Shown here in pieces: positions 1 to 64,000 of a stretch of DNA of 64,000 bases (position 1 is the first letter of the stretch; every line of letters starts with the position of its first letter). The notes beneath the pieces were generated by a model, which worked only from the letters and a program-made list of their open reading frames with translations, did not search any database and was not told the DNA's origin. Made by a program: the position numbers and the translations under genes. This DNA comes from Kordiimonas marina (lineage in GTDB: Bacteria; Pseudomonadota; Alphaproteobacteria; Sphingomonadales; Kordiimonadaceae): NCBI RefSeq assembly GCF_023006325.1, contig NZ_JAINDF010000006.1, positions 62,001 to 126,000 on the forward strand. The letters run 5' to 3'.

Positions 1-311
1 ACGGGCCGTTCAATGGCAAGCTGACGGATGCCCAGCGCACTTTCCTGCAGGGGAAGGTCTCCGCGATGAGTACCGCCATCGAAAATATGCGCCAGTATCA
101 GGTGAAAAATGGTCTCGCCAACGACCGGGTCGATGTTGTCGATCAGCAGCATACCGATACCTCGGTATTCCTGCAGAGCTTCATTTCCGATATCGAGGAC
201 GTCAACGTCGCCGAGGCGGTCAGCCGGCTCAATAACGACCAGACGGCGCTTGAGGCTTCCTACAAAACCATCGGGTCGCTGTCGCAGCTCACGCTTCTCA
301 AATTCCTCTAG
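1..311 (+). CDS. flgL: Flagellar hook-filament junction protein FlgL, C-terminal end (partial)
   Basis: The reading frame is open from base 3 and ends at 311, so only about the last 102 residues are inside the window. The final helix, with LNNDQTALEASYKTIG followed by SLSQLTLLKFL, matches the C-terminal D0 coiled-coil segment shared by flagellin and FlgL. The ending in a hydrophobic leucine-rich stretch and the short size of the fragment favour FlgL, which joins hook to filament outside the cell. An ATG at 66 lies inside the protein and is not a start. The head of the gene and presumably flgK lie upstream of the window. FlgL rather than flagellin is a judgement from the tail only. Confidence 0.8.
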   Translation, partial: GPFNGKLTDAQRTFLQGKVSAMSTAIENMRQYQVKNGLANDRVDVVDQQHTDTSVFLQSFISDIEDVNVAEAVSRLNNDQTALEASYKTIGSLSQLTLLKFL

Positions 312-417
312 GCCGTGCCCGCGCTTAGGTCCCGGGTGTGGACACGCCGCGCGTGTTCGCCATTGCATTTTGGCGGGCCATGGCTAGATTGGGACTCCAT
401 TAGCCGGGGAATGTCGA

Positions 418-921
418 ATGCCGATTACGTCCGATGAATTTTGCCAGGCCATGCGCCGCCTTGGGGGTGCCGTCAATATCGTGACGGCGGCCGATGGCGA
501 TGTATGGGCGGGGCTGACCGCAACCGCGGTGACGTCGCTGTCCGCAGAACCGCCCAAGCTTCTCGCCTGCATCAACCGTCAGGGGCTGACCTATGAGACC
601 CTCTCACATGGCCGGGTGATGGGGGTGAATGTGCTCGGGGTTTCCCACAAGGAACTGGCGATGCGGTTCGCCGGGCTTGACGGCGTTGAGGAGACGGACC
701 GGTTCAACGATGCTGGCCTGTGGACAACGGCCCACACAGGCGCGCCGCTTCTCAAAAGCGCGCTGGTCAGCTTTGATTGCAGCGTCGAAAGCATTCTGGA
801 TGCTGGCAGCCACGGCATCGTTATCGGCAATATCGAGGCCGTGCGCATGGAAGGCGAGGCAATCGCCGACCCGCTTTGCTATCTTGACGGCAAATGGATG
901 ACGCTGGCGCCGCTGGACTGA
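418..921 (+). CDS. Flavin reductase family protein (FMN-binding split barrel)
   Basis: A 167-residue protein of the flavin-reductase-like split-barrel family, which reduces FMN or FAD with NAD(P)H, often to feed a two-component monooxygenase. The N-terminal half carries the family pattern: an AMRRLGGAVNIVTA strand, then GLTATAVTSLSAEPP (about residues 32-46), where the flavin phosphate is normally bound, then LLACIN. Length is usual for the family. The start at 418 is preceded by a GGGGAATG stretch about eight bases upstream. No partner oxygenase is visible beside it, so the physiological partner is unknown. A 100-base gap separates it from flgL and a 242-base AT-rich promoter region follows. 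Confidence 0.85.
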   Translation: MPITSDEFCQAMRRLGGAVNIVTAADGDVWAGLTATAVTSLSAEPPKLLACINRQGLTYETLSHGRVMGVNVLGVSHKELAMRFAGLDGVEETDRFNDAGLWTTAHTGAPLLKSALVSFDCSVESILDAGSHGIVIGNIEAVRMEGEAIADPLCYLDGKWMTLAPLD

Positions 922-986
922 TTTGCCCGCCTTTTCGCTGCGCCGGGTCGCATTTGGCTCATTTTTTCAAAAAAAATCACATAATC

Positions 987-1105
987 GAATCGCTATATGT
1001 TGACTCTGCGAATCATTGTGATTCGATATATAGTGGTTTTACAGGGTTTTAGCGGACATCCGGTGGGGTGCTGAAACCTAAGGTGTTGATTCCTATTCAG
1101 GATTC
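987..1105. promoter_or_regulatory. Cluster of six GANTC sites (CcrM-type methylation) in promoter region
   Basis: Six GANTC sites start at 987, 1002, 1010, 1020, 1088 and 1101. Random expectation for 119 bases is about 0.5. They sit in an AT-rich region directly upstream of the DUF2336 gene. In alphaproteobacteria CcrM methylates the adenine in GANTC and GcrA reads the methylation state at promoters. That this promoter is cell-cycle controlled is inference. Confidence 0.6.
1009..1025. promoter_or_regulatory. Perfect 7-3-7 palindrome, candidate operator
   Basis: CGAATCA, a TTG spacer and TGATTCG form an exact inverted repeat containing two of the GANTC sites. It lies about 145 bases before the DUF2336 start. 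It could be a dimeric regulator site, or a by-product of the GANTC cluster. Confidence 0.4.
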
Positions 1106-1163
1106 TATATCCTTGTGAAAAATTAGCAGAAATAGGGGTGTCGGCCCTGGGGCTGGAAGACAA

Positions 1164-2285
1164 GTGTCGGTGAGCAAAGAACTCGAACAGTTGCTACTGT
1201 TGGCAAAGAGCAAGTCATCTGAGGCGCGTGCCCGGCTGGCGCAGAATATTACTGACCTTTTTCTGTCGGATGATGGCCGTCTGAGCGAGCATGAGCGGGC
1301 GCTGATGTCGGATATTCTCGGCAAACTCGTCGGGCAGGTGGAACGCGATATCCGGCGTGAGCTTTCGAAAGCACTGGCGACATCAGGCGTGGAACTCCCG
1401 GATATCGTCAAGATGCTGGCGAACGACGAGATCGAGATCGCCCGGCCGCTTCTGGAGAAAAGCATGCTCCTCAAGGACCCTGACCTTATTGAAATCATTC
1501 GGATGCGCACGGACGAGCACCGCATGGCCATCGCCATGCGCGAAGACGTGTCCGAGCCGGTGTCGAACGCGCTGATGGAATATGGCGGTGAGGATGTGCT
1601 TGAAACGCTCCTCAACAACCACGACGCCCAGATCTCCAAGCGCGCCATGGAATATATGGTGGCGGAATCGCGCCGGGTGGACCGGTTCCAGGAACCGCTT
1701 CTGCGCCGGGCCGACCTGCCGGGCGACTTGGCCTACCGCATGTATTGGTGGGTGTCCGCCGCGCTTCGGAAGCGCATCCTGCAGGATTATAAGGTGGACC
1801 CGCTTCTGTTCGAACAGGCGGTCAAGCGTGCCGCCAATGTAGCGATGGTGGAGCAGGGCGAGGAACAGAGCGCCTACGTCCGTGCCCAGAAGCTGGTGCG
1901 GCGCATGGCCGAAAACGGTGAGCTGACGGTCCAGTTTCTCCTGAATGCGCTTAGGCAGCAGCGGGTGGCGGTGTTTGTCGCCGGTGTGGCCGAACTTGCG
2001 GGTATCAATTTCAAGACCGCGTGGCGCATCTTCTCGGACAAGGGCGGCGAAAGCTTCGCGGTGCTTGCGAAGGCGATCGGCGTCGACCGGAACCAGTTTA
2101 CCAGTATTTACCTGCTTGTTGTGCAGGCGCGCGAGGGCGGCGCGGTAAAATCGCCCGGTGTATTGAAGGATATTTTGGCGCTTTTCGATCAGACGTCGGA
2201 AGCAAATGCCAAAGGGGCGCTTCAGGTGTGGCAACGGGACAGCGCCTACCAGGAAGCGATAGAAGAATTGGATAAGGTGAGCTAG
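1164..2285 (+). CDS. DUF2336 domain protein
   Basis: A protein of about 373 residues, almost entirely alpha-helical, with the helical-repeat pattern of DUF2336, a family largely confined to alphaproteobacteria and without an assigned biochemical activity. Typical stretches are the N-terminal SKELEQLLLLAKS, the DVSEPVSNALMEYG segment and the C-terminal FLNALRQQRVAVFVAGVAEL segment. No signal peptide or membrane segment is seen. GTG at 1164 and GTG at 1170 are both possible starts; GGAAGA at 1155-1160 is better spaced for 1170. The gene is followed after about 50 bases by a PAS histidine kinase on the same strand, so a signalling link is plausible. Six GANTC sites upstream suggest cell-cycle-timed expression (inference). 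Confidence 0.8.
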   Translation: MSVSKELEQLLLLAKSKSSEARARLAQNITDLFLSDDGRLSEHERALMSDILGKLVGQVERDIRRELSKALATSGVELPDIVKMLANDEIEIARPLLEKSMLLKDPDLIEIIRMRTDEHRMAIAMREDVSEPVSNALMEYGGEDVLETLLNNHDAQISKRAMEYMVAESRRVDRFQEPLLRRADLPGDLAYRMYWWVSAALRKRILQDYKVDPLLFEQAVKRAANVAMVEQGEEQSAYVRAQKLVRRMAENGELTVQFLLNALRQQRVAVFVAGVAELAGINFKTAWRIFSDKGGESFAVLAKAIGVDRNQFTSIYLLVVQAREGGAVKSPGVLKDILALFDQTSEANAKGALQVWQRDSAYQEAIEELDKVS

Positions 2286-2339
2286 GGCTTGGGAATAATG
2301 GCCCTTCGGCCGCCTACCTGCTCGGGGGAGAGAACAGTC

Positions 2340-4043
2340 ATGGATGCGCAAAGTTCCAAGAACGGCGGCAAGGTCGTCGATCTCGCGGATCGGCGTGGCG
2401 AAACGGCCGAGGGGGCCTTTGGTGCCAGCATCAGCCGCGGTGCTCGCCACAGGGCACCTGCCAACGAACAGGTGCTGGGCCTGGTTGCCCGTATCCTGGT
2501 CGATGAAAGCCTGCCTTTCTATGTCGCCACGCTTGATGGCACCGTCATTCACGTCAACGACCATTATTCCACGCTGGACAAGAACCTGGGCGACATCACG
2601 CTGGCGCCGGGTGAAGCCAAGATGGCGGGCCAGCATCAGGTGCCGTCGCTCAAGCCGGTGATCGAAGATGTGTTGGCAAGCGAGACCACGGTCCGCGCCG
2701 AAGAGATCGTCGCCATCAAGGGGCGTGAACGCATTTTCCTTGGCCGTCATACGCCGGTGCGCAACGAGCGGGGTGATATTGTCGCGGTCGCGGGCACCTA
2801 TGAGGACGTGACCGTCCAGGTGCGCGGGATCGAGGAAGCCAACCGCACCCAGGCCCGCTTCCAGGATTTCGCCCGCGCAAGCTCGGACTGGTTTTTCGAG
2901 TGCGATGCCGATATGCGCATCCGCTCCCTGTCGGAACGTTTCACCGCGATTGTCGGCCAGCCTGCGTCGCTGTTCATTGGCTCGAAGTTCGAGCAGTTCG
3001 GGCGCTTTGAGGAAAACCTCGAAGGCCGCATGGATGGTCCGCAGTCGATCCGCGCCAAGAAGCCGTTCCGGGAACAGCTTTTCGTTATTTCCGAGCCGTC
3101 CGGCGGTGAGCTGATGTTCCACCTGTCCGCTGTGCCGGTTTTCGACCGCCAAAGCGGGGATTTCCGCGGCTACCGCGGTGTCGGCATGGATGTTACGGTC
3201 CGCTACAAGCAGGCCGATGAAGCCGCCGATATCCGCAAGAACCTGGAAACGCTGCTAAAAGAACTGACGCGCAAGAACATGGCGCTCGATGAAGCAACCG
3301 AGCAGGCGACAACGGCGCTCCGGGCCAAGAACGAATTCCTCGCGGCCATGAGCCATGAGCTCAGGACGCCGCTCAATGCCATCATCGGCTTTGCCGAGGC
3401 GTTTGAGCAGGAAACCTTTGGCCGCCTTGAGGGCGCCTATCAGTCCTACGCCACCGATATCCGCAAGTCCGGCCAGCACCTTCTGGGGCTGATCAACGAT
3501 ATTCTCGATGTCGCGGTGATCGAAAGCGGCGGGCTGAGCCTGCAGGTGGATGATCTGTCGCTCGAGCAGGTGATCAGCAAGGCTGTTCATATGAATATGG
3601 ATGCCGCGCACAAGAAGGGCCTGGATACCAAGGCGCTCGCGGTGACCTCCGACCTTTGGGTGCGCGCAGATGACCGGCGTACGACGCAGATTTTCGTCAA
3701 CCTGCTGTCGAATGCCATCAAGTTCACGCCTGAAGGCGGCCAGATCGGCATCGAGATCAGCCACAAGCCGGATGACGCGCAGGTCCAAGTCACCGTCTGG
3801 GATACCGGCATCGGCATTTCGGAGGAACATCAGGGCGCTGTTTTCGTCAAGTTCCATCAGGTGACGGAACATATCTATTCACGCAAGCAGGAAGGCACCG
3901 GCCTTGGTCTCCATATCTCGCGGGAACTGGCCCGCAAGATGGAAGGCGACATTCTGCTGGAAAGTGCTGAAGGCGAAGGCAGCCGTTTCACCGTGCTTCT
4001 GCCGGTGGCGGACGGTTCCGCGCTTGAAGGTGATTTTATCTAA
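2340..4043 (+). CDS. PAS-domain sensor histidine kinase
   Basis: A 567-residue cytoplasmic sensor kinase with no obvious membrane segment. Two PAS-like regions occupy roughly residues 40-160 and 165-290, each ending in a PAC-like strand. A short coiled coil follows, then a HisKA domain with the H-box MSHELRTPLNAIIGF (phospho-acceptor His339) and a HATPase domain with N-box NLLSNAIKF (near 458), G1 DTGIG (near 488) and G2 GTGLGLHIS (near 519). There is no receiver domain, so a separate response regulator must exist outside the window. The frame opens at 2289, but the ATG at 2340 is preceded by GGGGAGAG at good spacing and is the likely start. It shares a strand with the DUF2336 gene, so the two may act together. 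Confidence 0.88.
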   Translation: MDAQSSKNGGKVVDLADRRGETAEGAFGASISRGARHRAPANEQVLGLVARILVDESLPFYVATLDGTVIHVNDHYSTLDKNLGDITLAPGEAKMAGQHQVPSLKPVIEDVLASETTVRAEEIVAIKGRERIFLGRHTPVRNERGDIVAVAGTYEDVTVQVRGIEEANRTQARFQDFARASSDWFFECDADMRIRSLSERFTAIVGQPASLFIGSKFEQFGRFEENLEGRMDGPQSIRAKKPFREQLFVISEPSGGELMFHLSAVPVFDRQSGDFRGYRGVGMDVTVRYKQADEAADIRKNLETLLKELTRKNMALDEATEQATTALRAKNEFLAAMSHELRTPLNAIIGFAEAFEQETFGRLEGAYQSYATDIRKSGQHLLGLINDILDVAVIESGGLSLQVDDLSLEQVISKAVHMNMDAAHKKGLDTKALAVTSDLWVRADDRRTTQIFVNLLSNAIKFTPEGGQIGIEISHKPDDAQVQVTVWDTGIGISEEHQGAVFVKFHQVTEHIYSRKQEGTGLGLHISRELARKMEGDILLESAEGEGSRFTVLLPVADGSALEGDFI

Positions 4044-4052
4044 AGAATAAAA

Positions 4053-4124
4053 AGCCCCAGATAAGGGACGGGAGTTGGGCCCCACGCCGCACAAGACGGC
4101 GAGGGGCCCAATTTTATTGGGGCT
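4053..4124. terminator. Bidirectional terminator between convergent genes
   Basis: A nested hairpin. The inner arms TTGGGCCCC (4075-4083) and GGGGCCCAA (4103-4111) are extended by CGCCG/CGGCG, followed on the plus strand by TTTTATT. Outer arms AAGCCCCA and TGGGGCTT flank it, with a T-run on the minus strand. It serves the kinase (plus) and the S10 peptidase (minus). Confidence 0.8.
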
Positions 4125-5638
4125 TATTTGTTGCCCAGCGTCTTCTTGATGAAGGCGCGGATGTTGGTGAGGAGCTTCTCGCGTGAAGGCTCATGCACAT
4201 ACATCATATGGCCGGCATCATAATAGCTGAAGGACACACGGCTGGTGTCGATGCCGTTGGAATTGAACGTGTTTTCCGCGGCGAAGAAGGGCGTGGCGAA
4301 ATCGTAGTAGCCGCAGGCCACCATGACATCCAGGTCCTTGTTCTCCCGCATCGCGGTGCCGACATAAGGCGCTACGTTCGGGTACCCGGCGGCATAGAAG
4401 GGCTTCTTCTCGGTCCAGTTCCGGCCAGGCTTGTCCGACAGGACATCATAATTGCGGGTGAAGGTCACACCCAGGCCCTGGTGGAGATACTGGTTGATCG
4501 CAGCCGTGTAAGCGGCGTTGATGCCGTAGCCCGACGGGTCGTTGTCGAAGGTGGCACCGGTGCCGTCATAGTCCTTGCCCATGTAGCGGCTATCGAGGCG
4601 GCCAAGCGTGACACCGTCATTGCGCATCAGTTCTTTCAGGTAGCGCATGTAATGAACGCGCAGGTTGGCGTTGATCACATACTGCTTGCTGAGGCCGGTA
4701 TAGGCCGCCACTTTGCCGGCGATCTCATCGAACTTGGCCTTGGTGAGGCGGTTGCCCTGACGGAGCGCAGTGGCATATTCGCCGTTCGCGAAGGCGCGGA
4801 CATCGTCCATATAGGCCTCAAGCGTGCGGCCTTTCTTGTCCACCTTGCCGTGGTACCAGGCGGTTGCGGCCATGGTCGGCAGGTAGGAAATGTAAGGCGC
4901 ATCGTTGCCCGGTTCGGCAATCGCGGTGCGGAAATCCAGGATCGACGAGATGAAAACAACGCCGTTGATGGAAATGTTGGTCCAGCCACCCTGAAGCGCG
5001 TTCAGGAGCGCCGCCGCCCGCGTGGTGCCGTAGCTTTCGCCCGACAAGAACTTGGGTGAATTCCAGCGCTGGTGCTTCACAAGCCACAGGCGGATAAATT
5101 CAGCGACCGATTTGGCATCCTTGTCGATGCCCCAGAAGTCCTTGCCCTTGCCTTCGCCGATGGCGTGGCTGTAGCCGGTGCCGACGGGGTCGATGAACAC
5201 CAGATCGGCCACATCGAGGATCGACTGCGGGTTGGCGGTGATGTCATAGGGCGCTGCGCCGTCATCGGTGGCGTCAGACGGGACAACCACGCGTTCCGGG
5301 CCATAAAGCCCGAGGTGCAGCCACAGGGAGGCTGAGCCAGGGCCGCCGTTGAAAATGAAGAAGACCGGGCGGTGCCTGGTGTCCTTCTCGCCTTCCCGGA
5401 TATAGCTGACCGAGAAGATGGACGCGACCGGTTTCTGGTCTTCATTCTTGATGTAGGTTTCTTCGGCGATGGCTTTATATTTGAGCTTAACGCCCCCGAA
5501 AGTGCCGGTCTTTTCGGAAACGAAACTTTTTGGTTCTGGTACTGGTGCTGCCTTGTCCTTCGGCGCATCGGCGGCGAAGGTCGGCAGGCTGACGGCGAGA
5601 ACCGCCAACCCCGGTATGAGCTTCTTGAGGAATGTCAT
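4124..5638 (-). CDS. S10 family serine carboxypeptidase-like protein, exported
   Basis: A 504-residue alpha/beta-hydrolase peptidase of MEROPS family S10. A signal peptide ends near TFAAD at residues 21-24. The oxyanion region FNGGPGSASLW lies at about 96-106. The nucleophile is Ser202 in GESYG, the acid Asp446 in CGYYDFATP, and the base His477 in DAGHMMY, so the triad looks complete. S10 enzymes release C-terminal residues from peptides, often at acidic pH; here it would act in the periplasm or outside. It is monocistronic, ends in a shared bidirectional terminator and is a clear paralogue of the gene at 56802. Substrate is unknown. Confidence 0.9.
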   Translation of the reverse strand: MTFLKKLIPGLAVLAVSLPTFAADAPKDKAAPVPEPKSFVSEKTGTFGGVKLKYKAIAEETYIKNEDQKPVASIFSVSYIREGEKDTRHRPVFFIFNGGPGSASLWLHLGLYGPERVVVPSDATDDGAAPYDITANPQSILDVADLVFIDPVGTGYSHAIGEGKGKDFWGIDKDAKSVAEFIRLWLVKHQRWNSPKFLSGESYGTTRAAALLNALQGGWTNISINGVVFISSILDFRTAIAEPGNDAPYISYLPTMAATAWYHGKVDKKGRTLEAYMDDVRAFANGEYATALRQGNRLTKAKFDEIAGKVAAYTGLSKQYVINANLRVHYMRYLKELMRNDGVTLGRLDSRYMGKDYDGTGATFDNDPSGYGINAAYTAAINQYLHQGLGVTFTRNYDVLSDKPGRNWTEKKPFYAAGYPNVAPYVGTAMRENKDLDVMVACGYYDFATPFFAAENTFNSNGIDTSRVSFSYYDAGHMMYVHEPSREKLLTNIRAFIKKTLGNK

Positions 5639-5686
5639 CCCTTATCTCCCCTTACTGTGACGTGTAGGTTCATTGTCCCCCCAAAT

Positions 5687-6445
5687 TCAGGACTCGAACT
5701 GTTCGGTAAAGATCCGTTCAGCGAGAGAATGCTCGGCATCGAAAAGAAGGTTCAGCGATACGTCGCGCGCTTCTTCGATGAATACATGGCGCACATCGCG
5801 CACTTCATGCATGTCGGCCACGGCGGACACCGGGCGCTTCTGCGGGTGAATGACGGTCAGCTCCACATTGACGCTGCTGGGCAGCAGCGCGCCGCGCCAG
5901 CGCCGGGGACGGAAGGCCGACAGCGGCGTCAGCGCCAGCAGGTCCGCCCCCATCGGGATGATCGGCCCGTGGGCGGACAGGTTATAGGCCGTGCTGCCCG
6001 CCGGGGTCGCCACAAGGACGCCGTCGCCCACCAGTTCGGGCAGGCGGACCTTGCCGTCGATGGCGATGCGGATTTTCGCGGCCTGGCGCGTTTCACGGAG
6101 GAGTGAGACTTCATTCACCGCCAGATATTCGACAATCTCGCCGTCGCAGCGGGTGGCGCGCATCCGCAACGGGTGCAGCGTGAAGCGTTCGGCCTGGCCG
6201 ATGCGGGCGATGAGGTCGTCATCCTGATATTCATTCATCAGGAAGCCGACGGTACCCTTGTTCATGCCGAAGATCGGTACATTCTGGCCCATATAGGTGT
6301 GAAGCGTCTGCAGCATGAAGCCGTCGCCACCGAGCGCGACAATAACGTCGGCTTCGCTGGTCGGGACCGCCTTATAGCGGCTTCTCAGCACCTTTGCGGC
6401 CTGGGCTGCTTCCCCGAACTCGCTGGCGATGATGGCAATTTTCAT
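5687..6445 (-). CDS. nadK: NAD kinase
   Basis: A 252-residue ATP-NAD kinase that makes NADP from NAD. The diagnostic GGDGF motif (residues 39-43) follows the VIVALGG strand, and the second family block [12 protein letters not shown] is present, as is the conserved [19 protein letters not shown] region that binds the NAD ribose. The frame extends to 6490, but the ATG at 6445 begins with the usual MKIAIIAS strand and has GGGAGAAG just upstream, so it is chosen. Length agrees with short alphaproteobacterial PpnK proteins. It is separated from moaA by about 130 bases and may be cotranscribed with it. Confidence 0.93.
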
Positions 6446-6575
6446 CGGTCGTCTTCTCCCTGTGGGCCACGCAGTATAGGCAAAAATCAAGGTAGGGCGA
6501 GTAGTTATTTGGTTTGGAAAGGGGCGCAGGCAAGGGCGCGGGAAGGGAACAGGCCAAAGTTTGGGAAAGGGTGCG

Positions 6576-7601
6576 TCAGCCCCCGGTCTGGCTCATGTGA
6601 CGGCCGAGGCTGCCAACCATGCGGCCGTCTTCCATCGCGAAATCGTGACCTTTAGGTTTCTGGCCGATCGCGCGGTCGAGCGCATTCATCAGCGTGGTAT
6701 GCGGCGTGTCTGACCGGAGCGCAGCACGCAGGTCGACATGGTCATCCTGACCCAGGCACATATAGATACGGCCGGTGCAGGTCACCCGCACGCGGTTGCA
6801 GCCGTCACAGAAATTGCCCGTGAGTGGCGTGATAAACCCAAGCCGGTTTTCGGTGCCTTTGATGTCGAAATAGCGCGCGGGGCCGCCGGTCCTGTGGGGG
6901 CTGGGGCTCAGTTGCCAGCGCTCGGCATAGGCCGGGAAGATGGTCGTCAGCGGCAGGTAATGGTCCTCCCGCGCGTCTTCCACCTCGCCGAGCGGCATGG
7001 TCTCAATCAGCGTGTGGTCGAGCCCTTCTGCCACGCACCAGGCGGTAATGTCCGTGAGCTCATCTGCGTTGATGCCCTTGAGCGCCACGGTGTTGACCTT
7101 CACCTTAAGGCCTGCCGATTTGGCGGCCTGAATGCCTTCAAGCACCTGTTCCAGCCGGTCCCGGCGGGTGATCTGGCTGAACAGGTCGGTGCTCAGCGTG
7201 TCGAGCGAGACATTGATGCGCCGCACACCCGCGGCATACAGGTCGTCGGCCATGGCGCCAAGCTGGGTGCCGTTGGTGGTCAGCGTCACTTCATCGAGCG
7301 TGCCACGCTTCACATGGTCACCGAGCGCGCGGATCAGCCACAGGATATTCTTGCGGACAAGCGGCTCGCCGCCGGTCAGCCGGATACGTCTGACCCCGCG
7401 TTCCATGAAGGCTTCCGAGAGCGCGAGCAGTTCCTCAAGCGTCAGCACATCGGGCTTGGGCAGGAAGGTCATATGCTCGGCCATGCAGTAGCTGCAGCGG
7501 AGGTCGCACCGGTCAGTCACCGACAGGCGCAGATAGGTGATCCGGCGCCCGAACGGGTCCCGAAGCGGTTTTTCGGCGATATGTGTGGTGCTGTCCGGCA
7601 T
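6576..7601 (-). CDS. moaA: GTP 3',8-cyclase MoaA (molybdenum cofactor synthesis)
   Basis: A 341-residue radical-SAM enzyme catalysing the first step of molybdopterin synthesis, GTP to 3',8-cyclo-GTP. The N-terminal 4Fe-4S cluster ligands are Cys32, Cys36 and Cys39 (RCDLRCSYC). The second, substrate-binding cluster ligands lie in [14 protein letters not shown] near residue 255. The protein ends in the GG tail required in MoaA. MoaC is not beside it; other molybdenum genes in this window are at 32.6-34.2 kb and 45-47 kb, so the pathway is scattered. Confidence 0.96.
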
Positions 7602-7680
7602 GGCGCTATTGTGACTGGCGTGCGCGCACGGTCAAGTCATTCGTTCGTGAGAAAATGCGACTGAGAGAGAAGGTGGCTGC

Positions 7681-8001
7681 TCAGCCTTCGGCGTCGAGGA
7701 AGCTGCCGAGCGTGTCTTCGGTGGTCTTGAACACCTTGGCGTTGGCCTTGAAGGCGATTTCGCTGGCTTTGAGGTCTGCCATCTGCTGGATCAGGTCACC
7801 GCCAAAACCGCCGCCGGGAAGGACGGTTTGCGCGCCAGTGGCCGTCGGGCCTGTGGGCGCCGGGGTCGCACCGGTCGCGGCATCTTCAAGTTTGAAGTTC
7901 GCGGCTTCCGAGGTGGATTTCAGGATATTGCGCGCAACATCGTTCGCCCGGCTTTCAGCCTTGAGCATTCCTTGTGCGGCAATGTGAAGAGCGTTGATCA
8001 C
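7681..8001 (-). CDS. Short flagellar basal-body rod C-terminal domain protein
   Basis: A 106-residue protein with the two end helices of the flagellar rod/hook family but almost nothing between them. The N-terminus INALHIAAQGMLKAESRANDVARNI resembles the rod N-terminal motif, and the C-terminal half MADLKASEIAFKANAKVFKTTEDTLGSFLD matches the FlgC-type C-terminal helix. The middle is a Pro/Thr/Ala-rich linker of about 30 residues. FlgC itself is normally around 135 residues and sits with flgB, which is not seen here. It may be an accessory rod or hook component, or a regulator exported with them. The identity is family-level only. Confidence 0.7.
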   Translation of the reverse strand: MINALHIAAQGMLKAESRANDVARNILKSTSEAANFKLEDAATGATPAPTGPTATGAQTVLPGGGFGGDLIQQMADLKASEIAFKANAKVFKTTEDTLGSFLDAEG

Positions 8002-8115
8002 GACTTTCCCCTGACGATCTGTGCGCTAGTATGCGGGAAGAGTTTGAAAAAGGCACTAAGAATTGATTCCAATTTTAGCTATTGCTGCGGCACCATAGGC
8101 CGGAAAGGAAATCTC

Positions 8116-8742
8116 ATGGAACTGGATGTGGTTATCGATGTGGTCTGCCCCTGGTGTTTCGTCGGCAAGCGCCAGCTGGACCGGGCGCTGGAAATGCGGC
8201 CGGGCGTGGTTACAGCGGTGCGCTGGCACCCGTACCAGCTTGCGCCCGACGCGCCGGTCGAAGGTGTGGACCGCACCACTTATTATGAGAACAAGTTCGG
8301 TAACAGCCCCCAGTTCCAGGCCGCGCGGGAGCATCTGAAGTCCCTTGGCCCCACGCTTGGCATAAAGTGGGATTTCGAAAGCCCGTGCCTGATCGCCAAC
8401 ACGCTTGATGCTCACCGTGTCATCCGCTGGGCCAGTTCGCCGGGGGTGCAGGCCGAAGTGGTCGACGCCCTCATGCGCCGCTATTTCGAGGACTGCCAAT
8501 TCCTGGGTGACCCGGATGTGCTGGTCTCCGCAGCTGAAGAAGCGGGGATGGACGGCGCGCTGGTGCGGGAGCTTCTCGCGTCCGACGCCGACAAGGACAC
8601 GGTCCGCGCGGAAGTTACGCAGGCGCAGGCCATGGGCATCCAGGGCGTGCCCATGTTCATCTTCAACCGGCAGTCGGCGGTTTCCGGTGCGCAGGAGGCC
8701 GATGTGCTCGCCGGTGTCATCGATAAGCTCGCGGCGGCATAA
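8116..8742 (+). CDS. DsbA/FrnE family oxidoreductase
   Basis: A 208-residue protein with a thioredoxin fold and an active-site CPWC pair (Cys11, Cys14) in DVVCPWCFVG, typical of the FrnE branch of the DsbA family. There is no signal peptide, so it is cytoplasmic, as FrnE-like proteins are. A helical insertion carries FGNSPQFQAARE, and the cis-proline loop GIQGVPMFIFN (about residues 174-184) is present. The frame opens much earlier at 7828, overlapping the minus-strand flagellar gene; ATG 8116 with GGAAAGGAA immediately upstream is the true start. Members include protein-disulfide isomerases and polyketide-associated enzymes; the substrate here is unknown. Confidence 0.87.
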   Translation: MELDVVIDVVCPWCFVGKRQLDRALEMRPGVVTAVRWHPYQLAPDAPVEGVDRTTYYENKFGNSPQFQAAREHLKSLGPTLGIKWDFESPCLIANTLDAHRVIRWASSPGVQAEVVDALMRRYFEDCQFLGDPDVLVSAAEEAGMDGALVRELLASDADKDTVRAEVTQAQAMGIQGVPMFIFNRQSAVSGAQEADVLAGVIDKLAAA

Positions 8743-8943
8743 GACTTCACTTTCTTCAAAAAGTCAGAAGGTGCCCGGTGGGGCCAAAAAGCCCACAAGC
8801 GGACACCTTCCTTACGCACGACTAGGGGTACTCAGAACATAGGCTCAGGGTGCCTGTGGCCGGTCCCGTCCCGGGGGAATGTAGGGGAGGGGAGAGGGAG
8901 GTCAGGACCGGCCGTTCGTCTGGTCTTGGTGCGTAAACTCTTC

Positions 8944-9489
8944 TTAGAAGCGGGCGATCAGGCCTGCCTTGGTTTGCCAGGACTTCACGCCTTCGCCGTA
9001 GGTGGTGTAATCCCCACCTAGTCGGAGGCTGAGGCCGTTCGAGAGCGCGCGCTCATAGCCCGCGCCGAAGCGCCAGCCACCGTTCCGGAACGTGCCGCCC
9101 GCGGCATTGGCCGTGGCATCGAACTTGGTTTCGACATAGCCGACCTTGCCGTAGAACAGGTTGTCGCCGTAGGCCTGGCCGAGGATGCCGGAAATGCCCC
9201 ATTCATAGTCGGTGTTCATGCCGGTGGCGCCGTTCTTGTAACCGGTGTCGCCGAACGTGCCTTCCAGGCCAACAACCATGTCATTCTCGGCCTGCCGGCG
9301 CATGCCGATGACACCGCCATAATAGAGGCTGCTGTCATATTTTTGCCCGGCGAGCTTGGTCCAGTCGACGCCGACTTCGGCACCGGCATAGACGCCGTCG
9401 AACGGCTTCTGGTCATCGGCGGCCGAAGCAGCGCCCGAAAGAAGCGCGGTGGCGGTAAAGCCCGCCAGAAGCATTTTGGTGATCGTCAT
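8944..9489 (-). CDS. Outer-membrane beta-barrel protein
   Basis: A 181-residue secreted protein. A signal peptide (MTITKMLLAGFTATALLSGA, cleaved near SAADD) is followed by alternating strands rich in Gly, Tyr and aromatic girdle residues, such as GVYAGAEVGVDW, YEWGISGILGQAYG and WRFGAGYERAL. The protein ends in a strand with terminal Phe (GLIARF), the usual barrel-assembly signal. It looks like an eight-stranded OmpA-type or OMP_b-brl porin-like barrel. ATG 9489 has GGAGG upstream; the longer frame to 9594 is not needed. Function unknown. It is monocistronic, with a 403-base non-coding stretch upstream. Confidence 0.8.
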   Translation of the reverse strand: MTITKMLLAGFTATALLSGAASAADDQKPFDGVYAGAEVGVDWTKLAGQKYDSSLYYGGVIGMRRQAENDMVVGLEGTFGDTGYKNGATGMNTDYEWGISGILGQAYGDNLFYGKVGYVETKFDATANAAGGTFRNGGWRFGAGYERALSNGLSLRLGGDYTTYGEGVKSWQTKAGLIARF

Positions 9490-9690
9490 CGTGTGTCCTC
9501 CGTCTCTGTCATTCCATATGACCCATTCCCGGGCCTTCGGTCGGGCTTGTTTTCGTCGTCCCGATGAACAGAAGGTGGCGCCGGAAAAAGGCAATGAAAG
9601 GTACGGTCTAAGGCGGAAAAAAGAACAATTATGGCTTTGTGTGGCGCCCCGATGAACAGCCGTTCAGATAGACGGCGAACGACCTCTCAT

Positions 9691-9806
9691 TGTCATGCTG
9701 AACTTGTTTGGCCAAGGCCAGCTTCGCAAACAGCATCCATTCCGCGTGTGATGCGGCAATGGGCCATCCGCCATCTTCTGGGCCCTGAACCAAGTTCAGG
9801 GTGACG
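9691..9806. repeat. REP-like paired palindrome, copy 1 (degenerate)
   Basis: The left unit starts TGTCATGCTGAACTTGTTT and resumes with CAGCATCCAT after about 21 extra bases. The right unit, GGGCCCTGAACCAAGTTCAG then GGTGACG, ends at 9806. Two cleaner copies at 18763 and 53829 have the same arms. Confidence 0.75.
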
Positions 9807-9834
9807 GTGGGGGCTAGGCGCTAGGCATAAAAAA

Positions 9835-9856
9835 AACGGCCCCGGAAAGGGCCGTT
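9835..9856 (-). terminator. Rho-independent terminator of nhaA
   Basis: Arms AACGGCCC and GGGCCGTT form a perfect 8-bp stem with a 6-base loop. The run of A before it on the plus strand gives a U-run of eight on the minus-strand transcript. Confidence 0.88.
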
Positions 9857-9892
9857 CAGTTTGGGTAGGAAAGGGTAGGGGGGGCTGACAGG

Positions 9893-11056
9893 TCAGTCCA
9901 GGAAACCGCCTTTGGGGCGTTGGCGGCTGAGGATCACCCAGCCGAGGACGGCGGAAAGCACGCTCGCGCCCAACACGCCGACACGCACGGCGGCAAGCTG
10001 GTCCGCGCCCGCGTAGGCGAGGCCACCGATAAAGAGGCTCATGGTGAAGCCGATCCCCGCAAGGTGGCCCGCGCCCCAGATATGGCCGAAGCGCGTGCCC
10101 TTGGGCAGCTTGGCTTTAAAGAGGAACATGGCCGCCAGCACGCCGAGGATAACCCCGATTGGCTTGCCGAGGGTCAGGCCCGCAAGTGCGCCGAAGCTGA
10201 TCGGCTCCATGAGCGAGTTAAGGCCAAGTCCGCTTAAGGAAACACCGGCGTTTGCGAAGGCAAACAGCGGCAGGATCATCAAGGACACCGGCGTATGGAG
10301 GTTATGCTCCAGGTCATTGAGCGGCGAATGGCCTTCCTCATCCTTGGTGGCGGGCATGGCAAGGCCAACCGCGACACCGGCCAGCGTGGCATGCACGCCG
10401 GATTTCAGCACGGCAATCCAGATGAGCGCGCCGACGAACAGGTAGGCGGAGCTGTTGCGGACGCCCATCCGGTTCATGACAAACAGCGCCACCACGCCCA
10501 CAAGCGCAAGGCCGAGCGAAATCATCGAAAGGTCGGACGTATAGAAAGCGGCAATGATCACCACCGCGCCAAGGTCATCGAGGATGGCGAGCGTCAGCAG
10601 GAATAGTTTCAGCGCGGGCGGAATGCGGTTCGGCCCCATCAGCGCCATGATGCCGACGGCAAAGGCGATATCGGTCGCCGTGGGCACCGCCCAGCCGGCG
10701 ATATTGGCGCTGTGGCCGTTGTTGACAATCCAGAAAATGAGCGCCGGTACGGCCATGCCGCCAATGGCGGCAAACCCCGGCAAGGTCAGGTTCTTGTGGT
10801 CGGAGAGTGCGCCGTCCGTCATCTCGCGCTTGATCTCCAGCCCGACGAGCAGGAAGAAGATGGCCATCAGGCCCTCGTTGATCCAAAGGAGGATCGGTTT
10901 CGACAGGCCATATGAGCCCACGGCGATGGTGGCCTTGGTGCTCAGAAGCGCGCCATAGTGCGCGGAAAACGGCGAATTATCGAGCAGGATCGCAAACGCA
11001 GCGGCGGCGATGAGCAGCAGTCCGCTTACGGCCTCGGACGATAGTTTGAACGGCAT
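9893..11056 (-). CDS. nhaA: Na+/H+ antiporter NhaA
   Basis: A 387-residue inner-membrane antiporter that expels one Na+ for two H+ and gives salt and alkali tolerance. The adjacent aspartates of the ion site are present in AILDDLGAVV (Asp160, Asp161), as are the PTATDIAFA unwound-helix segment and the LVGLEIKREM block near residue 71. Length matches E. coli NhaA (388). It is monocistronic with its own terminator. A second, unrelated type of antiporter (NhaB) is at 34411, so the organism carries both systems. Confidence 0.96.
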   Translation of the reverse strand: MPFKLSSEAVSGLLLIAAAAFAILLDNSPFSAHYGALLSTKATIAVGSYGLSKPILLWINEGLMAIFFLLVGLEIKREMTDGALSDHKNLTLPGFAAIGGMAVPALIFWIVNNGHSANIAGWAVPTATDIAFAVGIMALMGPNRIPPALKLFLLTLAILDDLGAVVIIAAFYTSDLSMISLGLALVGVVALFVMNRMGVRNSSAYLFVGALIWIAVLKSGVHATLAGVAVGLAMPATKDEEGHSPLNDLEHNLHTPVSLMILPLFAFANAGVSLSGLGLNSLMEPISFGALAGLTLGKPIGVILGVLAAMFLFKAKLPKGTRFGHIWGAGHLAGIGFTMSLFIGGLAYAGADQLAAVRVGVLGASVLSAVLGWVILSRQRPKGGFLD

Positions 11057-11155
11057 TCTTATCTCCCATGGGTTAGCCCCTATGTGGGTCTGTTTCGTGG
11101 GGATACAATAGCAAATCGGACAGGCGCTGTCGCTTTTTTGCGCGGGGCGCGGGGC

Positions 11156-14100
11156 TCAAGCGGCAGGCACGTCTTCCTCGGCGAGTTGTGCGAGTTTACG
11201 GGCGACGGAGGCCACGGTTTTCAGGCGGAGGCTGATCTTGTCCATCGCCGCGAAGCACACCAGCTTGTGGTCAGGCCGGAGCTTGGCCTTCATGCCGGAA
11301 GACGAGATAAACTGGACGAGGCCGGACGGGTTGGCGAACCGGTCATCCTTGAAGCTCAGCGTCAGGCCCTTGGCGCCGGCTTCCAGCTTCTCGATACCCG
11401 CGCGTTTTGAGTGGCCCTTGATGATCATGATGGCGGCAAGCTGCTTCACCTCACCCGGCAGTGGGCCGAAACGGTCGATCAGCTCGGCACAGAAGGCGTC
11501 CACATCCTCACGGCTCGTGAGGTCGGCGAGGCGGCGATAAAGCGCCATCCGCTGCGTGAGGTCCGGCACATAGCTTTCCGGGATCATGACGGTGGCGCCG
11601 AGGTTGATCTGCGGCGACCAGTCGGTATCGGCGAAATCTTCCTCGCCCTTGCCTGCGCGGGCTTCCGCCACCGCTTCCTCAAGCATTTTCTGGTAAAGCT
11701 CGACCCCGACTTCCTTGATATGGCCGGACTGTTCGTCTCCGAGCAGGTTGCCGGCACCGCGGATGTCCATGTCGTGGCTGGCGATGGTGAAGCCTGCGCC
11801 GAGGGTATCCAGCGCCTGCAAGACCTGCAGTCTTTTGTCCGCGCCCTGTGTCAGCACGCGGTTCGCCGGTGTGGTGAGGTAGGCGTAGGCCCGGGTTTTC
11901 GAGCGCCCGACCCGGCCCCTGAGCTGGTAAAGCTGGGCAAGGCCGAACATATCAGCCCGGTGCACCACCATGGTGTTGGCGGTGGGGATGTCGATCCCGC
12001 TTTCGATGATGGTGGTGGACAGAAGCACATCATAGCGGCCGTCATAGAAGGCGGTCATCACGTCTTCGATGGTGCTGGGTGTCATCTGGCCGTGGGCGAC
12101 GACGAACTTCACCTCCGGCACATGGTCCTTGAGGAAAGTCTGGATTTCCGCGAGATCGGAAATACGCGGGCAGACGTAGAAGCTCTGGCCGCCGCGGTAA
12201 TGTTCGCGCAAGAGCGCCTCCCGCACCACAACCGGGTCCATCGGCAGCACGAAGGTGCGCACGGCCAAGCGGTCCACCGGCGGGGTGGCAATGATCGAAA
12301 GGTCGCGAAGGCCGCTCATCGCCATCTGCAGCGTGCGCGGGATCGGCGTGGCCGTCAGCGTCAGCACATGGACGTTGGCCTTCAGCGCCTTCAGCTTTTC
12401 TTTGTGGGCGACACCGAAATGCTGCTCCTCATCGACGATCAGCATCCCCATGTCCTTGAACTCGATGCCCTTGCCGAGAAGCGCGTGGGTGCCGATGACG
12501 ATATCCACCGTGCCCTTGCGCATTTCTTCCTTGGTCGCCTTGACGTCCTTGGCGCTCACCAGCCGCGAAAGCTGGGCGATGCGCACGGGCAGGCCCTTGA
12601 AGCGTTCGGTGAAATTGAGGAAATGCTGGCGTGCGAGCAGGGTGGTGGGCGCAACCACCGCCACCTGGTGCCCGCCCATGACGGCGAGGAAGGCGGCCCT
12701 AAGTGCCACTTCGGTCTTGCCGAAGCCGACATCACCGCAGATCAGCCGGTCCATCGGGCGGCCGGAGGCAAGGTCGGTCGCCACATCGGCGATGGCGCGG
12801 AGCTGGTCATCGGTTTCAGTGAAGGGGAAGCGGGCGCAGAATTCTTCATACATGCCATCGGCGGCGGTGATGCGCTGGCCCTGCCTCAGTTCGCGCTCGG
12901 CCGCCAGCTTGATCAGCTGGCCCGCCATCTCGCGGATGCGCTCTTTGGCTTTCGCCTTGCGGGCCTGCCACGCGACACCGCCCAGCTTATCCAGCTGCGC
13001 GGTGGCATCCTCACCGCCGAAGCGGGACAGCACCTCGATATTCTCGACCGGGACATACAGCTTGTCACCGCCCAAGTAGGTCAGCAGGAGACAGTCGTGC
13101 GCCGCGCCGGATACCGTGACGGTCTCCAGCCCCATGAAGCGGCCGATGCCGTGGCTCGCGTGGACGACCAGGTCGCCGGGCGCGAGCGCGCTGGCTTCCT
13201 TGAGGAAATTGTCGGCGCGTTTGCTGCGGCGGGCGCGGCTGACCAGCCGGTCCCCCAGAACGTCCTGCTCGGCGATGACGGCGAGGTCTTTGGTTTCAAA
13301 GCCATTTTCGAGCGGCAGCACGGTGACGGCAATCGCCGCTTTGGCGGTGTGGCGGATGTCTTCCCATGTGTCAGCGACGCCGACGGGCTTGACCTCATGG
13401 TCCTCCAGCACGCCTTTCATGCGGTCGGCGGCGCCTGCGGAGTAGCTCGCGAATACCACGCGCTTGCCCGCGGCGCGCATGGCTTTCACATGCTCCCGCA
13501 CCGCGTCATAAACATTGACTTCCCGCTGGTTGCGTTCGGGGCCGAAGTCGCGGCCCTGGCGTGCGCCCAGGCTGACCACATGGGGCGCGGGCGGCTCCTC
13601 GAACGGGGTCAGGCGGCGGATGTTCAAATCCTCCAGCGTCGCCTTCCAGTCGTCGGTTTCCAGATACAGGCTTTCGGGCGGCACCGGCTTATAGGGCGGG
13701 GTCGAATTATCCCGGATGCCCTGTGCGATCTTCCAAGCTTCCTGGCGGGCGTCATAATAATCGCGGATCGCGGTGAAGCGTTCCTCCGCCGCGTCATCGG
13801 CCTGATGGTCGAGCGTCAGCACAGGCTCGGTCAGGTAATCGAACAGCGTCGCCAGCTCATCATGGAAGAAGGGCAGCCAGTGTTCGGCGCCCTGATATTT
13901 GCGGCCTTCGCTGATGGCCTCATACAGCAGATCGTCGCCCTTCGCGGGCCCGAACGTGTTTACGTAATTGCGCCGGAAACGGTCGATGCCTTCCTTGGCG
14001 AGCGAAAACTCGCTCGCGGGCATCAGGTGCAGGTGCGGGGTGGTGCCGGTGGTGCGCTGGTCCAAAGGGTCAAACGTGCGGATGGTATCCAGCTCGTCGC

Positions 14101-14677
14101 CGAAGAAATCCAGCCGCGCAGGGCAGTCCGCGCCGGAAGGGTACAGGTCCAGAAGTCCGCCGCGGACCGCGAACTCGCCCGGCTCCATCACCTGGCCCGA
14201 GCGGGTGTAACCGTTGGCGCTCAGAAACGCGATGACACTATCCATCGCGAGCGTGTCACCGGGGCTCGCCATCAGGGTGGCGTTCTTGACCGCACTGATG
14301 GCGGGCACGCGCTGCACGGCGGCGTTGACGGTGGTCAGCACCACGAGGGGCGCGGTCATGCGCCGGGTGCTGAGTTCGGCGAGCGCGGCCATGCGCTGGG
14401 CCACGATGTCGGCTTGCGGGCTCACGCGGTCATAGGGCAGGCAGTCCCACGCCGGGAAGGTGATGATGTCCAGCTTGGGCGCGAAAAAGCGGATCGCGGC
14501 GGCAAGCGCGGTCAGGCGCTGGCTGTCCCGCGCGATATGCATGACCGCACGCTTGCCGTCCCCAAAAGCCCGCGCCGCCAGGTCAGCCAGCAGCATGGCG
14601 TCATAGCCGCCGGGCACGCCGGATGCCAGCATCGGCGTCTTCGCGTTTACAAGCTGATCGAGCGGGTCGAAGGACAT
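11156..14677 (-). CDS. mfd: Transcription-repair coupling factor Mfd
   Basis: An 1173-residue DNA translocase that removes RNA polymerase stalled at lesions and recruits UvrA. Order: UvrB-like N-terminal modules, an RNA-polymerase-interaction domain around residues 490-560, then a RecG-like motor with Walker [10 protein letters not shown], Walker B VDEEQ and the TRG translocation region, and a C-terminal regulatory domain. Full length for the family. sdhE lies immediately upstream (14706) and recG diverges beyond it, an arrangement common in alphaproteobacteria. A very long open frame on the opposite strand (11411-14728) is a codon-bias shadow of this gene. Confidence 0.97.
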
Positions 14678-14705
14678 AGGGGCGGGGTCCGTTATTCTGC
14701 CGGGC

Positions 14706-15008
14706 TTAGCGGGCCTGCAGGGTCATGAAGTCAAGCTTTTGCAAGCGGTCCATCATCTCACCCTGGAAGGCTTCGGGGACATTCTCACCCTTCGTCACCC
14801 AGGCCAGGATTTCATGGTCCTGCTCCTCGAAGATGCGCTCGAACCAGGCGCAGTCGTCTTCCGAAAAGCCTGCGACATTGGCTTCGACAAAATTGCCGAA
14901 GATCAGGTCCAGTTCCTTGATGCCCCGGTGCCAGGCGCGGAAGGTCAGCCTGCGGCGGCGATTCTCCAGGTCCAGGTCCTTGTGCGGGTCATAGGTGAGA
15001 TCGGTCAT
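14706..15008 (-). CDS. sdhE: FAD assembly factor SdhE
   Basis: A 100-residue protein that helps attach FAD covalently to succinate dehydrogenase flavoprotein SdhA. The signature RGIKELDL is present (the conserved RGxxE element that contacts SdhA), followed by DDCAWFERIFEEQDHEILAWV, the four-helix core. ATG 15008 is preferred over the 15047 opening because the conserved fold begins there and AAGGTACC lies upstream. It is just upstream of mfd on the same strand (28-base gap) and probably cotranscribed. Its divergent partner recG begins about 120 bases away. Confidence 0.92.
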   Translation of the reverse strand: MTDLTYDPHKDLDLENRRRRLTFRAWHRGIKELDLIFGNFVEANVAGFSEDDCAWFERIFEEQDHEILAWVTKGENVPEAFQGEMMDRLQKLDFMTLQAR

Positions 15009-15126
15009 CGTGGTACCTTTTTTACGCGGTCTTCTTACACGGCCCATTGTCCGGGCGGCACACCATAAGCTATGGTCTCCATCCGATAAAGGGAAACTTC
15101 AGGATCGACCGAGGGGGAGTGGCCAG

Positions 15127-17211
15127 ATGCGGCCGGAAGCGCTGTTCCGCTATTTTGCCGACATTGAAAGCCTGCCGGGAATCGGCAAGCGCAACCGACA
15201 GGCTTTGGAAAAGCTGGCCGGGCCGCGGCTGATGGACCTGCTGTTTCATCTGCCGACCGGGCTCATCGACCGGCGCTACCGCCCGAAGATCAGCGAGGCC
15301 GCGCCAGGTTCCATCGCGACGCTCGAGGTTACCGTCACCGACCACCGCCCCGCGCCGAGCAAGCGCGCGCCCTACAGGGTCCATGCCCGTGATGAAACGG
15401 GGGAGATCACGCTGGTCTTTTTCCATGCCCGTGCCGATTGGCTTCAGAAGCAATTGCCGGAAGGCGAAGTGCGGCTGATCAGCGGCAAGGTCGAGCATTA
15501 TCAGAACCAGGTGCAGATGACGCATCCGGATTATATGGTCGCGCCTGACGCGGTGGATGAGCTGCCACTGCTGGAGGTGGTCTACCCCCTAAGTGCTGGT
15601 CTTTCCGGCAAGATACTCCGGAAAGCCATAAGTGTTGCACTTGCAACAGTGCCGGAACTGCCGGAGTGGCATGACCGTGGCGTAGTTGACCGGGACGACT
15701 GGCCGTCATTTTTGGAAGCCCTCAAGGCCGTCCACCACCCGGACGGCGCTGATGTCATGGCGCCCGCGCACCCCGCGCGCCGCAGGTTGGCCGCCGATGA
15801 ACTGCTGGCGACCCAACTCGCGCTCGCGATCGTGCGGGACCATACCCGGCGCAAACGTGGGCGAATCCTCAAGGGCGACGGGCACTTGCGCGCAAAAATC
15901 CGCGAGCATCTGCCGTATCAGCTCACCGGCGATCAGGAACGTACGCTCCATGAAATCATCGCCGACCTTGAAAGTGACAAGGCCATGCTGCGCCTCGTAC
16001 AGGGCGATGTCGGCAGCGGCAAGACTGTAGTCGCGCTCCTCGCCATGGCGGCGGCAGTGGAGGCGGGCGTGCAGTGCGCGCTCCTCAGTCCCACGGAAAT
16101 CCTTGCGAAACAACACCTTGCCAGCATCACGCCGTTCGCCGAAGCCGCGGGGATGCGCGTCGCGCTCCTGACCGGGCGCACCAAGGGCAAGGCGCGGTCA
16201 GCGCTTCTTGAAGCCGTCGCGGCAGGCGAGATCGACATTCTCGTCGGTACCCACGCCATCATCCAGGGCGACGTGGAATTCAAGGACCTCGGCCTCGCCA
16301 TCATCGATGAGCAGCACCGCTTTGGGGTTCAGCAGCGCCTCGCGCTCGCGGGCAAAGCCAAGGTCGGTATCGATGCGCTCGGCATGACCGCGACCCCCAT
16401 CCCGCGCACGCTGACGTTGACGATCTATGGCGACATGGATGTCTCGCAGATCCGGGAAAAACCGCCGGGCCGCAAGCCGGTGGATACCCGCGTGGTCGCG
16501 CTCGACCGGCTCGCGGACGTTGCCGCCGGTATCGGGCGCGCCGTGAACGCAGGCGCGCGCGCCTACTGGGTGTGTCCGCTGGTGGAGGAAAGCGAACAGC
16601 TTGATCTCGCCGCGGCGGAGGAACGTTACGCTAGCCTGAAACAGCTTCTCGGCCCCAAGGTCGGCCTCGTCCACGGCAAGATGAAGGGGCCGGAGAAGGA
16701 CACGGTCATGGCTGCGTTCCAGAAAGGCGAGACTTCAGTCCTCGTCTCCACCACGGTGATCGAGGTCGGCGTCGATGTGCCCGAAGCCACGATCATGGTG
16801 ATCGAACATGCCGAACGCTTCGGCCTCGCCCAGCTTCATCAGCTTCGTGGCCGCGTTGGCCGGGGCTCGGACAAGTCCAGCTGTATCCTTCTGCGCGCCA
16901 ACGAAATCGGTGAGGTCGCCCGCGCGCGCCTCAAGGTCATGCGCGACACCGAAGACGGCTTCCTGATCGCGGAGGAGGACCTGCGCTTGCGCGGTGGCGG
17001 TGAAATCCTCGGCACCAAGCAAAGCGGCCTGCCGGAATTCAAGCTGGTCGATTTCGCCGAGCACGCCGACCTCATCGAACTTGCCCGCGACGACGCCCGC
17101 CTTATTGTCATGCGGGACCCCAAGCTCGAAAGCGACCGAGGCGAGGCGCTCCGCCATCTCCTCTATCTGTTCGAGCGCGACGAAGGGGTCCGGCTGATGC
17201 AATCGGGGTAG
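15127..17211 (+). CDS. recG: ATP-dependent DNA helicase RecG
   Basis: A 694-residue branched-DNA helicase that reverses stalled replication forks. The N-terminal wedge/OB domain (about residues 1-170) is followed by helicase motifs: Walker [25 protein letters not shown], the [16 protein letters not shown] motif VI and the LRGGGEILGTKQSG motif of the TRG region. ATG 15127 is chosen because it has an AGGGGGAG site and gives the usual length; the frame opens at 14995 inside the divergent sdhE. The next gene starts 10 bases after its stop, so the two are probably cotranscribed. Confidence 0.96.
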   Translation: MRPEALFRYFADIESLPGIGKRNRQALEKLAGPRLMDLLFHLPTGLIDRRYRPKISEAAPGSIATLEVTVTDHRPAPSKRAPYRVHARDETGEITLVFFHARADWLQKQLPEGEVRLISGKVEHYQNQVQMTHPDYMVAPDAVDELPLLEVVYPLSAGLSGKILRKAISVALATVPELPEWHDRGVVDRDDWPSFLEALKAVHHPDGADVMAPAHPARRRLAADELLATQLALAIVRDHTRRKRGRILKGDGHLRAKIREHLPYQLTGDQERTLHEIIADLESDKAMLRLVQGDVGSGKTVVALLAMAAAVEAGVQCALLSPTEILAKQHLASITPFAEAAGMRVALLTGRTKGKARSALLEAVAAGEIDILVGTHAIIQGDVEFKDLGLAIIDEQHRFGVQQRLALAGKAKVGIDALGMTATPIPRTLTLTIYGDMDVSQIREKPPGRKPVDTRVVALDRLADVAAGIGRAVNAGARAYWVCPLVEESEQLDLAAAEERYASLKQLLGPKVGLVHGKMKGPEKDTVMAAFQKGETSVLVSTTVIEVGVDVPEATIMVIEHAERFGLAQLHQLRGRVGRGSDKSSCILLRANEIGEVARARLKVMRDTEDGFLIAEEDLRLRGGGEILGTKQSGLPEFKLVDFAEHADLIELARDDARLIVMRDPKLESDRGEALRHLLYLFERDEGVRLMQSG

Positions 17212-17221
17212 GGACGCACGT

Positions 17222-18736
17222 ATGGCGTGGGAAAAAGAGCTTGGGGAAAAGAAGGCGCGTGAGGCCTTCGCCGAGGAAATGGGCGGCGCGGACAAGGTGG
17301 CGCGCCAGCACGCCCGCGGCAAGCTGGACGTGCGTGAACGCCTACGCCGCATGGCGGACCCCGGCTCCTTCCGGGAAATCGGCAAGCTCGCGGGCAAGGC
17401 GTCGTATGACGAAAACGGCGATGTCGCCGGCTTTTCCCCCGCCAACTTCCTGTTCGGGAAGGCGACGGTGGACCGCAGGCCGGTGGTGCTGGCGGCGGAT
17501 GATTTCACCGTGCGTGGCGGCGCGGCCGACGCCGCCATTTACCACAAGTCGGTGCTGGCCGAGCAGATGGCGCACGAATATGGCCTGCCGCTCATCCGGC
17601 TGATTGACGGCACCGGCGGCGGTGGCTCGGTCAAGACGCTTGAGGACATGGGCCTCACCTACGTGCCGTGGCTGCCGGGGTGGGAGCATGTGGTGGGGAA
17701 TTTGGAAAGTGTGCCGGTTGTCTCCCTCGCGCTCGGGTCGGTCGCGGGGCTCGGGGCCGCGCGCGTGGTGGCCAGCCACTATAGCGTGATGGTCAAGGGG
17801 CTATCGCACATGTTCACGGCAGGGCCCGCCGTGGTGGCGGCGCTCGGTGAAACCCTCGATAAGGAACAGCTGGGCGGGGCTGAAATCCATGCCCGTAATG
17901 GTGCGGTGGATGACCTGGTCGACAGCGAAGACGAAGCCTTCGCCGCCGCGCGCAAGTTCCTGTCTTACCTGCCCAGCCGGGCAGGGGAGGCCGCGGCCCG
18001 GGGTGATACCTCAGACGGTGTCGAGCGCCGGGATGAGGCGCTGTTGAATGCGGTGCCGGAGGACAAGCGCACGGCTTATTCCATGCGCAAAATCCTTGAG
18101 CGGGTGATGGACAAGGGCAGCCTGTTCGAAATGGGCCGCCGCTGGGGACAATCGGCGATCACCGCGTTCGCGCGGCTGGATGGCTGGCCGGTGGCGGTGC
18201 TGGCGTCCGACCCCGCCTTCCTCGGCGGCTCCTGGACCGCTGATGCCGCGCGCAAAGTGGAGCGTTTCATAAAGCTCGCCGATCTGTTCCGCCTGCCGGT
18301 GGTGCATTTTGTTGATAATCCGGGCTTCATGATCGGGCTTGAAGCCGAAAAGGCGGCGACCATCCGCTTCGGCGTCGATGCGCTCAATGGCGTTTACCGC
18401 GCCAGCGTGCCGTGGGCGAGTGTGATCGTGCGTAAGGCTTACGGTGTCGCCGGTGCCGCGATGAGCGACCATACCAAGTTCCAGTACCGCTTCGCCTGGC
18501 CGTCGGGCGACTGGGGCAGCCTGCCGCTGGATGGCGGCATCGAAGTCGCCTACAAGGCCGAGCTTGAGGCCGCCGAGGACCCGGAAGCGCACCTCGCGGC
18601 CATCCGCGCCCGGCTCGACAAGGTCCGCAGCCCCTTCCGCACGGCGGAGGCCTTCCTGGTCGAAGACATCATCGACCCGCGTGACACCCGCCCGCTGCTG
18701 TGCGAGTTCGCCAATCTGGCGCAGGGGAAGCTTTAG
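17222..18736 (+). CDS. Acyl-CoA carboxylase carboxyltransferase (beta) subunit
   Basis: A 504-residue carboxyltransferase of the PccB/AccD5 type, which moves CO2 from biotin to an acyl-CoA. Two crotonase-like halves are visible. The first contains FTVRGGAADAAIYHKS and the acyl-CoA oxyanion GTGGGGSV; the second contains FVDNPGFMIG, where biotin binds, and RKAYGVAGAAMSD. The biotinylated alpha subunit is not next to it, so substrate (propionyl-, methylcrotonyl- or geranyl-CoA) cannot be set. It lies 10 bases downstream of recG and a REP-like element follows it. Confidence 0.9.
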   Translation: MAWEKELGEKKAREAFAEEMGGADKVARQHARGKLDVRERLRRMADPGSFREIGKLAGKASYDENGDVAGFSPANFLFGKATVDRRPVVLAADDFTVRGGAADAAIYHKSVLAEQMAHEYGLPLIRLIDGTGGGGSVKTLEDMGLTYVPWLPGWEHVVGNLESVPVVSLALGSVAGLGAARVVASHYSVMVKGLSHMFTAGPAVVAALGETLDKEQLGGAEIHARNGAVDDLVDSEDEAFAAARKFLSYLPSRAGEAAARGDTSDGVERRDEALLNAVPEDKRTAYSMRKILERVMDKGSLFEMGRRWGQSAITAFARLDGWPVAVLASDPAFLGGSWTADAARKVERFIKLADLFRLPVVHFVDNPGFMIGLEAEKAATIRFGVDALNGVYRASVPWASVIVRKAYGVAGAAMSDHTKFQYRFAWPSGDWGSLPLDGGIEVAYKAELEAAEDPEAHLAAIRARLDKVRSPFRTAEAFLVEDIIDPRDTRPLLCEFANLAQGKL

Positions 18737-18762
18737 AGGGGCGACTTTCCTACTCCCTTAAC

Positions 18763-18860
18763 CGTCACCCTGAACTTGTTTCAGGGTCCATGTGAAAGAT
18801 GGGTGATAATCCTCTTTGCTTCAAATACACAATGGATGCTGAAACAAGTTCAGCATGACG
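18763..18860. repeat. REP-like paired palindrome, copy 2
   Basis: Left unit 18763-18790 is CGTCACCCTGAACTTGTTTC followed by AGGGTCCA. Right unit 18833-18860 is TGGATGCTGAAACAAGTTCA followed by GCATGACG. Each unit is itself an inverted repeat, and the two stand in inverse order compared with copy 3. It lies between the carboxylase gene and a small membrane protein. Confidence 0.85.
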
Positions 18861-18928
18861 AGGGGGAGACTGGCGCGTTGACCTTGGGGCTGTGGCGCGT
18901 AAAGTAACCGCAGCCAGGGGAGGCATGT

Positions 18929-19423
18929 ATGGTTACTTTAACGAGCGACGCGCCGGTTATCGCGGCTTTTCACAAGCATAAACGCACGGTGAGGAGCCGG
19001 GTTCTCAGCCTGTCCCTCTCCCTCCTTATCCTGATCGGCTTTGTGGTGTTCGACACTGTCCTGCGCCCCGGCCAGTCACTGCTCGCCAGTGATCGCTACC
19101 ACGTGGTGATCTGGGGCTTGGTCATCTATGGGGTTTATCTGGCGCTGGAGCTATCCGGCCTCATCCGCAGGCGCGCCTATGTGGAATTTACCGCCGACCA
19201 GTTTCGTTTCGGAACCGCAACGGGTGAGCCCGACCCCTGGTGGCGGGATGTCAAAGCCATTGAGGAACTTGGCGACGGCGACGGGCCGAAGACGGTCCTC
19301 ATCAACATGACCAACGGCCGCAGCTACCGCATCGACCCGCAGCTCGTTGATTTCGCCGACACCAACATTGCCGCACTTGCCCGCAACTGTTGGAAAGAGG
19401 CTGTAGAGAAGGCTAAGGCTTAA
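18929..19423 (+). CDS. Small membrane protein with PH-like tail, function unknown
   Basis: 164 residues. Two hydrophobic segments, roughly residues 26-45 (LSLSLSLLILIGFVVF) and 62-79 (VVIWGLVIYGVYLALEL), are followed by a soluble C-terminal part. Its strand pattern (YVEFTADQFRFG, PWWRDVKAIEEL, TVLINMTNGRSYRI) resembles the PH-like domains found in bacterial membrane proteins. The start has AGGGGAGG nearby. It is a single gene on the plus strand, convergent with the ceramide-synthase operon, and separated from it by only five bases. I do not recognise a named family. Confidence 0.7.
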   Translation: MVTLTSDAPVIAAFHKHKRTVRSRVLSLSLSLLILIGFVVFDTVLRPGQSLLASDRYHVVIWGLVIYGVYLALELSGLIRRRAYVEFTADQFRFGTATGEPDPWWRDVKAIEELGDGDGPKTVLINMTNGRSYRIDPQLVDFADTNIAALARNCWKEAVEKAKA

Positions 19424-19428
19424 GCGAT

Positions 19429-19734
19429 TTAATTTGCTACATCTAATATATATTGGAAGAAGGACCTCACGGGCTGCTTCTGGCGACTTCCAATGATGAT
19501 ATCCGAACCACCCTTGGCAAAAAGCTTGCCAAGCTGACTGTCGGTTAGGTCAGAATGAATGATATCCGTGAGATATCTCTTGAGTGCTTTTCGGTCTTCT
19601 GGAGCCATGCCTGAAAGCATGCTTTGGAGCTCTTCTTCGAAGGAAAGCCCTAGAAATCCAAAATCCTGATGGAACCCGCGGCAAAACCGGAACCATACCT
19701 CAGGTGCTTTAGTAATCGGGTCTTTCGCCGTCAC
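19429..19734 (-). CDS. Small orphan protein at the end of the ceramide-synthase operon
   Basis: 101 residues, soluble and helical. The GTG start overlaps the TGA stop of the upstream gene (GTGA), so it is translationally coupled. Base composition is visibly lower in GC than its neighbours, suggesting recent arrival. The pattern FHQDFGFLGLSFEEEL followed by a helical segment and SDLTDSQLGKLF recalls contact-dependent-inhibition immunity proteins of the CdiI type, but I cannot confirm that from sequence alone. No toxin gene is next to it. It may equally be an operon-specific accessory protein. Confidence 0.65.
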   Translation of the reverse strand: MTAKDPITKAPEVWFRFCRGFHQDFGFLGLSFEEELQSMLSGMAPEDRKALKRYLTDIIHSDLTDSQLGKLFAKGGSDIIIGSRQKQPVRSFFQYILDVAN

Positions 19735-20867
19735 GCAATCGCCTTCTCATAAACCCGGTAGGTTTTATAGACCTTGCAGCCGATTTCTTCGAGGATGGCG
19801 TTCATGCCGTCATTGTCTTCGAGGATCCAGCCGAGCTCGCCGAAGGTGGCGCCGCGGTCGACGACGTTTTTCTGGCTGACCTGGATCATCCACATGGCCA
19901 TGGCCGCACCCAAGGGGCCTTTCTGGAAGCGCTTGCGCACGCCCATCAGCGGCACGCGGCAGCGGTCTTCCTTGCCGTTCAGCATCCGGTACAGCAGTTT
20001 GACCAGCTTGATCGGGCCGATCTTGCCGTCGAGGTCGCGGATCTTGTGGTTCACGTCCGGGATGGTCAGCATGAAGGCGACCGGTTCGCCGTCATATTCG
20101 CACAGCATGGTGCGGTAGGGCTTCACCACCGGTTTCAGCGCCTTGGCGCCGTGTTCTACCTCGGCCTCAGTGAAGGGCACATAGCCCCAGTTGTCCGACC
20201 AGGCTTCGTTATAGATGTCGAGGACGGTTTTCACTTCCTCGTCGAAATTCTTCATGTCGATCTCACGCAGGGTGAGGCGCTTGTTCTTCTCCGCCATCTT
20301 GACGATGCGGCCCGCGCGTTCCGGCGCGGGTTTCAGGAGGTCCAGCTCATAGGCGAACATGTCCTTGGCTTTATCGAAGCCTTGCGCCTTGATCCAGCCG
20401 TCATACTGCGGGCGGCCGTGGGGCATCATGAACACAGGCGGGGTGTTGAAGCCGTCCACCAGCGTGCCGACTTCCTCAGCGGATGAGAAGGACCACGGCC
20501 CCTGCATCCGAACCATGCCGCGCTCCTTGAGCCAGGCTTCCGCGGTTTCGAGGAGCGCGTCGGCCACTTCCTCATCCAGCGCTTCGAAGTGACCGAAATG
20601 ACCGAGGTTGGGGCCCCACTTTTCCTGCGCGAGGCTGTCGATCTGTGCCGAGATGCGGCCGACGGGCACGCCGTCCCGCTCCGCGACCCACATCTGCACC
20701 TCAGCGTGCTGGAAGTAGGGGTTTTTGCTGGCCTGCAGCACATCCATCCGTTCCATCATCAAGGGCTGGATCCAGTTCGGATCGTCCTTATAGACCGCGC
20801 GGGTGGCGTTCACGAAGGCCTTGATGCCGGATTTATCGGTGACTTTACGGATGGTTACAGTACTCAC
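19731..20867 (-). CDS. cerS: GNAT-fold N-acyltransferase, probable bacterial ceramide synthase (bCerS)
   Basis: A 378-residue protein related to the large GNAT-like family often mis-annotated as acetyltransferase or dATP pyrophosphohydrolase. Visible blocks are NWIQPLMMERMDVLQ, WVAERDGVPVGRISAQID (the acyl-CoA-binding beta strand), MQGPWSFSSAEEVGTLVDGF and the C-terminal GELGWILEDNDGMN. In Caulobacter crescentus a member of this family is the bacterial ceramide synthase, which N-acylates 3-oxo-sphinganine before reduction. The assignment rests on that family resemblance plus the spt-acp-reductase-ligase operon 6 kb away, matching the Caulobacter arrangement. GTG start, with AGGGGAA upstream. 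It is downstream of csaA (66-base gap) in the lptG operon. Confidence 0.7.
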   Translation of the reverse strand: MSTVTIRKVTDKSGIKAFVNATRAVYKDDPNWIQPLMMERMDVLQASKNPYFQHAEVQMWVAERDGVPVGRISAQIDSLAQEKWGPNLGHFGHFEALDEEVADALLETAEAWLKERGMVRMQGPWSFSSAEEVGTLVDGFNTPPVFMMPHGRPQYDGWIKAQGFDKAKDMFAYELDLLKPAPERAGRIVKMAEKNKRLTLREIDMKNFDEEVKTVLDIYNEAWSDNWGYVPFTEAEVEHGAKALKPVVKPYRTMLCEYDGEPVAFMLTIPDVNHKIRDLDGKIGPIKLVKLLYRMLNGKEDRCRVPLMGVRKRFQKGPLGAAMAMWMIQVSQKNVVDRGATFGELGWILEDNDGMNAILEEIGCKVYKTYRVYEKAIA

Positions 20868-20933
20868 GGCAGAAATTCCCCTGGTCGGATGGTGGTGTTG
20901 TCTTTGGATATACCCTTGACGCGGATTTGCAAC

Positions 20934-21275
20934 CTATAAAAGCCGGGTGCCGTTGGGCACGGGCTTCGACGGCGTGATGAGGACGGTGCGGCCGCCTTCC
21001 TCCATGGTGGCGAGGGTCAGCACCTCGGACTTCACGCCCGCGACGCGCTTGGGCGGAAAGTTGACGACCGCGAGCACCTGCATCCCCGGCAGGCTTTCAA
21101 GGCTGTGTTCCGCCGTGATCTGGGCGGAGGTGAGCTTGGTGCCATAATCGGGGCCGAAGTCGACTTCCAGAACATAAGCCGGTTTGATCGCCTTTTCGTT
21201 GGGGCGGGCGCTCAGGATGGTGCCGACGCGGATATCCACCTTGAGGAAATCGCTGAAGTCGATTGTATCGGTCAT
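20934..21275 (-). CDS. csaA: CsaA-type tRNA-binding domain protein
   Basis: A 113-residue single OB-fold protein of the tRNA-binding (EMAP-II/Trbp111) family. Diagnostic stretches are FLKVDIRVGTI at the N-terminus, the SAQITAEHSLESLPGMQVLAV region and VLTLATMEEGG. CsaA homodimers bind tRNA elbows and, in Bacillus, unfolded exported proteins. It starts five bases after the flippase stop, so it is within the lptG-flippase operon. Its relation to lipid genes around it is unclear and may be only positional. Confidence 0.9.
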   Translation of the reverse strand: MTDTIDFSDFLKVDIRVGTILSARPNEKAIKPAYVLEVDFGPDYGTKLTSAQITAEHSLESLPGMQVLAVVNFPPKRVAGVKSEVLTLATMEEGGRTVLITPSKPVPNGTRLL

Positions 21276-21279
21276 AGTG

Positions 21280-22824
21280 TCAGTCTCCGGAAGGTTGGGG
21301 GCGGATGAGGCGGCCGAGCTTGCCCAGCGCCGTGGCGTCCGTGTCCGTCAGGCCATGGCGCACCACAAGCCCCAGCGTGAGCATAAGCCCAAGGAGGGCG
21401 GCAATAAGACCGTAAGGCGCCGGCCAGTGGTTGCTGGCGGGGATCAGCGCGATCATCCCGGCGGAAAGGAGCGCCGACAGCGCCAGCGGGCGCAGGGTGC
21501 CCCTGTCATAGGGCCACAGGCGGAAGAGGGCAGCAGCCTCGATAAGGCTGAGGAGCGCGGTGACATTGAGGCCAACCGCGGCGGCGATGGCGGCGCCGGT
21601 CACACCGTGCGCGGGGATCATAAGCGCGCTGACGATCAGGAGCGCTACGATACCCGCAAGGCCGTTCAGCGCGGCGAGCAGGCGGTGGCCAAGGGTTTCG
21701 ATGATCGCGGACGACGGGCCGGTCGCAGCCTCGATGACCCGGCCGAGGCACAGGATGGCGATGGCGGCAGCCGCGGCCTGGAACTCCGGCCGCATGGTCG
21801 CGAGAATATCATGTCGCGCGAGCACGAGCGCGGCCCCGAACGGCAGCGCAAACGTCAGGCTGAGGCGGGTGGCGTAGGCATACATGGCGCTGAGGGCTTT
21901 ATGGTCGCCTTCGCCCGCGCGTTCGGCGGCCAGGGGCGCCATGACATACTCGAACGTGGTGCGAACGACTTGAAGCGCACTCGCCACCTTGCGCGCGACG
22001 GCATAATAGCCGCCCGCGGCCGCGCCCGCAGCGCCCGGCAGCATGAAATTGAGCACCATCACCGGGAATTCGCTGAACAGCTTCTTGGTGATGGTCGCCG
22101 GCATCAGCGACAGGCCGGTGGTGCGCAGCTCCTTGGTTGTGGCCCCTGTGATCGGCGCTTTCAGGACTGCTGAGAGGTCGTAATAGCGGGCGATAAGCCG
22201 GAGCGCGAGCAGGGCGGCGAGAATGACGCTGACCAGATGCGCGGCGAACAGGCCGTAGGTGCGGGCACCCAAAAGGCCAAGCGAGACGGCGACGATAAGC
22301 CTCAGCCCCTGCTCATAGAAGATGCGCACCTTGATCTCCGGCCCGAAGGTGCGGCGCGCGCGGATCGCGGCGGTCGCCACCTCCACAAACGTCCAGAAGG
22401 GCAGCACCCAGACATAAAGCCGGATCACGCTGATGAGGTGGGCTTCGTCGGCCTTGGCGGCATTCAGGTGCGGCGCGATCATGGGGGCGAGAAGTGTGGT
22501 CACCAGCGCGATCAGGCAGGATGCCAGAAAGCTGGATTTGAGCGCGGTACCGGTGATGCGACTGGCTTCCGCCTCTCCCGCACGCGGGATGAAGCGCTGG
22601 AGGCTCATCCCCATGCCCAGGTCGGTCACCGTGGTGGCGACGCGGACATAGCTCCACAGCACCGCGAACAGGCCGAAGGTGGCGCTGCCGTAAACCCAGG
22701 TGAAGGCGATGACCGAGCCGACCTCAATGAGCGCGCCCAACCGGCCGAGGAACGCATAGCCCGCGCCACCCGCGACCCGCGCGGTATGGTGGGCGTGGTC
22801 CGGCTGGTTGGCCTCCTCCGTCAT
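21280..22824 (-). CDS. MOP-superfamily polysaccharide/lipid flippase
   Basis: A 514-residue integral membrane protein with about 12-14 hydrophobic segments and the arrangement of oligosaccharide flippases (Wzx/MurJ superfamily): an N-terminal ALIEVGSVIAFTWVYGSATFG helix pair, the FALPFGAALVLARHD segment midway and a Leu/Ala-rich C-terminus. Such proteins flip lipid-linked sugars or other amphipaths across the inner membrane. Its ATG overlaps the lptG stop (ATGA), so the two are translationally coupled. No glycosyltransferases are near; with ceramide genes on both sides, a sphingolipid-derived substrate is worth testing (inference). Confidence 0.85.
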   Translation of the reverse strand: MTEEANQPDHAHHTARVAGGAGYAFLGRLGALIEVGSVIAFTWVYGSATFGLFAVLWSYVRVATTVTDLGMGMSLQRFIPRAGEAEASRITGTALKSSFLASCLIALVTTLLAPMIAPHLNAAKADEAHLISVIRLYVWVLPFWTFVEVATAAIRARRTFGPEIKVRIFYEQGLRLIVAVSLGLLGARTYGLFAAHLVSVILAALLALRLIARYYDLSAVLKAPITGATTKELRTTGLSLMPATITKKLFSEFPVMVLNFMLPGAAGAAAGGYYAVARKVASALQVVRTTFEYVMAPLAAERAGEGDHKALSAMYAYATRLSLTFALPFGAALVLARHDILATMRPEFQAAAAAIAILCLGRVIEAATGPSSAIIETLGHRLLAALNGLAGIVALLIVSALMIPAHGVTGAAIAAAVGLNVTALLSLIEAAALFRLWPYDRGTLRPLALSALLSAGMIALIPASNHWPAPYGLIAALLGLMLTLGLVVRHGLTDTDATALGKLGRLIRPQPSGD

Positions 22825-23993
22825 GGCGGCGGGACTTCCGCGGGCCTCGCGTGCCGGGGTGGTGGCTTACCGCCTTCCTCGGTGTTGAAGAGGACGGCAT
22901 AGCCGAGCAGCATGAACAGGAAGAAGGGCGCCCAGGCGGCCAGGAACGGCGGCGCGACGCCAAATTCGCCCATCGCCAGCATGAAATTGTCGGCGACGAA
23001 GAAGCTGAAGCCTAGCGCCATCCCGAACACCAGGCGGATCGCCAGGCTGCCGGCGCGGTGCACCCCGAAAGCGGCCACAGCGGCCAGAAGCGGCATCAGG
23101 AGCGTGGAGGCGGGCCCAGCGAGCTTCTGCCAGAAGGCGGCCATCAGCTTCTCGGTCGGCTGGCCCTGCGCCTTCAACTGTTTGATCACGCCCCACAGCT
23201 TGAAGAAGGAGACATAGTTCGGGTTGACGTTCAGGGTCAGGAAGCGTTCCGGCTTAATCGGCGTGTTCCAGTCGGCGATCGGGATGATCGTCACCTTGTG
23301 GGTCGCCAAATCCAGGCGCCGCATTTCATGGAGCGTCCATTTGCCGTCCTGATACCAGGCGAAATCGGCCTTCTCGATGGAGGTGAGCTTGCCTTCACCA
23401 TTGCGCATGAACAGCGAGACTTTATCCAGCACCACACGGTTCCTGAGCTGGTTCACCGCTTCGACCAGCACCAGCGTGTTGCCTTCCTTCAGCCACACCC
23501 GGCCGGTGAGGTTGTTGTTGGGCGGCAGGTCGACGGCATAGTCATTGTCCTGCCAGTATTTCAGGTCAGCTGCGGCCTTGACCACCACGGTTTCGTTGAA
23601 GGCGAAATGCGCGATGGCGATCAGGAACGAGGCGAGCCCGAGCGGCAGCAGGATACGGTGCGCCGACAAGCCGATCGCCTTCATCACCACCACTTCGCTG
23701 TGCTGGTTGAGGGTCGCGAGCGTTAGCAAGGTCGCGAGAAGCGCGGTGAAGGGCGCGAACTGGCTGATAAATTCAGGCGCGCGCATGCTGACGTAGGAGA
23801 CCAGTGAAACCCATGTCGCCCCCTGGGCTTTCATGATGTCATCGGTATGGGCCAAGAGGTCCAGAAGCTGGAGCACGGTGATCACCCCGACCAGAATGCC
23901 GAGAAAACGCCCGACATGCAGCCGCACCATATAACGCGCGAGCGTGCGTGACGGCACGACCAGACGGCGGAGCTGGCGTAAAGTTTCCCTCAC
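22821..23993 (-). CDS. lptG: LptG/LptF-type permease (YjgP/YjgQ family)
   Basis: A 390-residue membrane protein of the LptF/LptG family: TM1 at about residues 29-45, then three hydrophobic segments by residue 130, a periplasmic beta-jellyroll (about 140-270, including WLKEGNTLVLVEAVNQLRN) and two C-terminal segments. LptG with LptF and LptB2 extracts lipopolysaccharide from the inner membrane. The GTG start has GGGAGG upstream. Usually lptF sits immediately before lptG; here none is visible and the gene leads a unit with a flippase and the ceramide synthase. It may be the housekeeping LptG with a distant LptF, or a paralogue for another lipid. I call the family confidently, the role less so. 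Confidence 0.85.
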   Translation of the reverse strand: MRETLRQLRRLVVPSRTLARYMVRLHVGRFLGILVGVITVLQLLDLLAHTDDIMKAQGATWVSLVSYVSMRAPEFISQFAPFTALLATLLTLATLNQHSEVVVMKAIGLSAHRILLPLGLASFLIAIAHFAFNETVVVKAAADLKYWQDNDYAVDLPPNNNLTGRVWLKEGNTLVLVEAVNQLRNRVVLDKVSLFMRNGEGKLTSIEKADFAWYQDGKWTLHEMRRLDLATHKVTIIPIADWNTPIKPERFLTLNVNPNYVSFFKLWGVIKQLKAQGQPTEKLMAAFWQKLAGPASTLLMPLLAAVAAFGVHRAGSLAIRLVFGMALGFSFFVADNFMLAMGEFGVAPPFLAAWAPFFLFMLLGYAVLFNTEEGGKPPPRHARPAEVPPP

Positions 23994-24387
23994 AGGCGGG
24001 CCTCCCGGGTGGGAAGGGTAACGTGCGTTGGTTCGGTGTGATGCGTAAAATAGACCATAGGATGGCGCTACACTGGTTCCGGGACGGTTTCAAGGGGCAT
24101 TTGCCTGCGCCTAGGCGTATCGGCGACTTCACGCTTGCGGAGACCTGTGGGTCTCTCTCATGGCGGCGGTGAGGCGGCAGGGGCTTCGAAATCGGTGGGG
24201 CAACATAATTTTGCCACCATCCCCGGGCAAGCAGAGGGGGAGGCCGGGCTCACCCCTAATTGGCGTTTTTCCGACGCTAGGGTTTGAGAAATTGGCCATT
24301 TGCCGCTATGAAGGGGGCATCGTTGCAATAATGTGACGACGTGGCCCCTCATGGGCCTGTTTGTTTATGTGTGGAGCAACACCCGTC
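23994..24387. other. Intergenic region between divergent lipid operons
   Basis: 394 bases between the lptG operon (minus) and the lipid-kinase operon (plus). It should hold both promoters. The only clear structure is a small hairpin, GAGACC/GGTCTC, near 24139-24155. No open frame, tRNA or long repeat is seen. Confidence 0.6.
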
Positions 24388-25380
24388 ATGCAACTCGATA
24401 GGACCAGCATAAAGACCGGCGCGGCCGTTCCGCTTGTCGCTATCATTTCGAATCCGTTGAGCACCAGCAACACGGACCGGATGGAGGGCATCCGCCGTGT
24501 CATCGACGAAAGCGCGAATGTCGTGCATTTCGAGCTGGACGGCATGGAGACGGTTGATGAGGCGCTGCAGCTTTTTGCGCGCGCGAACCCCGCAATTCTG
24601 ATCATCAACGGTGGCGACGGAACCATCGGCGCCGTGCTTGCCGCTATTTTGCACCGCAACCCGTTTGACGTGGTACCGCCGATCGCGTTCCTGCCCGGCG
24701 GCAAAACCAACATGACGGCGGCTGATCTCGGCTATCGCGGCAAGCCCGAAAGGGTGCTCAGGCGTCTTCTGGATATCGCGCAGCGCGGCACCATCGCCAA
24801 GCAACTGGCGACCCGTCATCTGGTGGAGCTTGACCTTGGGGACGGCTCCAACCCGCGCGTCGGCACCTTCTTCGGCACCGCCGGTGTGGTCAAAGGCATC
24901 CATTGGTGCCGCCAGAATGCCTATTCCCGTGGCCTGCCGAACGGTGTGGCCCATTTGGCTGTCGTCGGGAAGCTGCTTTTGTCGGCCTTCGGGGTTGGGC
25001 GGCCGCTGATGGTTTCCGACCCGATGACGGTGACGGTTTTGGGCGGCGGCCGCTTCACAGGCCAGTTTTCCGCGGTGATCAGTACGACGCTCGACCGGCT
25101 TATCCTCGGCCTTAAACCTTACGGCCGTGAAGGCGCGGGCGGTTTGCGCTTTTCCGCGGTGGAAGCGGGCGGCAGCAACCTGATGCGGGCGCTGAAAGGC
25201 CTCGTGACCGGGGCTTACGGCAAGAAAACCATCGACGGCGTTCATGTCCGCCGGGCCAATGAAATCCGCATTGAGGGCACAGACCCGGTTACGCTCGATG
25301 GCGAAATCTATCATCCCAAACCCGGCCGTGCGCTGACGCTCCGGGGTGACCGTCAGCTGACCTTTGTCTCGCTGAAGTAA
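24388..25380 (+). CDS. DAGK-family lipid kinase, candidate ceramide kinase
   Basis: A 330-residue protein with the diacylglycerol-kinase/sphingosine-kinase catalytic fold: the N-terminal strand VAIISNPLST, the nucleotide-binding motif INGGDGTIGA (GGDGT at about 75-79) and the LPGGKTNM segment at about 107-114, in the position of the PxGTxN motif of this family. The C-terminal half is a beta sandwich ending in LDGEIY. No membrane segment. ATG 24388 is chosen as start; TTG 24361 and ATG 24367 lack a ribosome site. In Caulobacter an evolutionarily distinct kinase of this fold near spt (CpgB) phosphorylates ceramide. Sitting here opposite an spt operon, the same role is the best guess; diacylglycerol kinase is the alternative. 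Confidence 0.75.
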   Translation: MQLDRTSIKTGAAVPLVAIISNPLSTSNTDRMEGIRRVIDESANVVHFELDGMETVDEALQLFARANPAILIINGGDGTIGAVLAAILHRNPFDVVPPIAFLPGGKTNMTAADLGYRGKPERVLRRLLDIAQRGTIAKQLATRHLVELDLGDGSNPRVGTFFGTAGVVKGIHWCRQNAYSRGLPNGVAHLAVVGKLLLSAFGVGRPLMVSDPMTVTVLGGGRFTGQFSAVISTTLDRLILGLKPYGREGAGGLRFSAVEAGGSNLMRALKGLVTGAYGKKTIDGVHVRRANEIRIEGTDPVTLDGEIYHPKPGRALTLRGDRQLTFVSLK

Positions 25381-25392
25381 GGGGAGACGGGA

Positions 25393-26331
25393 ATGTCGGA
25401 CCCCACGGCGGCGCTTCACCGCTTTATCCTTCATGAGTGGCAGCGGGATGTCGCGCACGAGGTGATGGCGGCAGCACAGGACATCGCTGCCCGGTATGAG
25501 GGCAGTGTCGCCGGTATCCTGTTTTACGGTTCGTGCCTGCGCACAGGCCAGATCGCCGACAAGATTCTCGATTTTTACGTGATTGTGGACAGCTACCGCG
25601 CAGCATATGCAAGCAGATGGTTGCGTATAGCTAACCGCCTTATTCCGCCTAACGTTTTCTATCATGAAATCGACGCGGGTGGGGTGACTGTGCGGTCCAA
25701 ATATGCGGTGCTGTCGCGCGCGGACCTTGCGTTCCGTACGGGGCCTGAATGCCTGAATGTGTCCGTTTGGGCGCGCTTCTGCCAGCCATGCCTGCTTCTG
25801 CTGCCGCGCGATGAGGCAACCAAAGAGGCCATCGCGGGGGATGTGGCGCAGGCGGCTGTCACGATGATTGGCAACCTGGTTGATCTGAAACCTTCGCTGA
25901 GGCTTTCGCGCCAGCTATGGGTGGCGGCGTTTGAACAGACCTATGCGGCCGAGTTGCGCTCAGAACGCGGCGGCAAGGGCTTGGAAATCTATCTGCTTGA
26001 CCAGGACCGCTATGACCGCATGACGCCCCTGGTGCTTGATGCCCTTGGGCTTGCCCCTGCGGCGGAGAAGAGCGCGAAGCAGCCTGCAAGGCTGAAGCTT
26101 ATCGGTCCGCGCCTTACATGGGCCGCGCGGCGGATCAATGGCAAGGTCATCAGTTTCCTGCGGCTGGTGAAGGCCTCGATGACCTTTGACGGTGGCATCG
26201 ACTATCTGGCCTGGAAGATCCGCCGTCATTCGGGGGTGGAGATTGCTATCACCCCCTGGATGCGGCGCCACCCGGTGCTGGCGGGTGTCAGCCTGTTCTG
26301 GGGCCTTCGTAAAAAAGGCGCGTTCAAATAA
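25393..26331 (+). CDS. Tam41-like nucleotidyltransferase, candidate CDP-lipid synthase
   Basis: 312 residues with a nucleotidyltransferase core. ILFYGSCLRTG (YGS at 45-47) is followed by ILDFYVIVD (Asp60, Asp66), spaced as in mitochondrial CDP-diacylglycerol synthase Tam41. Further on, VRSKYAVLSRADL (Lys103) and a W-x-RFCQPCLLLL stretch mirror the Tam41 pattern KYGVI...DL...W...GR..KP. Tam41 makes CDP-diacylglycerol from phosphatidate and CTP and is unrelated to CdsA. Starts 12 bases after the lipid kinase with AAGGGGAG upstream, so they form an operon. Together they could convert ceramide to ceramide-1-phosphate and then CDP-ceramide. The similarity is by eye and the substrate is inferred. 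Confidence 0.65.
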   Translation: MSDPTAALHRFILHEWQRDVAHEVMAAAQDIAARYEGSVAGILFYGSCLRTGQIADKILDFYVIVDSYRAAYASRWLRIANRLIPPNVFYHEIDAGGVTVRSKYAVLSRADLAFRTGPECLNVSVWARFCQPCLLLLPRDEATKEAIAGDVAQAAVTMIGNLVDLKPSLRLSRQLWVAAFEQTYAAELRSERGGKGLEIYLLDQDRYDRMTPLVLDALGLAPAAEKSAKQPARLKLIGPRLTWAARRINGKVISFLRLVKASMTFDGGIDYLAWKIRRHSGVEIAITPWMRRHPVLAGVSLFWGLRKKGAFK

Positions 26332-26357
26332 AAAAGGCGACCGTCAGGCCGCCTTTT
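26332..26357. terminator. Bidirectional terminator between the kinase operon and spt
   Basis: AAAAGGCG (26332-26339) pairs with CGCCTTTT (26350-26357) around a 10-base loop. T-rich tracts stand on both strands, so it can end both convergent units. Confidence 0.8.
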
Positions 26358-26376
26358 CTTCATTCATTATAATCGC

Positions 26377-27585
26377 TTACGCTTCCGGCTTTAGTTCCAG
26401 ACCAACCTTGTTGGCAGTGATGACGAAGCGCTTGATGATCTCGTCGATCTGCTCGGGCGTATGCAGGGCGTTAATGCTCACGCGCATCAGGAACATGCCA
26501 GCAGGTGTCGCGGGCGGGGCTGCCATATTGGTGTAAACACCTTCCATAAGAAGGTTCTCCCAGAAATGGGTGCCCAGCATGATATCCGGCATATAGACCG
26601 CGATGATCGGGCTTTGGGCTTCCGGCGTCGCCAGGTCGAACCCGGCCTTCTTGAGGCCTGCGTGCAACCGGCGGGCATTTTCCCACAGGTGGGCACGGCG
26701 GTTGCCGCTGCGCTTGATGGCCTCGATCGCCTTGATGGCTGAGGCCACGATGCTCGGCGGCGGGCTCGCGGTAAAGATATAGGGACGGGAGATGAAGCGG
26801 AGCACGTCGAATTTCGGATGGTTCGACACGGCAAAACCGCCAACTGTCCCCACCGATTTCGAGAAGGTACCGACATAGAAGTCGACCAAATGCTCAACGC
26901 CCAGCGCTTCGGCGACGCCGCGGCCGTTTTCACCGCAGAAGCCCATGGAATGCGCTTCGTCAACCAGCGTCATGCAGCCGTATTTCTTGGCGACTTCAAG
27001 GAGTTCCTTGAGGGGCGCCGCATCACCGAGCATTGAATAGATGCCTTCGACGACAACCAGCTTGCCGGCGTCTTCGGGCAGACGCTTCAGCCGGCGTTCC
27101 ATCTGCTCGACGTTATTATGCTTGAAGCGGACAATGGTGGCATTGCCCATGGAGCAGCCGTCATAGATGGAGGCGTGGCTGTCGGCATCGATGATGACAT
27201 AGTCGTCTTTGCCGCCCAGCGCCGAGATCATGCCCAGGTTGGCCTGATAGCCGGTCGAGAAGACCATGCAGTGTTCCATGCCGTAAAAGTCGGCGATGGT
27301 CGCTTCGAGAAGCTTATGGTCGGCATAGGTGCCGTTGAGAGAACGCGAACCGGTGGTGCCGGTGCCGAACCTGTCGATGGCATCCTTGGCAGCGGCCATG
27401 GCCTCTTCATTGAAGGTCATGCCCATATAGTTGTTGGTACCGGCCAAAATGGTCCGGCGTCCGTCGATCATGGCCTCGGTTTCGGAGAGGATTTCATCCA
27501 TCACCACCGTGAAGGGGTCGGCTTTTTCAAACGGCAGCGACGCACGCAGCGCCACCATGGAATCAAATTTGTCCAATAAATCCAC
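26377..27585 (-). CDS. spt: Serine palmitoyltransferase
   Basis: A 402-residue PLP enzyme of the alpha-oxoamine synthase family, condensing L-serine with an acyl thioester to 3-oxo-sphinganine, the committed step of sphingolipid synthesis. Key residues: His137 in DADSHAS (stacks on PLP), Asp209 in LVDEAHSMG, and the PLP lysine Lys243 in GTFSKSVGTVGGF. GTGTTGSR near 75-80 is conserved across the family. KBL and ALAS are relatives, but the partner genes settle the choice: an ACP starts five bases upstream, followed by the reductase and acyl-AMP ligase in the order known for Caulobacter ceramide synthesis. It is the last gene of its operon and ends at a bidirectional terminator. Confidence 0.9.
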   Translation of the reverse strand: MDLLDKFDSMVALRASLPFEKADPFTVVMDEILSETEAMIDGRRTILAGTNNYMGMTFNEEAMAAAKDAIDRFGTGTTGSRSLNGTYADHKLLEATIADFYGMEHCMVFSTGYQANLGMISALGGKDDYVIIDADSHASIYDGCSMGNATIVRFKHNNVEQMERRLKRLPEDAGKLVVVEGIYSMLGDAAPLKELLEVAKKYGCMTLVDEAHSMGFCGENGRGVAEALGVEHLVDFYVGTFSKSVGTVGGFAVSNHPKFDVLRFISRPYIFTASPPPSIVASAIKAIEAIKRSGNRRAHLWENARRLHAGLKKAGFDLATPEAQSPIIAVYMPDIMLGTHFWENLLMEGVYTNMAAPPATPAGMFLMRVSINALHTPEQIDEIIKRFVITANKVGLELKPEA

Positions 27586-27590
27586 GATAC

Positions 27591-27836
27591 TCAGCCTTCG
27601 TTGACGATTTTCTCGACGGCGTCCGCCACATGCTCGATGGTTTCAAGGTCGGGCAGCATATTCAGCGGCAGGACGATGTCGAACTCGTCCTCGATTTCGG
27701 CCACAAGGTCCATGACGGTAAGCGAATCCAACTGCAGGTCAGACGCAAATGTAGTCTGCGGGCCCAATTCTACGCTGCGCTTGTTAAGCGGCGCAATTAA
27801 TTCGTAAATCTTTTCAAGGGTCTGGGTGCTGGCCAT
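27591..27836 (-). CDS. acpR: Acyl carrier protein dedicated to sphingolipid synthesis
   Basis: An 81-residue acyl carrier protein. The phosphopantetheine site is Ser38 in LQLDSLTVMDLV, followed by the acidic recognition helix EIEDEFD. It differs from housekeeping AcpP (no fab genes around) and lies five bases upstream of spt. In Caulobacter the equivalent AcpR is loaded by a dedicated synthetase and supplies the acyl chain to Spt; the same is inferred here. The gap to the upstream reductase is 69 bases. Confidence 0.88.
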   Translation of the reverse strand: MASTQTLEKIYELIAPLNKRSVELGPQTTFASDLQLDSLTVMDLVAEIEDEFDIVLPLNMLPDLETIEHVADAVEKIVNEG

Positions 27837-27905
27837 CGTGTCCGCCTATCTGTTTGCTGCTAGCCTACTGGATTAATCACTCGTCTTATATCGGGCTGGA
27901 CGCCA

Positions 27906-28862
27906 TCATAAAAGCCCGTTTTTTCGGTACCAATCCATGGTGTCCTTTAAACCGGTCTTGAGGTCGAATTGCGGCGACCAGTTGGCGAGGATGGGGCGGC
28001 GTGCGCTCCTGACGGTCCAGTCATTATGGCACAGGTAGCGCGCGGTCGGCAGCGTCAGCATCGCCGGGCGCCGGATCATGCTGGCGAAAAGCCCGTTGAT
28101 GGCGCCGAGCGTGCCAAGCACGGGGAAGGGCACCGGCAGGATACGTGGCCGCCTGTCTTCCTTGCTGCCGAGGGCTTCGGCGACGTCCTTAAGCTGATAG
28201 CCGCTGGGCTTCATGTCGTCGATTTCATAGGTCGCGGTGCCGTGTCCGCCTTCGGCCAGAATGGTAAGCGCGCGGGCGAGGTCCTGCGCATGGATCATCG
28301 AGAAGCGATTTTTGCTACTGCCGGGCGCGGGCAGCAGGCCAAGCTTGCTGGCCTTCAGAAGCTTCAGGATTTCCTTGTCGCCTGGGCCGTAAATGGCGGG
28401 CGGGCGCACATTGACCCACGAGAAGGGCCAGCGGCGGGCGCTGAGCGCCAGTTCCGCGGCGGCCTTGCTGGCGCCATAGTGGGACAGACGCGGTTCGCGG
28501 GCGGCAAGGCTGGAGACATTGACCACATGGCGGACGCCGTTCTCGGCGGCTGCTTCCAGGACCAGCTTGGTCCCGCCCAGGTTCACATCGAAGAAGGTAT
28601 CGCGGTTGAGCGCTTTGGTGAGCCCTGCCACATGCATGAGCGTGTCGGCGTCGCGGGTGAGTTCCAGAAGCGCGATCTTGTCGGAAAGGTCCCCAGGCAC
28701 CCAGGTGACGCCGTCGCGGGCTTCCTGCGGGCGGCGGGTCAGCGCACGGACTTCATGGCCTGCGTCCAGGAGGCTGTCGATGACATGCCCGCCCAGGAAA
28801 CCCGTAGCGCCCGTAAGGGCAATGACCTTAGCGGGCGCTTGAGAGGTGTTTTTGTCGCTCAT
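27906..28862 (-). CDS. cerR: NAD(P)-dependent SDR/epimerase, probable ceramide reductase
   Basis: A 318-residue extended short-chain dehydrogenase. The dinucleotide site GATGFLGGH is at residues 18-26 and the catalytic Tyr129/Lys133 pair lies in SHYGASKAA, preceded by NVSSLAAR. In the Caulobacter pathway the enzyme in this position reduces 3-oxo-ceramide to dihydroceramide. That role is assigned from the operon context, since the sequence alone would only say NAD-dependent epimerase/dehydratase. It starts four bases after the stop of the acyl-AMP ligase gene. Confidence 0.8.
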   Translation of the reverse strand: MSDKNTSQAPAKVIALTGATGFLGGHVIDSLLDAGHEVRALTRRPQEARDGVTWVPGDLSDKIALLELTRDADTLMHVAGLTKALNRDTFFDVNLGGTKLVLEAAAENGVRHVVNVSSLAAREPRLSHYGASKAAAELALSARRWPFSWVNVRPPAIYGPGDKEILKLLKASKLGLLPAPGSSKNRFSMIHAQDLARALTILAEGGHGTATYEIDDMKPSGYQLKDVAEALGSKEDRRPRILPVPFPVLGTLGAINGLFASMIRRPAMLTLPTARYLCHNDWTVRSARRPILANWSPQFDLKTGLKDTMDWYRKNGLL

Positions 28863-28866
28863 GGTG

Positions 28867-30621
28867 CTAACTGGCTAAAGCCTGCAAATGACCGGAAAGA
28901 TACTGGATGCGGGCCTTCGAACGGCTCAGCTTGCCGGAAGACGTGCGCGGCAGCGACCGTGGCGACACCAGTTCGACCATGCAGGTGATGCCGGTCGATT
29001 TCTGGATATGCTTGCGCAAATCGTCGACAAACTTGGCGCGCTCGGCCAGGTCCGACAGGCGGCACTGGGCCAGGATAAGCGGAACTTCCTCAGCATTCTC
29101 ACCGGGGATCGAAATCGCGGCAATGTCACCGTTCTTGACGCCGGGGAGCTGCTCGGCAGCCCACTCGATGTCCTGCGGCCAGTGGTTGCGGCCGTTGACG
29201 ATGATCATGTCCTTGGCGCGGCCGACGATGAAGATGCAGCCGTCTTTCATGTAACCCATGTCACCGGTGTCCAGCCAGCCTTCGGGGCTGAGGACAGCGC
29301 GGGTGGTTTCCGGGTCATTGAAATATTCGCGCATGACCGACGTGCCGCGCACATAAACGCGGCCGACTTTGCCCTCAGTGAGAGCAACATCGTCTTCATT
29401 GCGGATTTCAATGTCATACTCTGGCAAGGGACGGCCACAGTTGACCACCTCGCGCAGGCGGGCGTCGCCGCCTTCGGCCTTGTTCACCAGGACGTGGCGG
29501 TCACCGACCAGAAGCGCTTCTTCGACCATGTCGATCTGGACGCCTTTGCCTATTTCGCCAAAGCTGACGCCCAGGGTACATTCAGCCAGGCCGTAGCTTG
29601 GCAGGAAGGCGGTCTCTTTGAAGCCGATTTCCTTGAACGTGTTGTGGAAGGCGCGCAGGACGTCCGGGCGGATCATGTCACCGCCGATACCGGCAACACG
29701 CCAGCTCGACAGGTCCAGGTCTTCCAGTGCGTTGGCGCGCAGGGACGCGCGGCGCGTGCAGATGTCGAAGCCGAAGGTCGGGCTGTAGGCTACCGTGCCT
29801 TTGTTCTGGCTCATCACCCGGAGCCAGCTTAAGGGGCGGCGGGCGAATTCCTCAGTCGGGATAAAATCGACCGACACCTGACAGGTCAGGGTGGTCAGGA
29901 ACGTGCCGACAAGGCCCATGTCATGGTAGAAGGGCAGCCAGGAAACGCAGCGGTCGGTTTCCTGCATGCGGACACCGTGATAGCCCATGCCATGCGTGTT
30001 GGCCAGGAGCGACCGGTGGGTTACGGCGACGCCGTGCGGGAAGCGGGTGCTGCCTGACGAATATTGCAGGTAAGCAAGGTCGTCCGGTTCAGGCAGGCGC
30101 AGGTCGCCATTGCCTTTCGCTGCCAGGAAGTCGGCGCAGGAACCGGTGAAGCGCAGGTCAAGGTCCTGCGTTGCTTCATCAACGATGTCTTTCATGAAAG
30201 AAGGTGCCATCAGGCCGCCGGCGAGACAGCTTTGCATCTGCATGCGAAGCTGCGAGACATAGCCTTCCTTGCCACCGAAGGAGGTCGGCAGGGGCAGTGG
30301 TACCGGCAGGACGCTGGCATATTGGCAGCCAACGAAGAAAGTCGCGAAATCGGCGCTGGTTTCGGCGATGAGGGCGATCCGGTCGCCTTTTTCAAAGCCC
30401 ATGCCCACCAATTTACGGCCGATTGCTTCAGCACGATCACGCAGTTTTGCCCACGGCAGTGCCTCAACGAGGTCGCCACGGGCATTATAAAAGTTAGCAC
30501 CGCGTACGCCCTTCGCGGCATACTCGATGGCATCAACAAGCGTATCAAAATCCGAGAACCGCCGAGGCAGCGTCGGATCAAGCGTAGGAGTCACTATAGT
30601 CATTGCGTCGGCTTCAACCAT
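28867..30621 (-). CDS. acsR: Fatty acyl-AMP ligase / acyl-ACP synthetase of the ceramide operon
   Basis: A 584-residue adenylate-forming enzyme of the FAAL type. The AMP-binding motif YLQYSSGSTRFPHGVAVTH is near residues 189-207, with SYGLAECTLGV, GWLDTGDMGYM and the C-terminal lysine region SSGKLSR also visible. FAALs activate fatty acids as acyl-AMP and transfer them to a carrier protein rather than to CoA. The partner ACP is two genes downstream, so it should load AcpR for Spt. First gene of the operon (ligase, reductase, ACP, spt); start at 30621 with GGGG six bases upstream, ATG 30603 being an alternative. A candidate small RNA and its terminator lie just upstream. Confidence 0.87.
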   Translation of the reverse strand: MVEADAMTIVTPTLDPTLPRRFSDFDTLVDAIEYAAKGVRGANFYNARGDLVEALPWAKLRDRAEAIGRKLVGMGFEKGDRIALIAETSADFATFFVGCQYASVLPVPLPLPTSFGGKEGYVSQLRMQMQSCLAGGLMAPSFMKDIVDEATQDLDLRFTGSCADFLAAKGNGDLRLPEPDDLAYLQYSSGSTRFPHGVAVTHRSLLANTHGMGYHGVRMQETDRCVSWLPFYHDMGLVGTFLTTLTCQVSVDFIPTEEFARRPLSWLRVMSQNKGTVAYSPTFGFDICTRRASLRANALEDLDLSSWRVAGIGGDMIRPDVLRAFHNTFKEIGFKETAFLPSYGLAECTLGVSFGEIGKGVQIDMVEEALLVGDRHVLVNKAEGGDARLREVVNCGRPLPEYDIEIRNEDDVALTEGKVGRVYVRGTSVMREYFNDPETTRAVLSPEGWLDTGDMGYMKDGCIFIVGRAKDMIIVNGRNHWPQDIEWAAEQLPGVKNGDIAAISIPGENAEEVPLILAQCRLSDLAERAKFVDDLRKHIQKSTGITCMVELVSPRSLPRTSSGKLSRSKARIQYLSGHLQALAS

Positions 30622-30654
30622 ATTTGCCCCGGCACAGGATAGCCGGACCCTACA

Positions 30655-30805
30655 AAAACAACAACAAAAAGCCCTGATTTCTCCGGGCTTCCACTAAATC
30701 ACACCAGCAGCATGTAAAGGCTACGGTCAAAATTCACTTGCCTTTGACCATCTGTAGCCTGTTCACTCGCGAACAGATACATGCCGGAATATAAAGGCTG
30801 AATTA
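30655..30805 (-). ncRNA. Candidate structured small RNA upstream of the ceramide operon
   Basis: On the minus strand three hairpins follow each other: CTGTTC/GAACAG (30759-30776), a 13-bp stem GGCTAC-GGTCAAA with TTTGACC-GTAGCC and a 4-base bulge (30719-30759), and a terminator-like stem with a T-rich tract (30669-30690). A plausible promoter (TTGCGT, 17 bases, TAATTC) lies just before 30805. No reading frame fits. It matches no RNA family that I recognise. The stems could also act in the plus-strand leader of the aminotransferase gene. Confidence 0.45.
30669..30690 (-). terminator. Terminator-like hairpin of the candidate small RNA
   Basis: AAGCCC and GGGCTT form a 6-bp stem around a 10-base loop. 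On the minus strand it is followed by TTTTTGTTGTTGTTTTT. No minus-strand coding gene precedes it, which is why a non-coding transcript is proposed. Confidence 0.6.
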
Positions 30806-30888
30806 CAGTCTGCTGTCTAGTGACGCAAGCGAATTCTGGCCCCGATAACTTGGTGAAACTCGGAATATGTGAGGATTGCGGCCAAAAA

Positions 30889-32088
30889 ATGACACCTGAC
30901 AGCGCTCTCATCATCGACCAGGACCTTGACCGGCTGCGCGCGGAAACGCCGGGCGTCAGCGGGCGTCTGCATCTGGACAATTGCGGCGCCTCCTTGATGC
31001 CGACACCGGTTGTCGAGGCCATGACCGCACATTTGAGGCGCGAAGTCGAACTTGGCGGCTATGTTGCGCAGGAGCAACAGTCGGATGCCCACGCGGCGGT
31101 TTATGCGTCGCTCGCCAAACTGACAGGCGGCAAGCCGGAGGATTATGCCCTCACCAGCAGTGCGGTCGATGCCTGGAACAAGGCCTTCTATTCGGTGCCT
31201 TTCGAGGCGGGCGACAATCTCATCACCGCCTTCAATGAATATTGCAGCAATTTCGTCGCCATCCTGCACCGGGGCAAGGCGGCGGGGGTGGAGGTGCGCG
31301 TGGCGCGTGCGGGCGCAGATGGTGCGCTCGATCTTGCCCATCTCGAATCCCTTGTCGACGGCCGGACCAAGCTTATCGCCATTTCGGAAGTGCCGTCCTC
31401 AAGCGGGCAGGTGAACCCGGTGAAAGCGGTGGGGGATATCGCCCGGGCCCATGACATCCTGTATCTCTTGGATGCCTGTCAGGCGGTCGGCCAGATGGCG
31501 GTGAAGGTGGAAGACATCGGCTGTGACATGCTGACGGCGACGTCCCGCAAGTTCCTGCGCGGGCCTCGGGGTGTCGGCTTCCTCTATGCGAGCGCCCGGG
31601 CGCGGGACAGGCTCACCCCGGTGATGCTGACGAACCAGGCCGCGGCCTGGGTTGCCGCAGACCATTATGAACTCCGGCATGATACCCGCCTGTTCGAGGC
31701 GTGGGAGCGCAGCATGGTGAATGAGCTCGGCTTCGGCGCGGCGCTCGATTATCTGTTGGGGCTTGGCCCTGACCGTGCCTTTGGGCGGACGCAGAAGATG
31801 GCGGCTTATCTGCGCGCCGGCCTGTCGCGCCTCAAAGGCGTGACGATGACCTGCCCGGCGGACGCACAGGCGGCGATCATCACCTTCAATAAGGAAGGAT
31901 TCGATGCGGCCGAGGTGAAGGCGCGCATGAATGCCATGGGGGTTGGGGTGCAGATCGCCAGTGTGGTCCATACCCGGCTCGACCTTGAACCCCGCGGCAT
32001 CGACAGCGCGGTCCGGGTTTCCCCGCACTATTATAATACGGTCCAGGAGCTTGACCGTTTCCTTGAGCTTGTTGACGCGCTCAAATGA
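30889..32088 (+). CDS. Class V aminotransferase family PLP enzyme
   Basis: A 399-residue fold-type I PLP enzyme of the class V (NifS/EgtE/kynureninase) group. Substrate-side loop LHLDNCGASLMPTP at about 28-40, the cofactor aspartate Asp196 in LLDACQAVGQM, and the PLP lysine Lys221 in TSRKFLRGPRGVGF. The conserved desulfurase cysteine loop is not obvious, so a C-S or C-N lyase or aminotransferase is more likely than a cysteine desulfurase. GTG 30820 is upstream in frame; ATG 30889 fits the family start better. Its stop overlaps the recX ATG (ATGA). Whether it has any link to the ceramide operon it diverges from is unknown. Confidence 0.8.
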   Translation: MTPDSALIIDQDLDRLRAETPGVSGRLHLDNCGASLMPTPVVEAMTAHLRREVELGGYVAQEQQSDAHAAVYASLAKLTGGKPEDYALTSSAVDAWNKAFYSVPFEAGDNLITAFNEYCSNFVAILHRGKAAGVEVRVARAGADGALDLAHLESLVDGRTKLIAISEVPSSSGQVNPVKAVGDIARAHDILYLLDACQAVGQMAVKVEDIGCDMLTATSRKFLRGPRGVGFLYASARARDRLTPVMLTNQAAAWVAADHYELRHDTRLFEAWERSMVNELGFGAALDYLLGLGPDRAFGRTQKMAAYLRAGLSRLKGVTMTCPADAQAAIITFNKEGFDAAEVKARMNAMGVGVQIASVVHTRLDLEPRGIDSAVRVSPHYYNTVQELDRFLELVDALK

Positions 32089-32675
32089 GCGGGGACGACC
32101 AAAAAAGCGGGTCTGCACGCCGCGAACCGCGCCGCAAGGGCAAGGTCAGTGAGGCCTGGCTCGAACGGGCGGCAATTCATTATCTCGGCCGCTACGCCGC
32201 CACCGAGGAACGCCTGCGCGATGTGCTCAGCCGTAAGGTCAGGCGCCGCAATGAAGAGGGTGTGCCCCCAAGTGAGGAGCAGCAGGGCTGGATCGATGCG
32301 GTTGTCGCCAAATGTGTCGGCTATGGCTATGTCGACGATACGACCTATGCCACCCAGCGAACGCAAAGCCTGCTCAGGAAAGGCAAACCGCCTCGGACCA
32401 TCCTGCAGGATCTTCGCCACAAGGGGGTCTCGGCGGAGACGGCGGCGGGTGTCCTTGAGGATGCCGAGGAAAGGGCCGATGAAAGCCTGGTTCTGCAAGC
32501 TGCGGCCGCGTTCGTGAAGCGCCGCCGTTTTGGCGTGTTCAGGCGACCGGGCAAGGATGCCGACGATCAGCGTCAGAAGGAACTGGCCTCGCTCATGCGG
32601 GCTGGGTTCCCTTACGGCATCGCGCAGGAAGTCCTCCAGATGGAGGAAGATGCGCTTATGGCGCTTCTGCCGTAA
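32085..32675 (+). CDS. recX: RecX-family regulatory protein
   Basis: 196 residues, basic N-terminus, then the helical repeats of RecX: WLERAAIHYLGRYAATEERLRDVLSRK, the middle YGYVDDTTYATQRTQSLL and a C-terminal repeat with KELASLMRAGFPYGIAQEVL. RecX binds RecA filaments and limits recombinase activity. recA is not in the window. Translationally coupled to the class V enzyme by an ATGA overlap. Its last 20 bases overlap the 3' end of the convergent mocA-like gene. Confidence 0.85.
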   Translation: MSGDDQKSGSARREPRRKGKVSEAWLERAAIHYLGRYAATEERLRDVLSRKVRRRNEEGVPPSEEQQGWIDAVVAKCVGYGYVDDTTYATQRTQSLLRKGKPPRTILQDLRHKGVSAETAAGVLEDAEERADESLVLQAAAAFVKRRRFGVFRRPGKDADDQRQKELASLMRAGFPYGIAQEVLQMEEDALMALLP

Positions 32676-33264
32676 TCCCGTGGCGGGCCATGGCCTCGGG
32701 CGTGTCCAGGTCGATCAGGATACCAGGGTCCATCACCGGCACTTCAGACACCAGGGCGGGGTTGTCACGGATGATGGCGCGGCCGCCCCGGTCGCCTTCA
32801 ATGCCCAGAAGCGCCGGCGCCTGCGTGCGGCGCCACAAGATAGGATGGCCGCGGACCCCTTCGTGAACCGGGATGAATATGTCGATGTCCGGAGCGTTTT
32901 CTGCCGCCGTCAGCAACCGCCGGTAGGTGTCGGGGGTGACGAAAGGCATATCGCCGAGGCTGACGAAAAACAGGCTGGTGTCGTCGTGCAGTGCCTCGAT
33001 CCCCGCCACCAGGCTTGTGGCCATCCCGTCGGCATAGGCGGCATTATGCAAAAAGCTGACATGGCATCTGTTGAGGGCCGTCTGCACCTTTTCGTTTTCA
33101 TGGCCGGTGACAATAAGCGGCGGTGTTCCGGTACCTTCAAGGGCGGCTTCGGCGGCATGGCAAATGACCGGCCTGCCGTCAAGCGTGGCCAGAAGCTTGT
33201 TCACGCTTCCCGCCCGGCGTGACCGGCCCGCCGCCAGCATGATGACCTGTACGCTCCCGGTCAT
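32656..33264 (-). CDS. MocA/MobA-like nucleotidyltransferase (molybdenum cofactor)
   Basis: A 202-residue NTP transferase. The signature LAAGRSRRAGSVNKLL at about residues 10-25 is the GT-A-type nucleotide loop, and the metal site follows in VSLGDMPFVTP. Members add CMP or GMP to molybdopterin for xanthine-dehydrogenase- or DMSO-reductase-type enzymes. The pairing with xdhC (its start overlaps the xdhC stop by four bases) favours the MocA cytidylyltransferase branch. The cognate hydroxylase subunits are not in the window. Confidence 0.85.
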   Translation of the reverse strand: MTGSVQVIMLAAGRSRRAGSVNKLLATLDGRPVICHAAEAALEGTGTPPLIVTGHENEKVQTALNRCHVSFLHNAAYADGMATSLVAGIEALHDDTSLFFVSLGDMPFVTPDTYRRLLTAAENAPDIDIFIPVHEGVRGHPILWRRTQAPALLGIEGDRGGRAIIRDNPALVSEVPVMDPGILIDLDTPEAMARHGITAEAP

Positions 33265-34211
33265 GATGCCCGCCTCACCTGGGTGATTTCAGCCAAAATG
33301 GAGATGGCGATCTCCGCCGGGGTTTTTGCGCCGATATTAAGCCCGACAGGCCCGTGAATGCGGGTCAGGCTGTCGTCAGTAGCCCCTTTCCCAGCCAGCC
33401 GTTCCAGCCGGGCTGCGTGGGTCTTGCGGCTACCGAGCGCGCCAATATAGAAGGCCGGGCTATGCAGCGCTGCCAGAAGCGCCGCGTCATCAAGCTTTGG
33501 ATCGTGTGTGAGCGCAACGACGGCGGTTTCCTTGTCCGGCGCGAAGACGCCGAAATAATCGTCGGGCCAGTCCTCGACCGTATTCGCATCGCCAAAGTCG
33601 CGGCTTTCGATAAAGGCGGCGCGGGGGTCGATGACGGTAACATCATAGCCGCAACTGCTGGCCATGGGCGCAAGCGTCTGCGCGATATGGACGGCACCGA
33701 TAATATCGAGTCTCGGTTTGGGCCGAACGGGCAGGAGGAATCGGTCTCCCTCAAGGGTCGGGCGTTCGGGCAGGGCGGTGCCGTTAGCAATTGAAATGGC
33801 GTCGAACAGGATGCTGCCGTCTGTGAAGTCGAACGTCAAAAGGCCCATCTGGCGATTACGGCGGGCCTCCAGGGCCGCGGTCAGCGCGGGCATGGCATCG
33901 GGGGTGATGGCGAGGACACCGACTTGGATTTCCCCGCCGCAGGCCAGGCCCACGGACCAGGCGTCTTCTTCCGAAACCTTGAAACAGAGCTGGCGCGCGC
34001 CGCCCTTGGCCATCTGGTTCACCGCTTCGGCGATCACAGTGCCTTCGACACAGCCGCCCGAGACCGAGCCCTCGAACGTGCCGTCAGCACGGATCGTCAT
34101 CAGGCTGCCGACCATCCTGGGGGCTGAGCCCCACGTCGCCAGCACCAACGCAAGCGCGGTCTTGTAGCCAGCAGCTTGCCAGCGGATCAAGCTTTCCAGT
34201 TCGGTTTGCAT
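33261..34211 (-). CDS. xdhC: XdhC/CoxI family protein
   Basis: A 316-residue protein involved in inserting the (sulfurated) molybdenum cofactor into xanthine-dehydrogenase/aldehyde-oxidase-type enzymes. The N-terminal XdhC_CoxI domain carries LATWGSAPRMVGSLM and the diagnostic SVSGGCVEGTV. The C-terminal half has a Rossmann-like domain with DPRAAF and ALTHDPKLDDAAL, ending in YIGALGSRKTHAARL. First gene of a two-gene unit with the mocA-like gene. The XdhAB or CoxLMS enzyme it serves must be elsewhere. Confidence 0.92.
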   Translation of the reverse strand: MQTELESLIRWQAAGYKTALALVLATWGSAPRMVGSLMTIRADGTFEGSVSGGCVEGTVIAEAVNQMAKGGARQLCFKVSEEDAWSVGLACGGEIQVGVLAITPDAMPALTAALEARRNRQMGLLTFDFTDGSILFDAISIANGTALPERPTLEGDRFLLPVRPKPRLDIIGAVHIAQTLAPMASSCGYDVTVIDPRAAFIESRDFGDANTVEDWPDDYFGVFAPDKETAVVALTHDPKLDDAALLAALHSPAFYIGALGSRKTHAARLERLAGKGATDDSLTRIHGPVGLNIGAKTPAEIAISILAEITQVRRAS

Positions 34212-34410
34212 TCGGCCCCCGTGTCCGATGCCTCAATGGCGTTTCATGCTGGGACAGACGGTACCTGTAGCGGGGACCGCCCGCAAGGGTATCTATCGTC
34301 AGTAGGTGGCTGACAGGCAGTTTGTCTTGATTTGAAGTCTGACGGGCGATACAAGCGTGCCTTGATATTGCCACCTTTTCGGGGGGCGACTTGTAAATGA
34401 GGGAACCGCT

Positions 34411-35994
34411 ATGTCGCTGTTTGCGAATCCGGCAGGGAGGAATTTCCTAGGGAATTCAGCCGAGTGGTACAAATACACCATCCTCGGCTTCCTTATTCTG
34501 AACCCGCTGCTGTTTTTCTTTGTCGATCCGTTCATCGCCGGCTGGGTGCTGGTGATCGAATTCATCTTCACCCTGGCGATGGCACTGAAATGCTATCCGC
34601 TGCAACCGGGCGGTCTGTTGGCGCTCGAAGCCATCATGATCGGCATGACATCGCCGGCCAAGGTGCTGCACGAGGTTGAAGGTGGTCTTGAGGTTATCCT
34701 GCTGCTGGTCTTCATGGTTGCAGGTATCTACTTCATGAAGCCGATGCTGCTCTTCGTCTTCACCAAACTGGTGGTGAAGGTCCGCAGCAAGGTCGTGCTG
34801 TCGCTGATGTTCTCCATCGCAGGGGCCGTGCTTTCGGCCTTCCTGGATGCGCTCACGGTGACTGCGGTGGTGATTGCCATTTCTGTTGGCTTCTACTCGA
34901 TCTACCACAAGGTGGCATCGGGCAAGCACTTCAGTCATGAACATGACCATCAGGATGATGAGCTGCTCGAGCCGCTGAGCGGCAACGACCTGGAAGGCTT
35001 CCGGGCTTTCCTGCGTAGCCTGATGATGCACGCTGCCGTCGGTACCGCGCTCGGTGGTGTCATGACCCTGGTGGGTGAGCCGCAGAACCTGATGATCGGT
35101 AGCCATGCGCACTGGAACTTTACCGAGTTCTTCTTCCGCATGTCACCGGTTACCGTTCCGGTCCTCTTCACCGGTCTTGCAACCTGTATTGCTCTGGAGA
35201 TGACCGGCTGGTTCGGCTATGGCGCCAAGCTGCCGGATCGGGTCCTGAATATTCTGAAAGAATATGACGAGTATGAAGAATCCCGCCTGACCAAGCGTGA
35301 CCGTGTCTCGCTCGCGACGCAGGCCGTGGTTGCTGTGTGGCTCGTTGTCTGCCTCATCATGCATATGCCGCCGGGCCTTGTCGGTCTGTCGGTTATCGTG
35401 CTGGCTTCCTCGCTGACCGGGGTTACCGAAGAGCACCAGATCGGCCATGCTTTCCAGGAAGCGCTGCCGTTCACCTCGCTCCTCGTGGTGTTCCTGGCCA
35501 TTGTCGGCGTGATTGGCGATCAGCAGTTGTTCCACCCGATCATCCATTGGGTGCTGAGCCTCAGCGGTCATGGCCAGATCACGGCTTTCTATGTGGCAAA
35601 CGGCGTTCTATCCTCAATCTCGGATAACGTGTTTGTTGCAACCGTTTACATCAGTGAGGCCATTAAGGCCCTTGAGAATGGCGTCATTACCCGTGACGTG
35701 TTCGACCTGATGGCCGTAGCGATCAACACCGGGACCAACATTCCGTCTGTGGCAACGCCGAACGGTCAGGCTGCGTTCCTGTTCCTGCTGACCAGTGCGC
35801 TCGCCCCGCTGATCCGTCTCAGCTACATGCGGATGGTTGTCATGGCATTGCCGTACACCATCACCATGTCGGTCGTTGGTTACCTTGCGGTCGCACACCT
35901 GTTGCTTCCTGTGTCGGCAAAGTTGTATGATGCTCACTTAATCGGGCATCACCACGATATGCCGACGGACTTTGGTGAGAGCGAAGGTCACTAA
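34411..35994 (+). CDS. nhaB: Na+/H+ antiporter NhaB
   Basis: A 527-residue antiporter very close to the E. coli NhaB pattern throughout: [11 protein letters not shown], the [15 protein letters not shown] helix, [10 protein letters not shown], and [14 protein letters not shown], which contains the conserved ion-site aspartate, then GEPQNLMI and [15 protein letters not shown]. It exports Na+ in exchange for H+ at neutral to alkaline pH. Two His-rich patches ([11 protein letters not shown] near 175, HHHDM at the tail) are more extensive than usual. ATG 34411 has GAGGGA upstream. It is a single gene with its own strong terminator. The 199-base leader contains GC-rich potential stems but I identify no known riboswitch. 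Confidence 0.95.
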
Positions 35995-36024
35995 AAAACC
36001 TGTCCTCTTACAAAGAGTTGGACC

Positions 36025-36063
36025 GACGCGCCCGTGACAAAACTGTTGCGGGCGCGTCTTTTT
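36025..36063 (+). terminator. Strong rho-independent terminator of nhaB
   Basis: GACGCGCCCG (36025-36034) and CGGGCGCGTC (36049-36058) form a perfect 10-bp stem with a 14-base loop, followed by TTTTT. Confidence 0.93.
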
Positions 36064-36133
36064 GTGACTAGCATTATCAAAATTAGATTATTTTGTGTGC
36101 GTGTTTTGAGTGGTTTCCAAAGGGGGGAATGGT

Positions 36134-36685
36134 ATGGACGGCCGTAATACGATCTGTTCTGAGGAACGGCCCGAGGAAATTTGCCGGGAAATTGTGGGCC
36201 GGGTCAAATGGTTTGACGCGGTTAAGGGCTACGGGTTTGTCGTCCCGGATGACGACGATGGTGATGTCCTTCTGCATTTTTCCGTCCTGCGGGATGTTGG
36301 CCGCCGGTCCGTGCCTGAAGGCACGACCGTTATTTGTGATGCCGTGGCACGCATGAAGGGCCGCCAGGCCACCAAAGTGCATTCACTGGATCTCTCGACC
36401 GCTGTCGCGCCGGAAGACCTTGGGCGGTCTTCTTTCTCGCATCCGGGCATGGACATTGATGTCTCGCCGGATTTTGAAGACGTGATCGTCAAATGGTTCA
36501 ACCGCACCAAGGGCTATGGCTTCGTCTCCAGGGGCGAAGGCACGCAGGATATCTTCGTGCATATTGAAACGCTCCGCCGCGCGGGGCTGACTGATCTTGA
36601 ACCGGCCCAGGCCGTGCGCGTGCGCATCGGTACCGGTGAACGGGGGCCGCTTGTTGCGCAAATCGCCCTGCCGGGCGATGCCTGA
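36134..36685 (+). CDS. Double cold-shock-domain protein
   Basis: A 183-residue protein with two cold-shock domains: the first at about residues 20-85 with [17 protein letters not shown], the second at about 115-180 with [18 protein letters not shown] and DIFVHIETL. Both RNP1-like (KGYGFV) motifs are intact, so both can bind single-stranded nucleic acid. Double-domain CspC/CspD-type proteins are typical of alphaproteobacteria. ATG 36134 is preceded by AGGGGGG; GTG 36110 is an unlikely alternative. The DUF192 gene begins within 15 bases of its stop, forming a small operon with it and the thioesterase. Confidence 0.92.
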
Positions 36686-36697
36686 GGAATGACATCT

Positions 36698-37186
36698 ATG
36701 TCTCTGTTTGAAGTTTCCAAAAGGGCGGGCGTGAAGCTCGCCCTCATTGCATTCATGGCCCTCATGGGGCTTAGGTCCGCTTATGCCGCAGGGGAAGCGT
36801 CCCCGCTTGACGTGGAAAGCGCAGATGGCACCAAGCATCACTTCACCGTGGAGCTGGCGCTTAACTGGGAAGATCAGGCGAAGGGCCTGATGTACCGGAA
36901 GCATCTGGACCCCAACAAGGGGATGCTGTTCGTATTCGATGAGCCGGATCATCTGTCCTTCTGGATGCGCAACTGCCTGATCCCGCTTGATATGCTTTTC
37001 ATCCGCGCGAACGGCACGATTGCCAATATCGTGGCCAACGCAGAGCCGGGTACCGACACACCGCGTAAGAGCCGGGGGCGGGCAATTGCGGTTCTGGAAA
37101 TTCCCGGTGGCCGCGCGGCCGAACTTGGCATCAAGCCGGGCGATATCGTCAGGCATCCGCTCCTCGGGACCGCGGAAAAGAACTGA
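36698..37186 (+). CDS. DUF192 family exported protein
   Basis: 162 residues. A signal peptide (VKLALIAFMALMGLRSAYAA, cleaved about residue 31) precedes a single DUF192 domain with the family marks GLMYRKHLDPNKGMLFVFDEPDHLSFWMRN (a stretch of many conserved residues) and CLIPLDMLFI. Function of DUF192 is unknown; it is widespread and periplasmic in proteobacteria. ATG 36698 has GAGGA at proper spacing; ATG 36689 is only two bases after it and is less likely. The stop overlaps the start of the thioesterase gene by one base (TGATG). Confidence 0.87.
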   Translation: MSLFEVSKRAGVKLALIAFMALMGLRSAYAAGEASPLDVESADGTKHHFTVELALNWEDQAKGLMYRKHLDPNKGMLFVFDEPDHLSFWMRNCLIPLDMLFIRANGTIANIVANAEPGTDTPRKSRGRAIAVLEIPGGRAAELGIKPGDIVRHPLLGTAEKN

Positions 37187-37656
37187 TGGCACGCGCGCCC
37201 TCTTTGGGGCCGCGCACGGCCACCCCTGACATGGTGGCCGCCGCCAACCCGCCCGAGGGCTATGTTCCCATCCAGTCCAACTCGGCCTTCGGTTGGGAAA
37301 ACGGGCCGATCTTCCATAAATCCGACCCCGAACGTTACTTGCGCGGTTTCCGTGTGGCGGAGCGCCATATCAACGCCGGCGGCGTCTGCCACGGCGGCAT
37401 GGTGATGACCTTCGCCGATGTGCTTCTGGCCTCCGCCGCGCTCAAGCTCGTTGACCCGCCGATGGTGACCGTGCGCATGACCACCGATTTTATCGGCCCC
37501 GCCTACCTGGGGGACTGGGTGGAGGGGGAGGCAAGCGCGGAACTGATGGACGATAACCTGATTGCCGTGCGCGGTGATGTCCGGGTCGGGGATAGGGCTG
37601 TCGCGGCTATAAGCGGTCTTTTCAAAAAGCTCAACCGTCGCCCTGACGGGAAATGA
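37186..37656 (+). CDS. PaaI-type hotdog thioesterase
   Basis: 156 residues with the hotdog fold of the PaaI/4HBT family. The catalytic segment HINAGGVCHGGMVMTFADVLLA lies at about residues 62-83; it holds the conserved HGG followed by the helix. It hydrolyses acyl- or aryl-CoA thioesters. It is the last gene of the csp-DUF192-thioesterase unit, overlapping the preceding stop by one base. Substrate is not predictable. Confidence 0.87.
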   Translation: MARAPSLGPRTATPDMVAAANPPEGYVPIQSNSAFGWENGPIFHKSDPERYLRGFRVAERHINAGGVCHGGMVMTFADVLLASAALKLVDPPMVTVRMTTDFIGPAYLGDWVEGEASAELMDDNLIAVRGDVRVGDRAVAAISGLFKKLNRRPDGK

Positions 37657-37762
37657 CGCGCATACCCCGGTGGCGGAAACCCGGGGTTTAGCGGGGTTGA
37701 TCGGTCGAAAGTTCATTTTCTCTCTTGCCAAGGGCGGCGTTAAACTCTACCAACACCGCCGT

Positions 37763-37842
<80 letters not shown>

Positions 37843-37850
37843 TAAGAAAA

Positions 37851-37886
37851 GGGACTGGACCGGTTAATCGGTCCGTCCCTTTTTTT
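37851..37886 (+). terminator. Terminator after tRNA-Pro
   Basis: GGGAC-GGACCG and CGGTCC-GTCCC pair with a one-base bulge around loop GTTAAT, followed by seven T. Confidence 0.9.
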
Positions 37887-38067
37887 GTCTGTGTTTTGTC
37901 TCTGGGCAAAATGCCTCTTGGAAGATTAGCAGTTCGGTTGCGTGTCAATTTGTGCTGTATTGCAACTCTACAAAGAAATCCGATGCGTGAGAGAGTTTGG
38001 AGCCCTCGCCCTCGAGGGCCTGTCTGACGCACCGGGCTAGAGGTTTATCTTTTCAAGGATCATATCA

Positions 38068-39306
38068 ATGTCCCAGTCGCAGAAGCTGCTGCCGCCCTGG
38101 CTTTTGGCCTTCGGCAACTTGCCGCTTGGCATCAACAGTGCCGTTTGCTTGATCACCATCCCGGATATGCTGGCCGCCGCCCATGTGCCGGAGGGCCAGA
38201 TCGCCACGGCGACCTCGCTGTTCCTCTCGACCGGTTTCATCTCCATCCTGTTGGCGCCGCTCCTCGACTGGCGTCTGCCCCGGCGGACCTATGCGATCGG
38301 TTTCGCGGTCCTCAATGCCGTGTGCAACTTTTTCATCCCGCTGGCGGTGTCCAACATTCCGCTCCTGACCGTCCTGATGTTCCTGTCCGGTATGGCCAAC
38401 GCCATGTGCATCAGCGCCATGGGCGGCTGGTTCTCCGACCTGGTGCCCAAGGAAAAGAAAGACGCGCTGGGGGCCTGGTTCACGGTAATCAATTTCGGTG
38501 CCGGGGGCATCCTGGCCGCGCTGATCATGTATCTCCTGCATGAGCTGCCGTCGCCGCTCGGTGAGGCTGCCACTGCTGTGTTGAGCCTCCTGGTCGTGAT
38601 ACTTTTCTATGTCACCCCGTGCCCGCCGGCCGACAAGACGCTGGCATCGGAAAGCTTCCGCAACTTCGCCCGCGATGTCTCAGGCCTGTTCCGCCGCAAG
38701 GAAGTGCTGTGGGTGATGCTGATCTTCATCGCACCGTCCGCCTCCTTTGCGCTCACTAACACCTTGTCCGGCTTTGGCCATATCTACCATATCTCCGATG
38801 AGATGGTCGGGGTGCTCGGCGGGGCTGGCGTGGCCGTGGCCGGGGTTGCCGGTGCGCTTCTGGTGCCCTTGATCACCAAGCGCCTGTCGCCGGTCGCGAC
38901 CTATCTGCTGGTCGGGCTGATTGGCGCGGTCTTCACCCTTACCCTGATCCCGGCGCCGAAGGACCCGACCTTCTTCGGGGTTGCCATCCTCGGACAGAAT
39001 CTGTTCCAGGCTGCCGCCTTCGCCGCCGCCAATGTCATCACCCTGCGCGCGATCGGGCATGACAACCCGCTGGCTGCGACCCAATATAGCGTGCTGATCG
39101 GCGTGACGATGATCCCGCTCACCTATATGCAGATGGCGGACGGCCATGCCTTTGACTTCGGCGGCCTTGCCGGAACCTTCGCCACCGACGCGCTGGTCAG
39201 CGGCGCGGCCTGCCTGATTTTGGGCCTTCTGTACTGGCGCTTTGGCCGCCGGTCTATGCCGGACGTGGAGACGGCTGCGCCGGTACCCGCAAGCCCGGCC
39301 GAGTGA
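38068..39306 (+). CDS. MFS transporter (AmpG-like)
   Basis: A 412-residue major-facilitator carrier with 12 predicted transmembrane segments split by a central cytoplasmic loop of about residues 190-220 (containing SFRNFARDVSGLFRRKE). Segment order and LLPPWLLAFGNLPLGINSA at the start resemble AmpG-type muropeptide permeases and related MFS_1 proteins. Substrate is unknown. It stands alone between two tRNA-containing intergenic stretches. Confidence 0.85.
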   Translation: MSQSQKLLPPWLLAFGNLPLGINSAVCLITIPDMLAAAHVPEGQIATATSLFLSTGFISILLAPLLDWRLPRRTYAIGFAVLNAVCNFFIPLAVSNIPLLTVLMFLSGMANAMCISAMGGWFSDLVPKEKKDALGAWFTVINFGAGGILAALIMYLLHELPSPLGEAATAVLSLLVVILFYVTPCPPADKTLASESFRNFARDVSGLFRRKEVLWVMLIFIAPSASFALTNTLSGFGHIYHISDEMVGVLGGAGVAVAGVAGALLVPLITKRLSPVATYLLVGLIGAVFTLTLIPAPKDPTFFGVAILGQNLFQAAAFAAANVITLRAIGHDNPLAATQYSVLIGVTMIPLTYMQMADGHAFDFGGLAGTFATDALVSGAACLILGLLYWRFGRRSMPDVETAAPVPASPAE

Positions 39307-39449
39307 TGGATTTTTCGATTTCCTTCCTCGCCCGATTGGGATAGGGTGCGCAACCGCCGGAAGCGCCTGATCCGCAGGCCCGGCATAGGATAATCACCAA
39401 GCCTGACAGGCCCTATGGCCGTCAGGCCTTTGTTGGAGGATGAGGGCCC

Positions 39450-39728
39450 GTGAAAGCGCGCATTTACCAACCCGCTAAAAACGCAATGCAGTCCGGCACC
39501 GGCAAAACCCACAAGTGGGTGCTGGAGTTCGAACCGGAAACGCCGAAGAAGATCGACCCTGTCATGGGCTGGACCGGCTCGTCCGACATGCGCGGCCAGG
39601 TCAAGCTGAAGTTCGAGACGCTCGATGAAGCGCAAGGCTATGCCGACCGCAACGGTATCCCGTTCGAGGTGCTGCCGACCCACAAGAAGAAGCGCCACAT
39701 CCAGGCCTACGCCGACAACTTCAAATAA
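39450..39728 (+). CDS. ETC complex I subunit, NDUFS4-like
   Basis: A 92-residue protein matching the conserved NDUFS4/ETC_C1 region: ARIYQPAKNAMQSG, the tryptophan patch WVLEFEPE and MGWTGSSDMRGQVKLKF, then the C-terminal AQGYADRNGIPFEVLP. Mitochondrial complex I has this accessory subunit at the N-module, and among bacteria it is largely alphaproteobacterial. Start is GTG with GGAGG 11 bases upstream; no in-frame ATG is available. It is encoded away from the nuo operon, as is common. Confidence 0.92.
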   Translation: MKARIYQPAKNAMQSGTGKTHKWVLEFEPETPKKIDPVMGWTGSSDMRGQVKLKFETLDEAQGYADRNGIPFEVLPTHKKKRHIQAYADNFK

Positions 39729-39762
39729 GGGCAGGGGTGCCCAAGGCGCCCGCCCCCGGCAC

Positions 39763-39839
39763 GGCCCCGTAGCTCAACTGGATAGAGCACCGGACTTCTA
39801 ATCCGACGGTTGCAGGTTCGAATCCTGCCGGGGTCGCCA
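39763..39839 (+). tRNA. tRNA-Arg (anticodon TCT)
   Basis: 77 bases with encoded CCA. Acceptor arms GGCCCCG and CGGGGTC, one G-U pair. Anticodon loop CTTCTAA between CCGGA and TCCGA gives TCT, reading AGA. T-loop GGTTCGAATCC is canonical. Confidence 0.95.
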
Positions 39840-39988
39840 CTTTCCGAACGTCAAAATATGAGGGCGGTGCCGTTTGGCAGCGCCCTTTGTCATTTCCGTC
39901 CCTTGCAGATCAAGGCGATTTGAACACCCCACCGTTTGACAATGTCCCCCACCATCGTATTCTCGCCGCAGCTTATGGGGAGAAATAT

Positions 39989-40666
39989 ATGCTGGTTCTT
40001 TTGGCGATTGCCGTTCTGGTCATCGGGCTCGTGCTGCGGCTCAATCCGCTGGCCGTGGTGCTGGCCTCGGCCGCGACGGCGGGGTTTGCGGCGGGCCTTG
40101 ACCCGGTCGAGCTTCTGGAAAAGTTCGGCCACGCCTTCAACGCCAATAAATATGTCACAGCGGTCTTCCTGGTCATCCCGATGATCGGCATGCTCGAAGA
40201 CCATGGCCTGCAGGAGCGGGCGCGGGGGGTTATCCTCGGCTTCCGCAACGTGACCCTCGGGCGGCTCTTGCTTCTGTACATGCTGTTCCGTCAGGTGGTG
40301 TCGGCAATCGGCCTGACCCAACTGGGTGGCCACCCGACCATGGTGCGCCCGATGCTGGCGCCGATGGCGGAAGCCGCGGCTGAGCGGGACGACAGCAAAT
40401 TGAGTGACGATGAGGTCAAGGCGCTGAGTGCTGCGACCGACAATATCGGCCTGTTTTTCGGCGAAGATATCTTTCTCGCGATCGGCTCGATCCTCTTGAT
40501 GAAAGGCATATTGGACAGCTACGGTATCCATGTGGAGCCGTTCGAGCTTTCCCTGTGGGCCATCCCGACGGCGATCGCCGCTTTCCTCATCCACGGTTTC
40601 CGGCTGCTGATGCTGGATCGGCACCGCCGTAAAGCGGGCCTCAAGTCCGAGGAGGCGGCGGAATGA
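39989..40666 (+). CDS. DUF969 membrane protein
   Basis: A 225-residue membrane protein of family DUF969, with hydrophobic segments at about residues 3-20, 25-42, 55-72, 87-110 and two near 160-205. The conserved middle contains FRQVVSAIGLTQLGGHPTMVRPM, then a helix with EDIFLAIGSILL. ATG 39989 with GGGGAG is preferred to the 39887 opening. The next gene, DUF979, overlaps its stop by four bases (ATGA). DUF969 and DUF979 always travel as a pair and are thought to form a two-component permease; in other genomes the partner gene is often pyroglutamyl peptidase, hinting at peptide or 5-oxoproline uptake. Confidence 0.9.
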   Translation: MLVLLAIAVLVIGLVLRLNPLAVVLASAATAGFAAGLDPVELLEKFGHAFNANKYVTAVFLVIPMIGMLEDHGLQERARGVILGFRNVTLGRLLLLYMLFRQVVSAIGLTQLGGHPTMVRPMLAPMAEAAAERDDSKLSDDEVKALSAATDNIGLFFGEDIFLAIGSILLMKGILDSYGIHVEPFELSLWAIPTAIAAFLIHGFRLLMLDRHRRKAGLKSEEAAE

Positions 40667-41607
40667 TCGGGCTCGAACAAGTCTACCAGCTTGCGGGGCT
40701 GATGTTCGCGGGCTTTGCCATCCTCAGCCTGAAGGACAGGACCGACAAGCGCCGCTGGTTCAATATGATGCTATGGGCGCTTATCGCCTTCAGCTTCCTG
40801 TTCGGGGACTATATCGGCGGGGTCGCCAACGCTTTTCTGGCCATCGCCATTGTCGTGGTCGCCGCCTCGGGGCGCACGGGGGCGGCACCTGACGCCTCGG
40901 TTGATGAAACCACCCGGATCGCCGGCGCGAAACGGTTCGGCAACTGGCTGTTCCTGCCCGCACTCATGGTGCCCTTCATTGCGCTGGCCGGCACCATCTT
41001 CTTCAAGCTGGTGCCCGGCATTGTCGTCGGGTCTGAGGCGACGCTGGTGTCGCTTGCCCTGGGGGCGCTCCTGGCGGCGCTCGTTTGCGTGCTCTGGTTC
41101 CGGGCGGGGGCGGTCGCGCCGTTCCGCGAAGGCGTGCGGCTGATGGACGGCATCGGCTGGGCGGTGCTTCTGCCGCAGATGCTGGCGGCGCTCGGCGTGG
41201 TGTTCGCGCTTGCCGGTATGGGCAAGGTGGTGGGTGACCTGCTCGGCTATGTCGATACCGGGGGCAGCCTCCTCGCGCAGGTGGCGCTTTATTGTTGCGG
41301 CATGGCGGCCTTCACGGTCCTGATGGGCAATGCCTTCGCTGCCTTCCCGGTGATGTTTACCGCCATTGGCGCGCCGCTCCTGATCCATGGTCATCACGGC
41401 AACCCGGCGGCGGTGGCGGCGATCGGCATGCTCGCCGGTTTCTGCGGCACGCTGGTCACGCCGATGGCGGCCAACTTCAACCTCGTGCCCGCGGCGCTTC
41501 TGGAGCTGAAGGACAGCTACGGTGTCATCCGGGCGCAACTGCCCACCGCCGCCCTTATGTTGGTGGCGAATATCCTGTTGCTTTATTTTCTGGGGTTCGG
41601 ACATTGA
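40663..41607 (+). CDS. DUF979 membrane protein
   Basis: A 314-residue integral membrane protein, partner of DUF969, with about nine hydrophobic segments. Conserved blocks are LSLKDRTDKRRWFN near the N-terminus, FGDYIGGVANAFLA, MGNAFAAFPVMFTAIGAP and CGTLVTPMAANFNLVPAALLE near the C-terminus. These recall GntP/CitMHS-type permeases. Coupled at its start with DUF969 and at its end with the DUF2891 gene, so a three-gene operon. Confidence 0.9.
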   Translation: MIGLEQVYQLAGLMFAGFAILSLKDRTDKRRWFNMMLWALIAFSFLFGDYIGGVANAFLAIAIVVVAASGRTGAAPDASVDETTRIAGAKRFGNWLFLPALMVPFIALAGTIFFKLVPGIVVGSEATLVSLALGALLAALVCVLWFRAGAVAPFREGVRLMDGIGWAVLLPQMLAALGVVFALAGMGKVVGDLLGYVDTGGSLLAQVALYCCGMAAFTVLMGNAFAAFPVMFTAIGAPLLIHGHHGNPAAVAAIGMLAGFCGTLVTPMAANFNLVPAALLELKDSYGVIRAQLPTAALMLVANILLLYFLGFGH

Positions 41608-42605
41608 TCACACAGCTAACGCCTGATTTCGCTTCCACCTTCGTGCGCCTCACCATTGGGCATCTGACGCGCGAGTATCCCAACAAGCTCGACCATGTGA
41701 TGGCGGGGCCCGCGGATGTTCAGTCGCCCTCGGCGCTGCATCCGATTTTTTACGGCAGCTTCGACTGGCACAGCTGCGTACACGGCTGGTGGCAGATCAT
41801 GCGCCTTCTGCGCACTTACCCGGACCTGCCGGAAGCCGGTGCCATCCGGGACTTGGCGGACAAAATGCTGGTGCCCGAAAAGGTCGCGGGCGAATGCGCT
41901 TACCTGGAGCAGCCGAGTAGCCGTGGCTTCGAACGCACCTATGGCTGGGCGTGGCTGTTGGCCCTGCATCATGAGCTCAGCCGCCATGAGGACACCCGCT
42001 GGGCCACAGCGCTCGAGCCGCTCGCGCGCATGTTTGCCGCCCGCTTCCATGATTTCCTGCCCAAGCTGACCTATCCGATCCGCCACGGCATTCATTCCAA
42101 CACCGCCTTCGCCTTCACGCTGGTCCTGGACTGGGCGCACGCCCATGACAAGCCGCTTGCGGCCTTGATGGCGGACCGGGCCATGGCGTGGTTCGAAAAG
42201 GACAGGGCGGCGCAGGCGTGGGAACCGTCAGGCGATGAATTCCTGTCACCGACGCTCATGGAAGCAATGCTGATGAGCCGCCTGATGGACGCGCCAGCCT
42301 TCGCCCAATGGTTCGCGGCTTTCCTGCCGGACATTACCGATGGGTACCCTGAATGCCTGCTGACGCCCGCCACGGTGTCGGACCGCACAGACGGCAAGAT
42401 CGCGCATCTGGATGGGCTCAACCTCAGCCGTGCCTGGTGTTGGCGCGGCCTCGGGGCCAAGCTTACAGGTAATGCATCCCTGCAGGCGCTGTCGGCGGAG
42501 GCCAGCGAACGCCATTTGGCTGCTGCTTTGCCGCATCTGGCGGGCGACTATATGGGTGAACACTGGCTGGCGACCTTCGCCCTCCTGGCGCTGCAAGGGC
42601 TCTGA
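41604..42605 (+). CDS. DUF2891 family protein
   Basis: A 333-residue soluble protein of DUF2891, helical and rich in Trp and His. Typical stretches are HPIFYGSFDWHSCVHGWW at about 44-61, YGWAWLLALHHEL, RHGIHSNTAFAFTL and GDEFLSPTLMEAMLMSR. The repeated His/Trp-rich helices suggest an (alpha/alpha)6-toroid-like fold, as in glycan or peptide hydrolases, but no activity is established. No ATG fits; TTG at 41604 overlaps the DUF979 stop (TTGA) and begins the conserved sequence, so it is chosen. In this operon it may process the transported solute. Confidence 0.83.
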   Translation: MITQLTPDFASTFVRLTIGHLTREYPNKLDHVMAGPADVQSPSALHPIFYGSFDWHSCVHGWWQIMRLLRTYPDLPEAGAIRDLADKMLVPEKVAGECAYLEQPSSRGFERTYGWAWLLALHHELSRHEDTRWATALEPLARMFAARFHDFLPKLTYPIRHGIHSNTAFAFTLVLDWAHAHDKPLAALMADRAMAWFEKDRAAQAWEPSGDEFLSPTLMEAMLMSRLMDAPAFAQWFAAFLPDITDGYPECLLTPATVSDRTDGKIAHLDGLNLSRAWCWRGLGAKLTGNASLQALSAEASERHLAAALPHLAGDYMGEHWLATFALLALQGL

Positions 42606-43041
42606 TCGTTCATCTGCTGCTTGCTTGCCGTGTGTTTTAATCCCATCGGATTCGCTGGCCTGGAGGTGGCGCAGGCGTATCCGAATCAGCATTCGGTATG
42701 GTTAGGGCGATGTTGGCAGCAGAAGCCTCGACGTCTCTGTAGGCCTCCTTCAGTTGGGCGCACGCGGGGATGCCTGTGATCTGTCATGATTTGCGGTCAC
42801 TAAACCGTATCTCATTGGAATCCCTGAATATTGGTAGACTACCCCGGTTCGTAAGGGTGGCAGGGCGCTTCTGACAGGTTGATGCTGTGCACTCTGCGGA
42901 TGGGCCTTCCGCTCAATAGCTCAAGGCTTCCCGCGGCTTTCGGATGTGTATCGATTCGGGACAGACACGCGAAAATATTGCTTTTTAATTAAATTTGAGT
43001 CGATGATGTCGCCGGGATGTAATTTACCGGAGGGAAGATTT
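42606..43041. other. Long leader region with five GANTC sites
   Basis: 436 bases without a convincing gene. GANTC sites start at 42649, 42683, 42818, 42953 and 42997 (about 1.7 expected). The last 60 bases are AT-rich and probably contain the promoter for the secreted protein at 43042. Confidence 0.5.
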
Positions 43042-43581
43042 ATGAAACGCCACCTCGCCATCGCTTTAAGTGTAGCAGTTGTCGCCGCTGGCGCGTCTGT
43101 GGCCAGTGATGCTGCCTACACGCCGAAATTCAATGCCGAATGCTTTGCCCCAGTTTCCGCGTTCCGCGCGGGCCTGCCGGCTGTTGCTGGTGCCGAGAAA
43201 ATGTCGGCCCAGGACAAAATCGGCAAGCTGACAGACAAATTCTCAGGGGTTGTTGAAGCCGTGCAGAAGGCTCAGTCCTGCTATCAGGGCGCTTTGAAAG
43301 CTTCCGCCGGTGCCGCTGATCATGTTGCTGACATTCAGGCTGGTGCCAAGGAAGTCGGCCGGATCTTCCGCCTGAACTATGAACAGTATCAAAGTGCGAT
43401 GGAGCCGCTGACGGCTGCCGCCATGGGCGAGATCGCTCCGGCTGCCGGTGGTGATGGTGATCAGGTTGGCATGGATAGCGCCATGCAGGCCGTGACCAAC
43501 TCCATGTTCGTCGACGAATGGGCCAAGAAGGCACTCGACGGCCAGAAGGCTCTCGAAGAATCTGCCAATAAACCCGAATAG
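43042..43581 (+). CDS. Secreted helical protein of unknown function
   Basis: 179 residues. A signal peptide (MKRHLAIALSVAVVAAGASVA, cleaved near VASDA) is followed by an almost all-helical, Ala/Lys-rich body with amphipathic helices such as DKIGKLTDKFSGVVEAVQKAQ. Two cysteines (FNAECFAP and KAQSCYQGA) could form a disulfide. No haem motif or known domain is recognised. ATG 43042 has GGAGGG upstream; the frame extends to 42946 without support. It is monocistronic, with a strong terminator, and is likely well expressed (low codon ambiguity, strong RBS). Function unknown. Confidence 0.75.
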   Translation: MKRHLAIALSVAVVAAGASVASDAAYTPKFNAECFAPVSAFRAGLPAVAGAEKMSAQDKIGKLTDKFSGVVEAVQKAQSCYQGALKASAGAADHVADIQAGAKEVGRIFRLNYEQYQSAMEPLTAAAMGEIAPAAGGDGDQVGMDSAMQAVTNSMFVDEWAKKALDGQKALEESANKPE

Positions 43582-43664
43582 GCCAAACCCGACGCGGCCG
43601 TCATGGCGCTCGTGCTCCAGCGTCTGTCGGCTGTATCCGGGTTTGGCTTTGCCGAAAGGCGCAG

Positions 43665-43693
43665 AACCGCTCCGTCCGCCCGGAGCGGTTTTT
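43665..43693 (+). terminator. Terminator after the secreted helical protein
   Basis: AACCGCTCCG and CGGAGCGGTT form a perfect 10-bp stem around a 6-base loop, followed by TTT. The AA start may let it also act for the convergent pfkB. Confidence 0.88.
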
Positions 43694-43706
43694 GCTTGTT
43701 ATGGCC

Positions 43707-44651
43707 TTAGGCCTGGATGGCGGTGATTTCAGCAGCGTGCGCCAGCCGCCAGACATCCTCGGCATGGCAAAGTTCGGTCCCCGGGGTCATTACGGCGGCT
43801 GAGCCCGCCCCGACGCCGGTGCGGAAAGCTTCCTCCACCGGCTTATTCCAGGCAAGCGCCCAGGCCATGCCTGCGGTGAAGCTGTCGCCAGCGCCGACCG
43901 CGCTCCGCGTCTCCAGGGGCAGGGGAGCTGCCCGCCAGGCGCCTTCGGGGGTTACCAGAAGGGCGCCGGCTTCACCGAGGGTTAGCGCAACATTCTCCGC
44001 CTTGCCGTCTGCGACCAGGGCCCTGCAGGCCACCAGTTGGGCGGTCTCATCAGGGAGCGCGTGGCCCACAAGGGCTTCCAGTTCCACAAGGTTGGGCTTG
44101 ATCAGCCGGATACCGGGGCCGAGCGCGGCCTTGAGGGCATCATGGGTGGCATCCAGCACGAAGGGCAGATTGTGGGCGTGGGCGATAGCGGCGACGCGAG
44201 CATAAAAGTCTGACGGGACGCCGGGCGGCAGGCTGCCGCTGGCCACGATCATCGAAATATCCGCCGTTTCCGCCTCAATGCGATCCAGGCAGTTTTGCCA
44301 TTCCGTCTCGCTCAGGGTCGGGCCCGGCACCACGAAACGGTACTGATCCCCCGTTGCCGTCTCGGTGGCGGTGAAATTCTCCCGCGTGTCGCCGCCGATG
44401 GGCACGATCAGCTCCTGCACGCCCTCCCGCGCGACCAGGTCCCCGAGAAGGGTGCCGATGGGGCCGCCTGCGGGGAACAGGGCGTGGACGTCACCACCCA
44501 GGCGCTTGATCACCCGTGCGACATTGATGCCGCCGCCGCCGGCATCGCGCCGGGCCATTGTGCAGCGCATCTTGCGGGTAGGCGCGACGGAGGGCGTGTC
44601 GGTCGAAATATCGACGGCCGGGTTCATGGTGATGGTCAGGATCGGTTTCAT
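43707..44651 (-). CDS. pfkB: 6-phosphofructokinase II-like sugar kinase (PfkB family)
   Basis: A kinase of about 314 residues with strong similarity to E. coli PfkB across its length: TMNPAVDISTDTP, the GGGGINVARVIKRLGG PfkB signature 1 at about 39-54, SGSLPPGVP, KPNLVELEALV, and the AVGAGDSFTAGMAWA signature 2 with catalytic Asp256. It phosphorylates fructose-6-phosphate, or a related hexose phosphate such as tagatose-6- or fructose-1-phosphate. ATG 44651 matches the family start; ATG 44663 and 44687 are in frame. It is a single gene facing the PAS protein. Confidence 0.88.
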   Translation of the reverse strand: MKPILTITMNPAVDISTDTPSVAPTRKMRCTMARRDAGGGGINVARVIKRLGGDVHALFPAGGPIGTLLGDLVAREGVQELIVPIGGDTRENFTATETATGDQYRFVVPGPTLSETEWQNCLDRIEAETADISMIVASGSLPPGVPSDFYARVAAIAHAHNLPFVLDATHDALKAALGPGIRLIKPNLVELEALVGHALPDETAQLVACRALVADGKAENVALTLGEAGALLVTPEGAWRAAPLPLETRSAVGAGDSFTAGMAWALAWNKPVEEAFRTGVGAGSAAVMTPGTELCHAEDVWRLAHAAEITAIQA

Positions 44652-44786
44652 GGTCGACAGCATCCCCGCAAGTCGTTGAGAAGACATTGATAAAAATCAA
44701 TGCGACGAAACGGCGGGATTGGCAAGTGTGTCCGACTATTGTTAAGCTCACCTCGCCGTACCGGTGACAGAAAGGACAGACCCGCC

Positions 44787-45239
44787 ATGACAGCTTCCAA
44801 GCCGTATGAATTGCCGAAAAAAATGAGCCCGGAGCTGGAGCGCGTTGTCGCCTACTGGCGCAGCCTGTTGCGGGGGAGCGCGGAAATGCCGTTCGCGGAT
44901 GACCTGTCGCTCGAAGCTCTGCCGGATATGGCGCCGCGTCTTGCGCTCGTCGAGGTCTTTACGCTTCCGGAACGTTTCCGGCTGAGCTTCATCGGCGGGG
45001 AGCTGGCGACCAAGCAGACCGAGCCGCTTCTCGGCAAATATCTCGATGAGGTCGAGCTTTATTTCCCGCTTGAATTCCTGCGCTCGCAGGCGAGTGCGAC
45101 GGTCGAATCCGCATCCCCGACCTGCCATGCGCAAGCCGCGAGCAAGGACGGCGAACACGCCGCCTACAGCCGCCTGATGCTGCCGATGTGGGGTGATGGG
45201 CATATCAGCCTTATCCTGGTCGCGCTGGACTGGGACTGA
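44787..45239 (+). CDS. PAS_5-type single-domain protein
   Basis: 150 residues comprising one PAS-like domain of the PAS_5 group found mainly in alphaproteobacteria. Recognisable parts are LERVVAYWRSLLRGS, MPFADDLSLEALPDMAPRLAL and VEVFTLPERFRLSFIGGEL, with a C-terminal beta strand ending LILVALDWD. These proteins usually lack an output domain; their role is unclear. ATG 44787 is selected after GAAAGGACAG. It diverges from pfkB and faces modC. Confidence 0.83.
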   Translation: MTASKPYELPKKMSPELERVVAYWRSLLRGSAEMPFADDLSLEALPDMAPRLALVEVFTLPERFRLSFIGGELATKQTEPLLGKYLDEVELYFPLEFLRSQASATVESASPTCHAQAASKDGEHAAYSRLMLPMWGDGHISLILVALDWD

Positions 45240-45258
45240 GATTTGAGGGGGGGGAGGC

Positions 45259-46332
45259 TTAGCCTTCCACCAGCATTTCCTTGACCGCGACGGCCTTGAT
45301 GAGCGCGAAGACGGTATCGCCTTCCTTGAGGTTTAGGGCCTTGTAGGACCGCATGGTGATCCGGCTTTTAAGCTGGACACCGTCTGCGGTTTCAAGCGCG
45401 ATATCGTAACCGCTTGGGCGTTCGGTCACCCCTGCGATGCGGCATTCGATCTGGTTGAGGATGCTGACGTCCTCCAGGGCGTGTTTCGACAGCGCGACAT
45501 CGCGGCCCAGCACGCGCAGACGCAACCGGCAGCCTTCCGGTTCGCCGTCATCGGGCAACATCAGCGAAGTGTTGCCGTTGCAACAGCTAATGAGCCCATC
45601 CTGTCGCCCCCCAACAGTTGCCTCGATCAGGCTGCCGGCATCGTCGATATTCAGAAGGCGGGCAGTCTCGGCGTGGGCAAGGACCGTCTCGATCGGGCCG
45701 GAGGTCACCGTGCGCGCGGGGGCCATCAGCACGGCATCGTCCGCCGCGAACAGCATTTCCTCAATCTGGTGGGTGATCAGGATCACCGGCACGCCCGAAA
45801 GCCTTGCGCTGGTGCGGATCAGCGTCATCAGGTCCCGCCGCCTGACAGGGTCGAGCCCGGTCATCGGTTCATCGAGGATCAGGAGCTTCGGCTGGGTGGC
45901 GAGCGCCCGGACGATGGCGACACGCCGGGCTTCGCCGCCGGAAAGCGTGTGCGGGCGGCGGTCCATCAGGTGGCCGATCCCCGCCTCCTCGGCATAGCGG
46001 GCAATTTCTGCTTCCGCGATCTTGGCACCAAAGCCGATGTTGGCTTTTACGCTAAGGTGCGGGAAGAGGGCGCTGTCCTGTGGGACAAGCGCGATCCCGC
46101 GTTTGTAGGCGGAGACATTTACCCCGGCGGCGCTATCATACAGCGTTTCGCCATTCACCCGGACATGACCTTCTGTCGGTTGGCTAAGGCCGGCGATCAG
46201 CCGGGCGAGTGTGCTTTTTCCCACTCCTGAAGGACCGATAAGCGCAGTCACGTCACCACCGGCGCTGAACGTTGCATTCCCCGGGTCTTCGGCGACATGC
46301 CAGCGGAGCGCGATATCGACCGCCGCACTCAT
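45259..46332 (-). CDS. modC: Molybdate ABC transporter ATP-binding protein ModC
   Basis: A 357-residue ATPase. Walker A GPSGVGKST near residue 33, Q-loop LVPQD, ABC signature LSGGEARR and Walker B LLILDEPMTGLDP are present. The C-terminal third is a MOP/TOBE-like molybdate-binding domain with SRITMRSYKALNLKEGD, characteristic of ModC and supporting molybdate rather than another anion. Its ATG overlaps the modB stop by four bases. It supplies molybdenum for the cofactor made with MoaA. Confidence 0.93.
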   Translation of the reverse strand: MSAAVDIALRWHVAEDPGNATFSAGGDVTALIGPSGVGKSTLARLIAGLSQPTEGHVRVNGETLYDSAAGVNVSAYKRGIALVPQDSALFPHLSVKANIGFGAKIAEAEIARYAEEAGIGHLMDRRPHTLSGGEARRVAIVRALATQPKLLILDEPMTGLDPVRRRDLMTLIRTSARLSGVPVILITHQIEEMLFAADDAVLMAPARTVTSGPIETVLAHAETARLLNIDDAGSLIEATVGGRQDGLISCCNGNTSLMLPDDGEPEGCRLRLRVLGRDVALSKHALEDVSILNQIECRIAGVTERPSGYDIALETADGVQLKSRITMRSYKALNLKEGDTVFALIKAVAVKEMLVEG

Positions 46333-47018
46333 GCCAGGCCCCGTTTCTTGCGCGCACGGCGGCTCAGCGTCTCGGAAATGAGAAGGCTCAGAAGCGCCGG
46401 GATCAGGCTGAGGAGCGCCAAGCGGGCGGCTGCCGCTTCCCCGCCCGGGCTTTGCGCGGCGCTATAGAGCGCGAGCGGCAGTGTCTGGGTCAGCCCCGGA
46501 ATATTGGCGGCGAAGGTAATGGTGGCGCCGAATTCGCCGATGGCCCGCGCGAAGCCAAGCACGGCGCCCGACAGGATACCAGGCCAGGCAAGCGGCAGGC
46601 TGACGGCATAAAAGCGCCGCCAAGGGCCCGCGCCCAAGGTTGTGGCGACATCGCCAAAGGCCGGGCTTTCGGCCTCAAACGCTTGGCGGATGGAGCGGAT
46701 CATCAACGGCAGCGCCATGATGCCGCTCGCGAGCGCAGCGCCCTGCCATTTGAAGGCGGGGCTGAGGCCGTGTGCCTGCAGCCATCCCCCGAACGCCCCA
46801 GTGGGCGCGAAGGCGATCAGCAGCAGGTAACCGACGACGACCGGCGGCACCACCAGCGGGATATGGAGAAGGACGTCGAGGATGGTCTTGCCCGGGAAAC
46901 GCCAGCGGGCCAGCATAAAAGCCGCAAAAAGCGCGACAGGCAGGCCCGCGAGCGTCGCGGTGACGGCGACTTTGAAACTGAGCGCGAGCGCTGCACTTTC
47001 AAAATCGCTCAGCATCAA
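46329..47018 (-). CDS. modB: Molybdate ABC transporter permease ModB
   Basis: A 229-residue permease with five or six hydrophobic segments and the EAA-type loop found in ModB, ARAIGEFGATITFAANIPG then QTLPLALYSAAQSPGG. Its start overlaps the metC stop by four bases. The periplasmic binding protein ModA is absent from this operon and from the window, so it must be encoded elsewhere or be replaced by another receptor. Confidence 0.93.
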   Translation of the reverse strand: MMLSDFESAALALSFKVAVTATLAGLPVALFAAFMLARWRFPGKTILDVLLHIPLVVPPVVVGYLLLIAFAPTGAFGGWLQAHGLSPAFKWQGAALASGIMALPLMIRSIRQAFEAESPAFGDVATTLGAGPWRRFYAVSLPLAWPGILSGAVLGFARAIGEFGATITFAANIPGLTQTLPLALYSAAQSPGGEAAAARLALLSLIPALLSLLISETLSRRARKKRGLA

Positions 47019-48202
47019 AGACCCGCCTTTGCCTTATAGAGATCCAGCCCTTCGGCAAGATCAGCGATCAGGTCATCCGTGTCTTCAAGGCCGATATGCA
47101 GGCGGATGAGCGGCCCTTCGGCCTTCCACGGCGTGGCGGTGCGGGCATAGGCCGGGTTCGACGGCAGGATCAGGCTTTCGAAGCCGCCCCAACTGAAGCC
47201 CATCTTGAAATATTTCCGGCCGTCGACGAGCGCGGCGGTATCGGAATAGCCGCCGCCCTTGAGGACGACGGAGAAGAGACCGCTGGAGCCCGCGAAATCC
47301 CGTTTCCAGACGTCATGGCCCGGGCAGTCCGGGAAGGCCGGGTGCAGTACGCGGGACACCATGGGGTGGTCCTTCAGCCATTTGGCGACGGTGAGCGCAT
47401 TCTGTTCATGCTGCTTGAGCCGGACACCGAGGGTGCGCAAGCCACGGAGGCCGAGGAAGGCATCGTCGGGCGACACGGTCTGGCCCAGCTGGAAGGCAAC
47501 GGTCTGCAGCCGCTTGAAGGCGCGTTCGTTCGCGGTGGCGCTGCCGAGCATGACGTCGGAATGGCCGCCGATATATTTGGTGCAGGCATGGACCGAGACG
47601 TCCGCGCCCATCTCCAGCGGCTTGAGGAGCAGCGGCGTCGCCCAGGTGTTGTCCACCATCACCATGATATCGCGCTTTTTGGCGGCGGCGATGATGGCGG
47701 GCAGGTCCTGAACCTCGAAGGTGAGCGAGCCCGGGCTTTCAGCGACGATCAGGCTGGTGTTCTCGCGGAACAGGTCCTCGATCCCGGCGCCGATCATCGG
47801 GTCATAATAGGTGGTCTCAACGCCCATATCCTTCATCAGGCCATTGGCGAAGGAGCGCGTGGGCTCATAGGCGCTGTCGGTGATGAGGACATGGTCGCCT
47901 GCTTTGACAAGCGCGAGCATGGCACCGGTGACGGCGGCGATTCCGCTCGGGTACAGCATGGTGCCCGCGCCGCCTTCAAGCTCGGTGATCGCTTCGGTGA
48001 GCGCCCAGTGGGTCGGTGTTCCCTTGCGGGCATAGAACAGATGCTTGGCGCCGGGGTCTTCCGCACGTTCCCTCAGCTGCGCGTAGGTTTCAAACACGCA
48101 GGTGGAGGCGCGGTAGACCGGCGGGTTGACGATCCCGTGGGTCCATTCCTTGCGGCGGCCGGCAATGACGAGCTCGGTATCGGCGTTGTTACTTTTACTC
48201 AT
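47015..48202 (-). CDS. metC: Cystathionine beta-lyase (MetC type)
   Basis: A 395-residue PLP enzyme of the Cys/Met metabolism family. PLP Lys209 lies in SVHACTKYIGGHSDVMLG, with the PLP-binding MVDNTWATPLLLKPL before it and YPSGIAAVTGAML (about 84-96) forming the phosphate cradle. MetC cleaves cystathionine to homocysteine, pyruvate and ammonia. The frame opens at 48304, but ATG 48202 begins the conserved region and gives normal length. It is cotranscribed with modB and modC downstream. A hairpin of TAAG-GCGTCT-type arms lies between it and sseA. Confidence 0.9.
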   Translation of the reverse strand: MSKSNNADTELVIAGRRKEWTHGIVNPPVYRASTCVFETYAQLRERAEDPGAKHLFYARKGTPTHWALTEAITELEGGAGTMLYPSGIAAVTGAMLALVKAGDHVLITDSAYEPTRSFANGLMKDMGVETTYYDPMIGAGIEDLFRENTSLIVAESPGSLTFEVQDLPAIIAAAKKRDIMVMVDNTWATPLLLKPLEMGADVSVHACTKYIGGHSDVMLGSATANERAFKRLQTVAFQLGQTVSPDDAFLGLRGLRTLGVRLKQHEQNALTVAKWLKDHPMVSRVLHPAFPDCPGHDVWKRDFAGSSGLFSVVLKGGGYSDTAALVDGRKYFKMGFSWGGFESLILPSNPAYARTATPWKAEGPLIRLHIGLEDTDDLIADLAEGLDLYKAKAGL

Positions 48203-48255
48203 GTTTCTCTTGGGGCTCCCTAAGCGTCTGGTCTTTGGCGGCCCCAAAAGACGCC

Positions 48256-49119
48256 TTAGCGCGCGGGGCCTGTCTCGATCGGCAGGCCGGGGGCTGAGCC
48301 CCAATCGGTCCAGGACCCATCATAGACCGCGACATCTTCCTTGCCGATGGTCGAGAATGCAAGCATTAGCACGCAGGCGGTGACGCCGGAGCCACAGGTG
48401 GTGACAACCGGGCGCATCATGTCCACCCCAGCGGCCATGACCTTTTCCTTGACCGTCTCAGCGGGCAGGAGGGTGCAGTCGGGGCCAAACAGGGTTGCGA
48501 ACGGCAGGTTGCGGGCGCCGGGGATGTGGCCGGACTTGAGACCGGGCCGGGGTTCGGGCACGGAGCCCTCGAACCGCGCCGCGCCACGGGCATCGAGAAT
48601 CTGTTCACGGCCATTTTGCAGGATCATCAGCATATCGTCCTGCGACCGGTAGAGCGACGGCTGGAACCTGGAAGTAAAGGTGCCGGGCGCGCGGACGGTC
48701 TTCTCTTTGGTGAGCGGTCGTCCTTCGGCCTTCCATTTGGCGAGGCCACCATCGAGGACATAGACATTCTTGTGCCCGAACACGCGCAGCATCCACCAGG
48801 CGCGGGCGGCGGAGCGCACATCGCTATGGTCATAGACGACGATGGTATCGTCGTTGGAGATGCCAAGCTCACGCATGGAGGTGTTGAACTGGTCCGGGTT
48901 CGGGAGCGTGTGCGGCAGCGGCGAGGCCGGATGCGAAATTTCGTCGATATCGAAAAAAGCGGCGCCGGGTATGTGGGCTGCGTCGAATTCGGCGCGGCCG
49001 TCACGCTTGCAGTCAGGCATATGCCAGCTGGCGTCGAGGGGGATGATGGCGCTGCCGCTTTCGGGCGCAGCCAACTGATCCGCGAGCCAACGGGTAGAAA
49101 CAAGCGGGGATCGGATCAT
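48256..49119 (-). CDS. sseA: 3-Mercaptopyruvate sulfurtransferase (SseA)
   Basis: A 287-residue protein with two rhodanese domains. The active loop CGSGVTAC (Cys242) is the mercaptopyruvate sulfurtransferase type, unlike the CRKGVT loop of thiosulfate rhodaneses. The first domain is inactive and carries DDTIVVYDHSDVRSAARAWWMLR. It transfers sulfane sulfur from 3-mercaptopyruvate to cyanide or thioredoxin. It precedes metC by 53 bases on the same strand, so a sulfur-metabolism unit sseA-metC is likely. Confidence 0.93.
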   Translation of the reverse strand: MIRSPLVSTRWLADQLAAPESGSAIIPLDASWHMPDCKRDGRAEFDAAHIPGAAFFDIDEISHPASPLPHTLPNPDQFNTSMRELGISNDDTIVVYDHSDVRSAARAWWMLRVFGHKNVYVLDGGLAKWKAEGRPLTKEKTVRAPGTFTSRFQPSLYRSQDDMLMILQNGREQILDARGAARFEGSVPEPRPGLKSGHIPGARNLPFATLFGPDCTLLPAETVKEKVMAAGVDMMRPVVTTCGSGVTACVLMLAFSTIGKEDVAVYDGSWTDWGSAPGLPIETGPAR

Positions 49120-49441
49120 GTGGGGTTCCTGCGGTTTGTTCCTAAAAACACGGTCCGCCTAACCATGAGCGGACCGGCGGCAAGACTATGCCTCCGAGCG
49201 TTTCTTTTCAATCTGGCAATAGACTCAGGGCAGCTATGCACTGAGCGCAGAGCTTAGAGCGATGTTTTTGGCGGACCGGGCTGGGTCTCAGAACGGAAAA
49301 TCTAAGGAGATGATAAGGAAAAAGGGCACGCGGGGGAGTGCGTGCCCTTTCCCTGCCTTGGCTCCGATACTCAAATACAATGGGGAGGCCAGTGCGTAAT
49401 TCTAAGTCTATGGCTGGGCCCCGGGGGTAAGGGCCCTGGCG
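49120..49441. other. Intergenic stretch with hspQ terminator
   Basis: 322 bases. It contains the hspQ terminator at 49321-49350 and, to the left, the presumed promoter region of sseA. A GGGCCC-rich imperfect palindrome lies around 49415-49438. No coding sequence supported. Confidence 0.6.
49321..49350 (-). terminator. Rho-independent terminator downstream of hspQ
   Basis: AAAGGGCACGC and GCGTGCCCTTT form a perfect 11-bp stem with an 8-base loop. The minus-strand transcript continues into TTTTTCC. Confidence 0.85.
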
Positions 49442-49774
49442 TCAGTTCACAATATGGCGGCTCGCGAGATCCCCGCTTTTGCGGTGCCGGAATAGTCGTT
49501 CCAGCAGGGGGTGTTCAAAGCTTTCGGTCGATGCCTCTTCGGCGCAGACCTCAAGGTTTTCTTCCGCCACATAGGTTGTGTGGGTCTCACCGTCCACAAG
49601 GACGTGATACCAGGGGCGGTCCTTCCTCGGATGCGTACTAGCCATAATGTCATACCATTCAGGAGACTGGCTGTAGACTGCGTCCACATCGAAGATCAGA
49701 CCGCGGTAGCCGAACCGGCGATGGCGAACCACCGTTCCGGGGGCAAAATGTGCGACTTGAATATGTTGTGCCAT
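49442..49774 (-). CDS. hspQ: Heat shock protein HspQ
   Basis: A 110-residue member of the HspQ/YccV family. The core is GTVVRHRRFGYRGLIFDVDAVY followed by PWYHVLVDGETHTTYVAEENL. In E. coli HspQ is a heat-shock protein that modulates Lon and degradation of mutant DnaA. ATG 49774 has GAGGAGAAG upstream and starts the conserved part; the longer frame to 49837 is unlikely. Monocistronic with its own terminator. Confidence 0.92.
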   Translation of the reverse strand: MAQHIQVAHFAPGTVVRHRRFGYRGLIFDVDAVYSQSPEWYDIMASTHPRKDRPWYHVLVDGETHTTYVAEENLEVCAEEASTESFEHPLLERLFRHRKSGDLASRHIVN

Positions 49775-50105
49775 CTTTCTTCTCCTCATTGTCGGCCCGT
49801 TCTTAGCCTCACTCTCTTGGGGAGCCGACACGGCCACTTCTTGGCCTCTATATTCATGACTATAAAACGGGCAAATTAATAAAACCTGAACTAATCATTC
49901 AAAAATGTTTACCTTTTGGTAATTATATTTCAAATGTGGGGTGGTCTGTTAAGAAGTTCAAGGGGGCTGGCCCGCCGCCTGCGACAAGAGGTTAACGAAA
50001 AAACTTTTGACATTTATGGGCCGGGCGTCGCATAGGCTGCACTTAGATAAACCAAGGCCCAGGTTGGGCGGCGGCCCCAAAAGAAAGCCACAGGACGGAC
50101 GACCG
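49775..50105. other. Divergent promoter region hspQ / queF
   Basis: 331 bases, AT-rich between 49850 and 49930. A possible sigma-70-type -35 box TTGACA stands at 50007-50012 with a weak -10, CATAGG, 18 bases on. GTTAAC at 49991 is also visible. I find no preQ1 aptamer that I can trust in the queF leader. Confidence 0.45.
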
Positions 50106-50570
50106 ATGAGCAAGGAAATCTATAAAGGCCTGCAGCAGCTGGGTAGCAAAAGTGCGGCCCCGCAGAGCCCCGAGGAAGCGGTTCTGGAATATGTGCCGAA
50201 CCCGCGCGCGGGCACGGACTATCTGGTGCGCTTTACCTGCCCGGAATTCACCTCGCTCTGCCCGGTGACCGGCCAGCCGGATTTCGCCCATCTGGTGCTT
50301 GATTATGTCCCCGCCGACATGCTGGTCGAAAGCAAGTCGCTGAAGCTGTTCCTGCAGGCCTTCCGCAACCATGCGGCCTTCCATGAGGATTGCACCGTCG
50401 GCATTGCCGAGCGGTTGGTCGAGGAAATGAAGCCCAAGTGGTTGCGTCTCGGCGGTTATTGGTACCCGCGCGGCGGTATCCCGATCGATGTCTTCTACCA
50501 GACCGGCGAAGCCCCCGCAGGCGTGTGGATCCCGGAGCAGGGCGTCGCCAACTACCGCGGGCGCGGGTAA
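50106..50570 (+). CDS. queF: NADPH-dependent 7-cyano-7-deazaguanine reductase QueF
   Basis: A 154-residue unimodular QueF that reduces preQ0 to preQ1 in queuosine synthesis. The catalytic cysteine is Cys52 in [13 protein letters not shown], with the QueF motif [15 protein letters not shown] and FHEDC following. Size fits the short, homodecameric class. ATG 50106 is preferred over 50007. The secreted protein at 50572 begins one base after its stop. QueE and QueC lie 3 kb downstream on the other strand; QueD is not in the window. Confidence 0.96.
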
Positions 50571-50571
50571 G

Positions 50572-50946
50572 ATGCGCGTTGCCTTCTTCCTTGCTGTATG
50601 TGCATTGCTTTTTCCGGTTTCAGTGGATGCCGAGACATACGCATCAAGTGGCGGCTGGCAGGTTCGTAATGCTGATATAGAACAACTGGAAAGCAAATTA
50701 AGCTTGCCTAAGGAGGCATACCCCTTAGGTAGCTATCAGCGTTACTATCAGGGACAAATAGTCGCTGGGCACAAGGTTGTCTTGGGTCATTTCCTTCATA
50801 CAGACCCGAGTAAATTTGGGGTCGTTATTCTCTCCAGTCAGGCCCCAATGCCCCGCATCTTTGATGGTGGCTGTATCATGGTTACAGTCAGGTGGAACTA
50901 TGACGCGCAGAAAACTATTTCTGTCGCGTGTAATGGTCGCGCCTAG
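50572..50946 (+). CDS. Small secreted protein, unknown
   Basis: 124 residues. A signal peptide (MRVAFFLAVCALLFPVSVDA) precedes a soluble domain beginning ETYASSGGWQVRNADIEQLE. Two cysteines (GGCIMVTV and VACNGRA) could pair. Base composition is clearly lower in GC than queF, suggesting an acquired gene. It is placed one base after queF and has no obvious family. A hairpin, CCTGAC/GTCAGG, sits at 50980-50998 after it without a T-run. Confidence 0.65.
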   Translation: MRVAFFLAVCALLFPVSVDAETYASSGGWQVRNADIEQLESKLSLPKEAYPLGSYQRYYQGQIVAGHKVVLGHFLHTDPSKFGVVILSSQAPMPRIFDGGCIMVTVRWNYDAQKTISVACNGRA

Positions 50947-51070
50947 CATTTTCTATTCATGTTTGGTTGGCTAAATATTCCTGACATTATTTGTCAGGAG
51001 AAAACATGTATTATTCTACCGGAATAACGTGGCAGCGCAGGCCTGCTGCCGATGAGGGGAGAATACCATC

Positions 51071-51358
51071 ATGTTTATCGTGTTTCTCACGCTTGGCGAA
51101 AATCGGGATAAGGTTCCCGACTATCTGGAAGACCACAAGGCCTGGCTCAAACGCGGGCTTGACGATGGGGTGTTCCTGCTCGCGGGCACGCTGGAGCCAG
51201 GGCGGGGCGGCGCTATCCTTGCCCACAATCTTGACCAGGCCGCCCTTGAAGCCCGGGTCAGCGAAGATCCGTTTGTTGCCAATGGGGTTGTGGCATATGA
51301 AATCCATGAGGTTTCACCGGCCTTCACGGATGAGCGCCTGGCATTTCTGAAAAGCTGA
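51071..51358 (+). CDS. YciI-like protein
   Basis: 95 residues, a ferredoxin-like dimeric alpha-beta barrel of the YciI family. The usual conserved residues are seen in YLEDHKAWLKRGLDDGVFLLAG (His22, with an Asp later) and in the closing strand YEIHEVSPAF. Family members have putative hydrolase or small-molecule roles that are mostly undefined. It starts nine bases before the tag gene ends of spacing (stop 51358, next start 51368), so it is probably cotranscribed with tag. Confidence 0.85.
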   Translation: MFIVFLTLGENRDKVPDYLEDHKAWLKRGLDDGVFLLAGTLEPGRGGAILAHNLDQAALEARVSEDPFVANGVVAYEIHEVSPAFTDERLAFLKS

Positions 51359-51367
51359 GGGGACTTT

Positions 51368-51985
51368 ATGAGCGATCTATTCACCGGGCCGGACGGCCAG
51401 CCACGCTGCCATTGGTGCAGCGCCACGCCTGACTATGTCGACTATCATGACCGCGAATGGGGCTTCCCGGTCGCCGACGACAGGCGGCTGTTTGAAAAGC
51501 TGTGCCTTGAAGGCTTCCAGTCCGGCCTCAGCTGGCGCACCATTTTGGCGAAGTGGGAGAATTTTCGCGCGGCGTTCGCGGGCTTCGACTATGACAAGGT
51601 CGCGGCCTTCACGGAGGCGGATGTGGAACGGCTTCTTCAGGACGCCGGCATCGTCCGTCACCGCGGCAAGATCGAGGCGGTGATCAACAACGCCGCCCGC
51701 GCGCAGGAACTGGTGGCGGAAAAAGGCTCGCTCGCCGCTTATTTTTGGGGCTTTGAGCCTGCGGCCGAGGACCTGCCCGAGCCACAGACCGTTTCCACGA
51801 CGCCAGAATCGGTAGCGATTTCCAAGGATCTCAAGAAGAAGGGGTGGAAATTCGTTGGCCCGACCACGGTTTATGCCTTCATGCAGGCCATGGGGCTCGT
51901 CAACGACCATGCGGATGGCTGCGCCGTTCGCGAAAAAGTCATCAAGGCGCGGGCGGAATTCGACAGTCCGGGCTGTCGCGGATGA
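51368..51985 (+). CDS. tag: DNA-3-methyladenine glycosylase I
   Basis: A 205-residue alkylation-repair glycosylase that excises 3-methyladenine. It follows E. coli Tag: N-terminal RCHWCSATPDYVDYHDREWG (Cys14 and His27 as zinc ligands), the catalytic region FEKLCLEGFQSGLSWRTIL and KWENFRAAF, and the C-terminal zinc pair His and Cys in NDHADGC. A hairpin CGGTCCGA/TCGGACCG (52004-52029) follows and overlaps the leader of the next gene. Confidence 0.95.
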   Translation: MSDLFTGPDGQPRCHWCSATPDYVDYHDREWGFPVADDRRLFEKLCLEGFQSGLSWRTILAKWENFRAAFAGFDYDKVAAFTEADVERLLQDAGIVRHRGKIEAVINNAARAQELVAEKGSLAAYFWGFEPAAEDLPEPQTVSTTPESVAISKDLKKKGWKFVGPTTVYAFMQAMGLVNDHADGCAVREKVIKARAEFDSPGCRG

Positions 51986-52003
51986 TCGAGTTCGGCTATA
52001 AGG

Positions 52004-52032
52004 CGGTCCGATCAATTTCGTTCGGACCGGAG
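52004..52032 (+). promoter_or_regulatory. Hairpin abutting the ribosome site of the ATP-grasp gene
   Basis: CGGTCCGA (52004-52011) and TCGGACCG (52022-52029) pair perfectly. The right arm runs into GGAG (52029-52032), the ribosome-binding site of the ATG at 52040. No T-run follows, so translation control or a weak terminator of tag are both possible. Confidence 0.4.
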
Positions 52033-52039
52033 CCTCTAT

Positions 52040-52927
52040 ATGCGCCTTGCTTTTCTTGCTTCCCGTGACACGCTGCCCGGCTCGCCCACGCGGCGGGTCG
52101 ATGCTTTTGAACATGACCAGATGATGGATTTCCTGGAGGCCGCTTTCACGCGCCACGGCGCCAGCGTTGAGGCCGTGTCGTGGGACGATGCGTCGGCTGA
52201 CTGGGCGGCCTATGACGCCGTGATGATCGGCACGGCCTGGGACTATCAGGACCGGTTGGAGGAGTTCCTCGCCACGCTCGCGCGGATTGAGGCGGTGACC
52301 CGGCTTTATAACCCGCGTGCGCTGGTCGCCTGGAACGCTGACAAACGCTACCTCCGGGACCTGGAAGAGAAGGGCGTGCGCCTTATCCCGACCCGCTGGG
52401 CCGACCGGGTGACCGAAGATGTGGTTGCTGCCGCCTTCGCCGATTTCGACACCGATGAACTGGTGGTCAAGCGCCAGGTGGGGGCGGGGGCTGCGGGCCA
52501 GCACAAGCTGCATCCGGGTGACCCGGTACCCCATATGCCGGAGCCGATGATGATCCAGCCGTTCCTGAAGGCGATCGTCGAGGAAGGCGAGCTCAGCTTC
52601 ATCTTCATCGGTGGGGCGTTCAGCCATGCGCTTCTCAAGACCGCGGCTGCGGGGGATTACCGCATCCAGTCCTGCTATGGCGGGCAGGAAACGCCGGTGG
52701 TGCCGGATGATGCCGACATCAAGGCTGCGGCGCATGCGCTTTCCGCCCTGGAGGCCGCGCCGCTTTATGCCCGGGTCGACATGATCCGCGCCGAAGACGG
52801 CACGCTGCGCCTGATGGAGATGGAGCTGATTGAGCCGTTCCTGTACCCGCTTCAGGGGCCGGAACTGGGTGAGCGGCTCTATCAGGCGATTGCGGCGCGT
52901 GTGGGGACGGATACAAAAGGCTCGTAA
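52040..52927 (+). CDS. ATP-grasp domain protein
   Basis: A 295-residue enzyme of the ATP-grasp fold. An N-terminal preATP-grasp part (to about residue 90, with AVMIGTAWDYQDRLEEF) is followed by ATP-binding strands ELVVKRQVGAGAAGQHKL and PMMIQPFL. The metal-binding end RVDMIRAEDGTLRLMEMELIEPFLY supplies the Glu/Asn-type ligands. Such proteins join a carboxylate to an amine using ATP, for instance peptide or glutathione-like ligation; the substrate here is unknown. It sits alone, preceded by an RBS hairpin. Confidence 0.83.
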   Translation: MRLAFLASRDTLPGSPTRRVDAFEHDQMMDFLEAAFTRHGASVEAVSWDDASADWAAYDAVMIGTAWDYQDRLEEFLATLARIEAVTRLYNPRALVAWNADKRYLRDLEEKGVRLIPTRWADRVTEDVVAAAFADFDTDELVVKRQVGAGAAGQHKLHPGDPVPHMPEPMMIQPFLKAIVEEGELSFIFIGGAFSHALLKTAAAGDYRIQSCYGGQETPVVPDDADIKAAAHALSALEAAPLYARVDMIRAEDGTLRLMEMELIEPFLYPLQGPELGERLYQAIAARVGTDTKGS

Positions 52928-52989
52928 TCCAGGTTTTTTTCCGGCACCTTTGGTCTTAGGGGACTGGGACCAAGGAGGAGCAAGGCCTT

Positions 52990-53154
52990 ATGGCCGAAGG
53001 AAACCGCCAGAAAAACCCGAAATATCTCGCCGTGGGCATAGCACTCGGCGTGGCGTTCGGTGTGGCTTTACATGAAATCGCTATCGGTATTGCCCTGGGG
53101 GTCGCCTTCGGTGTGCTGTGGCAACGCTATCAGGACGGCAAGGACGGCTGCTGA
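52990..53154 (+). CDS. 54-residue glycine-zipper repeat protein
   Basis: Too short for a standard ORF cutoff but well supported. ATG 52990 follows GGAGGAG by nine bases; the stop is at 53152. The chain contains an internal repeat: VGIALGVAFGVAL, then IGIALGVAFGVLW eleven residues later, bracketed by a polar N-terminus (AEGNRQKNPK) and a charged tail (QRYQDGKDGC). The small-residue spacing gives a glycine-zipper-like, membrane-associating hairpin. Similar short ALGVAFG repeats occur in many bacterial proteins of unknown function. It is between the ATP-grasp gene and the convergent queE. Confidence 0.7.
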   Translation: MAEGNRQKNPKYLAVGIALGVAFGVALHEIAIGIALGVAFGVLWQRYQDGKDGC

Positions 53155-53170
53155 GCCGCCTACGCGCCCA

Positions 53171-53806
53171 TCACGGAATACCGACCACCTTGTGCGTCTG
53201 AACGCTTAAGCGCCATTTGGGGTGCGCCTTGCAATAATCGATGGCACGTGCCGTGTTCTCAGCCTGCGTCGGGCTGTCCATCGGCTGCAGGAAGAAATGG
53301 TCGAAATCCAGATGCTCGAACTGGGCCGGATCGCCGCCTTCCTGCGGATAGACGAGCTTCAGTTCCTGCCCGCTGGTCACGATCATCTCCGAGCCGATTT
53401 TCGGGCTGATGCACAGCCAGTCGATGCCGTCTGGCGGCAGGACCGTGCCGTTGCTTTCAACCGCGATCTCGAACCCTGCAGCATGGAGTGCTTTTATGAG
53501 CGCCTCATCCAGCTGCAACAAGGGCTCCCCGCCGGTGCAGACCACCAGCGGCGTGCCGCCTGCGCCCATCGGCCACTGGGCCGTGACCGCGGCGGCCAAA
53601 TCTTCCGCCGTTTTGAACTTGCCGCCGCCTTCACCGTCGGTGCCGATGAAATCGGTGTCGCAGAACTGGCAGATGGCGGTCGTACGGTCCCGCTCAAGCC
53701 CGCTCCAGAGGTTGCAGCCGGCGAAGCGGCAGAAAACCGCCGGGCGTCCGGCGTTCGCGCCTTCACCCTGCAGCGTATAGAACAGTTCTTTGACCGTATA
53801 GACCAT
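53171..53806 (-). CDS. queE: 7-Carboxy-7-deazaguanine synthase QueE
   Basis: A 211-residue radical-SAM enzyme converting 6-carboxy-tetrahydropterin to 7-carboxy-7-deazaguanine. The N-terminal ELFYTLQGEGANAGRPAVF is typical. The cluster cysteines are Cys31 in FAGCNLWSG and the pair in CQFCDTDF, an extended spacing as in the QueE family; CTGGEPLLQ follows. It is separated from queC by a REP-like repeat of about 60 bases. Confidence 0.95.
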   Translation of the reverse strand: MVYTVKELFYTLQGEGANAGRPAVFCRFAGCNLWSGLERDRTTAICQFCDTDFIGTDGEGGGKFKTAEDLAAAVTAQWPMGAGGTPLVVCTGGEPLLQLDEALIKALHAAGFEIAVESNGTVLPPDGIDWLCISPKIGSEMIVTSGQELKLVYPQEGGDPAQFEHLDFDHFFLQPMDSPTQAENTARAIDYCKAHPKWRLSVQTHKVVGIP

Positions 53807-53828
53807 CAGGATCTATCCCATTTTCGGT

Positions 53829-53888
53829 GTCATGCTGAATTTGTTTCAGCATCCATTTTCTGGACCCTGAATCAAGTTCAGGGTGACG
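53829..53888. repeat. REP-like paired palindrome, copy 3 (compact)
   Basis: Left unit GTCATGCTGAATTTGTTTCA then GCATCCA (53829-53855). Right unit TGGACCCTGAATCAAGTTCA then GGGTGACG (53861-53888). Only five bases separate the units, so it can fold into a pair of hairpins. It lies between queC and queE, both read from the minus strand. Confidence 0.85.
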
Positions 53889-53916
53889 GCAATGATACTA
53901 TCGGCGCCCGCCGAGC

Positions 53917-54612
53917 TTAGCCCTGATAGCGCGTGGGGTCGGGGATGCCGGCCTCACGGAAGCCCTTCTGGCGCAGTTGGCAACTGTCACAGTGGCCACA
54001 GGCGCGGCCTTCTTCGTCCGGGTCGTAGCAGCTGATGGTCATGGCGTAATCGACGCCGAGGCGCGTGCCTTCGGTCACGATCTCCGCCTTGGTCATGTCA
54101 ATCAGCGGCGTCTGGATGCGGATGCGCTCGTCTTCGGTGACACCGGCTTTGGTGGCGAGGTTCGCCATGGTCTCGAACGCCGCGATATATTCAGGACGGC
54201 AGTCCGGGTAGCCGGAATAGTCGAGCGCGTTGACGCCGATGAAAATATCCTTGGCGCCGACGACTTCAGCGTAGGCGAGGGCGAACGACAGGAAGATGGT
54301 GTTGCGCGCGGGCACGTAAGTGACCGGAATGTCGTGGCTCATGTCCTCGTCCGTGCGGTCCTTCGGCACGTCGATATCGGCCGTCAGCGCGCTGCCACCG
54401 AAGGTGCGGAGGTCCAGCACTGCCGTCTTGTGTTCAGTGACGCCCAGATACTTGGCAACCCGGTCGGCGGCTTCCAGTTCTACACTGTGGCGCTGGCCAT
54501 AGCGGAAGGAAAGCGCGTGCACGTCATAGCCCTGGTCACGCGCGATGGCGACGACCGTCGCACTGTCGAGCCCGCCCGAGAGAAGAACAACTGCTTTTTT
54601 CCGCGTTTCCAT
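53917..54612 (-). CDS. queC: 7-Cyano-7-deazaguanine synthase QueC
   Basis: A 231-residue ATP-dependent enzyme making preQ0. The PP-loop [16 protein letters not shown] is at residues 9-24. The zinc-binding cysteines are in [18 protein letters not shown] near the C-terminus. It precedes queE on the same strand with the REP-like element between. ATG 54612 has GAGGCG upstream. Confidence 0.96.
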
Positions 54613-54696
54613 GATCGCCTCTTATAAAACAAAACTGCCGGGCGCCCTATAGCACCCGGCAGCCGGATTGATAAGAAAAAATCCCGTGGCTCGCGC

Positions 54697-55941
54697 TTAG
54701 TCGACCGCGCTGGCGTTGAAGACTTTTTCATCCAGGTCGCCTTCCCATTTGGCGACGGCGGTGCTGACCGACAGGTCACCGGTGACGTTCACGACAGTCC
54801 GGATCATGTCGAGTGGCCGGTCAAACGGGAAGATGAAGCCGACGATGAGGGCGGTTTGCACGTCCGTGATACCGAGGACGGCCATGACGGCGGCCAGCAT
54901 GAACAGACCCGCGGACGGCACGGCGGCGGTGCCGACCGAGACCATGGTGGCAGAGAAAGCGATCAGCACATATTGGGTAAGCCCAAGCGGGATATGGAAA
55001 ATCTGTGCGGCAAACACTGCGACGATGCCGACATAAAGCGCGGTGCCGTCCATGTTGATGGTCGCACCCAGGGGCAGTACGGAGGAGGCAACCGTCTTGT
55101 TCACGCCCAGGTTTTCCTCAGCCACTGTCATGGTCACTGGCAGCGTGCCGGAGCTCGAGGAGGTCGAGAAGGCGACAAGCTGGGCGCCGGTGATGTCGCG
55201 GAAGAAGCGCACGGGCGACAGCCGCAGCATGAATTTCATAATGCTGCCGTGGGTGATGACAAGGTGCAGGATGCAAGCGCTCAGGAAGGCGCCCACAAGC
55301 GGCAGCACTTCCAGAAGTTTGCCAACGCCACCGGTGCCGACGACGCCTGCGATCAGGGCGAACACGCCGAAGGGGGCGGTTTCCATGACCAGGTGGGTCA
55401 TCTTGAGCATGACCTCAGAGCCTGCATCGAACACTTCGGCGAGCGGCTTGGCTTTCCGGCCAGCCATCAGAATGCCCGAGCCCAAGAGGATGGCGAAGAA
55501 GATGATCGCCAGCATATTGCCGTTTGCAAGCGCATGGACCGGGTTGGTGGGAATAATACCGACCAGCGTCTCGGTGAGCGAATGGCTGCGGTCAACGGCC
55601 TTGGGCGCCGCCCCCGTGAGGTCAACGCCAACGCCGGGCTGGAAAATCGCCGCCATGGTCAGGCCGATGGTCACGGCGACCACGGTCGTGCCGATATACA
55701 TGGTCAGCGTTTTAATGCCGAGGGAGCCCAGCTTTTTGGGATCGCCCATCGCAACCACGCCGGAGACGAGGGTGACAAACACCAGTGGCACGACAATCAT
55801 GCGGATCAGGCGGATGAAGATGGTTCCCATCCAGCTGATGCTGCTTGCGGCATCGCCCGCGATGGCGCCGAAAAGGATACCCAGAACCAGCATCGCCATG
55901 ATGCGCTTCCAAAGCGTCGTTGCAAACCAGGCACGGATCAT
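54697..55941 (-). CDS. Dicarboxylate/amino acid:cation symporter (SLC1/DAACS)
   Basis: A 414-residue secondary carrier of the glutamate/aspartate/C4-dicarboxylate symporter family. HP1 with the serine-rich tip FSTSSSSGTLPVT, the TM7 signature GATINMDGTALY (NMDG motif), and the HP2 region STAVPSAGLFM and TM8 substrate site (DRPLDMIRTVVNVTGD) are all present. It couples uptake to Na+ or H+. ATG 55941 has GGGGGAG upstream. Single gene; substrate is likely glutamate, aspartate or a C4-acid. Confidence 0.93.
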   Translation of the reverse strand: MIRAWFATTLWKRIMAMLVLGILFGAIAGDAASSISWMGTIFIRLIRMIVVPLVFVTLVSGVVAMGDPKKLGSLGIKTLTMYIGTTVVAVTIGLTMAAIFQPGVGVDLTGAAPKAVDRSHSLTETLVGIIPTNPVHALANGNMLAIIFFAILLGSGILMAGRKAKPLAEVFDAGSEVMLKMTHLVMETAPFGVFALIAGVVGTGGVGKLLEVLPLVGAFLSACILHLVITHGSIMKFMLRLSPVRFFRDITGAQLVAFSTSSSSGTLPVTMTVAEENLGVNKTVASSVLPLGATINMDGTALYVGIVAVFAAQIFHIPLGLTQYVLIAFSATMVSVGTAAVPSAGLFMLAAVMAVLGITDVQTALIVGFIFPFDRPLDMIRTVVNVTGDLSVSTAVAKWEGDLDEKVFNASAVD

Positions 55942-56169
55942 TTGATCGTTCTCCCCCTAATCATTTTGTTGTTCCAAGGCTTAAGCCTTCCTGCCCGTTT
56001 GGCAAGGGACAATTGCCGGCACTCTTTAAGGTAGACGTTGCACGCCCCGCGTTTGGGAGCTGGGGATGCCTAAAATTGACCATATAAATTAAAATGTTAG
56101 GAGAATTTTTGCCATATTGTCCCTTTAAGTTTCCGTTAGGGAAAGTCGGTCAAAGTTGGATGCTGGACA

Positions 56170-56182
56170 TACCGAATCGGTA
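56170..56182. promoter_or_regulatory. TACCGA-A-TCGGTA palindrome before a secreted-protein gene
   Basis: A perfect 6-1-6 inverted repeat 14 bases before the ATG at 56196. It might be an operator or simply overlap the leader. It contains a GANTC site. Confidence 0.3.
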
Positions 56183-56195
56183 ATGAAGGGCAAGA

Positions 56196-56669
56196 ATGAT
56201 CAGGCAGATGTTCCATGGCATGGCGGTGGCAGCCGTCCTTAGTACCCAGGCGCTCGGGGCGGACCCCGCTGGCGCCAAGCCCATCTGTATGCGTCCGGAC
56301 GAAGTCACTGCGGACCAAATTCGTTTTATCGAAACCGAGCTCAGGATAGCGGCCCAGCAGTGCGTGGGCGGCAAGAATATTGACCTGCCAGACCTTTATA
56401 CCAGTTTTGTCCTTGAAAAGCGGCCGTATCTTGCGCGCAGTGAGCGTCCGCTCACGCTCTATCTCAAGCGCAAGGGCAAGCAGGACCTGTCCAGCTATCT
56501 GAACACGGTCGCAAGCCGGGTTTCCTACGAAAGCGCGAATGTCAGCCAGTTTTGCAGCAAGAGCCGCCTGGCGGCCGAGGTTGCGGTCAAATCGGCGGAC
56601 CCTTCCATCCTTCTGTCCCTGCTTCCGATCCCGTACCAGCGCCCTGCAGAGCTGTGCCAAAGCAGCTGA
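56196..56669 (+). CDS. Small secreted four-cysteine protein, paralogue A
   Basis: 157 residues with a signal peptide (MIRQMFHGMAVAAVLSTQALG). The mature chain has four cysteines: PICMRP, AAQQCVGG, SQFCSK and AELCQSS. It is related to the protein at 58511 over its whole length: CMxPxEVxAD...V/IR, A-A-x-x-C, SSYLNTVASRVSYES against DTYLTRSFNRVSFES, and LLPIPYQRPAxxC against LLPVAYQPPANRC. No known domain recognised. It lies directly upstream of an S10 peptidase on the same strand. Confidence 0.72.
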   Translation: MIRQMFHGMAVAAVLSTQALGADPAGAKPICMRPDEVTADQIRFIETELRIAAQQCVGGKNIDLPDLYTSFVLEKRPYLARSERPLTLYLKRKGKQDLSSYLNTVASRVSYESANVSQFCSKSRLAAEVAVKSADPSILLSLLPIPYQRPAELCQSS

Positions 56670-56801
56670 CAGCCGAAAAGCTGAGAGGCCTGCCCATCAA
56701 AAAATCTTGATCCCGCTTGTGCGCGCGGCAAAGAACGCTAGCGTAAGGACAGATATAAGTGCTGCCCTTTGCAGGGCGGCCCTGCCAAACAAGGGGATAC
56801 C

Positions 56802-58340
56802 ATGACACGCTGGACTTTCTTGAAATGCGGCCTCGCCGCGCTTGCGCTCTCAGCCGGTGCGCTTCAGCCGCTTTCCGCACCGGCCTTTGCCGCTGATGAT
56901 CAGGCGCAGGCCGAAAAAGACAGGCCGATTCCGGCCCGGCTCGATGTGGTCACCAAACACAAGGGCACGTTCGGCGGTGTGAAGGTGGACTATAAGGCTG
57001 TGGTTTCCGACCTTCAGCTCAAGAATGATGACGGTGACATTTATGCCGATGCCGTCACCACCTCCTATATCGCTGATGCCAAAGGCAAGAACCGCCCGGT
57101 GGTCTTCATCTTCAACGGCGGGCCGGGGTCGGCTTCCGTATGGCTGCATATGGGCCTGATGGGGCCGAAGCGCGTTGTCGTGCCGTCGGATGCCAAAGAT
57201 GCGGGCAGCGCGCCCTACAAGCTGGTGGATAACGATGTGGCGATGCTCGATGTCGCCGATCTTGTCTTCATCGACCCGATCGGCACCGGCTATAGCCGCC
57301 TCGCCGGCAAGGGCAAGCCTGAGGATGTGTACGGTCTGGCGGAGGATGCCGAGAGCGTCGCCCAGATCATCCGGGAATGGATCAGAAGCCATAACCGCTG
57401 GAACGCCCCCAAGTATGTGCTGGGCGAAAGCTTCGGCACCACCCGGGCGGCCGCGATCCTGCCGTACCTGGAGGGTGGGCCGGAGCCGATCCGCCTGAAC
57501 GGCGTGATCATGATATCGCAGGCGCTGGATTATACCGGCAGCACGCCGTCGGCCGATAACCTCGTCGCCTTTGTCACCTACCTGCCGACCATGGCGGCCA
57601 CGGCCTGGTACCACGGCAAGGTGGACCACAAGGGCCGGACGCTGGAGGATTTCCTGAAGGAAGTTCGGACCTTCGCGACGGACGAATATCTGCCTGCGCT
57701 TTTCAAGGGCTCCAGCCTTCCGAAGGCGGAGTTCGACCATATCGCTCAGAAACTGGCGGCCTATACCGGGCTTGATGTCGCCTATGTCAAACGTGCGAAC
57801 CTGCGGGTGCGGGCTGACCGGTTCGAAAAGCAACTCCTCAGGGACAAGGGCCTGTCCGTTGGGCGGCTTGATGCGCGCTACACCACGGATGAGATCGACG
57901 ATACCGGCGCAGAGCCGCATTATGATGCTGCGGATGCCGCCATTTCGGGCGCTTTCTCGGCAGCATTTCACCAATATCTGCGCAATGATCTCGGTGTCGA
58001 TATCAGCCGGCCTTATTATATGTCCGGCCCGGAAGTGGGCGCGAACTGGGTTTGGCACCGCCCGTCCGGCAACGGCTATTATGAGCCGGAGTATGTGAAT
58101 ACGGCGCCGGATCTCGCCGAAGCCATGCGCCGGAATGCGACCCTCAGGGTCATGCTGGCATCGGGCTATTTTGATTTCGCCACACCTTTCTTCGATGGGG
58201 AATATACCTTCCACCGGCACGGCATCGATATGAGCCGGGTCAGCGCCCATTATTACAAGGCTGGCCACATGATGTATCTGAACGCGGATGCCCGCAAAGC
58301 GGTTGCGCACGATATCAGGACATTCCTGACCGGTAAGTAA
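56802..58340 (+). CDS. S10 family serine carboxypeptidase-like protein, exported (second copy)
   Basis: A 512-residue S10 peptidase with signal peptide (TRWTFLKCGLAALALSAGA, cleaved before AADDQ). Triad: Ser210 in LGESFGTTRA, Asp458 in SGYFDFATPF, His489 in KAGHMMY; FNGGPGSASVWLH at about 104-116. Strongly similar to the gene at 4124 over its entire length, so the two are paralogues. ATG 56802 has AGGGGATA upstream; the frame opens at 56769. It is bracketed by two related small secreted proteins at 56196 and 58511. Confidence 0.9.
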   Translation: MTRWTFLKCGLAALALSAGALQPLSAPAFAADDQAQAEKDRPIPARLDVVTKHKGTFGGVKVDYKAVVSDLQLKNDDGDIYADAVTTSYIADAKGKNRPVVFIFNGGPGSASVWLHMGLMGPKRVVVPSDAKDAGSAPYKLVDNDVAMLDVADLVFIDPIGTGYSRLAGKGKPEDVYGLAEDAESVAQIIREWIRSHNRWNAPKYVLGESFGTTRAAAILPYLEGGPEPIRLNGVIMISQALDYTGSTPSADNLVAFVTYLPTMAATAWYHGKVDHKGRTLEDFLKEVRTFATDEYLPALFKGSSLPKAEFDHIAQKLAAYTGLDVAYVKRANLRVRADRFEKQLLRDKGLSVGRLDARYTTDEIDDTGAEPHYDAADAAISGAFSAAFHQYLRNDLGVDISRPYYMSGPEVGANWVWHRPSGNGYYEPEYVNTAPDLAEAMRRNATLRVMLASGYFDFATPFFDGEYTFHRHGIDMSRVSAHYYKAGHMMYLNADARKAVAHDIRTFLTGK

Positions 58341-58358
58341 GGCCGAAGAATGAGACGG

Positions 58359-58389
58359 ACGGCGCGGATTTCGGTTCGCGCCGTTTTGG
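58359..58389 (+). terminator. Terminator after the second S10 peptidase
   Basis: ACGGCGCG (58359-58366) pairs with CGCGCCGT (58377-58384), followed by TTTGG then TTTTT. Confidence 0.8.
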
Positions 58390-58510
58390 TTTTTAGCTAA
58401 ATCGTCTCCTGTCCTTAAGCTGCCTCAAGGACTGTGTTACGATGCCCCCAGGCAAAGCGGAAAGAGGCGCGCCCAAGACGACTATTGGCGCGCCCATAGG
58501 GGAAACCTTC

Positions 58511-59026
58511 ATGATCAGGCACATGAAAGGGGCCTTCACAGCGACAGTTCTGGGAACCAGCGTTCTTGGGGCGACCCTGTTTACGGCACCGGCGATAGCT
58601 GCGGATGACTGTATGCAGCCGCGTGAAGCGGTGGCTGATGAAGTCCGCTATGTTCAGACTCACCTGAATGTGGCCGCCCTGATGTGCCGCGGCCCGCGGT
58701 ATCAACAGTTTCCCGCGCTCTATAACCGCTTCATCCGCAAGAATCGCCATCATCTGATCAATGGCCGGGAGGCGATGATAAGCCTTGTGGCGCGGCTGGA
58801 TGTCTCGCTCGACACGTACCTTACCCGCAGCTTCAACCGTGTGTCGTTTGAAAGCACCCGCACTGACGGCTTTTGTGACCGGGCGTTGGCGGCGCTCAGG
58901 CAATCGGTTGGGTCACCTGACCCGCTTGATATGTTGCCCTTGCTGCCTGTTGCCTATCAGCCCCCCGCGAACCGGTGCGGCTATGCGGGCCAGGCAGTGA
59001 CTGCGGACGCCCGCCCGAATCGGTAG
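58511..59026 (+). CDS. Small secreted four-cysteine protein, paralogue B
   Basis: 171 residues. A signal peptide (residues 1-30, ending APAIAADD) leads to a mature chain with cysteines in DDCMQPRE, ALMCRGPR, GFCDRA and NRCGYAG. The first four positions correspond to those of the 56196 protein. A C-terminal tail of about 15 residues is longer here. ATG 58511 has GGGGAAA upstream; the reading frame extends to 58442 without support. It shares a bidirectional terminator with ompA. Function unknown. Confidence 0.72.
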   Translation: MIRHMKGAFTATVLGTSVLGATLFTAPAIAADDCMQPREAVADEVRYVQTHLNVAALMCRGPRYQQFPALYNRFIRKNRHHLINGREAMISLVARLDVSLDTYLTRSFNRVSFESTRTDGFCDRALAALRQSVGSPDPLDMLPLLPVAYQPPANRCGYAGQAVTADARPNR

Positions 59027-59061
59027 GCCGGATATGTCCTTAAAACCGGGGGCGTCATAGA

Positions 59062-59099
59062 AAAAGGGCCGCAGCCTGTGATGAGGCTGCGGCCCTTTT
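59062..59099. terminator. Bidirectional terminator between paralogue B and ompA
   Basis: AAAAGGGCCGCAGCCT and AGGCTGCGGCCCTTTT form a perfect 16-bp stem around GTGATG, with A/T tails that work on both strands. Confidence 0.95.
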
Positions 59100-59119
59100 C
59101 TGTTTTATGCGCGGCCAGC

Positions 59120-60253
59120 TTAGCGGCTGATCACAATCGCCGTGCGGCGGTTCTGCGGTTCACGCACACCGTCCGCAGTCGGGACCAGGAGGTCGGTCTC
59201 GCCTTTCGATTCTACGCTGATGCTGTCTGCCTCAACGCCGAGGGCGACAAGCGCGGCTTTCACCGCTTCGGCGCGGTGCATCCCAAGCTTCATGTTGTAA
59301 GCTTCAGGGCCGGAACGGTCAGCGTGGCCGGTTGCCTGGATATGGACTGCCTTGCCTTCCTTAAAGGCTTTGGCTGCGGCTTCGATGATGTTCTGGGCTT
59401 CGGGCGTGATGGTGCTCTTGTCCCAATCGAAGAAGACCATGAACGGACCCGGGAGCGCGACCGGTGCCTGCTTGACGGGCTCAGGGGCCGGGGCCGGCTT
59501 CGGTGCTTCCTGAACAACCGCAGGGGCAGGTGCCGGAGCTGCGACCGGAGCCGGTTCAGCTTTCTTGGCCGGAGCGTCAGCGCCGAAGTGCCAGGTCAGG
59601 CGGGCGAAGACTTCGTTGGCCTTGAACGGCAGGCTGACGGTGCCAACCGGGCTGGTGAAATCGGAGGACAGGGTCCGGAAGTGGCGGACGCCAGCACCGA
59701 GTTCGATCCCGCCCGGAATTTCATGCACGACCTGCAGCATGGCCTGACCGGCGAGCTGCCACTGCGAACCATTGAGGAGCGCTTGCGGGCCGGAGCGTTC
59801 ACTTTCAACGCGCAGGTTGGCAAGGCCGAGGCCCATACCGGCGAACAGCTTGGTGCGCTCGTTCCCAGCCAGTTCGTACCAGGCATTGGCCATGATCGCG
59901 GTCGAACGGGTGTCACCGCCGGCGCGGTTTTCACCAGTGTCGAGGTTGAGGCCGCCAGCGTTGGTGACCTGCAATTGCTTCAGCCAGTTCTTGCGGATGG
60001 CATATTCGCCTTCCAGCCGCCACTTGCCCATGGCTTTACCGAAATAAACGCCGCCCAGAACGCCGAGGCGTTTCTCGTCGGTCAGCGACAGGCCGGACCC
60101 ACTATGGGAGATATCGTTATCAAGCGCCTGGGTCAGCCCCAGTTCGAAGCCGCCATAGTAGCTGCCGCTATCGTCGGCCTGGGCCGCGGAAGAAAGGGCA
60201 GGAGCCGCGAGGGCGGAGCCAAGCATCAGGGTGGTCAAGAGAAGGGTGCGCAT
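59120..60253 (-). CDS. ompA: OmpA family outer-membrane protein
   Basis: 377 residues: signal peptide (to about 27), an N-terminal eight-stranded barrel (about 30-195), a Pro/Ala-rich linker (about 200-245), and a C-terminal OmpA domain with FFDWDKSTITPEA and the peptidoglycan-binding ATGHADRSGPEAYN, plus the Arg of LGMHRAEAV. It anchors the outer membrane to peptidoglycan. ATG 60253 has GAGGAAG upstream. Monocistronic with strong terminator. Confidence 0.93.
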   Translation of the reverse strand: MRTLLLTTLMLGSALAAPALSSAAQADDSGSYYGGFELGLTQALDNDISHSGSGLSLTDEKRLGVLGGVYFGKAMGKWRLEGEYAIRKNWLKQLQVTNAGGLNLDTGENRAGGDTRSTAIMANAWYELAGNERTKLFAGMGLGLANLRVESERSGPQALLNGSQWQLAGQAMLQVVHEIPGGIELGAGVRHFRTLSSDFTSPVGTVSLPFKANEVFARLTWHFGADAPAKKAEPAPVAAPAPAPAVVQEAPKPAPAPEPVKQAPVALPGPFMVFFDWDKSTITPEAQNIIEAAAKAFKEGKAVHIQATGHADRSGPEAYNMKLGMHRAEAVKAALVALGVEADSISVESKGETDLLVPTADGVREPQNRRTAIVISR

Positions 60254-60463
60254 AATGCTTCCTCTGGTTTTAGTTCTGGTTTTCGCCGAACGAGTGTCCG
60301 GTACTGGGAACAGCGGTGATCTTTAAACTTTCGGTTACGGGGCAAATGCGGCGAAAGCAAGAGAAAACGGGGATAAAATCATGGCTTTATCGCCATTTAT
60401 CCAACGTTGTTGCATCCGGGTAATAGTGCGGGGTGGGATCATGCAGGTATCGCATAAAGCGAA

Positions 60464-60491
60464 AAGGGCTTGGGAAATTTCCCAAGCCCTT
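60464..60491 (-). terminator. Terminator after tRNA-Asn
   Basis: A perfect 28-base palindrome, AAGGGCTTGGGAAA then its complement, placed eight bases after the tRNA end on the minus strand and followed by TTTT-rich bases there. Confidence 0.85.
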
Positions 60492-60498
60492 CCGTGAT

Positions 60499-60574
60499 TG
60501 GCTCCCCAGGCCGGACTCGAACCAGCGACAAAGCGGTTAACAGCCGCTTGCTCTACCAACTGAGCTACTGGGGA
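60499..60574 (-). tRNA. tRNA-Asn (anticodon GTT)
   Basis: 76 bases with encoded CCA (TGG at 60499-60501 on the plus strand). Acceptor arms TCCCCAG and CTGGGGA pair fully. Anticodon loop CTGTTAA between GCGG and CCGC gives GTT. T-loop GGTTCGAGTCC canonical. Confidence 0.96.
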
Positions 60575-60753
60575 TCAGTAACCCGCGACCAGCGCCGCAA
60601 GTGGGGCCTTTATACTCAAAATTTTTGCCCTGCCAAGCCCTAATTTACATTTTTCTGACGCCTATAGCAAAAATACCGGAACCCTGCGGGGAACACTGCG
60701 GTTTTTCATGTTTTGTAATGGGCTTCCGCCAGCTGGCTGCGCCGGGATTCGCC

Positions 60754-61404
60754 TCAACCATAATAGCCATTAAGGAGGGCATAATCGGCAGCATAATAGT
60801 CCCGGAGTTTCATCAGATGCTTTTCCGACAGGCGGTCCCGCGTGAGCTTCGGTCCGCCTGTCTGGCTGTGGGGCAGGGTGAGCGTCAGCCCGGTGTGCCG
60901 GGACAGGAAAGTCACGACCTGGTCCAGCTCCTCGATCCGGAAAACATGGTTGAAACGGCTGAGGTCTCCGCCCAGGAAATGCCTGAGGGGCCGGGTGTGA
61001 TGGAGGATGGCTTCGGAATCAGCCTGATAGTCTTCAAGATAGTCGACAAAGTCTTCGAGTGACGGGCGCGGGGCGCGGCGCAGGCTCAAGCTGCCGTTTT
61101 TAATGCGCCAGCGGTCCAGTTCACCATGGTGAAGCACCCGGTTGGCATAGGCAGACAGGAAACGCTGGATCGGGTCCCGCACAATCACGAAGCTTTCAAG
61201 ATGCGCTGTCGCTTCCCAGTCTGCGCGGCGGAAGGGCATCTCGCCTTTCACGACGGCATGGATATTCTGCTTTTGGCCGCTGCCCACAACGTCATTCAGC
61301 CACACCCCGTGATCGAGGAAGTAAAATAGATGCTTCATCGACGTACAGGCGATCTTGGGAACCGAATAATAGGCAAGGCCGTATTTATTAGAAACGACGG
61401 GCAA
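60754..61404 (-). CDS. Sulfotransferase family 2 protein
   Basis: 216 residues with the two PAPS motifs of carbohydrate-type sulfotransferases: the 5'-phosphosulfate loop SVPKIACTSMKHLF at about 14-27 and the 3'-phosphate motif FVIVRDPIQRFLSAYANRV at about 72-90. It would transfer sulfate from PAPS to a glycan or other hydroxyl. TTG start at 61404 is supported by GGAGGGGG five bases upstream; no ATG is available. No signal peptide. The gene sits alone between tRNA-Asn and tRNA-Cys, in a typical position for acquired genes. Confidence 0.82.
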   Translation of the reverse strand: MPVVSNKYGLAYYSVPKIACTSMKHLFYFLDHGVWLNDVVGSGQKQNIHAVVKGEMPFRRADWEATAHLESFVIVRDPIQRFLSAYANRVLHHGELDRWRIKNGSLSLRRAPRPSLEDFVDYLEDYQADSEAILHHTRPLRHFLGGDLSRFNHVFRIEELDQVVTFLSRHTGLTLTLPHSQTGGPKLTRDRLSEKHLMKLRDYYAADYALLNGYYG

Positions 61405-61849
61405 GAAGTCCCCCTCCGAAAGGCCACGTTAGTTCGTGCCTTGCTCTATAGCCGACCGGGGGCGCCGATGCCAATGAGGTTGCTATATATAAAAGGGAGG
61501 AAATGGAGGCGCGAACCGGAATCGAACCGGTCTTCACGGATTTGCAATCCGGTGCGTAACCACTCCGCCATCGCGCCTCACTTGAGTGGTGGCAAACGTA
61601 TAGTCAGGGCGGTCATTGGGGTCAAGACGCTTTTTAAGCCGAAAGGGCGGTCAGGCAGTCCCCGGTGGAACGCAGGCTTCCGTTCACCGCAAAAATGAGA
61701 CCGATGGTCGCACCGTGGCATGTGTTACCGCTTTTTCATGGTAGGGGATGCGCGTAAAAGGCTACCGTTAGCCAGAAAACGCGTTGTTTCTTTATGCTGC
61801 TACCAGTATAAAGCGGCAAAGTTGAACTAACTGTGTATTGCTGTAACAG
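61405..61849. other. Non-coding stretch with tRNA-Cys
   Basis: 445 bases. tRNA-Cys occupies 61504-61577. The rest, including an AT-rich part from 61700 to 61850 that likely holds the pcm promoter, has no supported gene. An obvious terminator for tRNA-Cys is not seen. Confidence 0.6.
61504..61577 (-). tRNA. tRNA-Cys (anticodon GCA)
   Basis: 74 bases with encoded CCA. Acceptor GGCGCGA/TCGCGCC is perfect, discriminator base U, and the anticodon loop TTGCAAA between CGGA and TCCG gives GCA. T-loop GGTTCGATTCC canonical. Confidence 0.95.
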
Positions 61850-62521
61850 ATGAAGGACCAGAGTGCCGTGAGCGAATCAGCCGTTGCCCTCAGCCATATG
61901 ATCGATTGCCAGCTCCGCCCGAGCGAAGTGAATGACGAACGCCTGATCGGGGCGATCCGTGCCGTTCCGCGTGAGCAGTTCGTCCCCAAAGCCAAACGCG
62001 CCATCGCCTATGTCGATGAAGACCTTGAGGTCGCGCCCGGCCGCTACCTGATGGAGCCGGTGACCTTCGCGCGCCTGCTGGTGGAAGCGAACGTTTCCAA
62101 GAAAGATGTGGTCCTCGATGTAGGGTGCGCCACCGGATATTCGGCCGCCGTTCTTGCCGGTCTCGCCGATGCGGTCGTCGCATTGGAAGAAGACGAAGAC
62201 CTGGCAGCTGCCGCCGAGAAAAAGATCGCGGCGCAGGAAATTATCAATGTCGCCGTTGTGAAAGGCGCCCTCAACAAGGGTGTCGCGAAGCAGGGTCCGT
62301 TCGATGTGATCGTCATTGAAGGCGCGGTCGAGGAAGTCCCCGAGGCGCTTGTGAAGCAGCTCAAGGATGGCGGCAGGCTTGTTTGCGTGAAGATCAGCGG
62401 CGGTATTGGCCGCGGTCATATCATCACCAAAACGGCCGGGATCGCGATCGAACGTGACCTGTTTGACGCCAATGTTCCGGTTCTGCCGGGCTTTGTCGTT
62501 GAAAAAGGCTTTGTATTTTAA
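61850..62521 (+). CDS. Protein-L-isoaspartate O-methyltransferase family (Pcm-like)
   Basis: 223 residues. An SAM-binding domain starts with VVLDVGCATGYSAAVLA (motif I, about 85-101), following MIDCQLRPSEVNDERLIGAI and the REQFVP segment of the Pcm family. It differs from classical Pcm in the substrate loop region, so protein isoaspartyl repair is probable but not certain. In many alphaproteobacteria this gene precedes tolC, as here, with 140 bases between. It may influence outer-membrane transport or share only its promoter. Confidence 0.83.
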   Translation: MKDQSAVSESAVALSHMIDCQLRPSEVNDERLIGAIRAVPREQFVPKAKRAIAYVDEDLEVAPGRYLMEPVTFARLLVEANVSKKDVVLDVGCATGYSAAVLAGLADAVVALEEDEDLAAAAEKKIAAQEIINVAVVKGALNKGVAKQGPFDVIVIEGAVEEVPEALVKQLKDGGRLVCVKISGGIGRGHIITKTAGIAIERDLFDANVPVLPGFVVEKGFVF

Positions 62522-62661
62522 GGTGACGCTCCCATATGGGGGTTATTGAACCCGGTAGAGTTGAAATGAAAAAGGTGGTAAAAACACCACCATCCTTAAG
62601 GCAAAGGCCCCCCTTGGCTGGCGCCGTATAAAACAAACAGCGAGGAAATAAGGAGACGAGG

Positions 62662-64000
62662 ATGAGAAAGGGGATGATTTCACTGTTGGCTGTGACCACG
62701 GTGATCTGCGGCAGTTACGCTGCATCGGCCGAAACGCTTCAGGATGCCCTGGCGGCGGCTTACGAAAGCAACCCGCAGCTTTTGGCACAGCGGGCGGCGC
62801 TGAGGGCGACGGATGAGAACGTATCCACCGCGAAGTCGGCCTTTTTGCCGAACCTGTCGGGTACATATACACATACGAGAGATCATTCGAGCCTGACCGG
62901 ACCGTCCCAGCAGCAGGATGGCTCTATTGCGATCACGACCCAAGGGGCTAACAGCCGAAGCGACGACTATAGCATCACAGCACGGCAAAATATTTTTAAT
63001 GGGTTTCAGGATCGAAACGCCGTCAAGTCTGCCAAAAGCGGTATCATGGCAGGCCGGGCACAGCTTCTGTCTGTTGAACAACAGGTGCTTCTGCAGGCTG
63101 TAACCGCCTATATGAACGTGGTGCGGGACGAAGCTGTCGTGAAGCTGAATGAGAATAACGTTCAGGTTCTGGAACGCCAGCTTCAGGCCAGTAAGGACCG
63201 GTTCCGTGTGGGGGAAATCACCCGGACCGATGTTGCTCAGTCCGAGGCGCGCCTCGAAAGCGCAAAGTCAGCGCTTCTGTCTGCTAAAGCGACGCTGGCC
63301 TCCAGCCGGGCTTTGTATCGTCGTGTCGTAGGTCGGACCCCCGCGGGGCTCGATACGCCGTCGAAGAAGCCTGAGCTTCCAGTAAATCTGGATGCTGCCG
63401 TTGAACAGGCGATGGAGCTTAGCCCCGGTGTGATCGCCGCCAAATACAATGAGGAAGCCGCACGCTATAATGTTAGCAAGGCAAAGGGCGCGTTGCTGCC
63501 GAGCCTTAATGCACAGGCCTCTGAGCGTTACACGTCTAACAATGGCGGCTTGTCTCAATATGGCGCTTATGCTGGACGGGACTTGGAGACACAGTCTGTA
63601 ACCGTACAGCTTTCTGTGCCTTTGTATTCGGGTGGACAGCGCTATTCGACCATTCGGAAGGCAAAACAGATTCGCAGCCAGCGCATGATGGAAATTCATC
63701 AGGCGGAACGGGTTGCGCAGGAGACTGTTTTCACGGCATGGGATAATTACCGCGCGGCCGTGGGGCAGATCGCTTCGACTGAGGCGGCTGTTCACGCCAA
63801 CGAAATCGCGCTTGAAGGCGTGCGTCAGGAAGCGGCTGTTGGTTCCCGGACCACGCTTGATGTCCTGAACGCCGAGCAGGAGCTTCTGAACTCCCGCGTG
63901 TCGCTCGTCCGGGCGCAGCGTGATGAGTTCGTCGCGGCCTACAGCCTTGTGTCAGCGACCGGCCGGTTGACCGCGACCAACCTTGGCCTGAATGTCGAAA
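62662..64000 (+). CDS. tolC: TolC family outer-membrane channel protein (5' part)
   Basis: The first 446 residues of a TolC-type protein, running off the window. A signal peptide (MRKGMISLLAVTTVICGSYAASA) is followed by the outer-membrane efflux repeat: ETLQDALAAAYESNPQLLAQ, the coiled-coil helix LLQAVTAYMNVVRDEAVVKLNENNVQVLERQLQ, the RFRVGEITRTDVAQSEARL motif, and in the second half the SVPLYSGG strand and VGSRTTLDVLNAEQELL. It forms the outer channel for type I secretion and RND efflux. ATG 62662 has AAGGAGACGAGG upstream. A hairpin GGTGGT/ACCACC lies in the leader at 62574-62591. Confidence 0.93.
   Translation, partial: MRKGMISLLAVTTVICGSYAASAETLQDALAAAYESNPQLLAQRAALRATDENVSTAKSAFLPNLSGTYTHTRDHSSLTGPSQQQDGSIAITTQGANSRSDDYSITARQNIFNGFQDRNAVKSAKSGIMAGRAQLLSVEQQVLLQAVTAYMNVVRDEAVVKLNENNVQVLERQLQASKDRFRVGEITRTDVAQSEARLESAKSALLSAKATLASSRALYRRVVGRTPAGLDTPSKKPELPVNLDAAVEQAMELSPGVIAAKYNEEAARYNVSKAKGALLPSLNAQASERYTSNNGGLSQYGAYAGRDLETQSVTVQLSVPLYSGGQRYSTIRKAKQIRSQRMMEIHQAERVAQETVFTAWDNYRAAVGQIASTEAAVHANEIALEGVRQEAAVGSRTTLDVLNAEQELLNSRVSLVRAQRDEFVAAYSLVSATGRLTATNLGLNVE

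Follow-up and report, generated by a model that had tools for sequence, protein, structure and literature searches.

Gene organization of the locus

In the stretch of DNA analysed here (64,000 nucleotides, referred to as the window), the genes for a lipid kinase and a nucleotidyltransferase converge with the gene for serine palmitoyltransferase (spt). An earlier note made from the sequence had described both reading frames, the 12-base gap between them and their convergence with spt, and all three features were found exactly where it had placed them. On balance, the pair probably corresponds to CpgB-CpgC, a module by which bacteria make phosphosphingolipids, and operates via a CDP-ceramide route. 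The features of the locus are the following.

19731..20867, minus strand: GNAT-fold protein, candidate bacterial ceramide synthase (PF00583, E = 2e-4; homologue in 58 of 80 loci)
21280..22824, minus strand: flippase of the polysaccharide-export type, candidate lipid flippase (PF01943, E = 6.7e-12; 29 of 80 loci)
22821..23993, minus strand: LptG-type permease, candidate sphingolipid exporter, LptG2-like (TIGR04408, 288.9 bits, cut-off 240)
24388..25380, plus strand: DAGK-fold lipid kinase, CpgB-like, probable ceramide kinase (PF00781, E = 2.3e-13; GGDGT, PGGKTN and DGE motifs)
25393..26331, plus strand: Tam41-fold nucleotidyltransferase, CpgC-like, probable CTP:ceramide-1-phosphate cytidylyltransferase (AlphaFold model, PDB matches, profile of relatives)
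26332..26357, no strand assigned: terminator-like stem-loop AAAAAAGGCG...CGCCTTTT between the convergent genes (folding z -3.2)
26377..27585, minus strand: serine palmitoyltransferase, spt (NCBIfam NF047599, 597.8 bits, cut-off 500; NF047603, 604 bits)
27591..27836, minus strand: acyl carrier protein, AcpR-like (PF00550, E = 1.7e-11)
27906..28862, minus strand: NAD-dependent epimerase-fold reductase, CerR-like (PF01370, E = 2.1e-25; Caulobacter-like order)
28867..30621, minus strand: fatty acyl-AMP ligase, AasR-like (NCBIfam NF006624, 811 bits, cut-off 600)

The kinase gene (ATG at 24388, stop at 25380, GGDGT near 24610) codes for 330 amino acids and forms an operon with the nucleotidyltransferase gene, whose 312-residue product contains the segments YGSCLR...LDFYVIVD and SKYAVLSRADL. 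The stem-loop that follows the operon is missing from the consensus list. Upstream of the kinase gene, at the position corresponding to 23994-24387, two close relatives (L066 and L067) have an additional LptF/G-type gene together with a DUF2141 gene, both located between the LptG-type gene and the kinase gene. Neither of these is present in the window; further LptF/G genes are located elsewhere in the genome.

As read directly from the sequence, the kinase has a DAGK catalytic domain with the GGDG motif, lacks the eukaryotic CxxxCxxC motif and contains a single cysteine in its 330 residues. Its scores lie far under the cut-offs of YegS-type NCBIfam models. CpgB of Caulobacter phosphorylates ceramide in vitro, and mutants without cpgB have unaltered phosphatidic acid (PMC10331486). 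Published work on CpgB and the gene order support the assignment of the window protein as a putative ceramide kinase, in line with the ceramide-1-phosphate-forming kinase that the earlier note had envisaged.

Fold and active site of the 312-residue protein

On its own, the 312-residue protein matched no family in Pfam or NCBIfam, and a search of its genome with PF09139 gave no match. An AlphaFold model made with 28 homologues reached a pLDDT of 89, and its top match in the PDB was a CTP-bound Tam41 of bacterial origin (7ecd; Foldseek E = 1.2e-7, VIA Z 18.5), with 223 residues aligned at an rmsd of 3.3 and the residues past about 265 lying outside the match. Fission-yeast Tam41 followed with Z scores of 15.0 (6ig4) and 14.7, and the next family, aminoglycoside nucleotidyltransferases, reached a Z of 7.6. 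The structure prediction that had been suggested as a check thus returned Tam41 as the best solved match, with the nucleotidyltransferase and winged-helix parts that make up the Tam41 fold.

At the sequence level, a profile of 20 relatives matched fission-yeast Tam41 (E = 3.7e-5), and PF09139 was matched by 13 of these 20 distant relatives (best E = 2.5e-9). As the window protein itself stays below Pfam detection, the relation to PF09139 becomes visible only via its relatives and the structure. The profile match aligned K-Y-x-V, R-F-x-x-P and [ED]-x-R with fission-yeast Tam41; YGS and the following D aligned in a separate weak segment which scores nothing alone. D60 is the sole invariant acid of the usual triad (28 of 28 homologues). 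The second and third acid sites are occupied by Y62 (26 of 28) and K103 (28 of 28), the strand carrying K103 being a presumed placement of the third site. This pattern agrees with Tam41, which retains only one of the three canonical acids (PMC11646218). Tam41/Mmp37 enzymes are characterized by a basic, amphipathic membrane helix at the C-terminus. In the 28 homologues here the last 60 residues carry a net charge of +5 to +13, and the strongest amphipathic window lies at residues 240-257, not at the extreme C-terminus. Model and sequence patterns together indicate that the 312-residue protein is a Tam41-fold relative which probably works like Tam41, and the resemblance noticed earlier is well supported.

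Conservation of the gene pair

Homologues of the 312-residue protein were found in all 30 genomes of the family and in 34 of 289 genomes of the class, a distribution far from chance. The named loci are the best 80 from a profile scan of genome contigs; they include Kordiimonas, Eilatimonas and other Kordiimonadaceae, which places the window among the Kordiimonadales (Alphaproteobacteria), and extend to Nitrospirota, Deltaproteobacteria and Calditrichota, with no Caulobacter locus among these best 80. The CpgC-like gene is immediately preceded by a kinase gene in 77 of the 78 named loci with upstream room and in 53 of 56 other loci, and spt lies next to it in convergent orientation in 53 of 77 named loci. 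The phylum-wide sample yielded one further pair of kinase and CpgC-like genes, in a proteobacterium of more remote relationship (L146).

Lipid A genes in genomes with and without CpgC

Neither LpxC nor LpxB was detected above threshold in any of 23 Kordiimonadaceae genomes, that of the window included (one genome, G010, has a single sub-threshold LpxC fragment). The organism and 22 other Kordiimonadaceae thus apparently lack lipid A, yet LptF/LptG-type permeases are present in the family. Among genomes from outside the family, 6 of 22 that encode CpgC have LpxC, versus 12 of 15 that do not encode CpgC (Fisher p = 0.003, uncorrected for relatedness, the 15 genomes having been picked roughly in list order). 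Several CpgC genomes have one LptF/LptG pair only, which lies within about 10 kb of the CpgC locus.

In a Sphingomonas lacking LPS, sphingolipids are essential (PMC11324152). Given that LpxC and LpxB are missing from 23 of 23 family genomes, extension from Sphingomonas suggests that a phosphosphingolipid may stand in for lipid A in Kordiimonadaceae.

Predicted reaction

From the genes, their order, the fold, the active-site pattern and the coupling of the two genes we infer substrates, product, head group and transport as follows. (Dihydro)ceramide would be supplied by the neighbouring spt, acp, cerR, aasR and GNAT genes, and the kinase would convert it to ceramide-1-phosphate. The Tam41-fold enzyme would then transfer CMP from CTP onto ceramide-1-phosphate, yielding CDP-ceramide and pyrophosphate. 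In a further enzyme's reaction an alcohol head group would replace CMP to give the phosphosphingolipid, the outward carriage of which may be aided by the flippase and the Lpt-type permease. It is likely that ceramide-1-phosphate is the substrate and CDP-ceramide the product of the 312-residue enzyme.

Candidate consumers of CDP-ceramide

CpgC-like loci are of two types, with and without a gene for a CDP-alcohol phosphotransferase. In Nitrospirota, deltaproteobacteria and Dongia-like bacteria it often immediately precedes the kinase gene; the loci of Kordiimonadales and Sphingomonadales have neither the phosphotransferase nor a CpgD-like cytidylyltransferase. Of the 80 loci, 16 encode the cytidylyltransferase, always together with the phosphotransferase.

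The earlier note had advised searching the same region for a CDP-alcohol phosphatidyltransferase. The window encodes no such dedicated enzyme, and no candidate from the rest of the genome follows CpgC across the family. Four CDP-alcohol phosphotransferases are encoded in the genome: PgsA next to uvrC, PssA next to psd, and a further two on contig C20. The C20 locus, with its two transferases, a cytidylyltransferase and INO1, was considered as the missing partner and rejected, as only 11 of the 30 family genomes hold a close homologue of one transferase and the other is confined to its own genome, versus 30 of 30 for CpgC.

The C20 cluster (L064:5711-15255, contig C20:348710-358254) comprises an inositol-3-phosphate synthase, the two CDP-alcohol phosphotransferases, one of which is considerably extended at its N-terminus, and a gene resembling inositol-phosphate cytidylyltransferases. 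It also encodes a flippase and a transporter similar to HpnN. The best database matches of this locus are mostly inositol enzymes, and a possible function is the synthesis of an inositol lipid or polymer.

Genomes G001, G028 and G029, complete ones among them, encode two CDP-alcohol phosphotransferases in all, by score and size apparently PgsA and PssA. It follows that PgsA and PssA may accept CDP-ceramide, that an enzyme from a different protein family may consume it, or that CpgC may act differently. For the first option, a tentative scheme in Kordiimonadaceae without lipid A, for which we see perhaps one chance in several, is that CDP-ceramide is a branch-point used by the housekeeping enzymes: PssA, followed by Psd, would form ceramide phosphoserine and ceramide phosphoethanolamine, or PgsA would form ceramide phosphoglycerol. 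If so, a single head-group machinery would serve both phospholipids and LPS-replacing sphingolipids.

If CpgC acts differently, it might itself add the head group, joining ceramide-1-phosphate to glycerate or phosphoglycerate by nucleotide hydrolysis or via activated glycerate, with no free CDP-ceramide being released. Such a mechanism would account for the want of a dedicated CDP-alcohol phosphotransferase tracking CpgC in the family, and cpgB and cpgC are the only genes identified so far without which the first phosphoglycerate is not added (PMC11324152, PMC12275187). However, fold and active site fit a family known for nucleotidyl transfer, and the alignment gave no sign of a second active site; we regard direct head-group addition as rather unlikely.

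CDP-diacylglycerol and nucleotide specificity

CdsA was detected in all 43 genomes tested, that of the window included (C19:30913-31665), so that the supply of CDP-diacylglycerol (CDP-DAG) is independent of the 312-residue enzyme. A role of this protein as the housekeeping CDP-DAG synthase was accordingly set aside. The presence of CdsA also speaks against a related explanation, in which the Tam41-fold enzyme would convert phosphatidic acid to ordinary CDP-DAG, while the kinase would act on diacylglycerol to recycle it. The characterised Tam41 enzymes, one bacterial enzyme included, do yield CDP-DAG (PMC7018664, PMC11646218), and the kinase has a DAGK_cat domain. Yet spt stands beside the pair in most loci, and in Caulobacter phosphatidic acid is unaltered without cpgB, whereas cpgC (CC_1161) is required for the first addition of phosphoglycerate to ceramide and its loss removes ceramide phosphoglycerate (PMC11324152). 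Diacylglycerol-based synthesis thus appears improbable. With the kinase gene directly upstream, spt adjacent and CdsA present throughout, the product of the kinase is the likely substrate of the 312-residue enzyme.

That CpgC nucleotidylates ceramide-1-phosphate with a nucleotide other than CTP, e.g. UTP or GTP, is the least probable alternative: the nucleotide was left open as NTP/NDP in the literature (PMC11324152) and fold alone does not reveal base specificity, but the closest solved relatives, 7ecd and 6ig2, were crystallised with CTP.

Significance

The idea at the centre of the earlier note had already been published as a proposal: a CDP-DAG synthase domain was noted in CC_1161 and an NDP-activated ceramide was suggested in 2024 (PMC11324152). 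A bacterial Tam41-type enzyme acting on sphingolipids, which that note regarded as new, is hence not without precedent, and the structure of a bacterial Tam41 (7ecd) has been solved (Kimura 2022, as cited in PMC11646218). The mechanism of CpgC is called unidentified in recent pathway papers (PMC12275187, PMC13228409). No paper using the term CDP-ceramide was found in the open-access literature, a scope outside which most subscription journals fall.

CpgC belongs to a known pathway for an LPS-substituting lipid, and the predicted structure argues that it uses CTP in the manner of Tam41, with ceramide-1-phosphate as the substrate. New here are the finding that within the family the pair is not accompanied by a CDP-alcohol phosphotransferase of its own and the absence of LpxC and LpxB from 23 genomes. 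The former adds a puzzle, namely a pair without a dedicated head-group transferase; the latter defines a setting in which the CpgC-dependent lipid may be structurally essential.

Comparison with known systems

The Caulobacter region comprises CC_1160 (cpgB, ceramide kinase), CC_1161 (cpgC), CC_1162 (spt) and ceramide genes up to CC_1165; it also encodes a flippase and a second set of LptC, LptF and LptG (PMC11324152). The window pair appears to match CpgB-CpgC (CCNA_01218-01219 / CC_1160-1161), an orthology that rests on gene order and published annotation: kinase and nucleotidyltransferase are followed by spt, acpR, cerR and aasR in equal order, and LptF/G-type and flippase genes are close by in both. 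Unlike in Caulobacter, the window has no cpgA-like CDP-alcohol phosphotransferase gene and no cpgD-like cytidylyltransferase gene. Of the full CPG2 pathway (CpgA-D), these two components have only distant homologues, at contig C20, and a single genome of the 30 in the family has the CpgA-like one at full length.

Bacterial Tam41 of Firmicutes (7ecd) shares the fold of the 312-residue protein; identity is about 15%, and bacterial Tam41 makes CDP-DAG, whereas the substrate here would be a sphingolipid phosphate. Mitochondrial Tam41/Mmp37 (PF09139; 6ig2, 6ig4) has in common with it the fold, the single acidic residue and the K-Y-x-V and R-F-x-x-P motifs. Finally, CdsA (PF01148) resembles it in the proposed type of reaction, between CTP and a lipid phosphate, but is an unrelated multi-pass membrane protein.
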